Shown here: positions 1-37,866 of the stretch, piece by piece
Layout of the letters: each line of letters starts with the position of its first letter
How positions within the stretch are numbered: the stretch's first letter is position 1
From: Desulfarculaceae bacterium
Lineage (GTDB): Bacteria; Desulfobacterota; Desulfarculia; Desulfarculales; Desulfarculaceae
Reading direction: 5' to 3'
DNA length: 37,866 nucleotides
NCBI GenBank assembly: GCA_027067385.1
Contig: JAMOVV010000099.1
Coordinates: 1 to 37,866, forward strand
Notes under the pieces: generated by a model
Database searches by the model: none
Seen by the model: only the letters and a program-made list of their open reading frames with translations
What the model was told of the DNA's origin: nothing
Position numbers and translations under genes: made by a program

Positions 1-27
1 AAGGGGCCAGCGGGCGGGGCGAGGGGG

Positions 28-151
28 CGAGCAAGCGGGGCGAAGGGGCGAGCAAGCGGGGCGAAGGGGCGAGCAAGCGGGGCGAAGGGGCCAAGCAAGC
101 GGGGCGAAGGGGCCAAGCAAGCGGGGCCAAGCAAGCGGGGCGAGCGCGGGG
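28..151. repeat. G-rich tandem repeat, about 21-bp unit
   Basis: Three identical 21-bp units beginning cgagcaagcggggcg lie at 28-48, 49-69 and 70-90. They are followed by a 22-bp variant (91-112) and shorter degenerate units to about 151. Each unit carries two GGGG runs, so the + strand has many closely spaced G-tracts and could form G-quadruplexes. The array sits about 440 bp upstream of the first gene and may continue to the left of the window. No function is evident. Confidence 0.85.
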
Positions 152-590
152 GCATTCAGCCCCGGGCGTGAGCAACCGGGCGCTGCCAAGGCAAACAGGG
201 GTCTGGGTCGGGCCGACGAGATAAATCAACCACAACCGAATACAACAGCGGCAACCGGGCGTCAGCTTGGCGGTATGAGCCCGGCTGTGACCAAGTGGGC
301 CTGCGACGTGAGCGGGCAGGGCGTAGATTGCGCTGCTCCAGGCGCCGGCCCGGCTGGCTGGCCCTATACCCCGGGCCCGCGTGAATACCCTGTGATCAAC
401 CACCGGCCGGCCGCGGCCGGTTATGCCGCCCCCCGCTTGGTCTCCGGCGGCGCCTGGCAACCACGCGCCACCGCGCGGTCGCGCACTAACCCTTGGGAAA
501 TAACCTCGATATCTGGTAATCTACATAATTCGCACGAGGTAGGGTTGGCCCCAGCGGCCGTCACCCCACCAGTGGTTCAAGGGGCGGCCA
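152..590. other. Non-coding stretch before the export operon
   Basis: There is no convincing gene here. The only long open frame (275-721, +) has low-complexity Pro/Gly/Arg/His-rich content and runs into the permease gene in another frame. A more AT-rich patch at about 490-535 is the likely promoter region of the downstream operon. The rest is GC-rich sequence without recognised structure. Confidence 0.5.
493..522 (+). promoter_or_regulatory. Possible promoter of the export operon
   Basis: TTGGGA (493-498) and TAATCT (517-522) are 18 bp apart, in the one AT-rich patch upstream of the permease gene; CATAAT at 524-529 is an alternative -10. Both boxes are imperfect, so this is only a suggestion. 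It fits a sigma70-type promoter about 70 bp before the TTG start at 591. Confidence 0.3.
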
Positions 591-1769
591 TTGAAATTCA
601 GCGATCTACTATATATCAGCTTTCGCCAGGTGATGCGGCAACGCCGCCGCTACCTCGGCGTGGGCCTTATCATCGCCTTGGGCACCGCCGGCTTGATCCT
701 CATCATCACCGTAGGCGGTGAGGTTAAAAACAAGTTCAACCAAGACCTGGACCTCCTGGGCGGCGCAACCCTCATCCGGGTGGTCTTCGATGTCGCCCCC
801 GGCACCCGGCCCCAACAGTTCTACCCCGATACCGTCAAGGCGGTGCGGGCCATGAAGTACGTGGCCACCGCCACCGTCATGGCCGTCAAGCCTACCCCGG
901 CCACCAGCCCCGGCCGCGATATGCCCCACTTCCGCCTGGTGGGCGTGGACGGCCAATACTGGAGCGCCGTGAGCCTGCAGGCCTCCCACGGCCGCGTCTT
1001 CAACGACCAGGACGTGGCCGAGCGCCGGCGCATCTGCGTCATCGGCGGCGAGGTGGCCCGCGATATCTTCGGCCGCACCGACGTGGTGGGACGCAACCTG
1101 GTGATCGACCGCGACACCTATCTCATCGTGGGAGTGCTCGACATCCTCAAGCAGGGCGCCCATCTGCACACCGCCTTTTTGCCCATCACCACCGCCCAGG
1201 ACCGCATCCAGGACATCAGCCCGCCCAACCGCCTCTTTGTGCGAGTGCGCACCTTCAACCACGTGGAACAAGTGGCCGCCAAACTGCCCGAGGTAATCAC
1301 CGCCCGGCAGTCGGTGCGCGGCCTGTCCATCATCGTGGCCTGGGTGCGCCTCAAGCGGGTCCAGAACGTGGCCTTTCTCATCGAGTCCTTTGTCCTGGTC
1401 TCCACCTTCGCCGCCCTGGTCCTGGGTGGCTTTGGCATCTGGAACATGATGATGGCCGCGGTACGCAACCGCACCCGGGAGATCGGGCTCAAAAAAGCCA
1501 TGGGAGCCGAGGACCGCGACATCCTGGCCCAGTTCCTGGCCGAGTCCATGGTCCTGAGCCTGGGCGCGGTTACCGTGGGCATCATTCTAGGCAGGATAGG
1601 GGTGGAACTCACCAGCCTATGGCTCGGCACCCATCCGCCGGAATCCCTGTTCTTCACCGCCGTGGGGATGGGGCTGGCCTTTGCCTTGATCATCGGAGTG
1701 GGCGCCGGGCTCTACCCCTCCATGCAGGCCGCCCGCATGCAGGTGGTTTACGCGTTACGTTATGAATAG
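591..1769 (+). CDS. MacB/FtsX-family ABC transporter permease
   Basis: This 392-residue inner-membrane subunit of a type VII (MacB/LolCE-like) ABC exporter has the expected topology. There is one N-terminal membrane segment (about 22-42), a large periplasmic domain (about 43-255), and three C-terminal segments (about 262-285, 318-338, 352-377). An FtsX-type cytoplasmic loop with REIGLKKAMGA lies between segments 2 and 3. The start is TTG at 591. Its 3' end overlaps the ATPase start by 8 bp, so the two are translationally coupled. Unlike MacB, where ATPase and permease are one chain, here they are separate. Such systems use ATP in the cytoplasm to push periplasmic substrates through a TolC channel; the substrate cannot be told from sequence. 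Confidence 0.88.
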   Translation: MKFSDLLYISFRQVMRQRRRYLGVGLIIALGTAGLILIITVGGEVKNKFNQDLDLLGGATLIRVVFDVAPGTRPQQFYPDTVKAVRAMKYVATATVMAVKPTPATSPGRDMPHFRLVGVDGQYWSAVSLQASHGRVFNDQDVAERRRICVIGGEVARDIFGRTDVVGRNLVIDRDTYLIVGVLDILKQGAHLHTAFLPITTAQDRIQDISPPNRLFVRVRTFNHVEQVAAKLPEVITARQSVRGLSIIVAWVRLKRVQNVAFLIESFVLVSTFAALVLGGFGIWNMMMAAVRNRTREIGLKKAMGAEDRDILAQFLAESMVLSLGAVTVGIILGRIGVELTSLWLGTHPPESLFFTAVGMGLAFALIIGVGAGLYPSMQAARMQVVYALRYE

Positions 1770-2484
1770 CGACACCCTAAAACGCACCACCGACTTTAAC
1801 GCCTTGGTGGAGGTCGAAGGCCTCAACAAGACCTACACCACCGAAGCCGGCGAGTTCCAGGTGCTCAAAAATGTCAATCTCACCCTGCATCCCGGTGAGA
1901 TGGTCTCCATCATGGGGCCCAGCGGCAGCGGCAAGTCCAGCCTGCTGTTCATCCTGGGGCTCTTCCAGCCGCCCAGCGGCGGACGCTATCGGGTCACCGG
2001 CCGCGACGTGCTGGCCCTGGACCGGGCCGAACAAGCCGACTTCCGGCGCAACAGCATCGGCTTCGTGTTCCAAAGCTGCGACCTGCTGGATCACTCCACG
2101 GTCTTTGAAAACCTGGAGTTCCCGCTCATCTACGGCGGGGTGGCCAAGGCCGACCGTCCCGACATGATCCGCGAGGCGCTCAACCGGGTCAACCTGGGAC
2201 ACCGTATTTATCACCCGGCCAATTTCCTCTCCGGCGGTGAGCGCCAGCGGGTGGCCGTGGCCCGCGCCCTGGTCAACGACCCGCCGTTTATCCTGGCCGA
2301 CGAGCCCACTGGCCAACTGGACACCAAGAACGGTAAGATGGTAATGGACCATTTCGAGCATATTGTCCAAGAGTCGGGCAAGGCGGTGCTGGTGGTGACC
2401 CACGACCCCGAGGTGGGTCAACGCTGCCATCGTCTTTGTGTACTGCGCGATGGAGAGTTGCATGAGTCGCCGTCCGGCAACTAA
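1762..2484 (+). CDS. ABC transporter ATP-binding protein (LolD/MacB type)
   Basis: The 240-residue nucleotide-binding subunit pairs with the upstream permease. It shows Walker A GPSGSGKSS at about 52-60, a Q-loop in FVFQS near 104, the signature LSGGERQ near 155-161, Walker B with FILADEPTG near 176-184, and the H-loop VTHD near 213. All catalytic elements are present and the length is normal for the LolD/MacB family. The ATG at 1762 overlaps the permease stop, and the TolC-like gene overlaps its 3' end, so the four genes are one transcript. It powers export by dimerising at the inner face of the membrane. LolD is less likely because no LolC/LolE pair or lipoprotein-carrier gene is adjacent. 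Confidence 0.92.
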   Translation: MNSDTLKRTTDFNALVEVEGLNKTYTTEAGEFQVLKNVNLTLHPGEMVSIMGPSGSGKSSLLFILGLFQPPSGGRYRVTGRDVLALDRAEQADFRRNSIGFVFQSCDLLDHSTVFENLEFPLIYGGVAKADRPDMIREALNRVNLGHRIYHPANFLSGGERQRVAVARALVNDPPFILADEPTGQLDTKNGKMVMDHFEHIVQESGKAVLVVTHDPEVGQRCHRLCVLRDGELHESPSGN

Positions 2485-3802
2485 ACCGAAACACCCGCCG
2501 TGGCCCCGCCGAGTCTGGGTCCTGGCCTGGGCCCTGGTCCTTTTGACCACCTCGGTGGCCGGGGCCGCCGTGGTCCAAAAGGACCTGCCCCAGCCGGCGG
2601 ATTTTCGCCAGTGCCTGCAATGGGCCCTGAAGCACTCCCCCCGGCTGCAAAAAAGCGCCCTGGAGATCAAGGTGCGCAAGCTCAGCGAATGGGACGCCAA
2701 GTGGGCCTTCGTGCCCTCGGTGCACATGCAGTCGCGCTACTTCTTCGGCCGGCCCGAGCAATCCGGCCGTCCCTACGAGCTGAAGTTCACCACCGGGACC
2801 TACAACCCGGTGGGGGCCTATTTCTCCCTGCAGGCCAACCGCCTGGTGAGCCGTATCGCCGTGGTGGCCCACGTGGGCGGCATCGAGGCCGTGCTCGCCC
2901 GCCTGGCCAAAAGCTTCCTGAAACTGCACGCCCTGCAAAACCGCATCCAACTGGCCGAGGACCGCATCGCCCTGGCCCGGCGGGTGTTGGCCTATACCAA
3001 GAGCCTGCGCAAATCCGGCTCGGCCACCGGGCTGCAGGTGGAGGTGGCCGAACAGACCCTGGAGGTGGCCCAGGCCCGGGCCATGAGCTTGGCGGTGGCC
3101 CGCCAGGCCGCCCTGAACCAGGTGAAGGTGCTCATGGGCATGGACCCCAGCCTCAAGCTGGCCCTGGACCTGCCGGCCGGGCTGCAGCAGGTGATCGGCT
3201 CCTTTGACCCCAAGAAAAACGGCCTGGACCAGGCGCGGCGCCACAGCCTGGAGCTCAAGGTGCAGCGCCTCAAGGAACAACTGCAGGCCATGAACATCAC
3301 CCTGGCCTACACCAAGTTCCTGCCCACCTTTCACATGACCCTGGAAAACCCCGACCCGCTCACCGCGGAAAACGAAAACGCCCTGTACTTCTCGGTGGGC
3401 ATCGAGCTGGCCATCTGGGAAGGGTTCAAGCAGGTGCGTAACGTCCAGCGGCAGCGCATGATCTTGCAGCAGTTCAAGCAGGAACGCCGGCAAAAGGAGC
3501 TGAGCGTAACCGCGCTGTGGCAGGGGGCCCGCGACCGGGTGAGCCAAACCCGGGCCGCGCTCAAGCTGGCCAGCACCCGCGAGAGGCTCACCGGCCTGCG
3601 TGAGCGGGAGGCGCTCATCGCCTACCAGGTGCAACAGACCACCTTCCCGGCTTTCGCGGCCCGGCGCATGAGCCACCTGGAGGCGCGCGGCACCTTGACC
3701 CAAAGCGAATTGGCCTATCACGAGGCCCTGGTGGACCTGCGCCGGCTCACCGGCGACCTGCTGCGCACCCACCTGACAGTAGGGAGTAAGGATTTTGAAT
3801 AG
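2462..3802 (+). CDS. TolC-family outer membrane efflux protein
   Basis: This 446-residue protein is the outer-membrane channel of a tripartite exporter. Residues 1-36 form a signal peptide with an Arg-rich start and a hydrophobic core ending near AGAA. The rest is helical, with the duplicated long-helix pattern of the OEP family, rich in Ala, Leu, Gln and Arg, and the segment beginning FRQCLQWALKHSP is the usual first helix. The start at 2462 is chosen because GGAGAG lies just upstream; an in-frame ATG at 2438 would put extra polar residues before the signal peptide. It overlaps the ATPase stop by 23 bp and the adaptor start by 8 bp. Divergence from TolC itself is high, so the family call rests on signal peptide, helical pattern and context. 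Confidence 0.8.
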   Translation: MSRRPATKPKHPPWPRRVWVLAWALVLLTTSVAGAAVVQKDLPQPADFRQCLQWALKHSPRLQKSALEIKVRKLSEWDAKWAFVPSVHMQSRYFFGRPEQSGRPYELKFTTGTYNPVGAYFSLQANRLVSRIAVVAHVGGIEAVLARLAKSFLKLHALQNRIQLAEDRIALARRVLAYTKSLRKSGSATGLQVEVAEQTLEVAQARAMSLAVARQAALNQVKVLMGMDPSLKLALDLPAGLQQVIGSFDPKKNGLDQARRHSLELKVQRLKEQLQAMNITLAYTKFLPTFHMTLENPDPLTAENENALYFSVGIELAIWEGFKQVRNVQRQRMILQQFKQERRQKELSVTALWQGARDRVSQTRAALKLASTRERLTGLREREALIAYQVQQTTFPAFAARRMSHLEARGTLTQSELAYHEALVDLRRLTGDLLRTHLTVGSKDFE

Positions 3803-4778
3803 ACCCCACGCCGCGGCCTGGCTGGCCCTGGCGGCCTTGGCGGCGATGGTCGCGTGGTCGCCCGGGGCCGTGGCCGAGACCAAGAAGCCGGCCGCCGCAG
3901 CGGCCCCCACCGGTGACCGGATCGTGTTTTCCGGCAAGGTCTACTGCTCGCTGGTGCGGGCGGTGCCGCTGCCCTTTCATGGCATCATCGAACAACTGCG
4001 GGTGCGCTCCGGCCAAAAGGTGGCCCAGGGCGAGATACTGGTCACTTATCGGTTGTCGCCGGTATCGGTGCTGCAGCTCACCCGGCGCTTGAATCCCAGC
4101 GAGATCGACCAGATTCTGGTGCAACTGGCCAGGGTGGACCGGGCCATGGACGAGGCCAAGCTCAAGGTGCAACAGGCCCAGAACCTGGCCGGCCAGGACC
4201 TGGCTCCGCCGGAGGGGCTGCAACGGGCCCGCCGCGCCCTGAACCTGGTGCGTCGTCAACGCGCGGCCTTGATTTCGCAGCTAAACAGCGCCCGCCAACT
4301 GGCCAAGCAGGACCGCGAGCTGGTGGCCAGCCTGCTGGGCGGCCGGGCGCCGGTGGGCCAGGTACCCGACACCGCGGCCTTGGTGTCGCCCATCGCGGGC
4401 CACGTCATCTGGGTGCATCCCGATCTGCGGCCCGGGGCGGAGATGAAACCCACCAACCCGGCCGTGGTCATCGGGGTGATGCAGCCCATGGTGGTCCGAT
4501 CCCAGGTGCACGAGATCGAGGCGCTCAAGCTGTCCCTGGGCGACAAGGCCGAGGTGCGGGTGGAGTCGCTGCCCGGCCAGGTCTTCATGGCTCGGATAAG
4601 CCGCATCGCCTGGTCGCCGGTGACCCTGGACCCGCGCAAGCCCTCCTACTACCAGGTGGAGCTGGTACTGGACAACCCCAAACTGGCCCTGAAGATGGGG
4701 CTCAAGGCCCAGGTGACGGTCGTCCCCAAACCGAGGGTCAAGCCGCCGCCGGCCGGGACGGCTCCCAGCGGCGGCTAG
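3795..4778 (+). CDS. HlyD/MacA-like periplasmic adaptor protein
   Basis: The 327-residue adaptor would bridge the inner-membrane ABC permease and the TolC-like channel. An N-terminal signal or anchor (about 1-28) is followed by an Ala/Pro/Lys-rich linker. A first lipoyl-like half follows, containing IIEQLRVRSGQKVAQGEIL. Next comes a helical hairpin (about 95-180) rich in Gln, Arg and Ala, the returning lipoyl half with SPIAGHVIWVHPDLRPGAEM, and a beta-barrel domain. The start is TTG at 3795, preceded by AGGGAG and TAAGGA, overlapping the previous stop. The C-terminus is a Lys/Pro tail. Fourth position after permease, ATPase and channel is unusual, since macA normally comes first. The family call is good; the substrate is unknown. 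Confidence 0.85.
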   Translation: MNRPHAAAWLALAALAAMVAWSPGAVAETKKPAAAAAPTGDRIVFSGKVYCSLVRAVPLPFHGIIEQLRVRSGQKVAQGEILVTYRLSPVSVLQLTRRLNPSEIDQILVQLARVDRAMDEAKLKVQQAQNLAGQDLAPPEGLQRARRALNLVRRQRAALISQLNSARQLAKQDRELVASLLGGRAPVGQVPDTAALVSPIAGHVIWVHPDLRPGAEMKPTNPAVVIGVMQPMVVRSQVHEIEALKLSLGDKAEVRVESLPGQVFMARISRIAWSPVTLDPRKPSYYQVELVLDNPKLALKMGLKAQVTVVPKPRVKPPPAGTAPSGG

Positions 4779-4820
4779 GCCCGGCCAAGCAAGGCGGGCC
4801 GGGACCAACGCCTCAAGATG

Positions 4821-4857
4821 ACCCGGCCGGGAAAGACGATCCCGGCCGGGTTGGTTT
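4821..4857 (+). terminator. Terminator between convergent genes
   Basis: A perfect 11-bp stem, ACCCGGCCGGG (4821-4831) with CCCGGCCGGGT (4841-4851), encloses a 9-nt loop and is followed by TGGTTTT. It lies 43 bp after the adaptor stop and 13 bp before the end of the opposing gene, so it probably serves both directions, better for the + strand. Confidence 0.8.
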
Positions 4858-4869
4858 TGGCGGGTCGCC

Positions 4870-5556
4870 CTAGAAGCGGTAGGCCACCCCCACCGAGAAG
4901 ACGGGGTAGAATTGGAGCATGCTCAGGTCGTCTTCGATCTTTTTGGCCTCGATGTCCAGCTGCTCTTGCAGCCCGGGCACCAGGGCGGCGTTGGCGGCGC
5001 TGAGCCCCACGGCGGGACTGCCCCACCACATGACACCCACGTCCAGGTGGAAAGACCAGTGGCCGGCCTGGTCGAAGTCCGCGCCATAGCCAAAGCCGAT
5101 GTAGGGCGCGAACTGGTTGAAATTGGCGTCGGCCTGCATCTCGCCCAGGGTGGCGCCCAGGTAGGACTGCTCACCGATGGTGTATAGCTTATCCGGCTTG
5201 GGGGTGGTGCGGGCGTTGATGTCGTGGCTGTTGATTATCACCCCGCCGGTGAGGCGAAAGCCGCTGCCGCCGGGGTGCCAGTCCATGAAGAGCCCCAGGG
5301 TATACAGGCCCATGGCGAAGTCGTATTTCATTTCGTCTATGGTAACGCCGTAGGACCAGCGCATGGCGCCCAGGCCCACGCGGGCGTGCAGGTAGTCGTT
5401 GATGCCGATGTCCAGGTCCACGCCCAGGCCCAGGGTGCCCACTTTTACGGCGGCCGAAACCTCGCCTGGTTCCGTGGCTTGGGATGCCAGGGGACAGATG
5501 GCCATGGTAATCACCAAGGTCAAAGCTGCGATGCTTAGCGAGAGGCTCTTCTTCAT
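4870..5556 (-). CDS. Outer-membrane beta-barrel protein, unknown function
   Basis: This 228-residue exported protein has a clear signal peptide (about 1-27, MKKSLSLSIAALTLV then a small-residue cleavage site near SQA). Alternating polar and hydrophobic residues typical of a transmembrane beta-barrel follow, with repeated GLGVDLDIGINDYLHARVG-like strands. The chain ends in VGVAYRF; the C-terminal Phe is the usual Bam assembly signal. A charged insert near 180-205 (DIEAKKIEDD) is probably an extracellular or periplasmic loop. Start ATG has AAAGGAC upstream. It is a single-gene unit with its own candidate promoter. It resembles small 8-10-strand OmpW/OmpA-like barrels in size, but I cannot assign a substrate or family name. 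Confidence 0.75.
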   Translation of the reverse strand: MKKSLSLSIAALTLVITMAICPLASQATEPGEVSAAVKVGTLGLGVDLDIGINDYLHARVGLGAMRWSYGVTIDEMKYDFAMGLYTLGLFMDWHPGGSGFRLTGGVIINSHDINARTTPKPDKLYTIGEQSYLGATLGEMQADANFNQFAPYIGFGYGADFDQAGHWSFHLDVGVMWWGSPAVGLSAANAALVPGLQEQLDIEAKKIEDDLSMLQFYPVFSVGVAYRF

Positions 5557-5615
5557 TAGTAATGTCCTTTCGGTTGGCTTGTGTGGGCACAGTCGCTATG
5601 GCCACGCTTATGTTT

Positions 5616-5645
5616 GACTTACGGTATACCGATGGCGATTGTCAA
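5616..5645 (-). promoter_or_regulatory. Candidate promoter with palindrome, beta-barrel gene
   Basis: On the minus strand TTGACA (5645-5640) is followed after 18 bp by TAAGTC (5621-5616), or after 17 bp by GTAAGT. The perfect palindrome CGGTATACCG at 5622-5631 sits just upstream of the -10 and could be an operator. The start codon is about 60 bp downstream. Confidence 0.5.
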
Positions 5646-6230
5646 GAAAAAAGGGATATTAAAGATAGGAATTAAAACTAATCAGTGGGTAGTAAACGGG
5701 TTAAAATGGCGGAAAACGCGACAAAGGTATAGATAGCATTTTGACATTTGGGGTGGTAAGTAGCCACTGGCGTACAGGAGAATGTAGCGATATTCGGAGC
5801 AAAAAAATAGTGGTGGAAGCTAAATGCCCCGATTAAAACGGAGTAACGGTACGGCACCCTTGAAAGGATCGTCCCCGCGGCCACCACAAAACGAGGACGT
5901 TGCCACTGGTATCCTCAAAATAACCACGGGGATCAAAAGGGCGTCAGGGACGCCAAAAGGCTGGGGCACGCATCTGAAAAAAATTGATCCCGCCGGGATG
6001 TGGTGTTCAAATCCATGGTGAGAAAGAAGTCATTTTGGGGGTTGTTGCCGCAGGCTATGTACAGGAAAAAGTGACACCGCGCAGCGGCCGTTATCTACTT
6101 ATTGCCGGGCAAGCGATCTTCCGGCTTAGCGGAAAGTGGTGCATGGTAATAAAGATGTATCACCGTAAGGACAAATATTTAATCGAGTGCGAACGTGGTT
6201 CTTATATTGCAACGAGAGGCCGGCCTCCAC
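5646..6230. other. Gene-empty, AT-richer stretch beside tRNA-Leu
   Basis: This stretch is visibly richer in A and T than all its neighbours. Its small open frames (5678-5887 -, 5824-6021 +, 5984-6337 +) show no family motif, no good ribosome-binding site, and in the last case run through the tRNA gene. It may be decayed foreign DNA left beside a tRNA, or simply a long spacer. I see no intact gene, repeat array or integrase in it. Confidence 0.5.
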
Positions 6231-6259
6231 AAGAAAAGGCCGCCCCGAGGGGCAGCCTT
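6231..6259 (-). terminator. Terminator of tRNA-Leu
   Basis: On the minus strand a stem AAGGCtGCCCC / GGGGCgGCCTT with a 2-nt loop is followed by TTTTCTT. It lies 32 bp after the 3' end of tRNA-Leu in the right orientation. Confidence 0.8.
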
Positions 6260-6264
6260 CTCGT

Positions 6265-6300
6265 TTGGCTGGTGCTGAAAGCTGGTTGGCTGGTGCCGAA
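6265..6300. repeat. 15-bp direct repeat including the tRNA 3' end
   Basis: ttggctggtgctgaa (6265-6279) and ttggctggtgccgaa (6286-6300) differ at one base. The second copy contains the CCA end and last acceptor bases of tRNA-Leu. It could be a local duplication or the trace of an integration at the tRNA 3' end. Confidence 0.6.
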
Positions 6301-6377
6301 GGGGAGACTCGAACTCCCACGGGTGTGCACCCACTAGACCCTGAACCTAGCGCGTCTACCAATTCCGCCACTTCGGC
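6291..6377 (-). tRNA. tRNA-Leu (anticodon CAG)
   Basis: This is an 87-nt gene including an encoded CCA. The acceptor arms GCCGAAG and CTTCGGC pair perfectly. A long variable arm (class II tRNA), the GTTCGAGTC T-loop region and the anticodon loop TTCAGGG, giving anticodon CAG, are all visible. It reads CUG codons, which are abundant in this GC-rich DNA. Upstream is a good promoter and downstream an intrinsic terminator, so it is a monocistronic unit. Confidence 0.96.
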
Positions 6378-6404
6378 TTGAATACTTGCCAGGCACCGGC
6401 CAGA

Positions 6405-6433
6405 AATCTATAATCGACCCTTGTTGTTGTCAA
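6405..6433 (-). promoter_or_regulatory. Promoter of tRNA-Leu
   Basis: On the minus strand TTGACA (6433-6428) and TAGATT (6410-6405) are separated by 17 bp, about 28 bp before the mature tRNA 5' end. TATAGA at a 15-bp spacing is an alternative -10. The perfect -35 box and the position support this. Confidence 0.65.
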
Positions 6434-6488
6434 GGGTTTTCTAGAAGCGGCGACGCTGCCCCAAGGTTTGGAAAGGAATCGGCTGAAC

Positions 6489-7451
6489 ATGACCATCCTG
6501 TCAGGGCTGGAGAATCTGCAACAACGCTATCGCCGGCCGGTGGTGACCATCGGCAACTTCGACGGGGTGCACCTGGGCCACCAGGCCCTGTTCGCGGTGG
6601 CGGTGCGCCGGGCGCGCATCATCAAGGGCTCCACCATTGCCATGACCTTCGAGCCCCATCCCATGCGGGTGCTGCGGCCGGCGGTGAACCTGCCGCTGAT
6701 CACGCCGCTGGAACAAAAACTCAAGCTGATCCTGGCCTGCGGCATCGACGTGGTGGTCTGCGCCCGCTTTGACGAGGACTTCGCCCAGCTCTCGGCCGAT
6801 GATTTCGTGGAAAAGCTCTTGATCGGGCGCATGGGCATGGCCGAGGTGGTCATCGGCCACGACTTCACCTTTGGACGCCGGGGACTGGGTGACGCCGACC
6901 TGCTGCGAGCCAAGGCCGCTGAGTTGGGGTTCGAGGTGCACGAGGTGGGGCCGGTGCTGGTGGAGGGAGGGGCGGTGAGCTCCACCCGGGTCCGCCAGGT
7001 GGTGAAGGATTGCGACATGGCCGCGGCCCGTCACCTCTTGGGCCGGCACTACCAGGTGGCCGGCCGGGTGGTGGCCGGGCACGGGCGCGGCGGCAAGCTG
7101 CTGGGTTTTCCCACCGCCAACCTGAAGGTGGTGGACGAGTTGTTGCCCGGCCCGGGGGTGTACGCGGTCCTGGTGGAGCGGGAAGGCGGCGACAAGGTGA
7201 TGGGGGTCAACAATATCGGCTCCAATCCCACTTTTGAAGACGGTGGCCTGAACGTGGAGACCCACTTACTGGATTTCGCGGGCGACCTATACGGCGAGGA
7301 GATCATCTTGCATTTCGTGGAGCACCTGCGGCCCGAAAAGCGTTTTAGCTCGCCGGAGGAGCTGGCCGCCCAGATCGGCCGCGACGTGGAGCAGGCCCGG
7401 CAGTCCCTGGGGCCCTGGCTCCAGGGGGAGCGCGATATCCTGCGCGACTGA
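6489..7451 (+). CDS. ribF: Bifunctional riboflavin kinase / FAD synthetase
   Basis: This 320-residue cytoplasmic enzyme phosphorylates riboflavin to FMN and adenylates FMN to FAD. The N-terminal nucleotidyltransferase domain has GNFDGVHLGHQ near residues 22-32 and GHDFTFGRRGLGD near 125-137, followed by SSTRVR. The C-terminal flavokinase domain starts near 180 with GFPTANL, and NIGSNPTF follows. Length and domain order match the family. ATG 6489 is preferred because AAAGGA precedes it; a TTG 21 bp upstream is less likely. It is alone on its strand, without the truB-rpsO neighbours common elsewhere. Its FMN feeds RnfG and RnfD, whose flavin is attached by ApbE encoded at 22434-23453. Confidence 0.96.
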   Translation: MTILSGLENLQQRYRRPVVTIGNFDGVHLGHQALFAVAVRRARIIKGSTIAMTFEPHPMRVLRPAVNLPLITPLEQKLKLILACGIDVVVCARFDEDFAQLSADDFVEKLLIGRMGMAEVVIGHDFTFGRRGLGDADLLRAKAAELGFEVHEVGPVLVEGGAVSSTRVRQVVKDCDMAAARHLLGRHYQVAGRVVAGHGRGGKLLGFPTANLKVVDELLPGPGVYAVLVEREGGDKVMGVNNIGSNPTFEDGGLNVETHLLDFAGDLYGEEIILHFVEHLRPEKRFSSPEELAAQIGRDVEQARQSLGPWLQGERDILRD

Positions 7452-7463
7452 GGCGTCGCGCCA

Positions 7464-7496
7464 CGGGCCGGGTATCAACCGAACGCGCCCGGCCCG
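7464..7496. terminator. Possible hairpin between ribF and hflX
   Basis: CGGGCCGGG (7464-7472) can pair with CCCGGCCCG (7488-7496) across a 15-nt loop, just after the ribF stop and overlapping the end of the convergent hflX. No U-run follows in either direction, so if it terminates transcription it does so weakly. Confidence 0.35.
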
Positions 7497-9130
7497 GGGG
7501 GCGGGTTCACAAAGGCCATTTCCTGCAGGCGCTGGGTGAGGGCCGGCAGGGTGGCGGGGTCCCGGGCGCTGATGGCCACGGCGTCCATCCGGCGCGCCAG
7601 GCTCTCCACCACCTGGGGGTCGGCCAGGTCTATTTTATTCAGGACCAGCAGGCGCGGGATCCGGTCCAATTCCAAGTCGGATAAAATTTTTTCCACCGAG
7701 ACGATCTGCTGCCGTAGCTGGGGGTGGCTGGCGTCGGCCACGTGCAGTAGCAGGTCGGCCTGCTTGAGCTCCTCCAGGGTAGCGGCAAAGGCGCGGCGCA
7801 GGTCCCGGGGCAGGTCCCGGATGAAGCCCACGGTGTCGGTGATGATCACCTGGCGCTCGCGGGGAAAGCGCAACCGGCGGCTGGTGGGGTCCAGGGTGGC
7901 GAAGAGCCGGTCTTCGACCCGCACCTGGCTCCGGGTCAGGGCGTTGAGCAGGGTCGACTTGCCGGCGTTGGTGTAGCCCACGATGGAGAGCATGGGCAGT
8001 CCCAGTTGGCGGCGGCGGCGGGAGCGGCGGCGGCGCTGGTCGGTGATCCTGGCCAGCTCGGCCTCCAGGCGGTGCAGGCGCTGGCGCACCCGGCGGCGGT
8101 CGATCTCCAGCTTGGTCTCGCCGGGACCGCGCCCCCCGATGCCGCCGGTGAGCCGGCTCAGGCCGTCGTCGCGGCTGGTGAGCCGGGGGGCCAGGTAGCG
8201 CAGTTGGGCCATTTCCACCTGGAGCTTGCCTTCGCGGGTGGCGGCGCGCTGGGCGAAGATGTCCAGGATGAGCTGGGTGCGGTCGATGAACTTCAACCGG
8301 GTCTCGGTGGCCAGGGCCAGGGAGTGGGCCTGGGCCGGGGTCAGCTCCTGGTCGAAGACCAGCACCCCGGCGCCCCGGCGCAGGGCCTGCAGGAGTACCT
8401 CGCCCAGCTTGCCGGCGCCCATGAGGGTGCGGGGGTCGGGCCGGGAGCGGCGCTGGATGACCCGGCCCACCACCCGCAGCCCGGCCGAGGCGGCCAGGGC
8501 GGCCAACTCGTCCAGGGAGTCCTCGGCCTGGTGGCGGGGCCGGGCCGATACGCTGATGAGCAGGGCGCGGCCCTGTTGTTGCACCAGGCGCGAGGCGCTT
8601 AGCCGGGCCAGCTCGTCTTCCAGGGAGCCCACCAGCTCGGCCAGGTCCAGGGGCGGCCGCCCGGCGGTAAAGGGCTCCAGGAGCCGCAGGTCTTGGCCCT
8701 GCACCGGCTGGGGCAGCAGGTGGGCCACGTGCAGCTCGCCGGCTTGTCCCTGGGGCGACACCTGCAAGACGGCCATGAGGTCCCAGCGGCGCAGGGCCAG
8801 CTCGGCCAGGTCGTCGCGGCCCAGGCCGCCGGCCAGGTGGGTGTGGAGAAAGCTGTAGCCGGCCAGGCGGGTGGCGCCGCGGCGCAGGCGGCCCAGGTCG
8901 GGGTAGGCCAGGCGCTCGGGCCCGCCCACCACCACCGTCTCCATCCGGCCGCGCCGCGAGACCACCAGGCCCACCTGGCGGCCCAGTTCAAAGGAGAGCC
9001 GGGCCAGGTCGCGGGCCTGCCGGCCGTGCAACAGCTCGGCCGGGGGCAGTCGCCGGCGATAGAGGTTGGCCAGCCGTTTGAGCTGGTTGGCCTTGAGGCC
9101 CTGGGTGAAACCGATTACCTTGCGGGCTAT
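7475..9130 (-). CDS. hflX: Ribosome-associated GTPase HflX
   Basis: HflX binds the ribosome and splits stalled 70S particles under stress. The C-terminal GTPase domain shows G1 GYTNAGKST, G3 DTVGF and G4 NKID. Before it are the HflX domain with LMGAGKLGE and an Arg-rich linker, then GGIGGRGPGETKLE. The shortest conventional frame begins with TTG at 9031, but homologous sequence continues upstream in frame (KVIGFTQGLKANQLKRL, then LYRRRLPP), matching the usual HflX N-terminus. An in-frame stop bounds it and no ATG, GTG or TTG exists there. I place the start at ATA 9130-9128, with GGAGA six bases upstream and 15 bp after the dnaB stop. The protein would be 551 residues. The gene is certain; the start codon is not. 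Confidence 0.9.
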   Translation of the reverse strand: MARKVIGFTQGLKANQLKRLANLYRRRLPPAELLHGRQARDLARLSFELGRQVGLVVSRRGRMETVVVGGPERLAYPDLGRLRRGATRLAGYSFLHTHLAGGLGRDDLAELALRRWDLMAVLQVSPQGQAGELHVAHLLPQPVQGQDLRLLEPFTAGRPPLDLAELVGSLEDELARLSASRLVQQQGRALLISVSARPRHQAEDSLDELAALAASAGLRVVGRVIQRRSRPDPRTLMGAGKLGEVLLQALRRGAGVLVFDQELTPAQAHSLALATETRLKFIDRTQLILDIFAQRAATREGKLQVEMAQLRYLAPRLTSRDDGLSRLTGGIGGRGPGETKLEIDRRRVRQRLHRLEAELARITDQRRRRSRRRRQLGLPMLSIVGYTNAGKSTLLNALTRSQVRVEDRLFATLDPTSRRLRFPRERQVIITDTVGFIRDLPRDLRRAFAATLEELKQADLLLHVADASHPQLRQQIVSVEKILSDLELDRIPRLLVLNKIDLADPQVVESLARRMDAVAISARDPATLPALTQRLQEMAFVNPPPGPGAFG

Positions 9131-9145
9131 GGCGGGTCTCCGGGG

Positions 9146-10516
9146 TTAGGGCTCTTGGTCTTCTTCGTAGGACAGGTTTTCGAACTGGGTGAGGTCGTCC
9201 AAGAAGACCAGCTTCACGGTGCCGGTGGGGCCGTTGCGCTGTTTGCCGATGATCACCTCGGCGATGTGGTCGTCGGGGTCTTCGGCCTCGCCCTTCTTCT
9301 TGTAGACCTTCTTGCGGTAGATGAAGGCGATGACGTCGGCGTCCTGCTCGATGGCCCCGCTCTCGCGCAGGTCGCTGAGCATGGGCCGCTTTTCGCCGGG
9401 GCGGTCTTCCACCTTGCGGTTGAGCTGCGACAGGGCCACCACCGGCAGGTTCAGCTCCTTGGCCAAGGCCTTGAGCGAGCGGCTGATGTCGCTTATCTCC
9501 TGCTCGCGGGTGTCGCTGTCATTGCGTCCCCGCATGAGCTGCAGGTAGTCCACCAGGATGAGCCCCAGGTCTTTTTCCCGCTTGAGGCGGCGCGCCTTGG
9601 CCCGCAGCTCCAGCACGCTCAGGGCCGGGGTGTCGTCGATGTAGATGGGCGCGTGGTAGAGCCGGTCGGCGGCCTCGGACAAGGCCGGCCAGTCGCGGTT
9701 GGTGGACAAGAAGCCCGAGCGCATCTTGGAGCCGGAGACCTTGGCCTCGGCCGAGAGCAGGCGCAGGGCCAACTGCTCCTTGCTCATCTCCAGGCTGAAG
9801 ATGGCCGTGGGCACTCCGCCTTTGATGGCCGCGTTGGCCCCGATGTTCAGGGCCAGGGCGGTCTTACCCATGGAGGGGCGGCCGGCCACGATGATGAGGT
9901 CGCCGGGCTGCAGGCCGTCGGTGAGGCGGTCCAGGCGTTCGAAGCCGGTGGATACGCCGCTTAGCATGCCCTTGTTCTTGAAGCGGCGCTCGACCATCTT
10001 GAGGGCCGACTCGATCACCTCGTTAAAGGGCGAGAACTCGCCGCCGAGGCGGCTCTGGGTGGCGGCGAAGATGGCCCGCTCGGCCTCTTCCAGGGCCAGC
10101 TCGGGGTCGGCCTGGTGGGTGTGGGCCTGCTCGATGGCGTGGTGGGCCGCGCTGATGAAGCCGCGTAGCAGGGCCTTTTCCTTGACCAGCTTGGCGTAGT
10201 GCTCCACGTGGGAGGGGGAGATGACGATATCGGCCAGCTCAGCCAGGTAGGCCGCCCCGCCGATGGACTCCAGCCGGCCCTCGTCGCTCAGCCGGGAGGT
10301 GAGGGTGATCTCGTCCACCGGGAGCTGGGCCTCGGACAGGGCGATCATGGCCTGGTAGATGGTACTGTGGCGGCGGTCGTAGAATTCCTCGGGCGACAGG
10401 ACGGCGGCCACCGCGGCCAGGATGTCATCGCCGTGGCTCAATACGCCCCCCAGCACCCCTTGCTCGGCGGGGATGTCCTGGGGGGGTAGACGGCGGGGAC
10501 CGGCGGCTTGGGCCAA
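9146..10516 (-). CDS. dnaB: Replicative DNA helicase DnaB
   Basis: The 456-residue hexameric 5'-3' helicase unwinds DNA at the replication fork and recruits primase. The N-terminal domain starts PPQDIPAEQGVLGGVL; the RecA-like core has Walker A GRPSMGKTALALNI, ILVDYLQLM (Walker B) and LSQLNRKVEDR with the typical arginine region. There is no intein and the length is normal. The start is TTG at 10516 with AGGAG seven bases upstream. It follows the ribosomal operon, a common arrangement with rplI, but an intrinsic terminator separates the two. hflX follows 15 bp later on the same transcript. Confidence 0.97.
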   Translation of the reverse strand: MAQAAGPRRLPPQDIPAEQGVLGGVLSHGDDILAAVAAVLSPEEFYDRRHSTIYQAMIALSEAQLPVDEITLTSRLSDEGRLESIGGAAYLAELADIVISPSHVEHYAKLVKEKALLRGFISAAHHAIEQAHTHQADPELALEEAERAIFAATQSRLGGEFSPFNEVIESALKMVERRFKNKGMLSGVSTGFERLDRLTDGLQPGDLIIVAGRPSMGKTALALNIGANAAIKGGVPTAIFSLEMSKEQLALRLLSAEAKVSGSKMRSGFLSTNRDWPALSEAADRLYHAPIYIDDTPALSVLELRAKARRLKREKDLGLILVDYLQLMRGRNDSDTREQEISDISRSLKALAKELNLPVVALSQLNRKVEDRPGEKRPMLSDLRESGAIEQDADVIAFIYRKKVYKKKGEAEDPDDHIAEVIIGKQRNGPTGTVKLVFLDDLTQFENLSYEEDQEP

Positions 10517-10608
10517 GGTCGACTCCTGGCTTGGATCGGTTGGCTGGCTGGGGTTTGTAAATACCCCGCCCGACCGGCCAGCGGCCGGGCGTCAGGTATC
10601 AAGTTAGC

Positions 10609-10654
10609 AAAAAAGGCCCCAGGGTCACTAGAACAAATTCAGGGTGACCGGGGC
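10609..10654 (-). terminator. Terminator of the rpsF-rplI operon
   Basis: On the minus strand, immediately after the rplI stop, GCCCCGGTCAC pairs with GTGACC-CT-GGGGC (one 2-nt bulge) and is followed by CTTTTTT. It separates the ribosomal protein operon from dnaB. The 90 bp between it and dnaB contain another GC-rich imperfect hairpin and presumably the dnaB promoter, which I could not identify. Confidence 0.8.
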
Positions 10655-11283
10655 TAGTCCTGGTCGTCGGACTCCGGCTCGGCGGCCTCGTCCTCGGCGG
10701 CCGGTTCTTCGGTGTCCTCGGCGGCCTCTGCGGCGTCGTCGTCGTCGGCGGCGGTCTCGTCGATGGCCTCCTCGCCGGCCTCTTCGGCTTCCGCCGCCGC
10801 GGCGGCCTCGGCGGCCGCCTTGGCCAACTGCTCTTCGTCCAACTGGGCCTCCACGGTCACCGCGATCTGCACCACCACCTGGGGATGCAGCTTGATATCC
10901 ACCTGGTACTCGCCGAGCTGCTTGATGGGGGTCTCCAGCAGGATGCGGCGGCGGTCGATATCGTGACCCATTTCGGCCAGGGCGGCGGCCAGGTCCATGT
11001 TGGTGATGGAGCCGTAGAGCTTGCCGGTCTCGCCGGCGCGGGCGGCCACGGTTACCTGCACGCCCTCGAGCTGGGCGGCCTCGCCGCGCACCCGCTCGGC
11101 CTCGGAGGCCTGGGCTGCGGCGATGCGCTTGCGTTCGGCCTCCAGGGCGGCCACGTTCTTATCCGAGGCCAGCATGGCGATACCCTGGGGAAGAAGGTAG
11201 TTGCGGCCGTAGCCGTCCTTGACCTCCACCACGTCGCCGGGATCGCCGAGCCCCAGCACTTCCTGGGTGAGGATTACCTGCAT
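10654..11283 (-). CDS. rplI: Large-subunit ribosomal protein L9, acidic tail
   Basis: L9 binds 23S rRNA at the base of the L1 stalk and helps keep the reading frame. Residues 1-50 are the N-terminal domain (MQVILTQEVLGLGDPGDVV, then YGRNYLLPQGIA). A long helix and the C-terminal domain run to about residue 148 and include GKLYGSIT. Beyond it is a tail of about 60 residues made almost only of Ala, Glu, Asp, Thr and Pro. The total of 209 compares with about 148 for typical L9. The tail is in frame and compositionally like the one on S6 in the same operon, so it is probably real. Last gene of the rpsF operon. Confidence 0.96.
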   Translation of the reverse strand: MQVILTQEVLGLGDPGDVVEVKDGYGRNYLLPQGIAMLASDKNVAALEAERKRIAAAQASEAERVRGEAAQLEGVQVTVAARAGETGKLYGSITNMDLAAALAEMGHDIDRRRILLETPIKQLGEYQVDIKLHPQVVVQIAVTVEAQLDEEQLAKAAAEAAAAAEAEEAGEEAIDETAADDDDAAEAAEDTEEPAAEDEAAEPESDDQD

Positions 11284-11301
11284 TGGTGTGTCCTCCTCTT
11301 G

Positions 11302-12288
11302 TCAGGCGGCGGCGTTGGCCTTGAGCCGCCTGAAGTCAAACCACATGTCAAACAGTCCCGCCGCCACCAACAGGAGCAAAACCAACTCCATCAACACCAC
11401 CGCGGTGTAGATGGCCGCACGCGCGGGACGGGGTATTTTCTTTTTTTGCAGCCAAAAGGCCAGCACCGCGATCCCCTGCAACAGGTAGACCGCACTGGTG
11501 GCGATGAGCAGGTTGGCTCCCAACCAGAAGAGCCAGCCCCGGGTGGCCACCACCAACACCACCGCAACGATGAAGAACCAGACCAGGACCTCCGGGGCCC
11601 GCCACAGTGTCAGCGACCTGGCCGGCTCCGGGGGCGGCTGGTTGATCCGGCTGGCCACCAGGTTGGCCCAAACCAACAGCAGGCTGGCGGCGGCCAGGAT
11701 GCCCGGGGTGAGCTTGATCAGGCCTCGCAGCACCCCTCCCAGCATCTTCACGGTGGCGGCGTCCATGCCGCTGTCGCGGTAAACCGCCAGCAGGGCGTTG
11801 ATCTCCGGGTCCACCTGGGACCGTACGAACTCGCCGAGACCCTGGCCGCTGAGCGGACCCAGGACCATGGCGATGCCCCCCAGGACCACCAGGGCGGCGG
11901 CCAGGGCGGCGGCCAGGGCGGTCTCTTCACTCCAGCCCCGGGCCAGGACCTCGCCCACCGCGGCGGCCACCACGGCGTAGTAGAAAAAATTCATGCCGCC
12001 GCCGGGCAGGGGCAATAGGGTGCTGCTGAGCACCCAGGCCGCCACCAGGGCCACCAGGGTCGCGGCCCTGCCCTGGGCCGCGCCGCCGCGCCGGTAGGCC
12101 CACATCAAGGGGGCGGGCGCGAAGATCACGCTGAAGGTGGTGAGGGTGACCATCACCACGGTCCAGAGCATCGAGCCCCCGCCGCTGCCCTCCAGGGCCG
12201 GGATGAAAAACAACAGCAGGCTCACCCCGGCCCCTAAGGCGGAGACGCCTCCCCAGCTAATCACCGGACCGGCGGCGGTGTCGCCCAT
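11302..12288 (-). CDS. DUF2232 (YybS-like) integral membrane protein
   Basis: The 328-residue inner-membrane protein has about eight to nine hydrophobic segments spread over the whole length and a short Lys/Arg-rich motif (KKKIPRPAR) before the last one. Position between rpsR and rplI is the hallmark of DUF2232 proteins in deltaproteobacteria and related groups. The biochemical role is unknown; the general fold suggests a membrane component of uncertain substrate. Its closest recognisable neighbours are the ribosomal genes, with a 15-bp gap after rpsR and an 18-bp gap before rplI, so it is co-transcribed with them. Confidence 0.8.
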   Translation of the reverse strand: MGDTAAGPVISWGGVSALGAGVSLLLFFIPALEGSGGGSMLWTVVMVTLTTFSVIFAPAPLMWAYRRGGAAQGRAATLVALVAAWVLSSTLLPLPGGGMNFFYYAVVAAAVGEVLARGWSEETALAAALAAALVVLGGIAMVLGPLSGQGLGEFVRSQVDPEINALLAVYRDSGMDAATVKMLGGVLRGLIKLTPGILAAASLLLVWANLVASRINQPPPEPARSLTLWRAPEVLVWFFIVAVVLVVATRGWLFWLGANLLIATSAVYLLQGIAVLAFWLQKKKIPRPARAAIYTAVVLMELVLLLLVAAGLFDMWFDFRRLKANAAA

Positions 12289-12303
12289 GGGCGACGTCTT
12301 CGG

Positions 12304-12537
12304 CTACTGGCTGGCCGCAAAGGGCAGCAGAGCGATGGCCCGCGCCCTTTTGATGGCCAGGGTGAGCTCCCGCTGATGGCGCGCGCAACAACCGCTGATG
12401 CGCCGGGGAATTATCTTGCCGCGTTCGGTGGTGAAGTAGCGCAGGGTGCGGGGGTCCTTGTAGTCGATTTTCAGGGTGCTGTCGGCGCAGAAGCGGCAGA
12501 CCTTGCGGCGGCCGTAACGCCTTTTCCGAAATGCCAT
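12304..12537 (-). CDS. rpsR: Small-subunit ribosomal protein S18, Zn-ribbon form
   Basis: S18 forms a heterodimer with S6 on the platform of the 30S subunit. The 77-residue sequence contains the conserved core [20 protein letters not shown] and [19 protein letters not shown] pair near residues 15-18 plus the CC at about 50-51 mark the zinc-binding (C+) form of S18. It starts with ATG 9 bp after the rpsF stop. Length is normal. Confidence 0.98.
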
Positions 12538-12546
12538 GGCTACCTC

Positions 12547-13029
12547 CTACTCCTGCTCCGTGGGTTGGTCCTCAGTCGGTTTCTCGTCGCCGGCGGACTC
12601 GGGCTCGGGCTTGGCCTCGGGCTCGGCCGGTGCTTCCTCGGCGGCCTCGGGCTCGGCGGCGGCCGGGGTTTCCTTGGCCGCCTCGGTCTCCTCGGCCGGC
12701 TCCTCGGGCTCGGGCTCGGGAATCAGGGCCTCGGCGTCGAACTCCTCATCCAATAGCACCGTGAGGTAGCGGATGACGCGCTCGTCGATCTTGAAGTTGC
12801 GCTCCATCTCGGCCACGGCCGCCGGGGTGGCGCCGTAGTCAAAGAGCACGTAGTAGCCCTTGTGGAACTTCTTTACTTCATAGGCCAGGCGCCGACGACC
12901 CCAGTCCTCGACCTTGACCATGGTCCCACCGCCGTCTTCGATGATGGCGCGGAACTTGTCCACCACCGCCGCGATGTCCTCATCGGGCAGCTCTGGACTA
13001 ATAATATAGATGGTTTCGTAATGCCTCAT
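12547..13029 (-). CDS. rpsF: Small-subunit ribosomal protein S6, acidic tail
   Basis: S6 pairs with S18 on the 30S platform. Residues 1-100 are the normal fold: MRHYETIYIISPELPDED, then GRRRLAYEVKKFHKGYYVLFDY and ERVIRYLTVLLD. Residues about 101-160 form a low-complexity tail of Glu, Pro and Ala. In E. coli the S6 tail is extended with glutamates after translation by RimK; here a long acidic tail is genetically encoded. ATG 13029 has GAGGAG upstream. First gene of the operon, preceded by a hairpin leader and a strong promoter. Confidence 0.97.
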   Translation of the reverse strand: MRHYETIYIISPELPDEDIAAVVDKFRAIIEDGGGTMVKVEDWGRRRLAYEVKKFHKGYYVLFDYGATPAAVAEMERNFKIDERVIRYLTVLLDEEFDAEALIPEPEPEEPAEETEAAKETPAAAEPEAAEEAPAEPEAKPEPESAGDEKPTEDQPTEQE

Positions 13030-13051
13030 ATGATCTCCTCATGGCCTTACG

Positions 13052-13072
13052 TCTCCGGCCCTATGCCGGAGA
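13052..13072 (-). promoter_or_regulatory. Hairpin in the rpsF leader, candidate S6:S18 site
   Basis: TCTCCGGC and GCCGGAGA form a perfect 8-bp stem with a 5-nt loop in the 5' leader, about 20 bp before the rpsF start. Many bacteria carry a leader structure bound by the S6:S18 dimer with a conserved CCG element. A CCGG-containing hairpin at this place fits, but the detailed motif cannot be confirmed by eye. Confidence 0.45.
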
Positions 13073-13095
13073 AAGGAGTTGTACTGGAAGTTGCT

Positions 13096-13124
13096 TTGAT
13101 ACCACCGGCTTGGGCGATTGTCAA
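13096..13124 (-). promoter_or_regulatory. Promoter of the rpsF operon
   Basis: On the minus strand TTGACA (13124-13119) and TATCAA (13101-13096) are exactly 17 bp apart. The -35 box overlaps the last codons of the upstream Nudix gene. Transcription would begin about 60 bp before rpsF, giving a leader that includes the hairpin at 13052-13072. Confidence 0.75.
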
Positions 13125-13546
13125 GCCGTGGGCGGGTGTTTGGGGCCGCCGGCCGGATCGGCGGCTTGTAACAGGGCGCGGTCGGCCGGGGCCAGGGTGA
13201 TGCCGTCCAGGTCCTGGGGCGACACCCAGGCCAGCTCACGGTGCTCCAGGGCCCGCGGGGTGCCCTGGAGCAGGCGGCAGTTAAAGGCCCGCAGGCGCAG
13301 GCGCTGTCCCTGGTGCGGCTGCCGCACCTGGCCGTGGAGCCCCTCCACCGCCACCCTGACGCCCAGTTCCTCGGCGATCTCGCGGGCCAGGGCGGCCGCC
13401 GGGGACTCGCCCGGCTCGATCTTGCCGCCGGGCAGCTCCCACAACCCGTTGTCAGCCCGCCGGGCCAAGAGCAGGCGGCCGTTTTGCCGGATCAAGGCGC
13501 AGACCACCTCCAGGGTGGTAGCGGGCTGGGCCGGGCGGACGCTCAA
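13121..13546 (-). CDS. Nudix hydrolase, MutT-like
   Basis: The 141-residue protein carries a complete Nudix box, GGKIEPGESPAAALAREI then AEELGV, at about residues 40-63, with the glutamates that bind the catalytic metal (REIAEE). The N-terminal EVVCALIRQNGRLLLARRADNGLWELPGG and the C-terminal HRELAWVSPQDL match the MutT/8-oxo-dGTP-diphosphatase subgroup. It likely removes oxidised nucleotides, but other nucleotide substrates are possible. TTG start at 13546 overlaps the TGA of the TPR gene (TTGA), indicating translational coupling. It is the last gene of the aminotransferase operon. Confidence 0.88.
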   Translation of the reverse strand: MSVRPAQPATTLEVVCALIRQNGRLLLARRADNGLWELPGGKIEPGESPAAALAREIAEELGVRVAVEGLHGQVRQPHQGQRLRLRAFNCRLLQGTPRALEHRELAWVSPQDLDGITLAPADRALLQAADPAGGPKHPPTA

Positions 13547-15372
13547 GGGGTCTTCTCGTTTTCCCGGGAGCCGGCCAGGCCCGAGGTCCTGAGCCGCAGG
13601 TAGCGCTCCTGGACCTTTTCGTCGCCCGGGGCCAAGTCCAGGATGCGCCCCAGGGTCTCCAGGGCCTGGTCTCGCTGCCCCTGGCTCTCCTGGATAAGGG
13701 CCAGGCTGCGCAACATCTCCAGGTTGTGGGGGGCCTGCTTTAGGCCGCGTTGCAGCAGCTCGGCGGCCTGGGAGGGCTGGTCCTGGGCCAAGGCCAGGGC
13801 GGCGCGCAGTTGGTAGAGCTTCACCGCCTTGGGATGGTCCTCAAGGGCTCGGTCCAGCAGTTCGGCCATGACCTGGGGGCGGTGTTCCGACAAAACGGGG
13901 TAGGCCCGGTTAATGGGTGACAGGTCTTTGGGGTCGTCCTGGTAGAGCTTTTTGATCACCGCCACCGCCTCCTGCCAGCGGCCCAGGCGCGAGAGGGCGT
14001 CAAACAACAGCAGCCTGGTTTCGCGGTCCTTGGGCTTGTGCTCGGCGGCGGCCTGGAGATAGTTCAGGGCGGCGGCCGGTTGATCGGCCTCCAGCAGCAG
14101 CACCCCCAGGTTGAAGCTCAACTCGGGATTGTCAGGCTTGAGCGCGGCCAGGCGGCGGTAGACCCGGCTCAGCTCCCGGCGGTGGCCCAGCTCCTGGTAG
14201 AGGTTGGCCAGGCGCAGGAGCACGGTGTAGTCTTCCGGCCCCAGGTCGGCGGCCCGGGCCAGGTGTTGGGCCGCCTTGGCCTGGTCGCCGGCGGCCAGGT
14301 AGGCGTCTGACAGCGCCAGTTGCAGGGAGCGGTCGGCGGGCTTTTGGGCTGCCGCCTTGACCAGGGCCCGCAAGGCCCCGGCGCGGTCGCCGGCGGCGGC
14401 CCGGGCCTGGGCCAGGGCCTTCCACAGCTCGATGTCCCAGGGACGGGCCTTGGCCGCCGCCTCCAGGACCAGACGGGATTGCTCGCCCTGGCCGGCCTTG
14501 GCCAGGGCCCGGCTGAGGCGCAACAGCACCGCGGTGTGCTGCCCCGGGGGCAGGGACCGCCGCAGCCGCTCCCACAGGCGGGCGGCGGCCGACCAGCGTT
14601 TGAGCTCCTCGTTGAGCCGGGCCAGGCGCTCGATGAGCACCACGTCCTTGGGGCGCTCGGCCACCAGCTTGCTCAGCGCCGCCACGGTGCGTTCTTTTTG
14701 CCCCAGCTTTTCATAGAGCTCGGCCAGCCGGGTGAGCAGGTGGGGGTCGTCTCCCTGGCGGGCGGCGTCCTCCAGCAGATCGGCGGCCCGGCGGTACTGC
14801 TTGGCCTGGGTGAGCAGGTCCACCAGGCGCAGGAGCAACAAGCGGTCGTCGGGGCTCTGGCGCAGGGCCCTTTGGGTGAAACGGATCTTGTCGGTGAGCG
14901 ACTTGCAGGCCTCGGCCTTGCGCAGGTAGTCGATGGGCAGCCAGTGGGGCACCAGGGTTATGGTCCCCAGGACGCGGTCGTTTTTGCGGGCCTGGATCAC
15001 CAGCTCCTTGACGTCCCAGACCTTGTCGCCCAGTAGCTGGCTGAGGCTGTGATAGCGGCTCAGGTCCACCTCCGGCCGGATGGCCAGCCGCAGGCGGATG
15101 CTGGAGCCGAGCCACTGGTCGCTGTGGACCTTGAGCACTCGAAAGGGTGTGTCGGGGTGGATGGCCAGGACCCCGCCCGGCTTGACGTTGACCTTCACCC
15201 CGCCCACGGCCAAATCCACCGATCGGAAACCCGCCCCGGCCCAGGCCGGCGGGCAGGGCCAGAGGGCCGCGGCCAACCACCAGGCCAAAACAATGGCCAG
15301 GGCCGCCGCCCACCGCGCTGGTCGATTTAAACGCCGTTTCATCAACCGCCGCCCCGTACTGGAGTCGTTCAT
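13543..15372 (-). CDS. Exported TPR-repeat protein
   Basis: This 609-residue protein has an N-terminal signal or anchor (Arg-rich start, hydrophobic AALAIVLAWWLAAALW, then AWAGAG). Next comes a short beta-rich domain of about 115 residues, then roughly a dozen tetratricopeptide repeats from about residue 165 to the end. Repeats of the form LYEKLGQKERTVAALSKLV and LYQELGHRRELSRVYRRLA are clear. TPR arrays bind other proteins, so it probably scaffolds an envelope complex. The ATG at 15372 has only a weak GGGTA; ATG 15342 (MKRRLNRPAR) is an equally good start and gives a more typical signal sequence. It lies 41 bp after mtaB and overlaps the Nudix gene. Function unknown. Confidence 0.82.
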   Translation of the reverse strand: MNDSSTGRRLMKRRLNRPARWAAALAIVLAWWLAAALWPCPPAWAGAGFRSVDLAVGGVKVNVKPGGVLAIHPDTPFRVLKVHSDQWLGSSIRLRLAIRPEVDLSRYHSLSQLLGDKVWDVKELVIQARKNDRVLGTITLVPHWLPIDYLRKAEACKSLTDKIRFTQRALRQSPDDRLLLLRLVDLLTQAKQYRRAADLLEDAARQGDDPHLLTRLAELYEKLGQKERTVAALSKLVAERPKDVVLIERLARLNEELKRWSAAARLWERLRRSLPPGQHTAVLLRLSRALAKAGQGEQSRLVLEAAAKARPWDIELWKALAQARAAAGDRAGALRALVKAAAQKPADRSLQLALSDAYLAAGDQAKAAQHLARAADLGPEDYTVLLRLANLYQELGHRRELSRVYRRLAALKPDNPELSFNLGVLLLEADQPAAALNYLQAAAEHKPKDRETRLLLFDALSRLGRWQEAVAVIKKLYQDDPKDLSPINRAYPVLSEHRPQVMAELLDRALEDHPKAVKLYQLRAALALAQDQPSQAAELLQRGLKQAPHNLEMLRSLALIQESQGQRDQALETLGRILDLAPGDEKVQERYLRLRTSGLAGSRENEKTP

Positions 15373-15413
15373 AAGATACCCAGCAGACGGCCGGTAGTCA
15401 AAGGTACTTACAA

Positions 15414-16718
15414 CTACGGCAGATTACGAGTCAAAAGCCGGGGGGGCTCGGCCTCCCGGTCCACCGCGCGGGCCTCCACCACCAGGCGCTGGCCGGGCCG
15501 GGCCGGTTGGTCCAGTTGGACCAGGCAGTAGTTTTGGCTGCGGCCCAGGCCGCGGCGCTCCACCACCACCTCCAGGCGGCGGCCCACCTGGGATTCGAGA
15601 AAGCGGCGGTGCTTGGCCGCGCCCAATTGGCGCAGGACCGCCGCGCGCTCCCGGGCCACCCGCGGGGGCGGATGCCCCATGGCGGCGGCCGGGGTGCCGG
15701 GGCGGGGGGAGTAGGGGAAGACGTGCAGGTAGGCCAAGTCCAGGGACTCGATGAGTCCCCGGGTCTGCTCAAAGGCCTCCTGGTCCTCGCCGGGCAGGCC
15801 CACCAGCACGTCGGCCCCCACGCACAGGCCGGGGATGCGGCCCAGGGCCCGGTTAACCGTGGCGGCGTATTGCGCGGCGCTGTAGGGCCGGCCCATGGCC
15901 GCCAGCACCTGGTCGCTGCCCGATTGCAAGGGGATGTGCAGGTGGGGGCAGAGGCGCTCCCGGCCGGCCATGAGCTCCAGCAGGTCGTCGCCCACCTCGT
16001 TCATCTCCAGTGACGACAGGCGCAGCCGGGGTCCCGGCCCCATGGCCAGCAGGCCACGGAGCAGGTCGGCCAGGTCGCAGGGCGGGTCCAGGTCGCGGCC
16101 GTAGAGCCCCAGGTGGATGCCGGTGATCACCACCTCGGCCGCCCCGGCCCGGGCCATCCGGGCCAGGGACTGCTGGGCGCTGTCTACCGGGAGGCTGCGC
16201 GGCCGGCCGCGGGTGTAGGGCACCACGCAGTAGGCGCAAAAGGCGTCGCAGCCGTCTTGCACCTTGAGCTGGCTGCGCGCCCGCTCGGCCGAGGGCGGAC
16301 GCTGACCCGGGCAAAAGGGTCCGGCGTCGGGCGCGGCGTTGGCCGGCTCTGGCAGTGGCCGGCCGCGGGTGAGCCGGGCGGGCAGCTCGGCCAGCCAGGC
16401 CCGGCCGGCCAGTTCATAGCCCTGGCCCTGGTAGGTCTCGGGCGCGGCCTGCAGGTCGCAGCCGGTCACCACCACCCGGGCCCCGGGGTGAGCCTTGGCC
16501 AGGCGGCGGGCCATCTGGCGCGACTGCCGCGCCGCCGGGCCGGTGACCGAGCAGGTGAGCAGAATCACCAACTCGGCCGGCTGCCCGGCCGCCGCCGCCC
16601 GCCACCCCAGCCGGGTCAGCTCCAGCTCCAGCCAGGCGGCCTCGGCCTGGTTGACCTTGCAGCCCAACGAGCGGACCTGGTAGCTCCCGGGCCGGCCGCC
16701 GCGGTTAGAAGCGCTCAC
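15414..16718 (-). CDS. mtaB: MiaB-like tRNA methylthiotransferase (MtaB family)
   Basis: This radical SAM enzyme adds a methylthio group to t6A37 of tRNA. The UPF0004 N-terminal domain begins YQVRSLGCKVNQAEAAWLE, with further cluster cysteines in LLTCSVTG and VVTGCD. The radical SAM motif CDAFCAYC (Cx3Cx2C) follows, then VVPYTRGR and a C-terminal TRAM-like domain. SLGCKVNQAE and the t6A-type motif CAYCVVPYTRGRPRS favour MtaB (e-MtaB/YqeV) over MiaB or RimO. The open frame extends far upstream into the aminotransferase, so I choose GTG 16718-16716 as the start. This gives 434 residues, the family's usual length, and a 14-bp overlap with the aminotransferase. MiaB-type activity on i6A37 remains possible. 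Confidence 0.88.
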   Translation of the reverse strand: MSASNRGGRPGSYQVRSLGCKVNQAEAAWLELELTRLGWRAAAAGQPAELVILLTCSVTGPAARQSRQMARRLAKAHPGARVVVTGCDLQAAPETYQGQGYELAGRAWLAELPARLTRGRPLPEPANAAPDAGPFCPGQRPPSAERARSQLKVQDGCDAFCAYCVVPYTRGRPRSLPVDSAQQSLARMARAGAAEVVITGIHLGLYGRDLDPPCDLADLLRGLLAMGPGPRLRLSSLEMNEVGDDLLELMAGRERLCPHLHIPLQSGSDQVLAAMGRPYSAAQYAATVNRALGRIPGLCVGADVLVGLPGEDQEAFEQTRGLIESLDLAYLHVFPYSPRPGTPAAAMGHPPPRVARERAAVLRQLGAAKHRRFLESQVGRRLEVVVERRGLGRSQNYCLVQLDQPARPGQRLVVEARAVDREAEPPRLLTRNLP

Positions 16719-17883
16719 GTACCCGCTTGAAGGCCCCGGCCGAGCGCTCGATGGTGGCGTCGTCGCAGCAGAAGGCCACCCGGAAGTGCCCCGGGCCGAT
16801 GAATCCGCTGCCCGGCACCAGGAGCAGATTTTCCTCCTGGGCCGCCCGCACAAAGGCCACGTCGTCTTCGATGGGGCTCTTGGGGAACACGTAGAAGGCG
16901 CCCTTGGGCTTGACAAATTCAAAGCCGGCCTCCTCCAGCACCTGGCAGATGGCCTGGCGCTTGGCCGCGTAGAGGCTCACGTCGGAGGTGTGGCCCAACA
17001 GCTCGGCCACCACCCGCTGCATCAGGGCCGGGGCGTTGACATAGCCCAGGATGCGGTTGGCCAGGGTCATGCCGGCCACCAGGTGCGGCTTGTCTTCTAT
17101 CTCGGGATGCACCACCACGTAGCCGATGCGCTCGCCGGGCAGGGAGATGTTCTTGGAAAACGAGGTGGCCAGGATGGAGTGCTGGTAGGCGGCCAAGAGG
17201 CTGGGCACCTCCAGGCCGTCAAAGACGATGTCGCGGTAGGGCTCGTCGCAGATGAGGTATATGGCCCGCCCCAGGCGCTCACCGGCCTGGGTGAGCCCCT
17301 GGCCCAGTTGGTCCAGTTCCTCGGCGCTGTAGAGCGCGCCGGTGGGGTTGTTGGGCGAGTTGATGAGCACCGCCACCGTCTGCGGGCCGATGGCCTCCAG
17401 CACCGCGTCCACGTCCAGGCCGAAGTCGTCGCGGGTGGGCACCCGGGTCACCTTGCCCCCGTGGTTGTCCAGGTAGAAATCGTACTCCACGAAATAGGGG
17501 GTGGGCACTATCACCTCAGAGCCGGGGTTGACGATGGCCTTGAGTACGATGTTCAGGGCCCCGGCCGCGCCCACGGTCATGATGGTTTCCTGCTCGGTCA
17601 CCTCCACCCCCTGCACGCTCGATACGTGGGCGGCCACCTTTTGTCGTACCGCCGGGTAGCCGGCGTTGGGCATGTAGGCGTGGCTGCCCGGGGTGCGGTC
17701 GCCGGCGATGCGGCTGATAACCTCGTAGAAGTGCTCGGGGGGCTCCAGGTTGGGGTTGCCCAGGGAGAAGTCGTAGACGTTCTCCGCCCCCAACTCGGCT
17801 TTCATCTTGGTCCCCGCCTCGAACATGGCGCGAATCCAAGAAGATCGTTCGATAAAAGAAGCTATTTTTTCAGAAACCGGCAT
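16705..17883 (-). CDS. PLP-dependent class I/II aminotransferase
   Basis: The 392-residue fold-type I aminotransferase has NSPNNPTG near 175-182, DEPY at 213-216 and the PLP-binding lysine in SFSKNISLPGERIGY (K244). The arginine R252 contacts the cofactor phosphate, and HFRVAF near the C-terminus holds the arginine that grips the substrate carboxylate. Automatic annotation would call it aspartate aminotransferase. The leader peptide just upstream is rich in tyrosine and phenylalanine codons, so an aromatic substrate (tyrosine or phenylalanine to arylpyruvate, or the reverse) is a reasonable inference. AGGGAGG precedes the ATG. First gene of an operon with mtaB, the TPR gene and the Nudix gene. 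Confidence 0.93.
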   Translation of the reverse strand: MPVSEKIASFIERSSWIRAMFEAGTKMKAELGAENVYDFSLGNPNLEPPEHFYEVISRIAGDRTPGSHAYMPNAGYPAVRQKVAAHVSSVQGVEVTEQETIMTVGAAGALNIVLKAIVNPGSEVIVPTPYFVEYDFYLDNHGGKVTRVPTRDDFGLDVDAVLEAIGPQTVAVLINSPNNPTGALYSAEELDQLGQGLTQAGERLGRAIYLICDEPYRDIVFDGLEVPSLLAAYQHSILATSFSKNISLPGERIGYVVVHPEIEDKPHLVAGMTLANRILGYVNAPALMQRVVAELLGHTSDVSLYAAKRQAICQVLEEAGFEFVKPKGAFYVFPKSPIEDDVAFVRAAQEENLLLVPGSGFIGPGHFRVAFCCDDATIERSAGAFKRVRERF

Positions 17884-17908
17884 GCGGAACCTCCCTTGGC
17901 TGTGGCCG

Positions 17909-17942
17909 AAAAAAACCGCGGACTGTGTTGGCCAGTCCGCGG
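17909..17942 (-). terminator. Attenuator-type terminator before the aminotransferase
   Basis: On the minus strand CCGCGGACT pairs perfectly with AGTCCGCGG across a 9-nt loop (GGCCAACAC) and is followed by TTTTTTT. It ends 25 bp before the aminotransferase start, leaving room only for its ribosome-binding site, and begins 27 bp after the leader-peptide stop. That placement is expected of a transcription attenuator. GTTGGCC in the last leader codons can pair with GGCCAAC in this loop, a possible alternative fold. Confidence 0.8.
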
Positions 17943-17969
17943 TCGATGGTTACCTGGTTGGGTTGGGGA

Positions 17970-18041
17970 TCAGGGCCAACGAACGCACCGGCGCTGGTAA
18001 TAAAAATAATACCGGCTAAATCGTCCGTTTGAGCTGATCAT
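17970..18041 (-). CDS. Tyr/Phe-rich leader peptide (predicted)
   Basis: This is a 23-codon open frame, ATG at 18041-18039 and TGA at 17972-17970, too short for routine gene calling. Residues 8-15 read FSRYYFYY, so five consecutive codons are Tyr, Tyr, Phe, Tyr, Tyr, and Trp is at residue 22. It lies between a candidate promoter and a U-tailed hairpin upstream of an aminotransferase. This is the layout of amino-acid-controlled leader peptides such as those of the pheA and trp operons. A ribosome stalled at the tyrosine codons for lack of charged tRNA would change folding of the RNA ahead and let transcription continue. The ribosome-binding site (GGGA, 11 bases upstream) is weak. Confidence 0.7.
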   Translation of the reverse strand: MISSNGRFSRYYFYYQRRCVRWP

Positions 18042-18075
18042 TACTACATCAATCCCGTTGCTTAACTTATTGTTC

Positions 18076-18104
18076 ACGCTAACACCGGGCGCGGAAACGG
18101 TCAA
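18076..18104 (-). promoter_or_regulatory. Promoter of the leader and aminotransferase operon
   Basis: On the minus strand TTGACC (18104-18099) and TAGCGT (18081-18076) are 17 bp apart. Transcription would start near 18069, about 28 nt before the leader ATG, and the leader RNA to the end of the U-run would be about 160 nt, typical for an attenuator. Confidence 0.55.
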
Positions 18105-18134
18105 GGGGAAAGCTACCCCCGTCCCCGGCGGCGG

Positions 18135-18425
18135 CTACTCGTGCACCACCGGGGGTTGCAGCTCCTTGAAGGAGAAGTTGTAAAACACGTTGTGCCCGTT
18201 GTAGTCCAGCACCCGGATGTCGTCCTCGCGGTCCACGTCGGCCACGATGGCGTCAAACTGCTTGCCGTAGCGCTGCCGCACGGTTTCCACCGGCAATTCA
18301 TAGGCCATGTATTTCATGATTCCCTTGCGGGCCAGCTTTTCAATGAAAGCGGGGTCCTCAAACGACTTGTAGGTGGTCAGTACCAGTATCGGTCCGGTTC
18401 CGGTGAAGATGATACCTACTTTCAT
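18135..18425 (-). CDS. Conserved small protein of unknown function
   Basis: This 96-residue soluble protein has no signal peptide or membrane segment. It opens MKVGIIFTGTGPILVLTTYKS, a beta-strand followed by a glycine-rich turn, and contains YMAYELPVETVRQRYG, then DREDDIRVLDYNGHNVFYNFSF. I recall similar short proteins in anaerobic deltaproteobacteria but know no function. The start ATG at 18425 is chosen because GGGAG lies seven bases upstream; an in-frame ATG at 18455 would add ten residues without support. It ends 31 bp before the promoter of the leader-aminotransferase operon. Glycines near the N-terminus could bind a nucleotide or phosphate, but no known motif is met. Confidence 0.75.
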   Translation of the reverse strand: MKVGIIFTGTGPILVLTTYKSFEDPAFIEKLARKGIMKYMAYELPVETVRQRYGKQFDAIVADVDREDDIRVLDYNGHNVFYNFSFKELQPPVVHE

Positions 18426-18520
18426 ACCGCGTCTCCCGCATGATAATGGGACCAAAAGTAATTAAGCCAGCATGCATTGTCGGCTCGGCCGGTGTCAATG
18501 GCCTATCGGTATGCGGCCGT

Positions 18521-19120
18521 TTACATGGTCAGCTCTTTGAGCTTGGCTATATCGAGGGCCTGGAAGAGCTGCTTGGCCAGCTCGGCCGCGCCGGCCACCC
18601 CGCGCACCTTGATCTGCACCAGCACCTTGGAGCCCACCACCGCCTGCAGTTCGGCGCGCTGGTCAGAGCGGGACTTGAGGATGGCCTTGTGGCCGGCCAG
18701 CCGGATGAGCTTGCCGTTGCGCCCGCTTTGCAGGAACATGGGGTTGCTCATCATCATGGCCATTGATTGCAACAGGGGCGAGTCGGTCATCACTTGAATT
18801 TCGGCGCTGCCGCCGCCGGCCTTGCGATAAACCTGGGTGGCGGTCACCGCCCCGAGCATGGCCGCCCCGCTGGACTCGGAGGTGGGCTTGCCGGCAGTAA
18901 AACCTTCCGGAGCCTTGGGGAAGACGGCGGCCAGGCTCTCGGCCTTTTTCTGCCGGAGCTGGGCCGAGGCGAAGTTCAGCTCCTCCAGGGCGGCGCTGAT
19001 TTTGCCGTCTTCGTATAGTTTCAGGGCCTGCTTGATCTGGTCGGCGATCTCATCGGCCAGGGCCGCCGCCGGCATAACCAGCAGGCTAAGGACGATTGCC
19101 AGTATCCCCAATTTTTTCAT
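18521..19120 (-). CDS. Exported protein of unknown function
   Basis: This 199-residue protein has a clear signal peptide (about 1-22, MKKLGILAIVLSLLVMPAAA with cleavage near ALA). A TPR-like helical pair follows, including IKQALKLYEDGKISAALEELNFASAQ. Then comes a beta-rich domain with an odd Met-rich stretch (SMAMMMSNPMF) and a closing segment with repeated VLVQIKV and GVAGAAELAKQLFQALD. I do not recognise a named family. AAAGGGGGA precedes the ATG. It is transcribed away from the YkgJ-type gene and probably resides in the periplasm. The Met-rich stretch could bind copper, but there is no other evidence for that. Confidence 0.75.
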   Translation of the reverse strand: MKKLGILAIVLSLLVMPAAALADEIADQIKQALKLYEDGKISAALEELNFASAQLRQKKAESLAAVFPKAPEGFTAGKPTSESSGAAMLGAVTATQVYRKAGGGSAEIQVMTDSPLLQSMAMMMSNPMFLQSGRNGKLIRLAGHKAILKSRSDQRAELQAVVGSKVLVQIKVRGVAGAAELAKQLFQALDIAKLKELTM

Positions 19121-19360
19121 CGAATCTTTCCCCCTTTACCACGGCGTTGCCCCGCAAGCCGCTGGTTAATAATAGACCCTGGCCAGCCCCCAAGGCGACC
19201 GGCCGGCAACGATTTGGTATAACCATAGTCCAAACCGCGTGGTTTGCAAAGAGGCAAACCGCGGTCGCCCCAAGCCGCAAAACCGGTTAGGCGCGGCGGC
19301 GGTTTTTGTGGTAGGTATCTAAGCCACCACGACGACCTGCAGCCGGGATGAGCCAAGCCG
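19121..19360. other. Divergent intergenic region with inverted repeat
   Basis: The spacer between two divergent genes holds an 11-bp inverted repeat at 19235-19264: CCGCG-TG-GTTTGC, loop AAAGAG, GCAAACCGCGG. The 5' part (CAAACCGCG, 19231-19239) is also repeated directly inside the 3' arm. A second imperfect hairpin with a T-rich arm follows at about 19274-19310. Promoters of both genes must lie here, but I cannot pick convincing boxes. Confidence 0.5.
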
Positions 19361-20077
19361 TTGAACCATAGCGACAGCCACAACCTGGGATTTGCACTAC
19401 TGGCGGAGCTTTACGCCGCCTACAACCAACTGGCCCAAGGCCAGCGCTGGGCCTGCTTTGCCGGTTGTTCGGTCTGTTGCCAGACCGGCCGGGTGCTCAT
19501 CACCACCCTGGAGGGGCGCTACCTGGCCGAGGGCCTGCGCCGGGCCGGGCGCGACGACCTGCTGCGCGCCGCCGCGGCGGTGCCGGTGGAGCCGGCGGCC
19601 CGCCCGGCCTCGAGCTTCAACGCCCTGGCCCGCATGTGCCTGGCCCGGCAGGAGCCGCCGCCGGCCGCCGGCCCCGAGGCCGCGCCAGGGCGCTGCCCCC
19701 TGTTGCAAGACGACCTGTGCCCGGTCTACGACCACCGCCCCCTGGCCTGCCGCACCATGGTATCGGCCGAGGTCTGCGCCCCGGGCGGCCAGGCGGTGCA
19801 CGACCAGTGGTGGATCACCCTGGCCACCGCCTTTTTCCAACTGGTGGAGGCGGCCGACCCCGCCGGCCTCTTCGGGCCGCTGCCCGCGGTGCTGGCCGCC
19901 GAGTCGGGCGCCGGCTGGGAGTCCCGCTTGGTGCCCTGCGAACCGCTGCCCGGCCTGCTGGCCCCGCCGGAGCACCAGGAGGGTTTATCGCGCGCGTTGC
20001 GGCCGGTCTTCGCCCGGCCGGTGCGCGGTAGGCCTTTGGGGCTCTGGCTCGATGAAATAAGGTCAAACCGACCATGA
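19361..20077 (+). CDS. YkgJ-family cysteine-cluster protein
   Basis: The 238-residue protein carries the CxxCxxCC-like signature of the putative zinc/iron-chelating family: C32, C36, C39 and C40 in CFAGCSVCC. A second set follows in RCPLLQDDLCPVYDHRPLACR, the usual C-x(7)-C-x(8)-C pattern, and one more Cys is in EVCAPGG. The ligands could hold an iron-sulfur cluster or zinc; no reaction is established. The start is TTG 19361; a nearby ATG (19348) is out of frame and meets a stop quickly. The spacing from 20077 to the RseC-like start is 66 bp on the same strand, so co-transcription is likely. High GC and many codon-shadow frames are normal for this region. Confidence 0.85.
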   Translation: MNHSDSHNLGFALLAELYAAYNQLAQGQRWACFAGCSVCCQTGRVLITTLEGRYLAEGLRRAGRDDLLRAAAAVPVEPAARPASSFNALARMCLARQEPPPAAGPEAAPGRCPLLQDDLCPVYDHRPLACRTMVSAEVCAPGGQAVHDQWWITLATAFFQLVEAADPAGLFGPLPAVLAAESGAGWESRLVPCEPLPGLLAPPEHQEGLSRALRPVFARPVRGRPLGLWLDEIRSNRP

Positions 20078-20143
20078 TGTCAGTTGGGCAATTCCGCTAG
20101 TCATGATATGATGGGGCCCATGAACCACTTAGGCCAAGGTGAA

Positions 20144-20614
20144 ATGCGTGAAGAAGGCGTGGTGGCCGCCCTGACCGGCGAGCTGGCCGTGGTCCGCACC
20201 ATGCAGCAGGATGCCTGCCGGCATTGCGGGGCTCGGGGGGCTTGCACCACCCTGGGGGGGGGCAAAGAGCGGCGGGTAGCCGCCCTGAACCAGGCCGGCG
20301 CCCGGGTGGGGGACCGGGTGGCCCTGGGCATCAGCCGCTCCAGCGCGTTGTCCGCCGGGTTCATGGCTTATATGGTTCCGGTTTTGGCCCTGCTCATCGG
20401 CGCGGCCCTGGGAAAGACCTGGGGTCCCGGCTGGGGGTTTGATCCCCAGAACGCGGCGGTGGTGACGGGGGTGGCGGCCCTGGCGGCCGCCTGGATAGCG
20501 GTGCGCTGGTTGTCTGACCGCCTGGCCAGGCGCGGCCGATTCATGGTGAAGGTGGTAGCTGTGGTTCAAAGAGGAGAAGCGGATGCTCTGGACCAAGATA
20601 TTAATTGCCTTTGA
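20144..20614 (+). CDS. RseC/MucC-family SoxR-reducing system protein
   Basis: This 156-residue membrane protein has a cytoplasmic N-terminal domain (MREEGVVAALTGELAVVRT) with the family cysteines C25, C28 and C34 in CRHCGARGAC. Two membrane segments follow (about 66-90 and 100-122) and a short C-terminal tail. In E. coli RseC works with the Rnf-like Rsx complex to keep SoxR reduced, so presence in a genome with rnf is sensible, although here it is 3 kb from the rnf operon. ATG 20144 matches the usual family start; ATG 20120, 20111 or 20108 and TTG 20084 are in-frame alternatives. Its end overlaps the stress-protein start by 32 bp. Confidence 0.8.
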   Translation: MREEGVVAALTGELAVVRTMQQDACRHCGARGACTTLGGGKERRVAALNQAGARVGDRVALGISRSSALSAGFMAYMVPVLALLIGAALGKTWGPGWGFDPQNAAVVTGVAALAAAWIAVRWLSDRLARRGRFMVKVVAVVQRGEADALDQDINCL

Positions 20615-21050
20615 TTCCTCCCAAGGATCCTGGCGCGCGGTGGAATACGTCGGCCAGATGTTCGGACGCGTGGACGGCATCAAGGTTAATCTTTTGTGGG
20701 TTTACGATAAGGTTCCTGAATACGACATGGTGGAGACGCCGTTTACCGACCAGGTGAAGGGACGCATTTTGGCCTTGGAGCGCGCCAAACAAGAGGGCAT
20801 CCAAAAAATGGAGGAGGCCGTCAAGCACCTAAAGCGCATGGGCATTGACGAGGACTCGGTTTCCATCAAGCCGCTGGAAAAGAAAAAGGGCGTGGCCAAG
20901 GATATCGCCAACGAGGCGCTCCGGGGCGAGTACGGCACCATCATCTTGGGCGGCACCGGCAAGTCCGGCACCACCAACGCCCTCTTGGGCTCGGTTAGCA
21001 GCGGGGTGATCGGCAGCCTCAAGGGCGCGGCCGTGGTCATCGTGGACTAA
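20583..21050 (+). CDS. Universal stress protein (UspA family)
   Basis: The 155-residue UspA-fold protein begins WTKILIAFDSSQGSWRAVEY. It has the ATP-binding-type signature GGTGKSGTTNALLGSVSSGV (G-x2-G-x9-GS) and ends AAVVIVD, all typical of the nucleotide-binding subgroup. The ATG at 20583 has AGAGGAG upstream, inside the end of the RseC-like gene, so translation is coupled. It is likely a cytoplasmic stress-response factor; the specific stress is unknown. The transcript probably runs to the terminator at 21320. Confidence 0.92.
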   Translation: MLWTKILIAFDSSQGSWRAVEYVGQMFGRVDGIKVNLLWVYDKVPEYDMVETPFTDQVKGRILALERAKQEGIQKMEEAVKHLKRMGIDEDSVSIKPLEKKKGVAKDIANEALRGEYGTIILGGTGKSGTTNALLGSVSSGVIGSLKGAAVVIVD

Positions 21051-21319
21051 CCTCCCGGCGCGGCGCGCGCCGTCCTGCGGCCGGGGTGTAACAAGGCTGG
21101 CGGCGAGATCGTCGAGGGGCGACCCTAGTGGAGACGAGGGGCGACCTGGGCGGAGACGGTTGGTCCCGGGCGGAGACGGTTGATGCCGGGCGGATGGCTG
21201 GGGGCGGGGTGGCTGATCCCGCGCTTGGCCGGAGGGGCGGGGCGGTGATGGAGAGCCGACTGCGCGACCGCGGCCGGTTGCCCAGACCGCGGCGCCAAGC
21301 GGCACGCAACAGTTATGGC
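21051..21319. other. Spacer with 20-bp tandem repeat
   Basis: No supported gene lies here. Two near-identical 20-bp units beginning gggcggagacggttg lie at 21148-21167 and 21168-21187, with a degenerate third to about 21202. It is either a long 3' untranslated region of the stress-protein mRNA or contains a small RNA ending at the terminator at 21320-21355. I could not find a convincing promoter inside it. Confidence 0.5.
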
Positions 21320-21355
21320 CAGGGTCCGGTCGTGAGCGGCCGGGCCCTGTTTTTT
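21320..21355 (+). terminator. Intrinsic terminator on the plus strand
   Basis: CAGGGTCCGG (21320-21329) and CCGGGCCCTG (21340-21349) form a 10-bp stem with one G-U pair, followed by TTTTTT. It is 270 bp after the stress-protein stop and just before the end of the convergent beta-propeller gene. Confidence 0.85.
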
Positions 21356-21364
21356 ATGGCCGGC

Positions 21365-22249
21365 TCAGCGGGTCAGGGTGATGAAGCGCAGCTCTCCCTT
21401 GACCAGGTCGGGCGCCACCACCAGGTAGCCCTGGCCCTGGGGGATCACCACGAAATCCGCCGGCCCTTTGAATCCCCTGGCCAGGGTGATGACCCGGCCG
21501 CGGTTGCTAAGGGCCAGGAGCCCGCCGCTGCGCCAGTCGGTGAACAGGATGGTGCCGTCGGGCAGGTAGGCCAGGCCGTCGATGCCTCCCAGCCCGGGGC
21601 TCACCTCCTTGGCCCGGCGAGGAGCGATCATCTGGTAGATGCCGCCGAGTTCTCCCCGGGGCATGGTGCCAAAGAGCAGGGTGCCCCGCAAGGTGACCGC
21701 CAGGCCGTTGGGGGCCAGGCCGCTCATGCGCATCACCACTTCCACCGTGGGCCGCGGGGATAGCAGGTTGGGCGGCTCGACGGCGTAGATGGTGCCGCTG
21801 GCCGTGCCGCTCACGTAGAGCCGGCCGCCGGTGACCAGCACGTCGTTGGCAAAGACCGCGCCGGGCAGCACCAACTGCCGCGCCTGGCCGCCGGCCAGGT
21901 CAAAGGCCCACACCGAGTCGATATCCGCGGTCCACACCGTCTTGCCGTCGGTCCACACCCCCTTGGGCTTGTGCAGCTTGTAGCCGGCCGGCGGCAGAAA
22001 GCGTTCGGTGAGCACCCGGCCGCGCAGGTCCACCCGGCTGATGTATCCCTGGCCGTCTTTGAGGGTGGGGTTGAACACCGGGCCAAAGCGGCTCACGTAG
22101 AGCACTTGGGCCAACGGGTCGTAGGCCACCGACTCGGGATGGCCAAAGCCGGCAACCGCCCGGTCCGCTACCACCCGCCACTGGGCCGCAGCCGCGCCGC
22201 CGTAGAGCACCAACACCGCCGTCATCATGGCCAAGATCGCTCGTCGCAT
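21365..22249 (-). CDS. Exported beta-propeller (SMP-30/NHL-like) protein
   Basis: This 294-residue protein has a signal peptide (MRRAILAMMTAVLVLYGGAAAA) and about six WD-like blades such as GHPESVAYDPLAQVLYVSRFG, KPKGVWTDGKTVWTADID and APNGLAVTLRGTLLFGT. The pattern is that of SMP-30/gluconolactonase or NHL propellers, which either hydrolyse sugar lactones or simply bind ligands. Conserved metal-binding residues of SMP-30 cannot be confirmed by eye. The start ATG 22249 has GGAAG upstream; the open frame continues further 5' without a better start. Single gene, likely periplasmic; function uncertain. Confidence 0.8.
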   Translation of the reverse strand: MRRAILAMMTAVLVLYGGAAAAQWRVVADRAVAGFGHPESVAYDPLAQVLYVSRFGPVFNPTLKDGQGYISRVDLRGRVLTERFLPPAGYKLHKPKGVWTDGKTVWTADIDSVWAFDLAGGQARQLVLPGAVFANDVLVTGGRLYVSGTASGTIYAVEPPNLLSPRPTVEVVMRMSGLAPNGLAVTLRGTLLFGTMPRGELGGIYQMIAPRRAKEVSPGLGGIDGLAYLPDGTILFTDWRSGGLLALSNRGRVITLARGFKGPADFVVIPQGQGYLVVAPDLVKGELRFITLTR

Positions 22250-22373
22250 GGTTTTTCTTCCGACCGCTCGCCGGCGGGGTCGCTGGCCGCCGGCGCGGTG
22301 GTTAGATTTATGTCCCCCTAAATATACACCACCGCCTGGCAAGGCCGCGACCCACCCCGGGCGGCGGCCCCAC

Positions 22374-22408
22374 AAAAAAACCCCGGCCCACTAAACAGCG
22401 GGCCGGGG
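22374..22408 (-). terminator. Terminator of the rnf-apbE operon
   Basis: CCCCGGCCC (22381-22389) and GGGCCGGGG (22400-22408) form a perfect 9-bp stem. On the minus strand it is followed by TTTTTTT (22380-22374). It lies 25 bp after the apbE stop. Confidence 0.92.
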
Positions 22409-22433
22409 TGGTGTGCTCGGTGGTAACTCGGCC

Positions 22434-23453
22434 CTAGCCGAATCCCTGGCTCTGGTAGCGCTGGCCGTGCCGGGTGAGGATCATGCCCTCCAGCTCGGGA
22501 CGGGATTTGAGGAAACGAGCCGCCTGGCGCGGTTTCATCACAAAGCAGGCGGTACTCATGGCATCGGCCCACAGGGCCGAGGGCGCGCGCACCGAGGCCG
22601 ACAGGTCGCTGCGCGGCGAGCGGCCGGTGTGCGGGTCCACGATGTGGTGATACAGGCGCTGGCGGTCGAAGAAGACCTGGTAGTTGCCGCTGGTGGCCAG
22701 GGCGCCGCTGCGCAGGCTCAGGGTGTGGCCGGCCCGGGTGGGGTGTTGGGGATCGGCCACGCCGACGCGCCAGGTGCGTCCCGCCCCAGGACGGCCCATC
22801 ACCGCCAGGTCGCCGCCGGCGTTGATCATGGCGTGGCGGGCGCCGGCCCGGCGCACCGCCTCCATGCCCTGGTCCACGATGAACCCCTTGGCCACCCCGT
22901 CGAGGGTGATGGCCGCGCCCTGGCCCACCAGGCGCACCCGGCCCTGGGAGAGGTTCACCCGTCCCAGGCGGCGCAAGGCGTTTTGCAGCTGGGCGCGGGC
23001 CGGCGGCCGGCCACTGGCGGCAAAGCTCTGGCGGGTGAGGTCGATGAGCGGGGCCACGCCAATGTCAAAGGCGCCGCCGGTGATCTCGCCGGCCCGTTGG
23101 CACAGGGCCAGCAGCCGGCTGAGCAGCGGCGGGGCGTCGGCCAGGCGGCCTTCCCGGTTGAGTAGGTACACCGCGCCGGAGCTGCTGTGGCGGTCAAAGA
23201 GCGGGGTGAGCGAGGCCATGCGCGCAAAGGCGTCGGCCAGGGCCTGCTGGGCGCGGGTCGGCGAGGGGTCCAGCACGGTCACCGACACCAGGGTGCCCAT
23301 GAGCATACGGGTTTCCTGCGCCGCCACCAGGCGCTTGTCCAGGCGGGCCAGGCCGATGGCCGGCGACACCAGGGGCAGGGCCGCTCCGGCCGTGGCTACT
23401 CCGGCCAGCTTGAGAAAGGCGCGACGATCCACGGTTTTACGATAAGGGCTCAT
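22434..23453 (-). CDS. apbE: FAD:protein FMN transferase (ApbE)
   Basis: ApbE moves FMN from FAD to a threonine of target proteins. This 339-residue copy has a Tat-like leader (RRAFLKLAG at about 10-18), the flavin-binding region TLDGVAKGFIVDQ, and NAGGDLAVMG, with GNYQVFF and HHIVDPHTG later; all are normal family features. Its Mg and FAD residues appear intact. As the last gene of the rnf operon, overlapping rnfB by 4 bp, it must flavinylate RnfG (SGAT threonine) and probably RnfD. It acts outside the membrane, where these sites lie. Confidence 0.95.
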   Translation of the reverse strand: MSPYRKTVDRRAFLKLAGVATAGAALPLVSPAIGLARLDKRLVAAQETRMLMGTLVSVTVLDPSPTRAQQALADAFARMASLTPLFDRHSSSGAVYLLNREGRLADAPPLLSRLLALCQRAGEITGGAFDIGVAPLIDLTRQSFAASGRPPARAQLQNALRRLGRVNLSQGRVRLVGQGAAITLDGVAKGFIVDQGMEAVRRAGARHAMINAGGDLAVMGRPGAGRTWRVGVADPQHPTRAGHTLSLRSGALATSGNYQVFFDRQRLYHHIVDPHTGRSPRSDLSASVRAPSALWADAMSTACFVMKPRQAARFLKSRPELEGMILTRHGQRYQSQGFG

Positions 23454-25555
23454 GAGCGACCCCCTTGCTGCGCGGCCGCGGCCGGCTGTGATGCTTGAGT
23501 TTCACGACGATAACAGTACAGGCCGCATTGCAGGCAGCGTTGGGCCTCGGCCAGGGCCTGTTCCTCCTTGAGTCCCAGCTCCACCTCCACGAAGCTGCCG
23601 GCCCGCCGGGGTACTTCCAGCTCGGGCATCCGGGCCCGCGGCCCGGCCGGGGCGGCGTCCGGGGTGTCGCCGAGCATGGGCAGGGCCAGGCGGTCGTTCA
23701 CCCAGTTGTCGGGCGGCTCGGGGTCTTCCTGGTTCAGGAAGAGGTGGATGCCGCGGGCGGCCTTGCGGCCGGCCCCGATGGCCTGGACCACGGTGGCCGC
23801 CCCGCTCACCACGTCGCCGCCGGAGAAGACGCCCATGACGCTGGTCTGCATGGAGCCGGTCTTGGCATCGATGGTGTTCCAGCGGGTGAGCTCGATGCGC
23901 TTGCCCTCCTCGTCGGTCTTGAGGAAGTCCAGCTCGGGGAACTGGCCGATGGCCGCGATGACGTTGTCCACCGGCAGTATCTCCTCGGAGCCCTCCACCG
24001 GCACCGGCCGGCGGCGGCCCGAGGCGTCGGGTTCGCCCAGCTCCATGCGGATGAACTCGATGCCGGTGAGCTTGCCGTTTTCGCCGATGAGCCGGGTGGG
24101 CGCGGCCAGGAAGTGGAACTTGATGCCCTCGTGCTCGGCCTCCTCCACCTCGATGTCGTTGGCCGGCATCTCGGCCCGGGAGCGGCGGTAGAGCACCGTC
24201 ACCTCGGCGGCGCCGAGCCGCCAACTGGTGCGAGCGCAGTCGATGGCCGTGTTGCCGCCACCGATAACCACTACCTTGTCGCCCACCGGGGTGTCCTTGA
24301 GCAGTCCCCGGTCGATGAGCATGGTGGTGCCGGGCAGGGTGCCTTGCAGGTCCTCGCCGTCCACCCCCAGGCGGCGGCTGCCCCAGGCCCCCACCCCCAG
24401 GAAGACCGCTTCAAAGCCCTCCTGGCGCAGGTGCTCCAGGGTGAAGTCTTTGCCCATCTCCCGGTTGAGACGCACCTCCACCCCCAGGTCCAGGATGCCC
24501 TGAATCTCCCAGTCCAGAATCTTCTTGGGCAGGCGGTATTCCGGGATGCCGAAACGCAGCATGCCACCGAGGTAGGGCTGGGCTTCGAAGATGGTGGGGG
24601 CGTATCCCAGCCGGGCCAGGTAATAGGCCGCGGTGAGACCGGCCGGCCCGCCGCCCACGATGGCCACCTTGCGGTCGTTCTTGGGCAGGCAGAAAGGCTC
24701 GATGCGCTTGCCCGAGTTCATCTCGTAGTCCGCGACAAAACGTTTGAGGTGGTTGATGTTCACCGGGTCGCCGGTGTGGCGGCGGCGACAGGTGTCCTCG
24801 CAGGGATGGGGACAAACCCGGCCGCAGACCAGGGGCAGCGGGTTGTGCTCCTTGATGATGGTGAGCGCGTCCTCGTAGCGCCTTTCCCCGATAGCCTTGA
24901 TGTAGGCCGGGATGTCGATCTGGGCCGGGCAGGTGGCCTGGCAGGGGGCCAGGCAGTCGCCCAGGGTGTTGAAGCTCAGGATGCGCCGGGTCACCGAGGT
25001 GAGCTTGATGATGTGCTTGGGGCAGACCCGCTCGCAGGTGCCGCAACCGGTGCACAGGGTGGGATCGACCTTGGGCAGCTTGTCCTCGCCCATGGTGATG
25101 GCATCAAAGGGACAGGCCGCTGCGCAGGTGCCCAGACCCAGGCAGCCCACGTCGCAGTACTTGGCGCCGCCCGATAGCAGCACCGCCGCCCGGCAGTCCT
25201 GCACGCCGTCATAGATGAAGCGCAGGTCGGCCTGGTCGGTGCCGTAGGTGCAGTCGGGCTGGGCGACCTCGGGCTCGCGGTACTCCACGGCCACCCCGAG
25301 TACTTCGGCGATGGCCTCGGCGACCTCCGGGCCGCCGCCTACACAGATGTTGGCCGCCGCCCGGCCGGAAGCGATGGCCACCGCCGCCGAGGAGCAGCCG
25401 GCAAAACCGCAACCGCCGCAGTTGGCCCCGGGCAGGGCCTCTTCCACCGCTTCCACCACCGGGTCCACCTCGATGGCGAAGATGCGGGCGGCCACGCCAA
25501 GACCCACCGCGCATACCAAGCCCAAGCCACCGATGGCCAGAGTTGCCATTAGCAT
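23450..25555 (-). CDS. rnfB: RnfB fused to GltD/NfnB-type oxidoreductase
   Basis: The protein has 701 residues, against about 190-330 for ordinary RnfB. Residues 1-25 are the membrane anchor. The RnfB cluster (C46, C49, C54, C71 in NCGGCGFAGC and NIC) and two ferredoxin clusters (C134-C148 and C168-C178) follow. Then comes the extra module: a GltD-type Fe-S region (CLAPCQATCP at 201-210, VCGRVCPHPCEDTC at 243-256), an FAD Rossmann fold (AIVGGGPAG, 298-306) and a second Rossmann fold (VVIGGGNTAIDCAR, 429-442) with RRSRAEMPA after it. The closing FSGGD motif and a last Cys cluster CLQCGLYC follow. The RR pair suggests NADPH, by analogy. The anchor, GGAGG before the ATG and continuous frame make a real fusion likely. 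It would let RnfB exchange electrons between ferredoxin clusters and NAD(P)H. Confidence 0.93.
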   Translation of the reverse strand: MLMATLAIGGLGLVCAVGLGVAARIFAIEVDPVVEAVEEALPGANCGGCGFAGCSSAAVAIASGRAAANICVGGGPEVAEAIAEVLGVAVEYREPEVAQPDCTYGTDQADLRFIYDGVQDCRAAVLLSGGAKYCDVGCLGLGTCAAACPFDAITMGEDKLPKVDPTLCTGCGTCERVCPKHIIKLTSVTRRILSFNTLGDCLAPCQATCPAQIDIPAYIKAIGERRYEDALTIIKEHNPLPLVCGRVCPHPCEDTCRRRHTGDPVNINHLKRFVADYEMNSGKRIEPFCLPKNDRKVAIVGGGPAGLTAAYYLARLGYAPTIFEAQPYLGGMLRFGIPEYRLPKKILDWEIQGILDLGVEVRLNREMGKDFTLEHLRQEGFEAVFLGVGAWGSRRLGVDGEDLQGTLPGTTMLIDRGLLKDTPVGDKVVVIGGGNTAIDCARTSWRLGAAEVTVLYRRSRAEMPANDIEVEEAEHEGIKFHFLAAPTRLIGENGKLTGIEFIRMELGEPDASGRRRPVPVEGSEEILPVDNVIAAIGQFPELDFLKTDEEGKRIELTRWNTIDAKTGSMQTSVMGVFSGGDVVSGAATVVQAIGAGRKAARGIHLFLNQEDPEPPDNWVNDRLALPMLGDTPDAAPAGPRARMPELEVPRRAGSFVEVELGLKEEQALAEAQRCLQCGLYCYRRETQASQPAAAAQQGGRS

Positions 25556-25628
25556 TACTATAAATCTCCTCCAGGGGCGTTGGCCCCCGCGAAAGTTATC
25601 CGCTTAAACGGCGCTACAGGGCGCCGCG

Positions 25629-26225
25629 CTACCCGGCCAGGCCGGCGAAGCCCCTAAAGGCCAGGGCCAAGAACCCGGCGGTCACCAGGCCGATGGCCGT
25701 GCCTTCAAACACCTTGGGCATGCGGGCCAGCGCAAAGCGTTCCCGGATGCCGGCGAAGAGCACCAGGGCCAGACCGTAGCCCGCCGCCGAGGCAAAGGAG
25801 AACACCAGCGCGTCAAAGAAGTACAGGTCCTTCTTTATGTTGATCAAGGCCACGCCCAACACGGCGCAGTTGGTGGTGATCAGGGGCAGGAAGATGCCCA
25901 GGGCCCGGTACAGGGCCGGCAGGGACTTCTGCATGACGATCTCCACCAATTGCACCAAGGCCGCGATGACCAGGATGAAGGCGATGGTTTGCAGGTACTC
26001 CAGGTTCAGGGGCACCAGCAGGTAGTACTGCACCACGTAGGTGATCATGCCGGCCATGGTGATGACGAAGATGACCGCCATGGCCATGCCGGTGGCGGTG
26101 TCCATGCGCCGGCTGACGCCCAGGAAGGGGCAGTTGCCCAAGAACTGGGCCAGCAGGATGTTGTTGACCAGTACCGCGCCTACGATGAACAGCAGGTAGG
26201 CGCCAAAGCTTTCGGGTCCGCCCAT
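25629..26225 (-). CDS. rnfA: Rnf complex membrane subunit RnfA
   Basis: RnfA and RnfE form the inverted pair of six-helix membrane subunits that hold a [2Fe-2S] cluster mid-membrane and take part in ion pumping. This 198-residue copy shows the conserved NNILLAQFLGNCPFLGVS and LPLITTNCAVLG, including both cysteine positions. Six hydrophobic segments are present and the length is standard. It overlaps rnfE by 1 bp and precedes rnfB by 73 bp. Confidence 0.97.
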   Translation of the reverse strand: MGGPESFGAYLLFIVGAVLVNNILLAQFLGNCPFLGVSRRMDTATGMAMAVIFVITMAGMITYVVQYYLLVPLNLEYLQTIAFILVIAALVQLVEIVMQKSLPALYRALGIFLPLITTNCAVLGVALINIKKDLYFFDALVFSFASAAGYGLALVLFAGIRERFALARMPKVFEGTAIGLVTAGFLALAFRGFAGLAG

Positions 26226-26860
26226 TACTGCGCCCTCCTCTTCTTCCGGTCGAGCCTGATGCCGATCAGGGTGATGATGGCCAGCATGACTCCCAGGCCC
26301 ACGAAGGCGCCCGGCGCGGCCACCATGAATTTGAACGGCTGGTAGGCGTCACCCATTACGTTGATGCTCAGCAGCCCCTTGTAGAGGGTCCAGGTGCCCG
26401 AGCCCAGAATCTCCCGTATGGTGCCCAGGACAAAGAGGCTGATGGTGAAGCCTAGCCCGATGCCCAGGCCGTCGGCAAAGCTGGCCACCGGGCCCCGTTT
26501 GCCGGCAAAGGCCTCGGCGCGGCCCAGGATGATACAGTTGACCACGATGAGCTGGATGAAGATGCCCAGCATTTTATGCAGGTCCGGCACAAAGGCCTTG
26601 AGCATCATGTCCACGATGGTGACAAAGGTGGCGATGATGACGATGTAGGCCGCGATGCGGACCTTGGCCGGGATCACCTTGCGTAGAAGCGAGACCAGCA
26701 CGTTGGAGCAGACCAGCACAAAGGTGGTGGCCAGCCCCATGCCCCAGCCGCCAAAGGCGGTGGCGGTCACGGCCAGCACTGGGCACAGCCCCAGCACCAG
26801 CCGGAAGGGGGGCAGTACGTCCCAGAACCCCTTGGTAAACTCTTTTGCTAAAGAAGACAT
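26225..26860 (-). CDS. rnfE: Rnf complex membrane subunit RnfE
   Basis: RnfE is the partner of RnfA. The 211-residue sequence begins with a cytoplasmic helix (SLAKEFTKGFWDVLPPF). It has six membrane segments with GLCPVLAVTATAFGG and VVNCIILGRAEAFA, the two conserved cysteine motifs. The Lys/Arg-rich C-terminus (DRKKRR) follows the last helix. It lies 13 bp after rnfG and overlaps rnfA. Nothing is missing. Confidence 0.97.
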   Translation of the reverse strand: MSSLAKEFTKGFWDVLPPFRLVLGLCPVLAVTATAFGGWGMGLATTFVLVCSNVLVSLLRKVIPAKVRIAAYIVIIATFVTIVDMMLKAFVPDLHKMLGIFIQLIVVNCIILGRAEAFAGKRGPVASFADGLGIGLGFTISLFVLGTIREILGSGTWTLYKGLLSINVMGDAYQPFKFMVAAPGAFVGLGVMLAIITLIGIRLDRKKRRAQ

Positions 26861-26873
26861 GGGTGCTCCTTGC

Positions 26874-27464
26874 CTACTTGACTATTTGGTCGCGGTACTT
26901 CACGAAAAGAGACCGGGCCTTGTTGATGGCCGCCAAGACGCCCCGGGTGGAGTAGGTGGCTCCACTGATGGCGTTGATGTCGGACTTGGCCAGGGCCTTT
27001 TTAAGCGACTTGCCGGCGAACTGGGACACGAAGGCCTTGCCCTCCTTGGTGGCCGGGTTCAGGGCCTGCTGGGCCGCCGCGATGGTTTCCTGCTGCTCGG
27101 CGATGAAAATACCGGTGAGCTTCTGGTCGGCCAGGTTTATGCCCACCAACACGTTGATGGGCCCGGCGTAGCCGGCCGCGGAGGCCTGCAGGGCCACGGC
27201 CACTATCTTGCCGTCCTTCTTGGCGGGAAACACCGTGAGGGACTGGGGCCGCCCCCGGTGATCCGGGGCCACCGGTACGTTGATGCGGTCGGCGATGGGG
27301 TCGTTGTCCTTGTTGGGCAGCACCGTGTCGATGGCGCCGGCCACTTTTTGCAGGGCGGCGGTCTCGATGGGGCCGCGGGTGATGGAGTCGACCCAGGCCA
27401 CGCCGAAACCGGCCAGGGCGCACAGGACGGTCAACACCACTGTCATATTGATAATGTCACGCAC
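26874..27464 (-). CDS. rnfG: Rnf complex subunit RnfG, FMN-binding
   Basis: RnfG is anchored by one N-terminal helix (about 5-25) and exposes a flavin domain outside the membrane. The FMN-attachment motif NAISGATYST places the flavin on T170. The usual ETPGLG-type motif seen upstream of it in most RnfG/NqrC proteins is absent; the corresponding part reads EQQETIAAAQQALNP. Length (196) is normal. It overlaps rnfD by 8 bp. The change may alter flavin environment or partner contacts. Confidence 0.95.
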   Translation of the reverse strand: MRDIINMTVVLTVLCALAGFGVAWVDSITRGPIETAALQKVAGAIDTVLPNKDNDPIADRINVPVAPDHRGRPQSLTVFPAKKDGKIVAVALQASAAGYAGPINVLVGINLADQKLTGIFIAEQQETIAAAQQALNPATKEGKAFVSQFAGKSLKKALAKSDINAISGATYSTRGVLAAINKARSLFVKYRDQIVK

Positions 27465-28461
27465 TGCTCATCACCTTTCCCAGCACGCGCGGCCGGATGC
27501 GGTCCAACAGGGGTGTGACCGCGTTCATCAGTAGTACGCCGTAGAAGACGCCGTCGACCATGGTGCCCCAGAAGCGCACGATCACGGCCATCAGGCCGAT
27601 GCCCAGGCCGTAGATGATCATGCCCCAGGGGGTGACCGGCGAAGACACCGGCTCCGGGGCCAGGAAAAAGGCGGCGATCATCAGCCCCCCGGTACCCAGA
27701 TGCAGCCAGACCACGTCCAGGTGGGCCGCAAAGCCCTCCAGCTCCACCTCTATTACGCCGGGGTCGATGTAGGAGGCCAACAGGGCCATGGCCGCCGCGC
27801 CCAGCAGGGTGCCCAGGGGAATCTGCCAGGGCACGATGCCGCGGATCACCAGGTACAGGCCGCCCACGATGAGGGCCCAGGCCCCGGTGGCCCCGATGGC
27901 CCCGGGGGTGTTGCCCCACCACAGGGGCCCCAGCTCGGGATCCATCACCAGGCCGACGTCGTCTTTCAAGTCCATCAAGAAAGTAGTGGCCGTCTCCCAC
28001 TCGCCGCCGGAGCCGATGGGCACCGGGGCCAGGAAGGCGTTCATCTGCTCGGGCCAGCTTATCGACAGCGCGGCCCAGGCGATGATCACCGGGTTCATGG
28101 GATAGGCCCCCAGGCCGCCGAAGATCATCTTGCCCAGCACCACGGCCAGCACCGACCCGATCAGGGGCAGCCACCAGGGCGCGCCGGGAGGCAGCACCAG
28201 GCCCATCATCAGGCCCATGGTGAGCGAGTGCAGGTCGTCGATCCGGTTGGGCAGCTTGGCGATCTTGCAGGCGGCCCACTCGGCGGCCACCGCCGCCACC
28301 ACCGCGATGGCCACGGTGATCGCCGCCGGCAGGCCGAAGAAGTACACGCCGGTGAGCAGGGCGGGCAAGAGGGCCACCATCAGCTCCAGGTGCATGGAAC
28401 GCACGGTCATGGAGCCCAGGATGTGCGGCGATGACGATACGGTCAGAAGGTTGTGGTTCAT
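27457..28461 (-). CDS. rnfD: Rnf complex membrane subunit RnfD
   Basis: RnfD is a polytopic membrane subunit carrying a second covalent FMN. The 334-residue chain has about nine to ten hydrophobic segments, and HSLTMGLMMGLVLPPGAPWW and GGLGAYPMNPVIIAWA match the family. By position against E. coli RsxD (MATPLD), the flavin threonine is probably T159 in WETATTFLMD. GAIGATGAWALIVGGLYL is the conserved later helix. Its ATG overlaps the rnfC stop (ATGA). Confidence 0.95.
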   Translation of the reverse strand: MNHNLLTVSSSPHILGSMTVRSMHLELMVALLPALLTGVYFFGLPAAITVAIAVVAAVAAEWAACKIAKLPNRIDDLHSLTMGLMMGLVLPPGAPWWLPLIGSVLAVVLGKMIFGGLGAYPMNPVIIAWAALSISWPEQMNAFLAPVPIGSGGEWETATTFLMDLKDDVGLVMDPELGPLWWGNTPGAIGATGAWALIVGGLYLVIRGIVPWQIPLGTLLGAAAMALLASYIDPGVIEVELEGFAAHLDVVWLHLGTGGLMIAAFFLAPEPVSSPVTPWGMIIYGLGIGLMAVIVRFWGTMVDGVFYGVLLMNAVTPLLDRIRPRVLGKVMSSA

Positions 28462-29816
28462 TCTTCCATCCTCCCGGCCAAGAGCTCGGTTTTACCGTGG
28501 CGCAACAGGTGCACCATGGGGCGCCGGGCCGGACAGACATAAGCGCAGACCCCGCACTCAATGCAATGGAACAAGTCCATTTCCATGGCCTTGTCGAAAT
28601 GCTTGAACTCGCAGAGCTTGCCCAACTCCGAGGGAATCAGGTTCACCGGGCAGGCCCGTACGCAGCGCCCGCAGTGGATGCAGGGATGATCCTCGTAATG
28701 GACCAGGTTGCTGTCGCACTGGATGAACAGGCCCTCGGTCTCCTTGGTCACCGGGGTGTCCAGGTCGTAGTGGGCGTAGCCCATCATGGGGCCGCCCAGC
28801 ACCGCCTTGGCCACCCCGGCGGTGGGACCGCCGGCGGCGGCCAGCACCTGGCTCACCGGGGTGCCCAGGCGCACCCGGAAGGTCTGGGGGTTGGCCACGT
28901 CGCCGGCCACACTGAAGACGCGCTCCAGGCTGGGCCGGCCGCCCAGCAGCAGGGTCCCCACTTCCAGGGCGGTCTGCAAGGGCTCGATGACCACGCCCAC
29001 GTCGCGGGGTTCACCGTAAGGGGTGGGGACCTCGCGGCCGGTGAGGTGGTGGATAAGGAGATTGTCGGTGGTGAAGGGATACTTGGTGGGGGAAACCGCC
29101 GACAGGTTCCAGAGATGGTTCTTGGCCATCTCGGCCATCTCGCCCAGCTCGGCGCCGGCCGGGTGGACCACGATCACCTCCGTGGCGCCGGCGATGCGGG
29201 CCAGGGCCAAGATGCCGATCTCCAGCTCGGGACCGCCCAGCTTGAGGCAGGCGTGGTTGGGGCAAATCGGCGGGTCAGGGTCCACTGCCTTGACCACCAG
29301 GGTGTCCACCTGCCGGGTGACCGGCATGCCGGTCATGAACAGGTAGGAACGCGGGGCCATGGGCGGCGACAGGTCCACGTGCAGGGGCAGGCCCTGGATG
29401 GCCGCCCGCACCAGCCCGGCCTGGCGGATGGGTTTGAGCAGGCGGGTGGGACGCTTGGCGGTCACCTCCTCGGCGCTGGTCACCACCGCCTGGGGCGGGT
29501 CTTGCCAGGTGTCCTGGCCGTCGTTGGCGATGATCAAGGTGGGGATGAGCTGGCCCGAAGGGTCGGGCATCTCCACCAGGCCTTCCACCCGTCCGCTAAC
29601 CGAGGCCAACACCGCGGCGGATTCAAACTCGTCGGAGGAGCCGACCACTTGCCCCATGGCCACGTCCTGGCCTACCTCGACCACCGGCTCGCAGGTTTGG
29701 CCTCGGTGTTGGCGCAGGGGCAGGAAAACCTTCTCCGGCGGTTTCAGGACAACCGGCCCTGTCGGCTCCGGCGGGCGGGCGCGTTTGATGCCCTTAAAGC
29801 AACTCGTGAAACTCAT
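28458..29816 (-). CDS. rnfC: RnfC with degenerate NADH/FMN site
   Basis: RnfC is the peripheral cytoplasmic subunit that in canonical Rnf binds FMN and NADH and two [4Fe-4S] clusters. This 452-residue copy keeps both clusters (CIHCGRCVRACP near 379-390, CIECGVCAYVCP near 418-429) and the barrel-sandwich N-terminus. The family's glycine-rich GLGGAxFPTHVK segment is replaced by AGLVRAAIQGLPLHVDL (133-149). The ECEP-containing stretch is replaced by VKAVDPDPPICPNHACL, and YPQG by YPFTTDN. So NADH/FMN binding there is doubtful; the altered region looks somewhat NqrA-like (YLFMTGMPV). First gene of the rnf block, with AAAGG before the ATG, 182 bp after the kinase gene. Confidence 0.93.
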   Translation of the reverse strand: MSFTSCFKGIKRARPPEPTGPVVLKPPEKVFLPLRQHRGQTCEPVVEVGQDVAMGQVVGSSDEFESAAVLASVSGRVEGLVEMPDPSGQLIPTLIIANDGQDTWQDPPQAVVTSAEEVTAKRPTRLLKPIRQAGLVRAAIQGLPLHVDLSPPMAPRSYLFMTGMPVTRQVDTLVVKAVDPDPPICPNHACLKLGGPELEIGILALARIAGATEVIVVHPAGAELGEMAEMAKNHLWNLSAVSPTKYPFTTDNLLIHHLTGREVPTPYGEPRDVGVVIEPLQTALEVGTLLLGGRPSLERVFSVAGDVANPQTFRVRLGTPVSQVLAAAGGPTAGVAKAVLGGPMMGYAHYDLDTPVTKETEGLFIQCDSNLVHYEDHPCIHCGRCVRACPVNLIPSELGKLCEFKHFDKAMEMDLFHCIECGVCAYVCPARRPMVHLLRHGKTELLAGRMEE

Positions 29817-29998
29817 GGGCGAACCTTTCGATGTTTGTGGCCGTGCTCGACCCCACCCGCGCCCGGAACCGACTACCGGGCCCGCATGTGTGGCAGCCGT
29901 TGGCTCCCAGGTCGCCGGCCTGTTGTATCAAGCTGGAAACGTCGCTTCCGCCGGCGAGGTCTCCCGCCGCAGAAACACCTGTTAATATCACAAATCCT
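29817..29998 (-). other. Leader region before rnfC with a short open frame
   Basis: The gap holds a 65-codon open frame (GTG 29991 to stop 29794) that overlaps rnfC by 23 bp and contains GANGCHTCGPG. The motif is not a heme site (CxxCH is absent). Codon usage is mixed and no family is recognised, so I do not call it a gene. No terminator separates the kinase gene from rnfC, so read-through is likely. Confidence 0.45.
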
Positions 29999-31099
29999 TC
30001 AGCTTGTGGGAATCGATATCACAAAAGTAGTCCCCTCCGCCGGCTGGGATTTAACCTGTATCTCGCCGCCGTGGGCGCGCACCACGCGCCGGGCGATGGA
30101 CAGCCCCAGGCCGGTGCCGGGCTTCTTTTTAAGCTCCGGGCTCTTGGACCGGAAAAAGTCGTCAAAAATATAATCCTGCTCCGCCTCGGGTATGCCGGGA
30201 CCCTGGTCGCTGATGGCCAGGTCCAGCCAGCCCGGGCTGGTGCGGCAGGTTATGCGTACCTCGCCGCCGGGGCGGTTGTACTTAACCGCGTTGCTGGTGA
30301 TGTTGTAGAGCGCCTCCAAAAGGCTTTCGGAGTCTACCTTGACCAGTTGGTCGCGGTCGAAGTCTTCCACCACCAGGCTCTGGCCGGCGGTGTCGGTGTC
30401 GAGCTTGGTGCGCTGGGCCAGGGTGTCGATGATCGAGGCCAGGGTGACCGGCTCCCTGCGCTCGGCCACGCCGCTCTCGGCGATGCGGCTCATGGCCAAC
30501 CAGGCGTTGATAGTGCCCAACAGATCGTCGAGCCGCACCACCGCTCGTTCGATTATCTCGCGGTAGGCCTCTTCCATGGGACCCAGGCTCTGGTTGATCA
30601 CCACCTCCATCAACTGGCGCACCGCCGAGAGCGGCGAGCGCATCTGGTGGGTGACCATGGTGACGAAGTTGGCCTCCATGCGGGCCTTTTCCTCGCGCAG
30701 CTCCTTGGTCTCCAGCTCCAGGAAACGGTGCTCAAAGCCGCGCACCACCGCCCGCCGCAGCTCGTCGGGCGAAAAGGGCTTGGGCAGGAAATCGTAGGCC
30801 CCGTTTTTCATGGCGTCGATGGCCGCCTGCAGGGTGGCGTGGCCGGTGACCATGATGCAGATGATGGCCGGGTCGTATTCCTGCACCGCGGCCAGCACCT
30901 CCTGGCCGCTGATGCCGGGCATGGCCAAATCCACCAGTACCAAGTCCGGCGGGTCGGCCTTGATGGATTCCAGCCCCTGCTCGCCGCTGACGGCGAGGGT
31001 CACCTCGTAGCCCCAGCGGGTCAGCAGAACTTCCGCCGACTCGCGGGCCACTTCGTCATCGTCGATGACCAGCACTCGAGGCTTTGTGCGCAGCACCAT
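29999..31099 (-). CDS. Receiver-histidine kinase hybrid, soluble
   Basis: The 366-residue protein has an N-terminal receiver domain (D14/D15 acidic pair, phosphoacceptor D57 in LVLVDLAMPG, K107). After a short coiled linker come a HisKA dimerisation helix with H151 in VTHQMRSPLSAV and a HATPase domain with N-box NITSNAVKY, G1 DQGPGIP and G2 GTGLGLS. It has no membrane segment or PAS/HAMP domain, so it receives its signal from another protein by phosphotransfer, or from cytoplasmic partners. It lies between a lone receiver gene and rnfC on the same strand, which suggests control of, or sensing by, the Rnf system. No DNA-binding output domain is present in either gene. Confidence 0.92.
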   Translation of the reverse strand: MVLRTKPRVLVIDDDEVARESAEVLLTRWGYEVTLAVSGEQGLESIKADPPDLVLVDLAMPGISGQEVLAAVQEYDPAIICIMVTGHATLQAAIDAMKNGAYDFLPKPFSPDELRRAVVRGFEHRFLELETKELREEKARMEANFVTMVTHQMRSPLSAVRQLMEVVINQSLGPMEEAYREIIERAVVRLDDLLGTINAWLAMSRIAESGVAERREPVTLASIIDTLAQRTKLDTDTAGQSLVVEDFDRDQLVKVDSESLLEALYNITSNAVKYNRPGGEVRITCRTSPGWLDLAISDQGPGIPEAEQDYIFDDFFRSKSPELKKKPGTGLGLSIARRVVRAHGGEIQVKSQPAEGTTFVISIPTS

Positions 31100-31112
31100 G
31101 GCCGCTCTTCTC

Positions 31113-31505
31113 TCAGGACGCCAGGAGTTGGTTCACCTTGGAATTCAACTCTTCGGCGGAGAAGGGCTTATCCAAGAAGGCGTCGCTGGCCGCGATCTGG
31201 GCCTGCTCGGGGATATCAAAACGCTCGCCGGTGATCTTCTTCACCGCCGAGACCATCAGCACCGGGATGTCACGGTAGTCCATGTATTCCGGCGTGCCAC
31301 GCAGGGTGGTGGTTACCGAAAACCCCTCGTAAATCGAGTCCATCATGATGTCTAAAATAATGAGGTCGGGGTCTTCGGATTTTACCTTTTCCAGGCCTTC
31401 TTTACTGTCGTTGGCCGAGGCCACGGAATGGCCGGCGGCCTTTAAGATCGCTTCGGTGGCCAGGATAAAATCCTCGTCGTCGTCAATGATCAAAATGTGC
31501 GCCAT
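31113..31505 (-). CDS. Stand-alone response-regulator receiver protein
   Basis: The 130-residue CheY-like single domain has D8-D10, phosphoacceptor D52 in LIILDIMMD, the Ser/Thr position in MVSAV and conserved K (DKPF). It has an insertion around residues 58-78 (IYEGFSVTTTLRGTPEYMD) common in some deltaproteobacterial receivers. It starts the kinase-rnf transcript, with only 13 bp to the kinase gene, and is presumably phosphorylated by, or passes phosphate to, that kinase. Output is by protein contact since no effector domain is attached. Confidence 0.92.
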   Translation of the reverse strand: MAHILIIDDDEDFILATEAILKAAGHSVASANDSKEGLEKVKSEDPDLIILDIMMDSIYEGFSVTTTLRGTPEYMDYRDIPVLMVSAVKKITGERFDIPEQAQIAASDAFLDKPFSAEELNSKVNQLLAS

Positions 31506-31543
31506 GGCTCCACCTTGAGACGGAGTAGATTAATGGGTCGGTC

Positions 31544-31560
31544 AAAGTGCGCCGCACTTT
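31544..31560. promoter_or_regulatory. 17-bp perfect palindrome (operator candidate)
   Basis: AAAGTGCG-C-CGCACTTT is a perfect 8-bp inverted repeat around one base, 39 bp before the receiver gene start. It overlaps the -10 box and start point of the candidate promoter, the position of a repressor site. Confidence 0.65.
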
Positions 31561-31584
31561 AACGCGATATGTCCCCCAAGTCAA
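31556..31584 (-). promoter_or_regulatory. Promoter of the receiver-kinase-rnf operon
   Basis: On the minus strand TTGACT (31584-31579) and TAAAGT (31561-31556) are 17 bp apart. The -10 overlaps the palindrome at 31544-31560. No other good promoter was seen between here and rnfC, so this may drive the whole block. Confidence 0.6.
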
Positions 31585-31599
31585 CCAAACTCGGCAAAT

Positions 31600-31786
31600 A
31601 GCCTTTATTATTTTTTAATATCAACGCGTTACGCGTTGTGCAATTTTTCATAAAGGCCCTGACCGCACACCCGGGGACCGTGGGGCCCCTGGCTTGGGCC
31701 GCCTGGCGGCGCCCTGGCCGCACCGCGGCCGGTGGCCGCGGCGGCGGGATTGGCAGGGGATGATGCCTGGCCGGTTTGCCGGCGGG
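31600..31786. other. Intergenic region with two inverted repeats
   Basis: An AT-rich patch contains CAACGCG-TTA-CGCGTTG (31622-31638), followed by ATTTTT on the + strand. A GC-rich stretch contains CCGCGGCC-GGT-GGCCGCGG (31723-31741). The second lies downstream of the GNAT gene without a U-run. No open reading frame is supported. Confidence 0.5.
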
Positions 31787-32365
31787 TCAGTAACGGTACA
31801 GAAACTCCTTTTCGCCTTGCCGCTTGAGCCGTTTGAGCAGGATAATGACATCATAGGGGTTGCCGTCGAGGTCCACCCGGAAGTCCTCCAGGATGGCCTT
31901 GAGTTCAAAGCCCAGGCGCTTGCAGGCGGTGATGAGCTCCTGCTGGTCCATGCGTATTTCAACCTGGAGCAGCATGAGCTGCATTTCATCGGCGGTCTGG
32001 CTCAAGAAGCGCATCAGGGCAGATCCCATACCCAGGTCGCGGTAGTGGGGGTGGACGATGGTTTGCACCTTGGCCCGGTGGGCGCTGGAGTAGGCGCCGC
32101 GGCGGAAGAAGGCATAGGCGCTGAGCACGTGGTCGGAGTCCAGGTCAAAGGCCCCCAGCATCTTGGGGTTGGCCCCGCCCAGTTGGGCCATGGCCGCCCG
32201 CACCGCCTTGGGGTCCACCAGGTCGTGGGATACATTGGCGTGCTGCTCGCGGTCCAGGCTGTCGATGAATTGCAACACCAGTTCCAAGTCGTCGGGTTGC
32301 AGCCACTTGAGGCCCACGTCCCGGCCGTCGTTGAGGATTACGGTGGTGAAATATTGGCCGCTCAT
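31787..32365 (-). CDS. GNAT-family N-acetyltransferase
   Basis: The 192-residue protein has the acetyl-CoA-binding motif HYRDLGMGSAL (R/Q-x-x-G-x-G/A) near 107-117, preceded by the beta-strand AKVQTIV. LVQF-type strands and KRLGFELKAIL near the C-terminus are typical of the family. It begins with ATG at 32365 with GGGGAGG upstream. Substrate unknown: it could be a small molecule, an amine or a protein. Single gene; the C-terminal Lys/Arg run (LKRLKRQGEKEF) is unusual but not informative. Confidence 0.88.
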   Translation of the reverse strand: MSGQYFTTVILNDGRDVGLKWLQPDDLELVLQFIDSLDREQHANVSHDLVDPKAVRAAMAQLGGANPKMLGAFDLDSDHVLSAYAFFRRGAYSSAHRAKVQTIVHPHYRDLGMGSALMRFLSQTADEMQLMLLQVEIRMDQQELITACKRLGFELKAILEDFRVDLDGNPYDVIILLKRLKRQGEKEFLYRY

Positions 32366-32381
32366 GGCTACCTCCCCGCGT

Positions 32382-32413
32382 TGACCGGCCTGGTGGTCAT
32401 TTGGTGACCGGCC
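32382..32413. repeat. Direct repeat TGACCGGCC
   Basis: Two identical 9-bp copies (32382-32390 and 32405-32413) begin 23 bp apart, just upstream of the GNAT gene. Spacing near two helical turns would fit a dimeric regulator, but the evidence is thin. Confidence 0.4.
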
Positions 32414-32507
32414 CTGCTGTTTGGTAGCATTTGTGGCCGTTAAAAGTCAATTGTCGCCGGGTGATTGAAAAATCCACCCCCAGCGGCGGCGTCCGGTTGA
32501 TTTATCC

Positions 32508-32537
32508 TTGACACCCGCCGGGGGATATGTCTAAGTC
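32508..32537 (+). promoter_or_regulatory. Candidate promoter of iorAB
   Basis: TTGACA (32508-32513) is followed after 18 bp by TAAGTC (32532-32537), the same pair and spacing as before the beta-barrel gene. The -10 is poor by the E. coli standard. The start codon is 125 bp downstream. Confidence 0.45.
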
Positions 32538-32539
32538 AC

Positions 32540-32560
32540 TTTGTAGCTAATTTGTAACTA
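32540..32560. repeat. Tandem TTTGTARCTA sites before iorA
   Basis: TTTGTAGCTA (32540-32549) and TTTGTAACTA (32551-32560) are repeated with an 11-bp period, one turn of the helix, immediately downstream of the candidate -10 box. This arrangement suits a transcription-factor binding site. Confidence 0.45.
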
Positions 32561-32662
32561 CGGGCCCCGGAGGTTGGCCGCCCGCAACGGGCAGCCGTGT
32601 AGGCGGGAGGCTGCTGCTTTTCCACCGTAGGGGACCGCTAACCATTGGGTGGAGATCAAAAT

Positions 32663-34570
32663 ATGGACAAGCTCTTGACCACCTCGGGAGGCAGGCAGCA
32701 GTTGCTGCTGGGCAACGAGGCCATAGTACGGGGCGCCTTGGAGGCGGGGGTGGCGTTCGTCACCTGTTACCCCGGTACCCCCTCGTCGGAAGTCCCCGAT
32801 ACTTTTTACCGCCTGCGCAAACAGAACCCCGGCGCCACCAGGTATTATTTCGAGTATTCGACCAACGAGAAGGTCGCCCTGGAGTGCGCCGCCGGGGCCG
32901 CGGTCGCCGGGCTGCGCACCATGTGCACCATGAAGCACGTGGGGGTCAACGTGGCCGCCGACCCGCTGATGACCCTGGCCTACGTGGGGGTCAACGCCGG
33001 CATGGTGATCCTCACCGCCGACGACCCCTCGCTCTTTTCCAGCCAGAACGAGCAGGACAACCGCTACTACGCGCGCCTGTCAGGCCTGCCCCTGCTGGAG
33101 CCGGTGGGGCCGGCCGAGCTCAAAGAGGTCACCAAGTACGCCTTCTCCCTCAGCGAGGAGCTGGGCCTGCCGGTGCTGATGCGCACCACCACCCGGGTCA
33201 ACCACGCCCGTGAGCCGGTGCCCTTCCAGCGCCTGCCCAAGACCAAGACCCAGGGCAAGTTTGAAAAGGCTCCCTTCCAGTACGTCACCGTGCCGGCGGT
33301 GAGCCGCAACCTGCACCTCAAGCTGTTGGCGGCCCAGAAGCAGGCCCTGGCCATCAGCGAGAAATCCGATCTCAACAAGATCTTCGGCAGCGGCAAGCTC
33401 GGGGTGATCACCAGCGGCGTGAGCGTCAACTACGTGCTCGACGCGGTGGATGACCTGGGGGCCAAGAAGAAGATCAAGGTGCTGAAGCTGGGCTTCTCCT
33501 GGCCGCTGCCCGAAAAGAAGATCGCCCGCTTCCTAAAGAGCGTGGACAAGGTCCTGGTGGTGGAAGAGGGCGAGCCCATCGTGGAAGAGGCGGTCAACGC
33601 CATCGCCAACCGCTGCGGCGCCAAGTGCGACATCGGCGGCAAGCAGATGTGGAAATTCCCCCCGGTGTCGGTGGACGTGGAGCGTCCCAAGTTCCTGAGC
33701 CGGGCCTTTGAATACAACCCCCGCATGGTGCGCGAGGTCATGGCCAAGTACTTCGGCCTCAAGCAGCAGGCGCCCAGGCCGGTGAGCCTCAAGGGCATAC
33801 CCGATCTGCCGGGGCGTCCGCCCAACCTCTGCGCCGGCTGCCCCCACCGGGCCACCTTCTACGCGGTGAAAGAGGTGGTGGGTCCCGATGCCATCCATCC
33901 CACTGACATCGGCTGCTACACCCTGGGGCTGCTGCCGCCGATCTCCATGGCCGACTTCCTCATCTGCATGGGATCGTCGGTCTCCAGCTCCGGCGGCCTG
34001 TCCTTTGCCACCGGCAAAAAGACGGTGAGCTTCATCGGCGACTCGACCTTCTTCCACTCCGGCCTCACCGGCCTGGTCAACGCGGTGCACAACAACCACG
34101 ACTTCACCCTGGTCATCCTGGACAACGGCACCACGGCCATGACCGGCCACCAGCCCAACCCCGGGGTGGATACCGAGGCCCTGGGCGATCCCACCACCCA
34201 CATCGATATCGAGCAGGTGGTGCGCGGCCTGGGGGTGCAGCACGTCACCACCATCAAGCCGTTCAAGGTCCGCTCGGCCATGGCCGCCATCCAAAAGGCG
34301 GTGGACTTCAAGGGCGTGAGCGTGATCATCAGCCAGGAGCTGTGTCCCCTCTACGCCCGCCGGGTGGCGCCCAAGACCAAGCGCCCCTTTGCGGTTAACC
34401 CCAACAAGTGCAAGGGCCACCTGGACTGCATCCAGAAAGTAGCCTGCCCGGCCATGTTCCTGGATGACCAGGGCAAGGCCCAGATCAACCCGTTGCAATG
34501 TATCGGCTGCGCTCTCTGCGCCCAGATTTGTCCGGAGAACGCTATTCTACCCGTCAAGGCCAAGGCTTAA
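32663..34570 (+). CDS. iorA: Indolepyruvate ferredoxin oxidoreductase, alpha
   Basis: IorA is the catalytic subunit that converts arylpyruvates, CoA and oxidised ferredoxin to aryl-acetyl-CoA, CO2 and reduced ferredoxin. The 635-residue sequence has the pyrimidine-binding domain (TCYPGTPSSEVPDTFYRL), CPHRATFYAV and the thiamine-diphosphate motif GDSTFFHSG near 458-466 with LDNGTTAMTGHQPNPG. A C-terminal two-cluster ferredoxin domain (CKGHLDCIQKVACP, CIGCALCAQICP) follows. ATG 32663 is chosen over an upstream TTG because GGAG lies eight bases before it. Its partner iorB follows 12 bp later. An obvious supplier of reduced ferredoxin to Rnf. Confidence 0.96.
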   Translation: MDKLLTTSGGRQQLLLGNEAIVRGALEAGVAFVTCYPGTPSSEVPDTFYRLRKQNPGATRYYFEYSTNEKVALECAAGAAVAGLRTMCTMKHVGVNVAADPLMTLAYVGVNAGMVILTADDPSLFSSQNEQDNRYYARLSGLPLLEPVGPAELKEVTKYAFSLSEELGLPVLMRTTTRVNHAREPVPFQRLPKTKTQGKFEKAPFQYVTVPAVSRNLHLKLLAAQKQALAISEKSDLNKIFGSGKLGVITSGVSVNYVLDAVDDLGAKKKIKVLKLGFSWPLPEKKIARFLKSVDKVLVVEEGEPIVEEAVNAIANRCGAKCDIGGKQMWKFPPVSVDVERPKFLSRAFEYNPRMVREVMAKYFGLKQQAPRPVSLKGIPDLPGRPPNLCAGCPHRATFYAVKEVVGPDAIHPTDIGCYTLGLLPPISMADFLICMGSSVSSSGGLSFATGKKTVSFIGDSTFFHSGLTGLVNAVHNNHDFTLVILDNGTTAMTGHQPNPGVDTEALGDPTTHIDIEQVVRGLGVQHVTTIKPFKVRSAMAAIQKAVDFKGVSVIISQELCPLYARRVAPKTKRPFAVNPNKCKGHLDCIQKVACPAMFLDDQGKAQINPLQCIGCALCAQICPENAILPVKAKA

Positions 34571-34582
34571 GGAGGTGGCACC

Positions 34583-35176
34583 ATGAAGACCATGCGTATC
34601 GTAAATGTGGCGGTGGGCGGTCAGGGCAACCTCTTGGCCAGCAACCTGTTGGGCCAGGCGGCCCTGGACTCCGGCGTACCGGTGGTGGTGAGCGAGATTC
34701 ACGGCATGGCCCAGCGCGGCGGCGTGGTGGAGAGCGCCATCATCCTCGGCGGCGCCCGCAGCCCGGTGGTGGCCGACGGCGAGGCCGACATCATCGTCAG
34801 CTTCGAGCCGGTGGAGACCATGCGTATCTTAAACAAGGCCAACCGGGACACCCTGGTGTTGACCAACACCCGTCCCTTGCCGCCCTTCACCGTGGCCATC
34901 GGGGCGGCCCCGTACCCCGACACCACCGAGGCCCTGAAAGTGGTAGGCCGCAAGGTGGGTAAGCTCATCGCCTTTGACGGCCAGGATCTGGCCGAGCAGG
35001 CCGAAAACCCCCTGAGCCTCAACATGGTGATGCTGGGAGCCCTGTTCGCCACCGGCGAGCTGGCGGTGCCGGTGAAGTCCATCAAGAAAATGATTCGCCA
35101 AAACACCAAGAAGCGGTTCGTGCCCTCGAATATCAAGGCCTTTGACCTGGGATACAAGGCCGCTTTGGCTGCTTAA
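34583..35176 (+). CDS. iorB: Indolepyruvate ferredoxin oxidoreductase, beta
   Basis: The 197-residue gamma/beta-type subunit of 2-oxoacid:ferredoxin oxidoreductases has the nucleotide-like fold motif VAVGGQGNLLASNLLGQAA. EIHGMAQRGGVVESAI, typical of IorB, follows. The start has GGAGG upstream. Together with IorA it makes an alpha2beta2 enzyme in the cytoplasm. It ends 24 bp before a strong terminator, so the operon is just iorAB. Confidence 0.95.
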   Translation: MKTMRIVNVAVGGQGNLLASNLLGQAALDSGVPVVVSEIHGMAQRGGVVESAIILGGARSPVVADGEADIIVSFEPVETMRILNKANRDTLVLTNTRPLPPFTVAIGAAPYPDTTEALKVVGRKVGKLIAFDGQDLAEQAENPLSLNMVMLGALFATGELAVPVKSIKKMIRQNTKKRFVPSNIKAFDLGYKAALAA

Positions 35177-35199
35177 GCACGAATCGTCCTTCCGACGGC

Positions 35200-35233
35200 G
35201 GCCGCCCCGCACCAGCGGGGCGGCCTTTTCTTT
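35200..35233 (+). terminator. Terminator of iorAB
   Basis: GGCCGCCCCGC (35200-35210) and GCGGGGCGGCC (35215-35225) form a perfect 11-bp stem with loop ACCA, followed by TTTTCTTT. Confidence 0.93.
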
Positions 35234-35261
35234 GGCCGGAACGCCGCAGAACCGGCGCGAT

Positions 35262-36683
35262 CTAAAACTGGAAATAAATGAAGGTAGAGCTCTCCGGGCT
35301 GCGCAGGATGAGGATACCCAGCAGCAACAGGCCACCGACCACGGCCTGGGCCAGGGCGCGGGGCCAGGCCATGGTGGCCTGGTCGCCACCGGCGTCGCCG
35401 GCAAAGTGGTCGTAGGCGGCGTGCAGCCACAGGGGCAGGGAGTAGAGGAAGACGAGCCCCAGCAGGTAGGCGGCCACCGAGACGTCCAGGGGTGTGTACT
35501 GGCCGGGTGACAGGCTCAACAGCTTAAGCAGCCAGTGCAGGTCGGTTTCGCGGAACATCATCCAGCCCACGGTGACCAGGGCGTAGGTGCCAAGCACCTT
35601 TAGGGGCAGGAGCCAGGGGATGGGGCGGTGCCCGGCCGGAATCAGGCGTCGCAGCATGCGCTCGCCCAGTACCAGCAATCCGTGGTAGCCGCCCCAGATC
35701 ACAAAGTTCCAACTGGCCCCGTGCCACAGGCCCGAGAGCAGGAAGGTGATCATGATGTTAAACGCCCCCCGCCAGGGCCCCACCCGGCTGCCGCCCAGGG
35801 GGATGTAGACGTAGTCCCGGAACCAGTAGGACAGCGACATGTGCCAGCGCCGCCAAAAGTCGGCCGGCGAACGTGACAGGTAAGGGTGATCGAAGTTGCG
35901 CACCAGTTCAAAGCCCAACAAACGGGCGCTGCCCCGGGCGATGTCGGTGTAGGCCCAGAAGTCGGCCAGTATCTGGATGGAAAAGGCAAAGGCGCCGGTC
36001 CACAGCAGGTAGAAGCCGGCGTTGTCCAGGGCGAAGATACGGTCGGCGATCTGGGCCACGTTGTCGGCGATCACCAGCTTTTTGAAAAACCCCCAAAGCA
36101 GCAACAGCACCCCGCTGCGGGCCGCCTCCAGACTGAAGCGGCGCTCTTTTTCCACCTGGGGCAGCAGGTTTCCGGCCCGCTCGATGGGCCCGGCCACCAG
36201 TTGGGGAAAAAACGATACAAACAGGGCGAAGTCCAGGAAATCGCGGCGGGCCTCGAGCTGGCCGCGGTAGACGTCGATGCTGTAACCCATGGCCTGGAAG
36301 GTATAGAAAGATATGCCCACCGGCAGCATCACCGACAGGGTGGTCTTGAAGGTGGGCAAGCCGGCCAGCTCCAGCACGGCCGCCAGGTTGTCCACAAAGA
36401 AGTTGAAGTACTTGTAGACCCCCAACAGCCCCAGGCTCAGGGTGATGCCCAACAGCAGTACGGTCTTCTTGCGCTGGGGCAGGCGCGTGATACCCAGGCC
36501 GCACAAGTAGTTCGCCGTGGTGGTGAACAGGATGAGCAGCAGGAACCACAGGTGGACGTAGCAATAGAAGAAGTAGCTGGCCACCAGGAGAAACAGGTTG
36601 CGCCAACGGTGGCGGGGCAAGGCCCAATGGCAGACCAGCACCAGGACCAAGAAGGCGATGTAGTCCAAGCTGTTGAAGATCAT
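35262..36683 (-). CDS. MBOAT-family O-acyltransferase (AlgI-like)
   Basis: The 473-residue inner-membrane acyltransferase has about 11-13 hydrophobic segments. The first is preceded by MIFNSLDYIAF, a standard AlgI start, and MLPVGISFYTFQAMGYSIDVYRG and FFPQLVAGPIERA are typical. The catalytic region contains FWRRWHMSLSYWFRDYVYIPLGG (H281) and SGLWHGASWNFVIWG (H321). It moves acetyl or another acyl group across the membrane to a saccharide or other acceptor. The next gene (-, overlapping by 4 bp) is an SGNH-like partner, the usual pair for polysaccharide O-acetylation. No polysaccharide synthesis gene is visible in the window, so the acceptor is unknown. Confidence 0.94.
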   Translation of the reverse strand: MIFNSLDYIAFLVLVLVCHWALPRHRWRNLFLLVASYFFYCYVHLWFLLLILFTTTANYLCGLGITRLPQRKKTVLLLGITLSLGLLGVYKYFNFFVDNLAAVLELAGLPTFKTTLSVMLPVGISFYTFQAMGYSIDVYRGQLEARRDFLDFALFVSFFPQLVAGPIERAGNLLPQVEKERRFSLEAARSGVLLLLWGFFKKLVIADNVAQIADRIFALDNAGFYLLWTGAFAFSIQILADFWAYTDIARGSARLLGFELVRNFDHPYLSRSPADFWRRWHMSLSYWFRDYVYIPLGGSRVGPWRGAFNIMITFLLSGLWHGASWNFVIWGGYHGLLVLGERMLRRLIPAGHRPIPWLLPLKVLGTYALVTVGWMMFRETDLHWLLKLLSLSPGQYTPLDVSVAAYLLGLVFLYSLPLWLHAAYDHFAGDAGGDQATMAWPRALAQAVVGGLLLLGILILRSPESSTFIYFQF

Positions 36684-37866
36684 TTCAGCCAGTGCCCCAC
36701 GCGTTTATAGAAAATCTCGGTCCACTTGCGCCGGCCGGCGCCGTAGTCCATGTGCTCGCCGGAGCCGTACATATCAAGGGTGATGGCCGGGTCGCGGCTG
36801 AAGTCGTAGAAACGGCAACCGCGGGCCTCCACGTAGGCCCGGAATTGCTGGAAGTAGCGCCGCAGGGCCGGCGGCTGGGGCGTGCCCTGGGCGTAGCATT
36901 TGCGCTTGCTGCGGATGAAGATCAGCCTGATGTTCTGCTCTTGGGCCAGGCGGATGAAATAGGGCAAGAAGGATTTATCCACCATCCGCGCAAAGCTGTA
37001 GTCAATGGCCCGGGGGTGCTGCTGCACGTAGCGCACCTCGGGTCTGTAGTGTTTGATAAAACGGTACCGCACCATTTGGTTGAATTTGCGCAGCCGCCGG
37101 GCCGGCTCCCGCCAACCCTCGACCACGGGCGCGCCGGCCAGGCGCACCAGGACCTCACCCAGGGCCAGGCGGTAGGGGTAGGAATAATTGGCCAGGGGCC
37201 ATATCCGGGGAATCCAGGCGGCCACCCGCTGCTTGAGTGAGAGATCGCCGAACATGATGCGCTGGAACTCGGGATCAAGGCCGTGTCGGCGCGGGGTGAG
37301 CGTTTCGTAGCGCCGCCGTATGTCCTCACCGCTGCGAAAGGGCCAGGTGAACTGCACCCCGTAGAAAACAAACACCACCACCCGCGGCCTGATCCGCGAG
37401 GCCACGATGTAGTTTTTGAATATAAGGTACCACGCGGCGCTACCGGTGGCCGGGCTCCAGAGGGTGTATACCCGCTGGCCGCTGAGCAATTCGCCGAGCA
37501 GTTTGGGGTCCACCCGTGAGTCGCAGATGGAGCTGCCCACAAAAATGATTTGTGGCCGGATCTTTTGCAGGCACCGCAGCGGGGTCGGATCAAAGGGCGC
37601 CTTGTCCGGCGGGCTGGGCAGCACCATGGGCAGCCCTACCACCAAAACGACCATCAAGGCCAAGGCCATGGCCGCCGGCAGGGGCCGGCGAAAAGCCACC
37701 ACCCGCCTTAGGCCCCGGCCCAGCCACCACAGCGCCGGAATGAGGACGGCGACAAACAAGTAGGTGTCCCAGGCCAAGATCAGGCGCAGACCCAGGCCCA
37801 GCAGCCCCAGGGCGCAGACCAGCACCGCGGCCGGGACGAGCACCGGGAGCCAGAGCCGGGGAACCG
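36680..37866 (-). CDS. SGNH-like hydrolase/acyltransferase partner, partial
   Basis: At least 387 residues; the first GTG inside the window is 37843, but the frame is open to the edge, so the start may lie outside. Two to three hydrophobic segments (about 1-40 and 56-76) anchor it. Then come block I of the SGNH fold, FVGSSICDSR (S104/S105), and near the C-terminus DMYGSGEHMDYG (D357, H364), a plausible catalytic Asp/His pair. PLP-like or kinase motifs are absent. As the partner of an MBOAT acyltransferase it probably performs the second acyl-transfer step outside the membrane, as AlgX/AlgJ, PatB and DltD-type proteins do. Other block residues (Gly of II, Asn of III) were not assigned, so the function is inferred mainly from context. 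Confidence 0.8.
   Translation of the reverse strand, partial: VPRLWLPVLVPAAVLVCALGLLGLGLRLILAWDTYLFVAVLIPALWWLGRGLRRVVAFRRPLPAAMALALMVVLVVGLPMVLPSPPDKAPFDPTPLRCLQKIRPQIIFVGSSICDSRVDPKLLGELLSGQRVYTLWSPATGSAAWYLIFKNYIVASRIRPRVVVFVFYGVQFTWPFRSGEDIRRRYETLTPRRHGLDPEFQRIMFGDLSLKQRVAAWIPRIWPLANYSYPYRLALGEVLVRLAGAPVVEGWREPARRLRKFNQMVRYRFIKHYRPEVRYVQQHPRAIDYSFARMVDKSFLPYFIRLAQEQNIRLIFIRSKRKCYAQGTPQPPALRRYFQQFRAYVEARGCRFYDFSRDPAITLDMYGSGEHMDYGAGRRKWTEIFYKRVGHWLK

Follow-up and report, generated by a model that had tools for sequence, protein, structure and literature searches.

A probable leader-peptide attenuator with a tyrosine codon run upstream of an aminotransferase gene in Desulfarculaceae

Ribosome-mediated attenuators are a textbook mechanism, represented by trpL, pheL and pheM. 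In the E. coli pheL/pheA and pheM/pheST systems, a leader with aromatic codons is combined with alternative 2:3 and 3:4 helices and an intrinsic terminator. Tyrosine control in E. coli acts via TyrR. In a comparative survey of 2005, tyrosine is listed as T-box-regulated and phenylalanine as attenuator-regulated (PMC1262725). The aroR leader of C. glutamicum, which precedes aroF (DAHP synthase), contains Phe-Tyr-Phe codons and works by ribosome-mediated attenuation that responds to Phe and not to Tyr; attenuation of pheA and pheST is cited in the same paper (PMC11802643). Another report gives the uORFC-13-1 motif, found in Acholeplasma upstream of aroF, as a candidate uORF in which Phe codon(s) precede an intrinsic terminator (PMC8632094). 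Keyword searches in a 2010 survey of premature terminators and a 2021 survey of ncRNAs in 26 genomes returned neither a tyrosine leader nor an aminotransferase target. A tyrosine-sensing leader-peptide attenuator was not found in the literature searched, whose coverage is partial, and an earlier mention is possible. The mechanism is known, and a leader with a Tyr run on an aminotransferase gene in Desulfobacterota appears to be new.

We analysed a stretch of 37,866 nucleotides (called the window) from a bacterium of the Desulfarculaceae, a family of sulfate reducers; in it, an earlier note had read a Tyr/Phe attenuator in front of an aminotransferase operon. The features are collected in Table 1. 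We consider it very likely that the region upstream of the aminotransferase gene encodes a trpL/pheL-type transcription attenuator, operated by the ribosome and responding mainly to tyrosine, that would feed the last step of Tyr/Phe synthesis.

Table 1. Positions of the leader elements and neighbouring genes in the window.
Feature	Position	Strand	Evidence
Promoter: -35 TTGACC (18104-18099), 17-nt spacer, extended -10 TGTTAGCGT	18076..18104	-	Sequence read directly
Leader peptide ORF, 23 codons and stop, MISSNGRFSRYYFYYQRRCVRWP	17970..18041	-	Matching in-frame ORF upstream of 15 of the family's 17 orthologues
Regulatory codons 11-15, TAT TAT TTT TAT TAC (YYFYY)	17997..18011	-	
Segment 1 (limits approximate); pairs with segment 2 without a ribosome	18021..18040	-	Folding; cross-species pairing test
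Segment 2 (limits approximate): last leader codons, antiterminator 5' arm	17974..17993	-	Folding; covariation
Segment 3: 5' arm of the terminator, 3' arm of the antiterminator	17933..17944	-	
Segment 4: terminator 3' arm	17914..17925	-	RNAalifold covariation
Terminator T run, seven Ts	17909..17915	-	Sequence read directly
Shine-Dalgarno region of aminotransferase, AAGGGAGG	17890..17897	-	Sequence read directly
PLP aminotransferase class I/II, NF005305 (PRK06836) family, regulated gene	16705..17883	-	564 bits, cut-off 376
MtaB-like radical SAM methylthiotransferase	15414..16715	-	TIGR00089 above cut-off; TIGR01579 318.7 bits, cut-off 357
TPR-repeat protein, possible third operon gene	13543..15372	-	Gene order conserved
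Nudix hydrolase, possible fourth operon gene	13121..13546	-	Overlaps TPR stop

The promoter claimed in the earlier note was confirmed by direct reading. Its extended -10 element reads TGT-TAGCGT, with the hexamer at 18081-18076, and TTGACC and TGnTAnnnT can be seen in the corresponding position in each of the 15 leader-bearing relatives; it was not listed by a consensus scan because its -10 is weak. The 23-residue leader with YYFYY was found as described. The hairpin ACCGCGGACTG-GCCAACA-CAGTCCGCGGT (17943-17915) lies 26 nt after the leader stop codon, where a gap of 27 nt had been given, and the seven Ts stood, while the supposed perfect 9-bp stem turned out to contain 11 Watson-Crick pairs, or 12 counting one G-U. 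It is the strongest terminator-like site in a scan of the interval 11200-18600 and, as claimed, stands just before the aminotransferase ribosome-binding site, with GGGAGG about 12 nt past the T run and the ATG at 17883. When compared to shuffled sequences, the leader RNA fold has a z of -2.5, and none of 3000 shuffled versions of the intergenic region contained a short ORF in which 6 of 8 residues are Tyr or Phe.

A simpler account would be that the hairpin is the ordinary intrinsic terminator of the upstream gene and the ORF a product of chance, leaving the aminotransferase unregulated. A small conserved gene does lie immediately upstream (18425-18138), so that a terminator there would be unremarkable, and the Shine-Dalgarno sequence of the window leader is weak (GGGA, poorly spaced), while a clear GGAG or GGAGG is present in nearly all relatives. 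However, the conserved promoter sits between this gene and the hairpin, locus L016 keeps the element although the small gene is absent, and the leader frame, the aromatic run, the rare codons and the copy in segment 2 are all conserved and covarying, as described below. We therefore give this account almost no chance.

The closest aminotransferase orthologues lie in 19 genomes of the same family. The orthologue is present in 17 genomes of the family, the window's own included. The leader is present in 15 of these 17, while the downstream protein is merely 66-72% identical. The consensus of the leaders is M...RFxxYYY (R-F-x-x-[YF]-Y-Y), in which R-F before the aromatic run is nearly invariant and most remaining residues vary. 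Read in the other two frames, the leaders show stops or have fewer aromatic residues. TAT, TTT and CGA are rare codons in the downstream aminotransferase genes and, by comparison with these, strongly over-used in the leaders (Fisher p 2e-15, 9e-8 and 5e-8, respectively); for example, Tyr is encoded by TAT in 40 of 47 cases in the leaders and in 63 of 260 in the aminotransferase genes. At the sequence level, a conserved in-frame ORF with rare regulatory codons and an intrinsic terminator before the first gene, both expected of a leader-peptide attenuator, are found here. The exceptions are few: G002 has the promoter and the terminator without the leader peptide, G005 has neither peptide nor terminator, the T tract is degraded in L009 and L011, and the L013 leader contains only two Tyr codons. 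The earlier note had asked whether relatives keep the aromatic codons and the hairpin while the rest varies; this is what we found, with only G002 and G005 among the 17 lacking one or both.

The codon counts also bear on the amino acid that is sensed, which the earlier note had left as Tyr/Phe. The 15 leaders contain 47 Tyr and 28 Phe codons, and the conserved run is YYY or YYYY in most of them; therefore Tyr appears to be the likelier signal. The same attenuator might instead respond to phenylalanine, or to both, more than to tyrosine, given the 28 Phe codons and the precedent of C. glutamicum aroR, whose Phe-Tyr-Phe leader follows Phe (PMC11802643). We regard this as unlikely, though not negligibly so, since the conserved Phe stands apart, ahead of the run.

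The near invariance of R-F, which goes beyond the need of regulatory codons alone, could also point to RFxxYYY as an arrest peptide whose nascent chain, as in the TnaC and Erm leaders, responds to a small molecule inside the ribosome tunnel and not to tRNA charging. Yet the invariance extends at the nucleotide level, as [CG]GATTTA is kept in 14 of the 15 leaders and runs into the first base of the next codon, whose residue is variable (S, I, M, T, N); a cause at the RNA level, such as 1:2 pairing or pausing, is thus likely. Moreover, the run itself varies (YYFYY, FLYY, FYYC, YYC), and sister leaders in the same genome change their residues along with the pathway (F/Y at aroF2, W at trp). An arrest peptide is for these reasons very improbable, and we continue with sensing of tRNA charging.

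For such an attenuator, mutually exclusive structures are expected in the leader RNA, and they were found upon folding, as the earlier note had suggested checking. Within the last leader codons lies a segment similar to the 3' arm of the terminator; in L016, GGGUUCGCGG occurs at both places. Since segment 2 resembles segment 4, segment 3 can pair with either, and the 2:3 and 3:4 helices are mutually exclusive. When a ribosome is placed on the aromatic codons and the RNA is folded only as far as segment 3, the 2:3 helix is in the lowest-energy fold in 11 of the 15 sequences, the exceptions being L009, L012, L013 and L022. In the window, a ribosome halted at any of codons 9-13 allows 2:3 to form, and one halted further on does not; the 2:3 helix is weaker here than in most relatives. 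With the ribosome at the stop codon or absent, the terminator forms in almost all sequences, L022 excepted. Folded at full length, the RNA still has the terminator as its most stable structure when a ribosome is stalled on it, so that the switch has to be a kinetic one, like that of trp.

The pairings are also supported by covariation. In a permutation test that does not fully remove the effect of relatedness, pairing energies of native segments were better than those of segments swapped between species for 3:4 (p < 5e-5), 2:3 (p = 5e-5) and 1:2 (p = 0.0007), and the same test on ten representatives gave < 5e-5, 0.0004 and 0.011, respectively. For the control pairs 2:4, 1:3 and 1:4, native pairing was no better than cross-species pairing. 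RNAalifold reports double-sided changes in 6 of the 11 consensus pairs of the terminator. In L015 and L016 the same position is changed jointly in segments 2, 3 and 4, and the substitutions in L016 match. The 2:3 helix is thus a predicted antiterminator: it excludes the terminator, appears in 11 of the 15 models with a stalled ribosome and covaries between species. Together with the aromatic codons and the hairpin kept in relatives, these exclusive structures support the reading of amino-acid-controlled attenuation.

We propose the following mechanism. Transcription would start about 7 nt after 18076, and a ribosome would translate the 23-codon leader close behind the RNA polymerase. A shortage of charged tRNA-Tyr, and perhaps of charged tRNA-Phe, would stall the ribosome in the aromatic run and leave segment 2 free to pair with the emerging segment 3; segment 4 would then have no partner, and the polymerase would read into the aminotransferase gene and probably mtaB too. 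When tyrosine is plentiful, the ribosome would reach the stop codon and cover segment 2, the 3:4 hairpin would form, and transcription would end in the T run at 17909. If no ribosome is present, 1:2 would form and the terminator would win again. Of this, the parts, their conservation, the exclusive pairings and the covariation are seen in the sequences, and the transcript ends and the tyrosine signal are inferred.

The extent of the regulated transcript is less certain. The mtaB-like gene overlaps the stop of the aminotransferase gene, and such gene overlaps suggest that the two are probably co-transcribed. The order aminotransferase, mtaB-like, TPR is kept in the family even where the leader is missing. 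For the gene set of the earlier note, the spacing makes the mtaB, TPR and Nudix genes possible members of the attenuated transcript, but a promoter-like site lies ahead of the TPR gene (15401-15373). On the same strand after the Nudix gene are rpsF- and rpsR-like genes (S6 and S18, 12304-13029), and transcription under the attenuator might therefore extend into genes for ribosomal proteins. We also considered whether the mtaB-like gene could be MiaB, which would give a link to tRNA-Tyr/Phe modification, and rejected this, the best MiaB score being 205 bits compared to 319 for MtaB.

Beyond the family, the element was not recovered. A covariance model of the leader, searched against 63 genomes of the class, gave no match below E 1e-16 except the 15 loci already known; among the less significant matches in the same family were generic GC-rich terminators and other leader-peptide attenuators. 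The pattern GATTTA-N5-Tyr-Tyr-Tyr gave known family loci and chance matches only in 395 genomes of the phylum; the six most promising matches outside the known loci were inspected and none was an attenuator. Among 110 aminotransferase loci, Treponema included, no convincing aromatic-rich leader was found upstream of the gene outside the family. Rfam, including T-box, gave no match at the gathering level, and the sole hit, NsiR1, was at chance level.

Within the lineage, by contrast with chance ORFs or a nascent-chain sensor, attenuation predicts that the residue run should match the pathway block, and this is what is seen each time. In the window's genome, contig C194 carries an aromatic supraoperon, trpE-trpG-aroF1-aroA-aroE-aroK/aroB-aroC-(aroQ)-aroF2-pheA-tyrA-trpD-trpC-trpF-trpB-trpA, in which trpD and the aroF2 family were confirmed by NCBIfam and the others were assigned from translations. 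A Phe/Tyr leader, YFYFGFYYF, with its own terminator precedes aroF2, the second DAHP synthase gene, of aroF2-pheA-tyrA (L212, G000:C194, ~7558-7730), and is conserved at 16 of the family's 18 aroF2-type loci, G002 and G005 included. Two tandem Trp leaders (RNWWWP and KLWWWWP), each with a terminator, precede trpD of trpDCFBA (L212, 10751-11077); of 16 trpD loci in the family, 13 have Trp leaders, either tandem or single, and the tandem form is seen in several other genomes of the family. Trp leaders (WWWLW, WWRW) were also found before a TrpB-like gene (TIGR01415/NF009057) in two genomes (L147, L153), which supports a tryptophan role for that enzyme. In one genus, an RFSYYF/RFSFFF leader with a terminator precedes a metallo-hydrolase-like gene (L144 ~540-724, L145 ~490-686), and in L144 it also precedes an oligopeptide-type ABC permease, perhaps for uptake of aromatic peptides. 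The motif CGATTTA (~18023-18017 in the window), almost invariant in the aminotransferase leaders, is present in the L144 and L145 leaders too; its constancy exceeds what the peptide or 1:2 pairing explains, and it is possibly a pause signal.

These leaders bear on the substrate of the aminotransferase. No aminotransferase was seen in the C194 supraoperon, which makes the attenuated gene a natural candidate for the final Tyr/Phe transamination, presumably of 4-hydroxyphenylpyruvate and phenylpyruvate. Other class I aminotransferases are present in the window's genome, the closest solved structure is 3ele, an unnamed aminotransferase, and NF005305 carries no assigned substrate. The hint of the earlier note that the enzyme acts on aromatic amino acids is strengthened, short of proof, by the Phe/Tyr and Trp leaders that this genome carries ahead of genes for aromatic biosynthesis. 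With somewhat better than even confidence, we suggest a lineage-wide set in Desulfarculaceae in which a tyrosine-specific attenuator acts on the aminotransferase, while Phe/Tyr leaders tune aroF2-pheA-tyrA and Trp leaders, tandem ones included, tune trpDCFBA separately. The results would extend leader-peptide attenuation to Desulfobacterota, where in a single family it would organise the greater part of the aromatic pathway, and they suggest a testable substrate for PRK06836, a widespread aminotransferase family without an assigned one.

When compared to known systems, the window leader shares its anatomy with pheL and pheM, but these are Phe-rich and Phe-specific, target pheA and pheST, and belong to Gammaproteobacteria. 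Anatomy and logic are also common to the trpL attenuators, both of E. coli and those found here before trpD and trpB-like genes, which differ in their Trp codons and trp genes. The tyrosine T-box riboswitches of Firmicutes likewise sense tRNA-Tyr charging for aromatic genes, but there the tRNA binds the RNA directly and no peptide is translated. The uORFC-13-1 motif (PMC8632094) concerns another gene in another phylum and has no Tyr run. The aroR leader is, like the window leader, a short peptide with aromatic codons, but it precedes a DAHP synthase gene in an unrelated phylum, and its closer functional match is the aroF2 leader of Desulfarculaceae.

Follow-up and report, generated by a model that had tools for sequence, protein, structure and literature searches.

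The window, the whole 37,866-nucleotide stretch of a Desulfarculaceae contig that was analyzed, encodes a new variant of the Rnf complex. Its RnfB anchor and Fe-S clusters are followed, within one open frame on the minus strand (25555 to 23450; 701 residues and a stop), by a complete GltD-type FAD/NAD(P)H module. The fused gene belongs to a full rnfCDGEAB-apbE operon, with rnfC, D, G, E, and A upstream and apbE overlapping it downstream (Table 1). RnfC and RnfD appear to have lost cofactors, with the sites of RnfB, RnfA/E, and RnfG intact; therefore, RnfB has probably taken over the NAD(P)H site from RnfC. The best explanation as a whole, which we favor with moderate confidence, is that in this member of the Rnf family the NAD(P)H site has shifted to the input subunit RnfB and electrons exit via RnfG. 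A literature search found no account of an RnfB-GltD fusion, and an earlier mention may exist.

The first-pass annotation had described a single 701-residue frame with an anchor, an RnfB cluster, ferredoxin clusters, and a GltD-like unit, and the open reading frame, Pfam, and NCBIfam agree with it. Pfam recovers the FeS, 4Fe-4S, Fer4_20, and Pyr_redox_2 (6.6e-33) domains in this order, the N-terminus matches the RnfB models of NCBIfam, and the top NCBIfam match is the GltD-like PRK12771 (2.1e-154, slightly below its cut-off); the AlphaFold model has a mean pLDDT of 87. AIVGGGPAG, the second Rossmann motif VVIGGGNTAIDC, and RRSRAEMPA are all found in the protein, as had been noted, and Fer4_20 together with the FAD and NAD(P)H motifs assigns the module to the GltD/NfnB/StnC family. 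By descent, the complex is an Rnf: the six genes rnfC, D, G, E, A, and B lie within one operon, RnfB has its membrane anchor, FeS domain, and ferredoxin clusters, and the cluster cysteines of RnfA/E and the covalent-FMN motif of RnfG are present.

Of 135 non-redundant rnf operons, 64 have the same domain order, and the carriers include Desulfosarcina alkanivorans (L061) and D. widdelii (L094), whose chromosomes are closed. An alignment of 45 homologues shows no variation at the four cysteines of the FeS domain, those of the ferredoxin motifs, most of those in the GltD domain, or C674, C677, and C681. A frame error, misassembly, or chimera of a single draft genome has a negligible probability: the source genome is indeed a 206-contig draft, but nothing was found to support an artifact, and the dozens of genomes that share the architecture, closed chromosomes among them, exclude it, as they exclude a fusion unique to this genome. 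Neither of the two outcomes that the annotation had named as fatal to its proposal, a frame error or the absence of the fusion from close relatives, materialized.

Table 1. Features of the fusion gene and its operon in the window (residue numbers are those of the encoded protein).
Feature	Position	Strand	Evidence
rnfB-gltD fusion, 701 aa	23450..25555	-	ORF, Pfam/NCBIfam, homologues
N-terminal membrane anchor helix, residues 2-25	25481..25552	-	helix in AlphaFold model; RnfB models
RnfB FeS domain, residues 41-72, C46 C49 C54 C71	25340..25435	-	PF04060; cysteines 100% in 63 operon fusions
Two ferredoxin-type [4Fe-4S] motifs, residues 137-184	25004..25147	-	PF00037 and PF12838; cysteines 100% conserved
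Fer4_20 / GltD N-terminal Fe-S domain, residues 203-281	24713..24949	-	PF14691, 7.9e-29
K271, counterpart of StnC K170 (cluster ligand); Glu126 in NfnB	24743..24745	-	63/63 operon and 34/34 solo fusions; PMC10482914
FAD/NAD(P)H oxidoreductase domain, residues 296-596	23768..24670	-	PF07992; VIA Z 41.6-43.1 to StnC/NfnA-type chains
FAD Rossmann motif AIVGGGPAG, residues 298-306	24638..24664	-	FAD motif retained in every aligned fusion
NAD(P)H Rossmann motif VVIGGGNTAIDC, residues 429-440	24236..24271	-	sequence and alignment
RRSRAEMPA, residues 457-465, NADPH-type motif	24161..24187	-	aligned with StnC, NfnA, NfnB
C-terminal cysteine segment CLQCGLYC: C674, C677, C681	23513..23536	-	invariant; same position in 9n5u/9bov/8oh5, N-terminal in NfnB
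rnfC without FMN/NADH site, both [4Fe-4S] clusters retained	28458..29816	-	profile matches, alignment, model
RnfC degenerate FMN-phosphate loop LVRAAIQGLPLHVDLSPP; canonical IVGxGGATFPTHVKLSP	29361..29414	-	alignment
RnfC [4Fe-4S] cysteines C379-C389	28650..28682	-	invariant in A2
RnfC [4Fe-4S] cysteines C418-C428	28533..28565	-	invariant in A2
rnfD, FMN site degraded: R130>W, E185>A, D248>E, D..[ST].A[TS]P absent (C. tetanomorphum numbering)	27457..28461	-	
rnfG, covalent-FMN motif SGAT retained	26874..27464	-	profile matches, alignment
rnfE, cluster cysteine and Na+-site R67, L103, V106, N107, E115 retained (A. woodii numbering)	26225..26860	-	
rnfA	25629..26225	-	profile matches
apbE, flavin transferase; start overlaps rnfB stop	22434..23453	-	PF02424

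The GxGGAxFP loop and the NGxECEP motif of the RnfC FMN/NADH site are absent from all 64 fusion operons, the loop being wholly deleted in most of them, and RnfC of the window has none of the canonical GxGGAxFP, NGxECEP, ExNK, and YPQGxEK motifs. The loop is retained in 48 of the 58 unfused operons, and seven genomes hold both operon types, the unfused with the RnfC site and the fused without it. Both [4Fe-4S] clusters of RnfC are invariantly retained with all eight cysteines. Since AlphaFold models carry no cofactors, the absence of FMN from RnfC is read from its sequence. The covalent-FMN motif D..[ST].A[TS]P is missing from RnfD, as are the two polar residues that line this flavin; the losses include T153, R130, and E185, which the structure of the C. 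tetanomorphum Rnf places at the FMN (PMC9588780). Among the RnfD riboflavin residues, N124 is retained and D248 is replaced by E. Columns invariant in the canonical proteins are lost at 44 of 81 positions in RnfC and 17 of 52 in RnfD, and at 0 of 20 in RnfB, 0 of 10 in RnfG, 3 of 32 in RnfA, and 1 of 26 in RnfE, where the Na+-site residues known from A. woodii (PMC11889175) are 100% retained.

With these losses, the module looks like a relocated site rather than an add-on to a normal Rnf; the first-pass annotation was right about the complete module on RnfB and missed the loss of the RnfC FMN/NADH and RnfD FMN sites. We consider it very improbable that this is an ordinary Rnf in which RnfC still reduces NAD+ at a site that has escaped recognition, with the GltD part serving merely for regulation or as a side entry. 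The RnfC fold does match that of solved RnfC (Z of 45.4 to 9eri_C), but NqrA, which has no flavin, likewise keeps this fold, and the motifs and loop of the RnfC site are missing.

The pairing of site loss and fusion is not strict: fusion is accompanied by loss in 64 of 64 operons, and the converse fails in 10 unfused operons without the RnfC loop. In our FastTree reconstructions, the fusion operons are essentially one clade, so that the 64 cases represent few events. Six of the loop-less unfused operons (L206, L208, L210, and L228-L230) form a separate clade with an intact RnfD motif, and another (L222) resembles a frame-broken fusion. L202-L204 are close relatives that have the losses and are unfused, which counts against our explanation; they branch at the stem of the fusion clade or inside it. 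The RnfD+E+A tree suggests that site loss preceded fusion; the RnfE+A tree, in which L202 and L203 fall within the fusion clade, does not.

The fused module is closer to the non-bifurcating StnC than to the bifurcating NfnB. Structural matches, which for RnfB mostly reflect the GltD part and are uninformative on the N-terminal half, are best for StnC/NfnA-type chains (Z of 41.6-43.1 over residues ~199-680), with NfnB at about 32 over 199-609. StnC (8oh5) of the StnABC transhydrogenase and the related NfnABC subunit (9bov, 9n5u) share with the fusion the NADPH/FAD module, the position of the lysine ligand (K170 in StnC; PMC10482914), and the C-terminal RCLxCG segment. However, StnC carries a NuoG domain and works with StnAB partners, whereas the module here is attached to a membrane-anchored RnfB. 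Neither a NuoG domain nor StnAB (NuoE/HydB-like) neighbours are found in the fusion protein or its operon, and NuoE/NuoF neighbours are confined to solo fusions and two further operons. NfnB (NfnL) of NfnAB shares the fold, the FAD and NADPH motifs, and the arginine equivalent to R201, but it has Glu126 near the proximal cluster where the fusion has K271, and the fusion has no NfnA-like domain; electron bifurcation is not expected. The complete, conserved FAD/NAD(P)H unit and the YRRSR..EMPA motif, as in NADPH-binding StnC and NfnB, bear out the earlier suggestion that RnfB itself probably reacts with NAD(P)H, NADPH being the likelier substrate. The NAD(P)H motif is degenerate in 14 of 63 fusions, a point against our explanation; the FAD motif is retained in all those aligned.

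The first-pass annotation had proposed a direct ferredoxin/NAD(P)H exchange at the membrane by RnfB alone, with no ion pumping and the remaining Rnf secondary. All the required centres are indeed on one chain, and solo fusions without rnfCDGEA exist; however, among the 34 solo forms, the NAD(P)H motif is degenerate in 23, and at least 13 have a NuoF-like partner as a neighbour. In the operon form, such an exchange would idle RnfA/E and RnfG, whose cofactor and Na+-site residues are conserved, and K271 corresponds to StnC K170 rather than to the glutamate of bifurcating NfnB. The proposal is supported as regards the NAD(P)H unit on RnfB; the exchange itself is improbable.

In the relocated-site explanation, two [4Fe-4S] clusters, FAD, and an NADPH site of StnC/GltD type would lie behind the RnfB ferredoxin domains. 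The FAD would most likely be reduced by NADPH, and single electrons would pass from the module clusters to the RnfB ferredoxin clusters, the mobile FeS domain, the [2Fe-2S] cluster of RnfA/E, and the periplasmic FMN of RnfG, most likely leaving there to a periplasmic c-type cytochrome. The reverse, from cytochrome to NADP+ driven by the Na+ gradient, is an option. With the RnfD FMN and the RnfC FMN/NADH site lost, the canonical U-turn to NAD+ is probably broken. The fusion, the site losses, and the intact RnfA/E and RnfG are visible in the sequences; the NADPH specificity, the loss of the cofactors themselves, the exit at RnfG, the ion coupling, and the direction we infer.

In the sister subclade, 54 of the 55 operons have a multihaem cytochrome gene next to rnfC, which supports our explanation; among 48 unfused loop-bearing operons, only 1 does (5 of these 48 stop at a contig edge). 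The operon of the window lacks the multihaem gene of the Rnf-cytochrome c type, as does its whole 17-operon subclade beside rnfC, and this is a further counterpoint to our explanation. The two tetrahaem c3-type cytochromes that the genome encodes elsewhere speak in its favor; the rnf-linked decahaem cytochrome of D. alaskensis, which was largely dispensable (PMC4215793), speaks against it. For electron exit to cytochrome c in this organism, the case is nearly balanced, leaning slightly against. More tentative still is a Na+-coupled NAD(P)H:periplasmic cytochrome c oxidoreductase, or its reverse, working as a half-loop with RnfB-GltD as the NADPH end and RnfG as the cytochrome end, in which RnfD and RnfC would carry no electrons to NAD+. 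It would be a third working architecture of the Rnf/Nqr superfamily, evolved in parallel to Nqr as the input subunit took over the NAD(P)H site of RnfC.

The invariant RnfC clusters and the retained RnfD riboflavin residues would be needless if the return leg were dead. They, and the subclade without a cytochrome gene, would suit a U-shaped Rnf with changed polarity, in which electrons return via the RnfD riboflavin (the second flavin being non-covalent or absent) and the RnfC clusters pass them to a soluble carrier such as ferredoxin, coupling NADPH at RnfB to ferredoxin at RnfC. This is unlikely: the loss of the RnfD FMN threonine motif and both polar contacts should break transfer from RnfG, and no conserved carrier gene lies beside the operon in the three operons of the subclade whose neighbours were inspected.

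The complex shares with canonical Rnf, the ferredoxin:NAD+ oxidoreductase (A. woodii 9eri, C. tetanomorphum 7zc6, A. vinelandii 8ahx), its six subunits, the RnfA/E cluster and Na+-site residues, the RnfG FMN motif, and the RnfC fold and Fe-S clusters, but it differs in the missing RnfC FMN/NADH and RnfD FMN attachment motifs and in the GltD-type module. It resembles Na+-NQR in that NAD(P)H would enter via the input subunit, not at the RnfC/NqrA position, and in an RnfC/NqrA without a flavin site. Nevertheless, the FNR-type FAD/[2Fe-2S] protein NqrF has no relation to GltD, and no such domain is found on RnfB here; NqrA has also no Fe-S clusters, whereas RnfC retains its eight cysteines, and NqrB retains its covalent FMN. 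A precedent for exit without NAD(P) is the Methanosarcina acetivorans Rnf, which does not use NAD(P) and for which transfer from RnfG to a multihaem cytochrome c was proposed (PMC4023990), although it is archaeal, takes its electrons from ferredoxin, and has no described GltD module.

Since the RnfC NADH site is lost and an NADPH-handling module is fused elsewhere, the pumps of the fusion clade, a large group of mostly sulfate-reducing bacteria, probably run a reaction unlike that of textbook Rnf. Genome papers assign ferredoxin/NADH exchange to the Rnf of such sulfate reducers (e.g., PMC10553843); if RnfC has no NAD site and RnfB uses NADPH, their metabolic models need revision. The clade also offers a natural test for the disputed ion path, placed in RnfD (PMC9588780) or RnfA/E (PMC11889175): with the RnfD FMN site lost and the RnfE Na+ site untouched, Na+ transport by the fusion complex would favor RnfA/E. 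If true, the loss of the RnfC flavin site and the entry of NAD(P)H at the input subunit would represent a second route to an Nqr-like state.

The fusion of RnfB to a GltD-type FAD/NAD(P)H module is real and widespread. The first-pass annotation had described an RnfB of 701 residues with a complete GltD/NfnB-type unit at 23450-25555 of the window, and this span indeed holds a single minus-strand frame of 701 codons containing all three motifs that it had cited. Residues 191-682 match GltD-like models and the N-terminus matches RnfB models (NCBIfam; Pfam domains in the table). The gene comes sixth in the rnfC-D-G-E-A-B series, and apbE begins before it ends; two further genes lie beyond apbE, and relatives have similar neighbours. 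A search of 63 genomes of the class recovered RnfB-type frames, ~680-745 aa long, in most of those from the same family, and dozens of Desulfobacterales and related records match across the RnfB/GltD junction in a named-genome search. No prior report of this fusion was found in the searchable literature, which leaves many subscription papers outside its coverage; for D. phosphitoxidans, the genome publication reports a cytochrome c gene together with rnfCDGEA, RnfB not being named in the text (PMC4046663).

Location of features in the window, in the fusion protein and at loci fetched from other genomes (L-numbers; G000, a genome)
Feature	Location	Strand	Basis or remark
RnfB FeS domain	fusion residues 41-72		Pfam
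Ferredoxin motifs	fusion residues 137-184		Pfam
Fer4_20	fusion residues 203-281		Pfam
Pyr_redox_2	fusion residues 296-596		Pfam
RseC-like and universal stress protein-like genes	window 20084-20614, 20583-21050	+, +	by eye
Response-regulator/histidine-kinase gene beside rnfC, near the next frame	window 29999-31099	-
Indolepyruvate:ferredoxin oxidoreductase-like frame	window 32642-34567	+	by eye; similar frame near rnf in L034, L148
NuoF-like gene upstream of rnfC, same strand	L191:4229-6091; L195:10647-12473	+; -	degenerate NAD(P)H motif in RnfB-GltD
rnfCDGEA operon without rnfB	L223:206-2254	-	fusion nearby on opposite strand
Apparently frame-broken fusion gene	L222 ~12879-13292	+	operon otherwise complete
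RnfB-GltD outside any rnf operon	L035, L036, L037, L041, L042, L046, L047, L048, L050, L051, L054, L088, L099		HydB/NuoF-like gene just upstream
Strong PF04060 match in another gene	G000:C200:7971-8069		perhaps a CODH/ACS corrinoid protein subunit

The closest solved structures to the module are the GltD domains of NfnABC (9bov, 9n5u) and StnC (8oh5), over residues ~199-680, with an alignment that takes in the C-terminal RCLxCG segment, whereas NfnB aligns over 199-609 only and at lower Z. K271 of the fusion corresponds to K170 of StnC, a protein reported to be non-bifurcating (PMC10482914), where NfnB has Glu. The YRR..EMPA motif, intact in 49/63 operon fusions including that of the window and degenerate in 14/63, suggests that the cofactor is NADPH. 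In the aligned solo fusions from the 13 loci outside rnf operons, the NAD(P)H motif is degenerate, as if the NADH site came from NuoF. Most of these loci have a NuoE-like gene before the HydB/NuoF-like gene; their layout resembles that of StnABC, but RnfB stands where StnABC has NuoG.

Regions around RnfC matches in a phylum-wide scan of 345 genomes gave, after three duplicates were taken out, a set of 135 operons, of which 64 are fused, 58 are unfused and 13 have no recognised rnfB nearby; these proportions are not frequencies in nature because the sample was picked via RnfC and fusion matches. GxGGAxFP and NGxECEP, which correspond by NuoF homology to the FMN-phosphate loop and the isoalloxazine/NADH contacts known from complex I, are absent from RnfC in 64/64 fused operons, most of which have the loop deleted outright; the loop is present in 48/58 unfused operons. 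A NuoF-like FMN site has been reported for RnfC (PMC9588780, PMC11889175). The eight cluster cysteines are kept, as is the fold (predicted model pLDDT 90.7; Z 45.4 to 9eri_C).

Alignment columns with 92% or higher conservation among the operons that retain the RnfC loop were compared for loss: 44/81 were lost in RnfC, 17/52 in RnfD, 3/32 in RnfA, 1/26 in RnfE and 0/10 in RnfG, and the RnfB portion lost 0/20. The RnfD losses include, in C. tetanomorphum numbering, T153 (covalent FMN) and the polar residues at that flavin, R130 and E185. At the riboflavin, N124 persists, and D248 has mostly been replaced by Glu. In the window's RnfD, a Thr aligns with T153, yet the flavinylation motif is absent, and R130 and E185 are replaced by Trp and Ala. 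The RnfG motif is kept in 70/75 operons, and RnfE R67, L103, V106, N107, C108 and E115 show no exceptions across the fusion clade.

The fused operons all fall in one clade of 75 in the RnfD+E+A tree of 129 operons, with moderate support (0.86; 0.52 for RnfE+A alone). This clade also contains several operons without a nearby rnfB and the unfused L202, L203 and L204, with the same loss of the RnfC and RnfD flavin sites; in these three, rnfB is followed by universal stress protein-like and RseC-like genes (by eye), as near the window's rnf. Site loss in RnfC also arose separately in six unfused operons with an intact RnfD motif. The correlation between fusion and site loss therefore reflects few events, and a Fisher test on operons overstates it. 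Seven genomes provide a useful within-genome control: each has one unfused operon that retains the RnfC site and one fused operon that lacks it. The six unfused operons with separate loss of the RnfC loop (L206, L208, L210, L228, L229, L230) form a clade of their own, in which RnfD kept its FMN motif; a small flavodoxin-like gene (by eye) lies near rnfC in L208, L210 and L230, and also in L212.

In the route that we propose, NADPH would reduce the FAD of the module, and electrons would pass through the module clusters and the RnfB clusters to RnfA/E and RnfG. Since the FMN sites of RnfD and RnfC are gone, we think that electrons exit at RnfG to a periplasmic cytochrome c. In the sister subclade, 54/55 operons have a multihaem cytochrome gene ahead of rnfC, versus 1/48 unfused operons with the loop. 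No cytochrome gene adjoins rnfC in the window's subclade of 17 operons; the window's host genome encodes two tetrahaem c3-type cytochromes elsewhere. The kept RnfC clusters and RnfD riboflavin residues, for which we have no explanation at hand, count against such an exit, as does the dispensability of DhcA in D. alaskensis (PMC4215793). An RnfG-to-cytochrome c exit has a published precedent in the Rnf of M. acetivorans, for which it was proposed and which does not use NAD(P) (PMC4023990). In a 2014 study of how Nqr evolved, NqrA was proposed to derive from RnfC via loss of the NAD and FMN sites (PMC4014512), and the fusion clade looks like a parallel case.

Follow-up and report, generated by a model that had tools for sequence, protein, structure and literature searches.

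A probable Rnf2-type complex in a Desulfarculaceae bacterium, with an RnfC lacking the FMN/NADH motifs and an RnfB fused to an NfnB/GltD-like domain

The canonical Rnf complex (Rnf1) of A. woodii, C. tetanomorphum and A. vinelandii is a ferredoxin:NAD+ oxidoreductase. The path established from solved structures leads through RnfB, RnfA/E, RnfG, RnfD and RnfC, and in those of A. woodii the clusters of RnfB and RnfC are too distant for direct transfer (PMC11889175). In C. tetanomorphum, residues 215-268 of RnfB make up FdIII, and the presumed docking site of ferredoxin lies close to the outermost cluster, as seen from the membrane, of the FdII+III domain (PMC9588780). A variant known as Rnf2, or the Tol2-type, has been recorded in Desulfobacula toluolica, Desulfococcus multivorans, Desulfobacterium autotrophicum and the Desulfobacteraceae generally (PMC5109826; PMC11887813). 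The 2016 paper cites the D. toluolica Tol2 genome paper for an RnfB of about 700 amino acids with NAD sites and an RnfC without NADH domains, a combination described as "necessitating" another redox partner; five Rnf2 subunits were detected by proteomics in all of the conditions tested (PMC5109826). Rnf2 was subsequently placed in the core genome of the Desulfobacteraceae and reported to be abundant and constitutively made (2025 study, PMC11887813), and it coexists with the canonical Rnf1 in several genomes. No measurement of its electron donor or acceptor was found in the literature, and the available part of a 2025 review of Rnf and NQR makes no mention of the variant (PMC12174285).

The window analysed here, the whole 37,866-nucleotide stretch of contig JAMOVV010000099.1 from a Desulfarculaceae bacterium, carries all six Rnf subunits (A, B, C, D, E and G) within one operon on the reverse strand, in the order rnfC-D-G-E-A-B-apbE. 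The leading gene, rnfC (28458-29816, 452 amino acids), has an ATG start and overlaps rnfD by 4 bp; the order CDGEAB is that of A. woodii. The RnfD protein (27457-28461, 334 amino acids) matches NQR2_RnfD_RnfE over residues 7-328 and lacks an NqrB-like N-terminal extension, while RnfG (26874-27464) has an FMN_bind domain with the flavinylation motif SGATYS. By reading, the membrane [2Fe-2S] site has its two cysteines in RnfE (26225-26860; GLCPVLA and VNCIILG) and in RnfA (25629-26225; GNCPFLG and TNCAVLG). The fused rnfB (23450-25555) is followed by apbE (22434-23453), encoding a flavin transferase that by analogy would serve RnfD and RnfG. The locus thus shares with canonical Rnf1 the RnfA/D/E/G core, the transmembrane helix, FdI and FdII of RnfB, the two clusters of RnfC and ApbE. 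With Rnf2, as described in PMC5109826, it shares the six-subunit core, an RnfB of about 700 amino acids with a pyridine-nucleotide domain, and an RnfC without the NADH-site features. Unlike the rnf2 operon of D. multivorans, which includes a cytochrome gene (not a stated defining feature of Rnf2), the rnf operons of the window and of its family have none; operon cytochromes do occur in other members of the Rnf2 clade. The variant is thus already published, and the window extends it to the window's family. Next to the operon, at 29999-35176, lie genes for a response regulator and a sensor kinase together with iorAB, for indolepyruvate ferredoxin oxidoreductase; this neighborhood is kept in several family members.

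The product of 28458-29816 was identified as RnfC by NCBIfam TIGR01945 (285.7 bits against a cut-off of 245.95), its best solved relatives being the RnfCs of C. tetanomorphum, A. woodii and A. vinelandii. Alignment to these proteins bore out the claim of an earlier note on this DNA that RnfC had lost GLGGAxFPTHVK, ECEP and YPQG while keeping its clusters. Unlike in canonical Rnf1, GxGGAxFP, ECEP and YPQG are all absent: GLGGATFPTHVKL of the solved proteins reads LVRAAIQGLPLHVDLSPPMAPRSYLFMTGMPV in the window, so that the FMN loop GLGGATFPTHVK is replaced, NGAECEP has become KAVDPDPP, and YPQGAE has become YPFTTD at residues 246-251 approximately. The remodeled loop and the ECEP-equivalent segment together span residues of about 133-190 (29247-29420, reverse strand). 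Both [4Fe-4S] motifs are intact, the first (CIHCGRCVRACP) from residue 379 and the second (CIECGVCAYVCP) from residue 418. The FMN/NADH domain is altered, yet the domain itself is not gone: Pfam Complex1_51K is detected barely over its threshold (32.1 against 31.2 bits) and SLBB at 45.3 bits, whereas the RnfC of Tol2 was reported to lack the NADH-dehydrogenase and SLBB domains and is hence the more diverged. No NuoF match was obtained with the window RnfC, compared to 58 bits for a canonical RnfC control. An AlphaFold2 model built from 14 sequences (pLDDT 77, pTM 0.79; confidence low across the Fe-S domain, residues 375-452) retrieved A. woodii RnfC first with Foldseek (TM 0.75 to 9eri_C), and hence the predicted fold is still that of RnfC. 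Bound FMN, judged from the motifs, would be absent. A second RnfC_N match in the same genome (C184) was found to be PduS-like with canonical FMN motifs, and not a second RnfC; it lies near a contig end and is followed by an open reading frame that, by reading, would encode a shell protein of a bacterial microcompartment.

The other cytoplasmic end is altered as well. Residues 1-191 of the 701-amino acid RnfB are RnfB proper, with the transmembrane helix, FdI and FdII, and residues of about 200-610 form an intact domain for FAD and NAD(P)H that comes with Fer4_20 clusters; a CxxCG motif lies at the C-terminus. The earlier note had pointed to an RnfB fusion in this operon. The GltD-like part is closest to NfnA of NfnABC, StnA of StnABC and NfnB (E-values of 1e-99 to 1e-130), and the GGGNTAID and YRRS motifs are intact in RnfBs of the window type. 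StnABC and NfnABC (8oh5, 9bov, 9n5u), bifurcating transhydrogenases in which a GltD-like FAD/NAD(P)H domain is likewise fused to Fe-S domains, are the closest solved relatives of this part but, unlike the window protein, are not joined to an ion pump. Given that the match to the RnfBs of A. woodii and C. tetanomorphum ends at their residue 195 or thereabouts, with FdIII of the latter beginning beyond it, the fused FAD/NAD(P)H domain appears from the alignments to occupy the place of the distal ferredoxin domain FdIII, unlike in canonical Rnf1; this placement is new here. The window RnfB does not end in the canonical FdII+FdIII domains that dock ferredoxin, by itself a weak feature, as the length of RnfB varies among organisms.

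The same replacement of RnfC motifs was found in 13 relatives, most of them from the window's family and including a single-contig genome of 3,655,731 bp. In a comparison of 10 family members, the most conserved part of RnfC is the replaced loop (residues 133-166), with a mean pairwise identity of 82%, when RnfC as a whole reaches 66% and its Fe-S domain 75%; identity above that of the whole protein suggests a constrained role of its own. Judged by this conservation, the motif loss is a conserved trait and not decay. Its form varies: G001 has 12 residues of the FMN loop deleted outright, several relatives retain (D/E)P remnants at the ECEP position, and three clade members retain YPxG by a pattern test, their other RnfC motifs being gone.

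To place these features, a survey took in 60 relatives together with 395 genomes from the phylum, and about 110 regions were examined. A motif-less RnfC with both cluster motifs was encoded in every rnf operon that had a fused RnfB and a visible rnfC (one operon, L080, was left out of the RnfC counts for want of a called RnfC ORF, its scan match being 35%), and operons of the Rnf2 type without rnfB also had a motif-less RnfC. About 50 motif-less operons were seen in the sampled Desulfobacterota, every RnfC of the window's lineage among them, and the cluster ligands of RnfC were kept in every clade member seen. With about 100 operons encoding a canonical RnfC, from the phylum and a GTDB-wide scan, no fused RnfB was found among the matches listed; no operon combining the fusion with a canonical RnfC, let alone many genomes with both, occurred among those surveyed. 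L126 was counted as canonical, having small substitutions only (GMGGVAYP, ESEP). Proteins of 530-595 amino acids called RnfC in L205 and L208 were set aside, as they carry the NuoF motif GRGGxGFP, that of L208 being NuoF-like by Pfam.

In a tree of RnfA+E+D, all of the motif-less operons fell on one side of a branch with an SH-aLRT of 100, and they likewise formed one clade (SH-aLRT 100) in a tree of RnfA+E with ten more rows, both being quick searches without bootstrap. The window operon groups on its membrane subunits with other Rnf2 operons, which were assigned by architecture and not through the named Tol2 or D. multivorans sequences. This single clade indicates that the co-occurrence of motif-less RnfC and fused RnfB largely reflects shared ancestry, that is, one or very few events, and it consequently speaks less strongly for functional coupling than the counts alone would imply. 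The expectation that the two features always occur together held in one direction: a fused RnfB implied a motif-less RnfC, but in G096, G075 and G414 (97-99% complete) a motif-less RnfC was accompanied, genome-wide, by unfused RnfB only. On the RnfA+E+D tree, an unfused group (G075, G096, G131, G163) is sister to the fused group, with a support of 91 on the fused side, and on the RnfA+E tree an operon with an unfused RnfB and a decahaem cytochrome before rnfC (L251), an arrangement known from Desulfovibrio (PMC4841214), lies inside the fused group. These exceptions indicate that loss of the RnfC site marks the whole clade and that fusion is unnecessary for it; these trees do not show with confidence which of the two came first. 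Adjoining some motif-less rnfC operons with an unfused RnfB are genes read as a Tmc/DsrMK-like complex with a tetrahaem cytochrome (L220:1646-4153, with like genes in L222 and L225), and three Rnf2 operons without rnfB (L266, L267 and L273, of G432, G094 and G324) have a separate GltD/NfnB-like gene of 467 amino acids 3' of rnfA.

Two kinds of fused RnfB were distinguished. The NAD(P) motifs are present in 29 of 55 and absent in 26, and the two sets form separate tree groups (support 93) with the exception of one row, L069. Formate dehydrogenase or NuoF-like genes, recognized by motif and with example identities by Pfam, lie near 12 of the 26 NAD(P)-lost proteins and none of the 29 intact ones (Fisher 2e-5, uncorrected for relatedness). 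Exactly one Rnf2-type RnfA, defined by 54-85% identity to that of the window (other matches having 50% or less), was found in 40 of 42 genomes searched and none in the other two. Two fused RnfBs occur in 19 genomes; in all 19, one is NAD(P)-intact and the other NAD(P)-lost, and each of these genomes has a single Rnf2-type RnfA and no second Rnf2 core. The RnfB borne by the operon may be of either kind, and some Rnf2 operons have no rnfB. Only the intact kind is present in the complete genome G003 and was found in that of the window, an 86% complete draft. It is conceivable, though somewhat short of an even chance, that one Rnf2 core is served by two interchangeable RnfBs, type I with the NAD(P)H site intact and type II having lost it. 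Exchange of RnfB might then let the pump use either NAD(P)H or a different donor, such as a formate dehydrogenase module, with RnfC as the common Fe-S outlet for both types; operons without rnfB would depend on unlinked RnfBs. Stand-alone RnfB-GltD genes off the rnf operon were recorded at L063, L065, L067, L069, L071, L072, L075, L179-L183, L187, L189, L191, L192, L198, L209, L210, L212-L216 and L218; those of the NAD(P)-lost kind are often near molybdopterin formate dehydrogenase or NuoF-like genes, and one in G002 is near a gene for formate--tetrahydrofolate ligase.

A further observation concerns RnfBs encoded beside canonical-type rnf genes, where flanks are visible. An in-frame TGA occupies exactly the codon of the first cysteine in the [4Fe-4S] motif of FdI (AQUGGCGFAGC) in L265:3229-4260 (forward strand), and likewise in L263, L264, L238 and L258 (the five genomes being G341, G322, G282, G394 and G412); the relative L255 has TGC at this position. 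These are candidate selenocysteine RnfBs. A hairpin is possible just 3' of the TGA in several loci, for which no Rfam match was found.

Taken together, the window complex is probably an Rnf2 with an intact membrane core and both cytoplasmic ends re-tooled. At the input end, electrons would most likely pass from NAD(P)H to FAD and the [4Fe-4S] clusters and on to FdII and FdI of RnfB; the middle of the path, from the [2Fe-2S] cluster of RnfA/E to the FMN of RnfG, the FMN of RnfD and riboflavin, would be unchanged; and at the output end RnfC would act as a two-cluster relay, exchanging single electrons with a partner protein that probably docks at the remodeled, strongly conserved loop. If the sign of coupling is kept, such that electron flow from RnfB to RnfC drives ion export, entry of NAD(P)H at RnfB requires either a more positive partner at RnfC or a donor from which the gradient drives electrons uphill to NAD(P)+. 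Rnf2 would thus either pump Na+ or H+ upon oxidation of NAD(P)H or spend the ion gradient in reducing NAD(P)+. Ferredoxin is an unlikely partner of RnfC in either case, as the usual coupling sign demands one more positive than NAD(P)H. The earlier proposal that the pyridine-nucleotide site moved from RnfC to RnfB is partly supported: it agrees with the consistent pairing of fused RnfB with motif-less RnfC and with the absence of the fusion beside canonical RnfCs, but a strict relocation is not supported, given the common inheritance of the two features, the unfused exceptions and the loss of the NAD(P)-Rossmann motif in about half of the fused RnfBs. Moreover, with ferredoxin still entering at RnfB, plain relocation would be expected to short-circuit the pump; the mechanism calls for another redox partner at RnfC, as was stated for the same combination in 2016 (PMC5109826). 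An analogy is provided by Na+-NQR, proposed to have originated from Rnf through such steps (PMC4014512), in that its input subunit is where pyridine nucleotide comes in and its RnfC equivalent, NqrA, has lost the FMN/NAD site. Unlike Na+-NQR, the input module of the window is NfnB/GltD-like and not an FNR-like [2Fe-2S] NqrF, its RnfC keeps both Fe-S motifs whereas NqrA has no clusters, and its RnfD lacks the NqrB-type extension, which makes a quinone outlet like that of NQR (site described in PMC12174285) unlikely.

Several observations count against this reading of Rnf2. With half of the fused RnfBs lacking the NAD(P) motif and some members lacking a fused RnfB, entry of NAD(P)H does not hold for the clade throughout; FdII of the fused RnfB might still accept electrons from ferredoxin; and motif loss in a protein of intact predicted fold, with Complex1_51K detected and some (D/E)P remnants in relatives, is no proof of an FMN-free RnfC. 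It is unlikely, but the best placed of the alternatives, that the RnfC branch is a relic and that RnfG passes the electrons on to a c-type cytochrome at the periplasmic side, a route put forward for Methanosarcina acetivorans. By published description, that Rnf does not use NAD(P), its RnfC keeps the two cluster motifs, and its outlet is cytochrome c and methanophenazine; unlike in the window, no RnfB fusion has been described. Several related operons, including motif-less ones with an unfused RnfB, indeed begin with a gene for a cytochrome of 4-10 haems, one of which matched class III cytochrome c, but the operons of the window and its family have no such gene, and the RnfC cluster ligands, retained in every clade member seen, would be needless in a relic. 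Slightly less probable still is an RnfC in which other residues still hold FMN and NAD(H), in an ordinary ferredoxin:NAD+ pump whose RnfB merely bears an extra transhydrogenase-like domain. The retained fold, the marginal Complex1_51K score and the (D/E)P remnants are what such a pocket might leave, but the joint loss of three separate motif regions in most of the about 50 operons, the twelve-residue deletion in G001, the lack of a NuoF match and the replacement of FdIII argue against it. That the gene is merely a degenerate copy arising from decay, mis-assembly or chance, for which the draft state of the genome might speak, deserves almost no credence, frameshift and contamination likewise being ruled out by conservation and synteny, given the shared replacement in 13 relatives and a 3.66 Mb single contig, the motif loss across the phylum and the identity of the loop.

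The preferred reading, a re-tooled Rnf2, concerns a main ion pump of marine sulfate reducers, which has no assigned reaction in the literature found, and it presents a living parallel to the proposed route from Rnf to Na+-NQR. The fusion lies at the site where ferredoxin would dock. The existence of two kinds of RnfB suggests that the inputs of the pump may be exchangeable.
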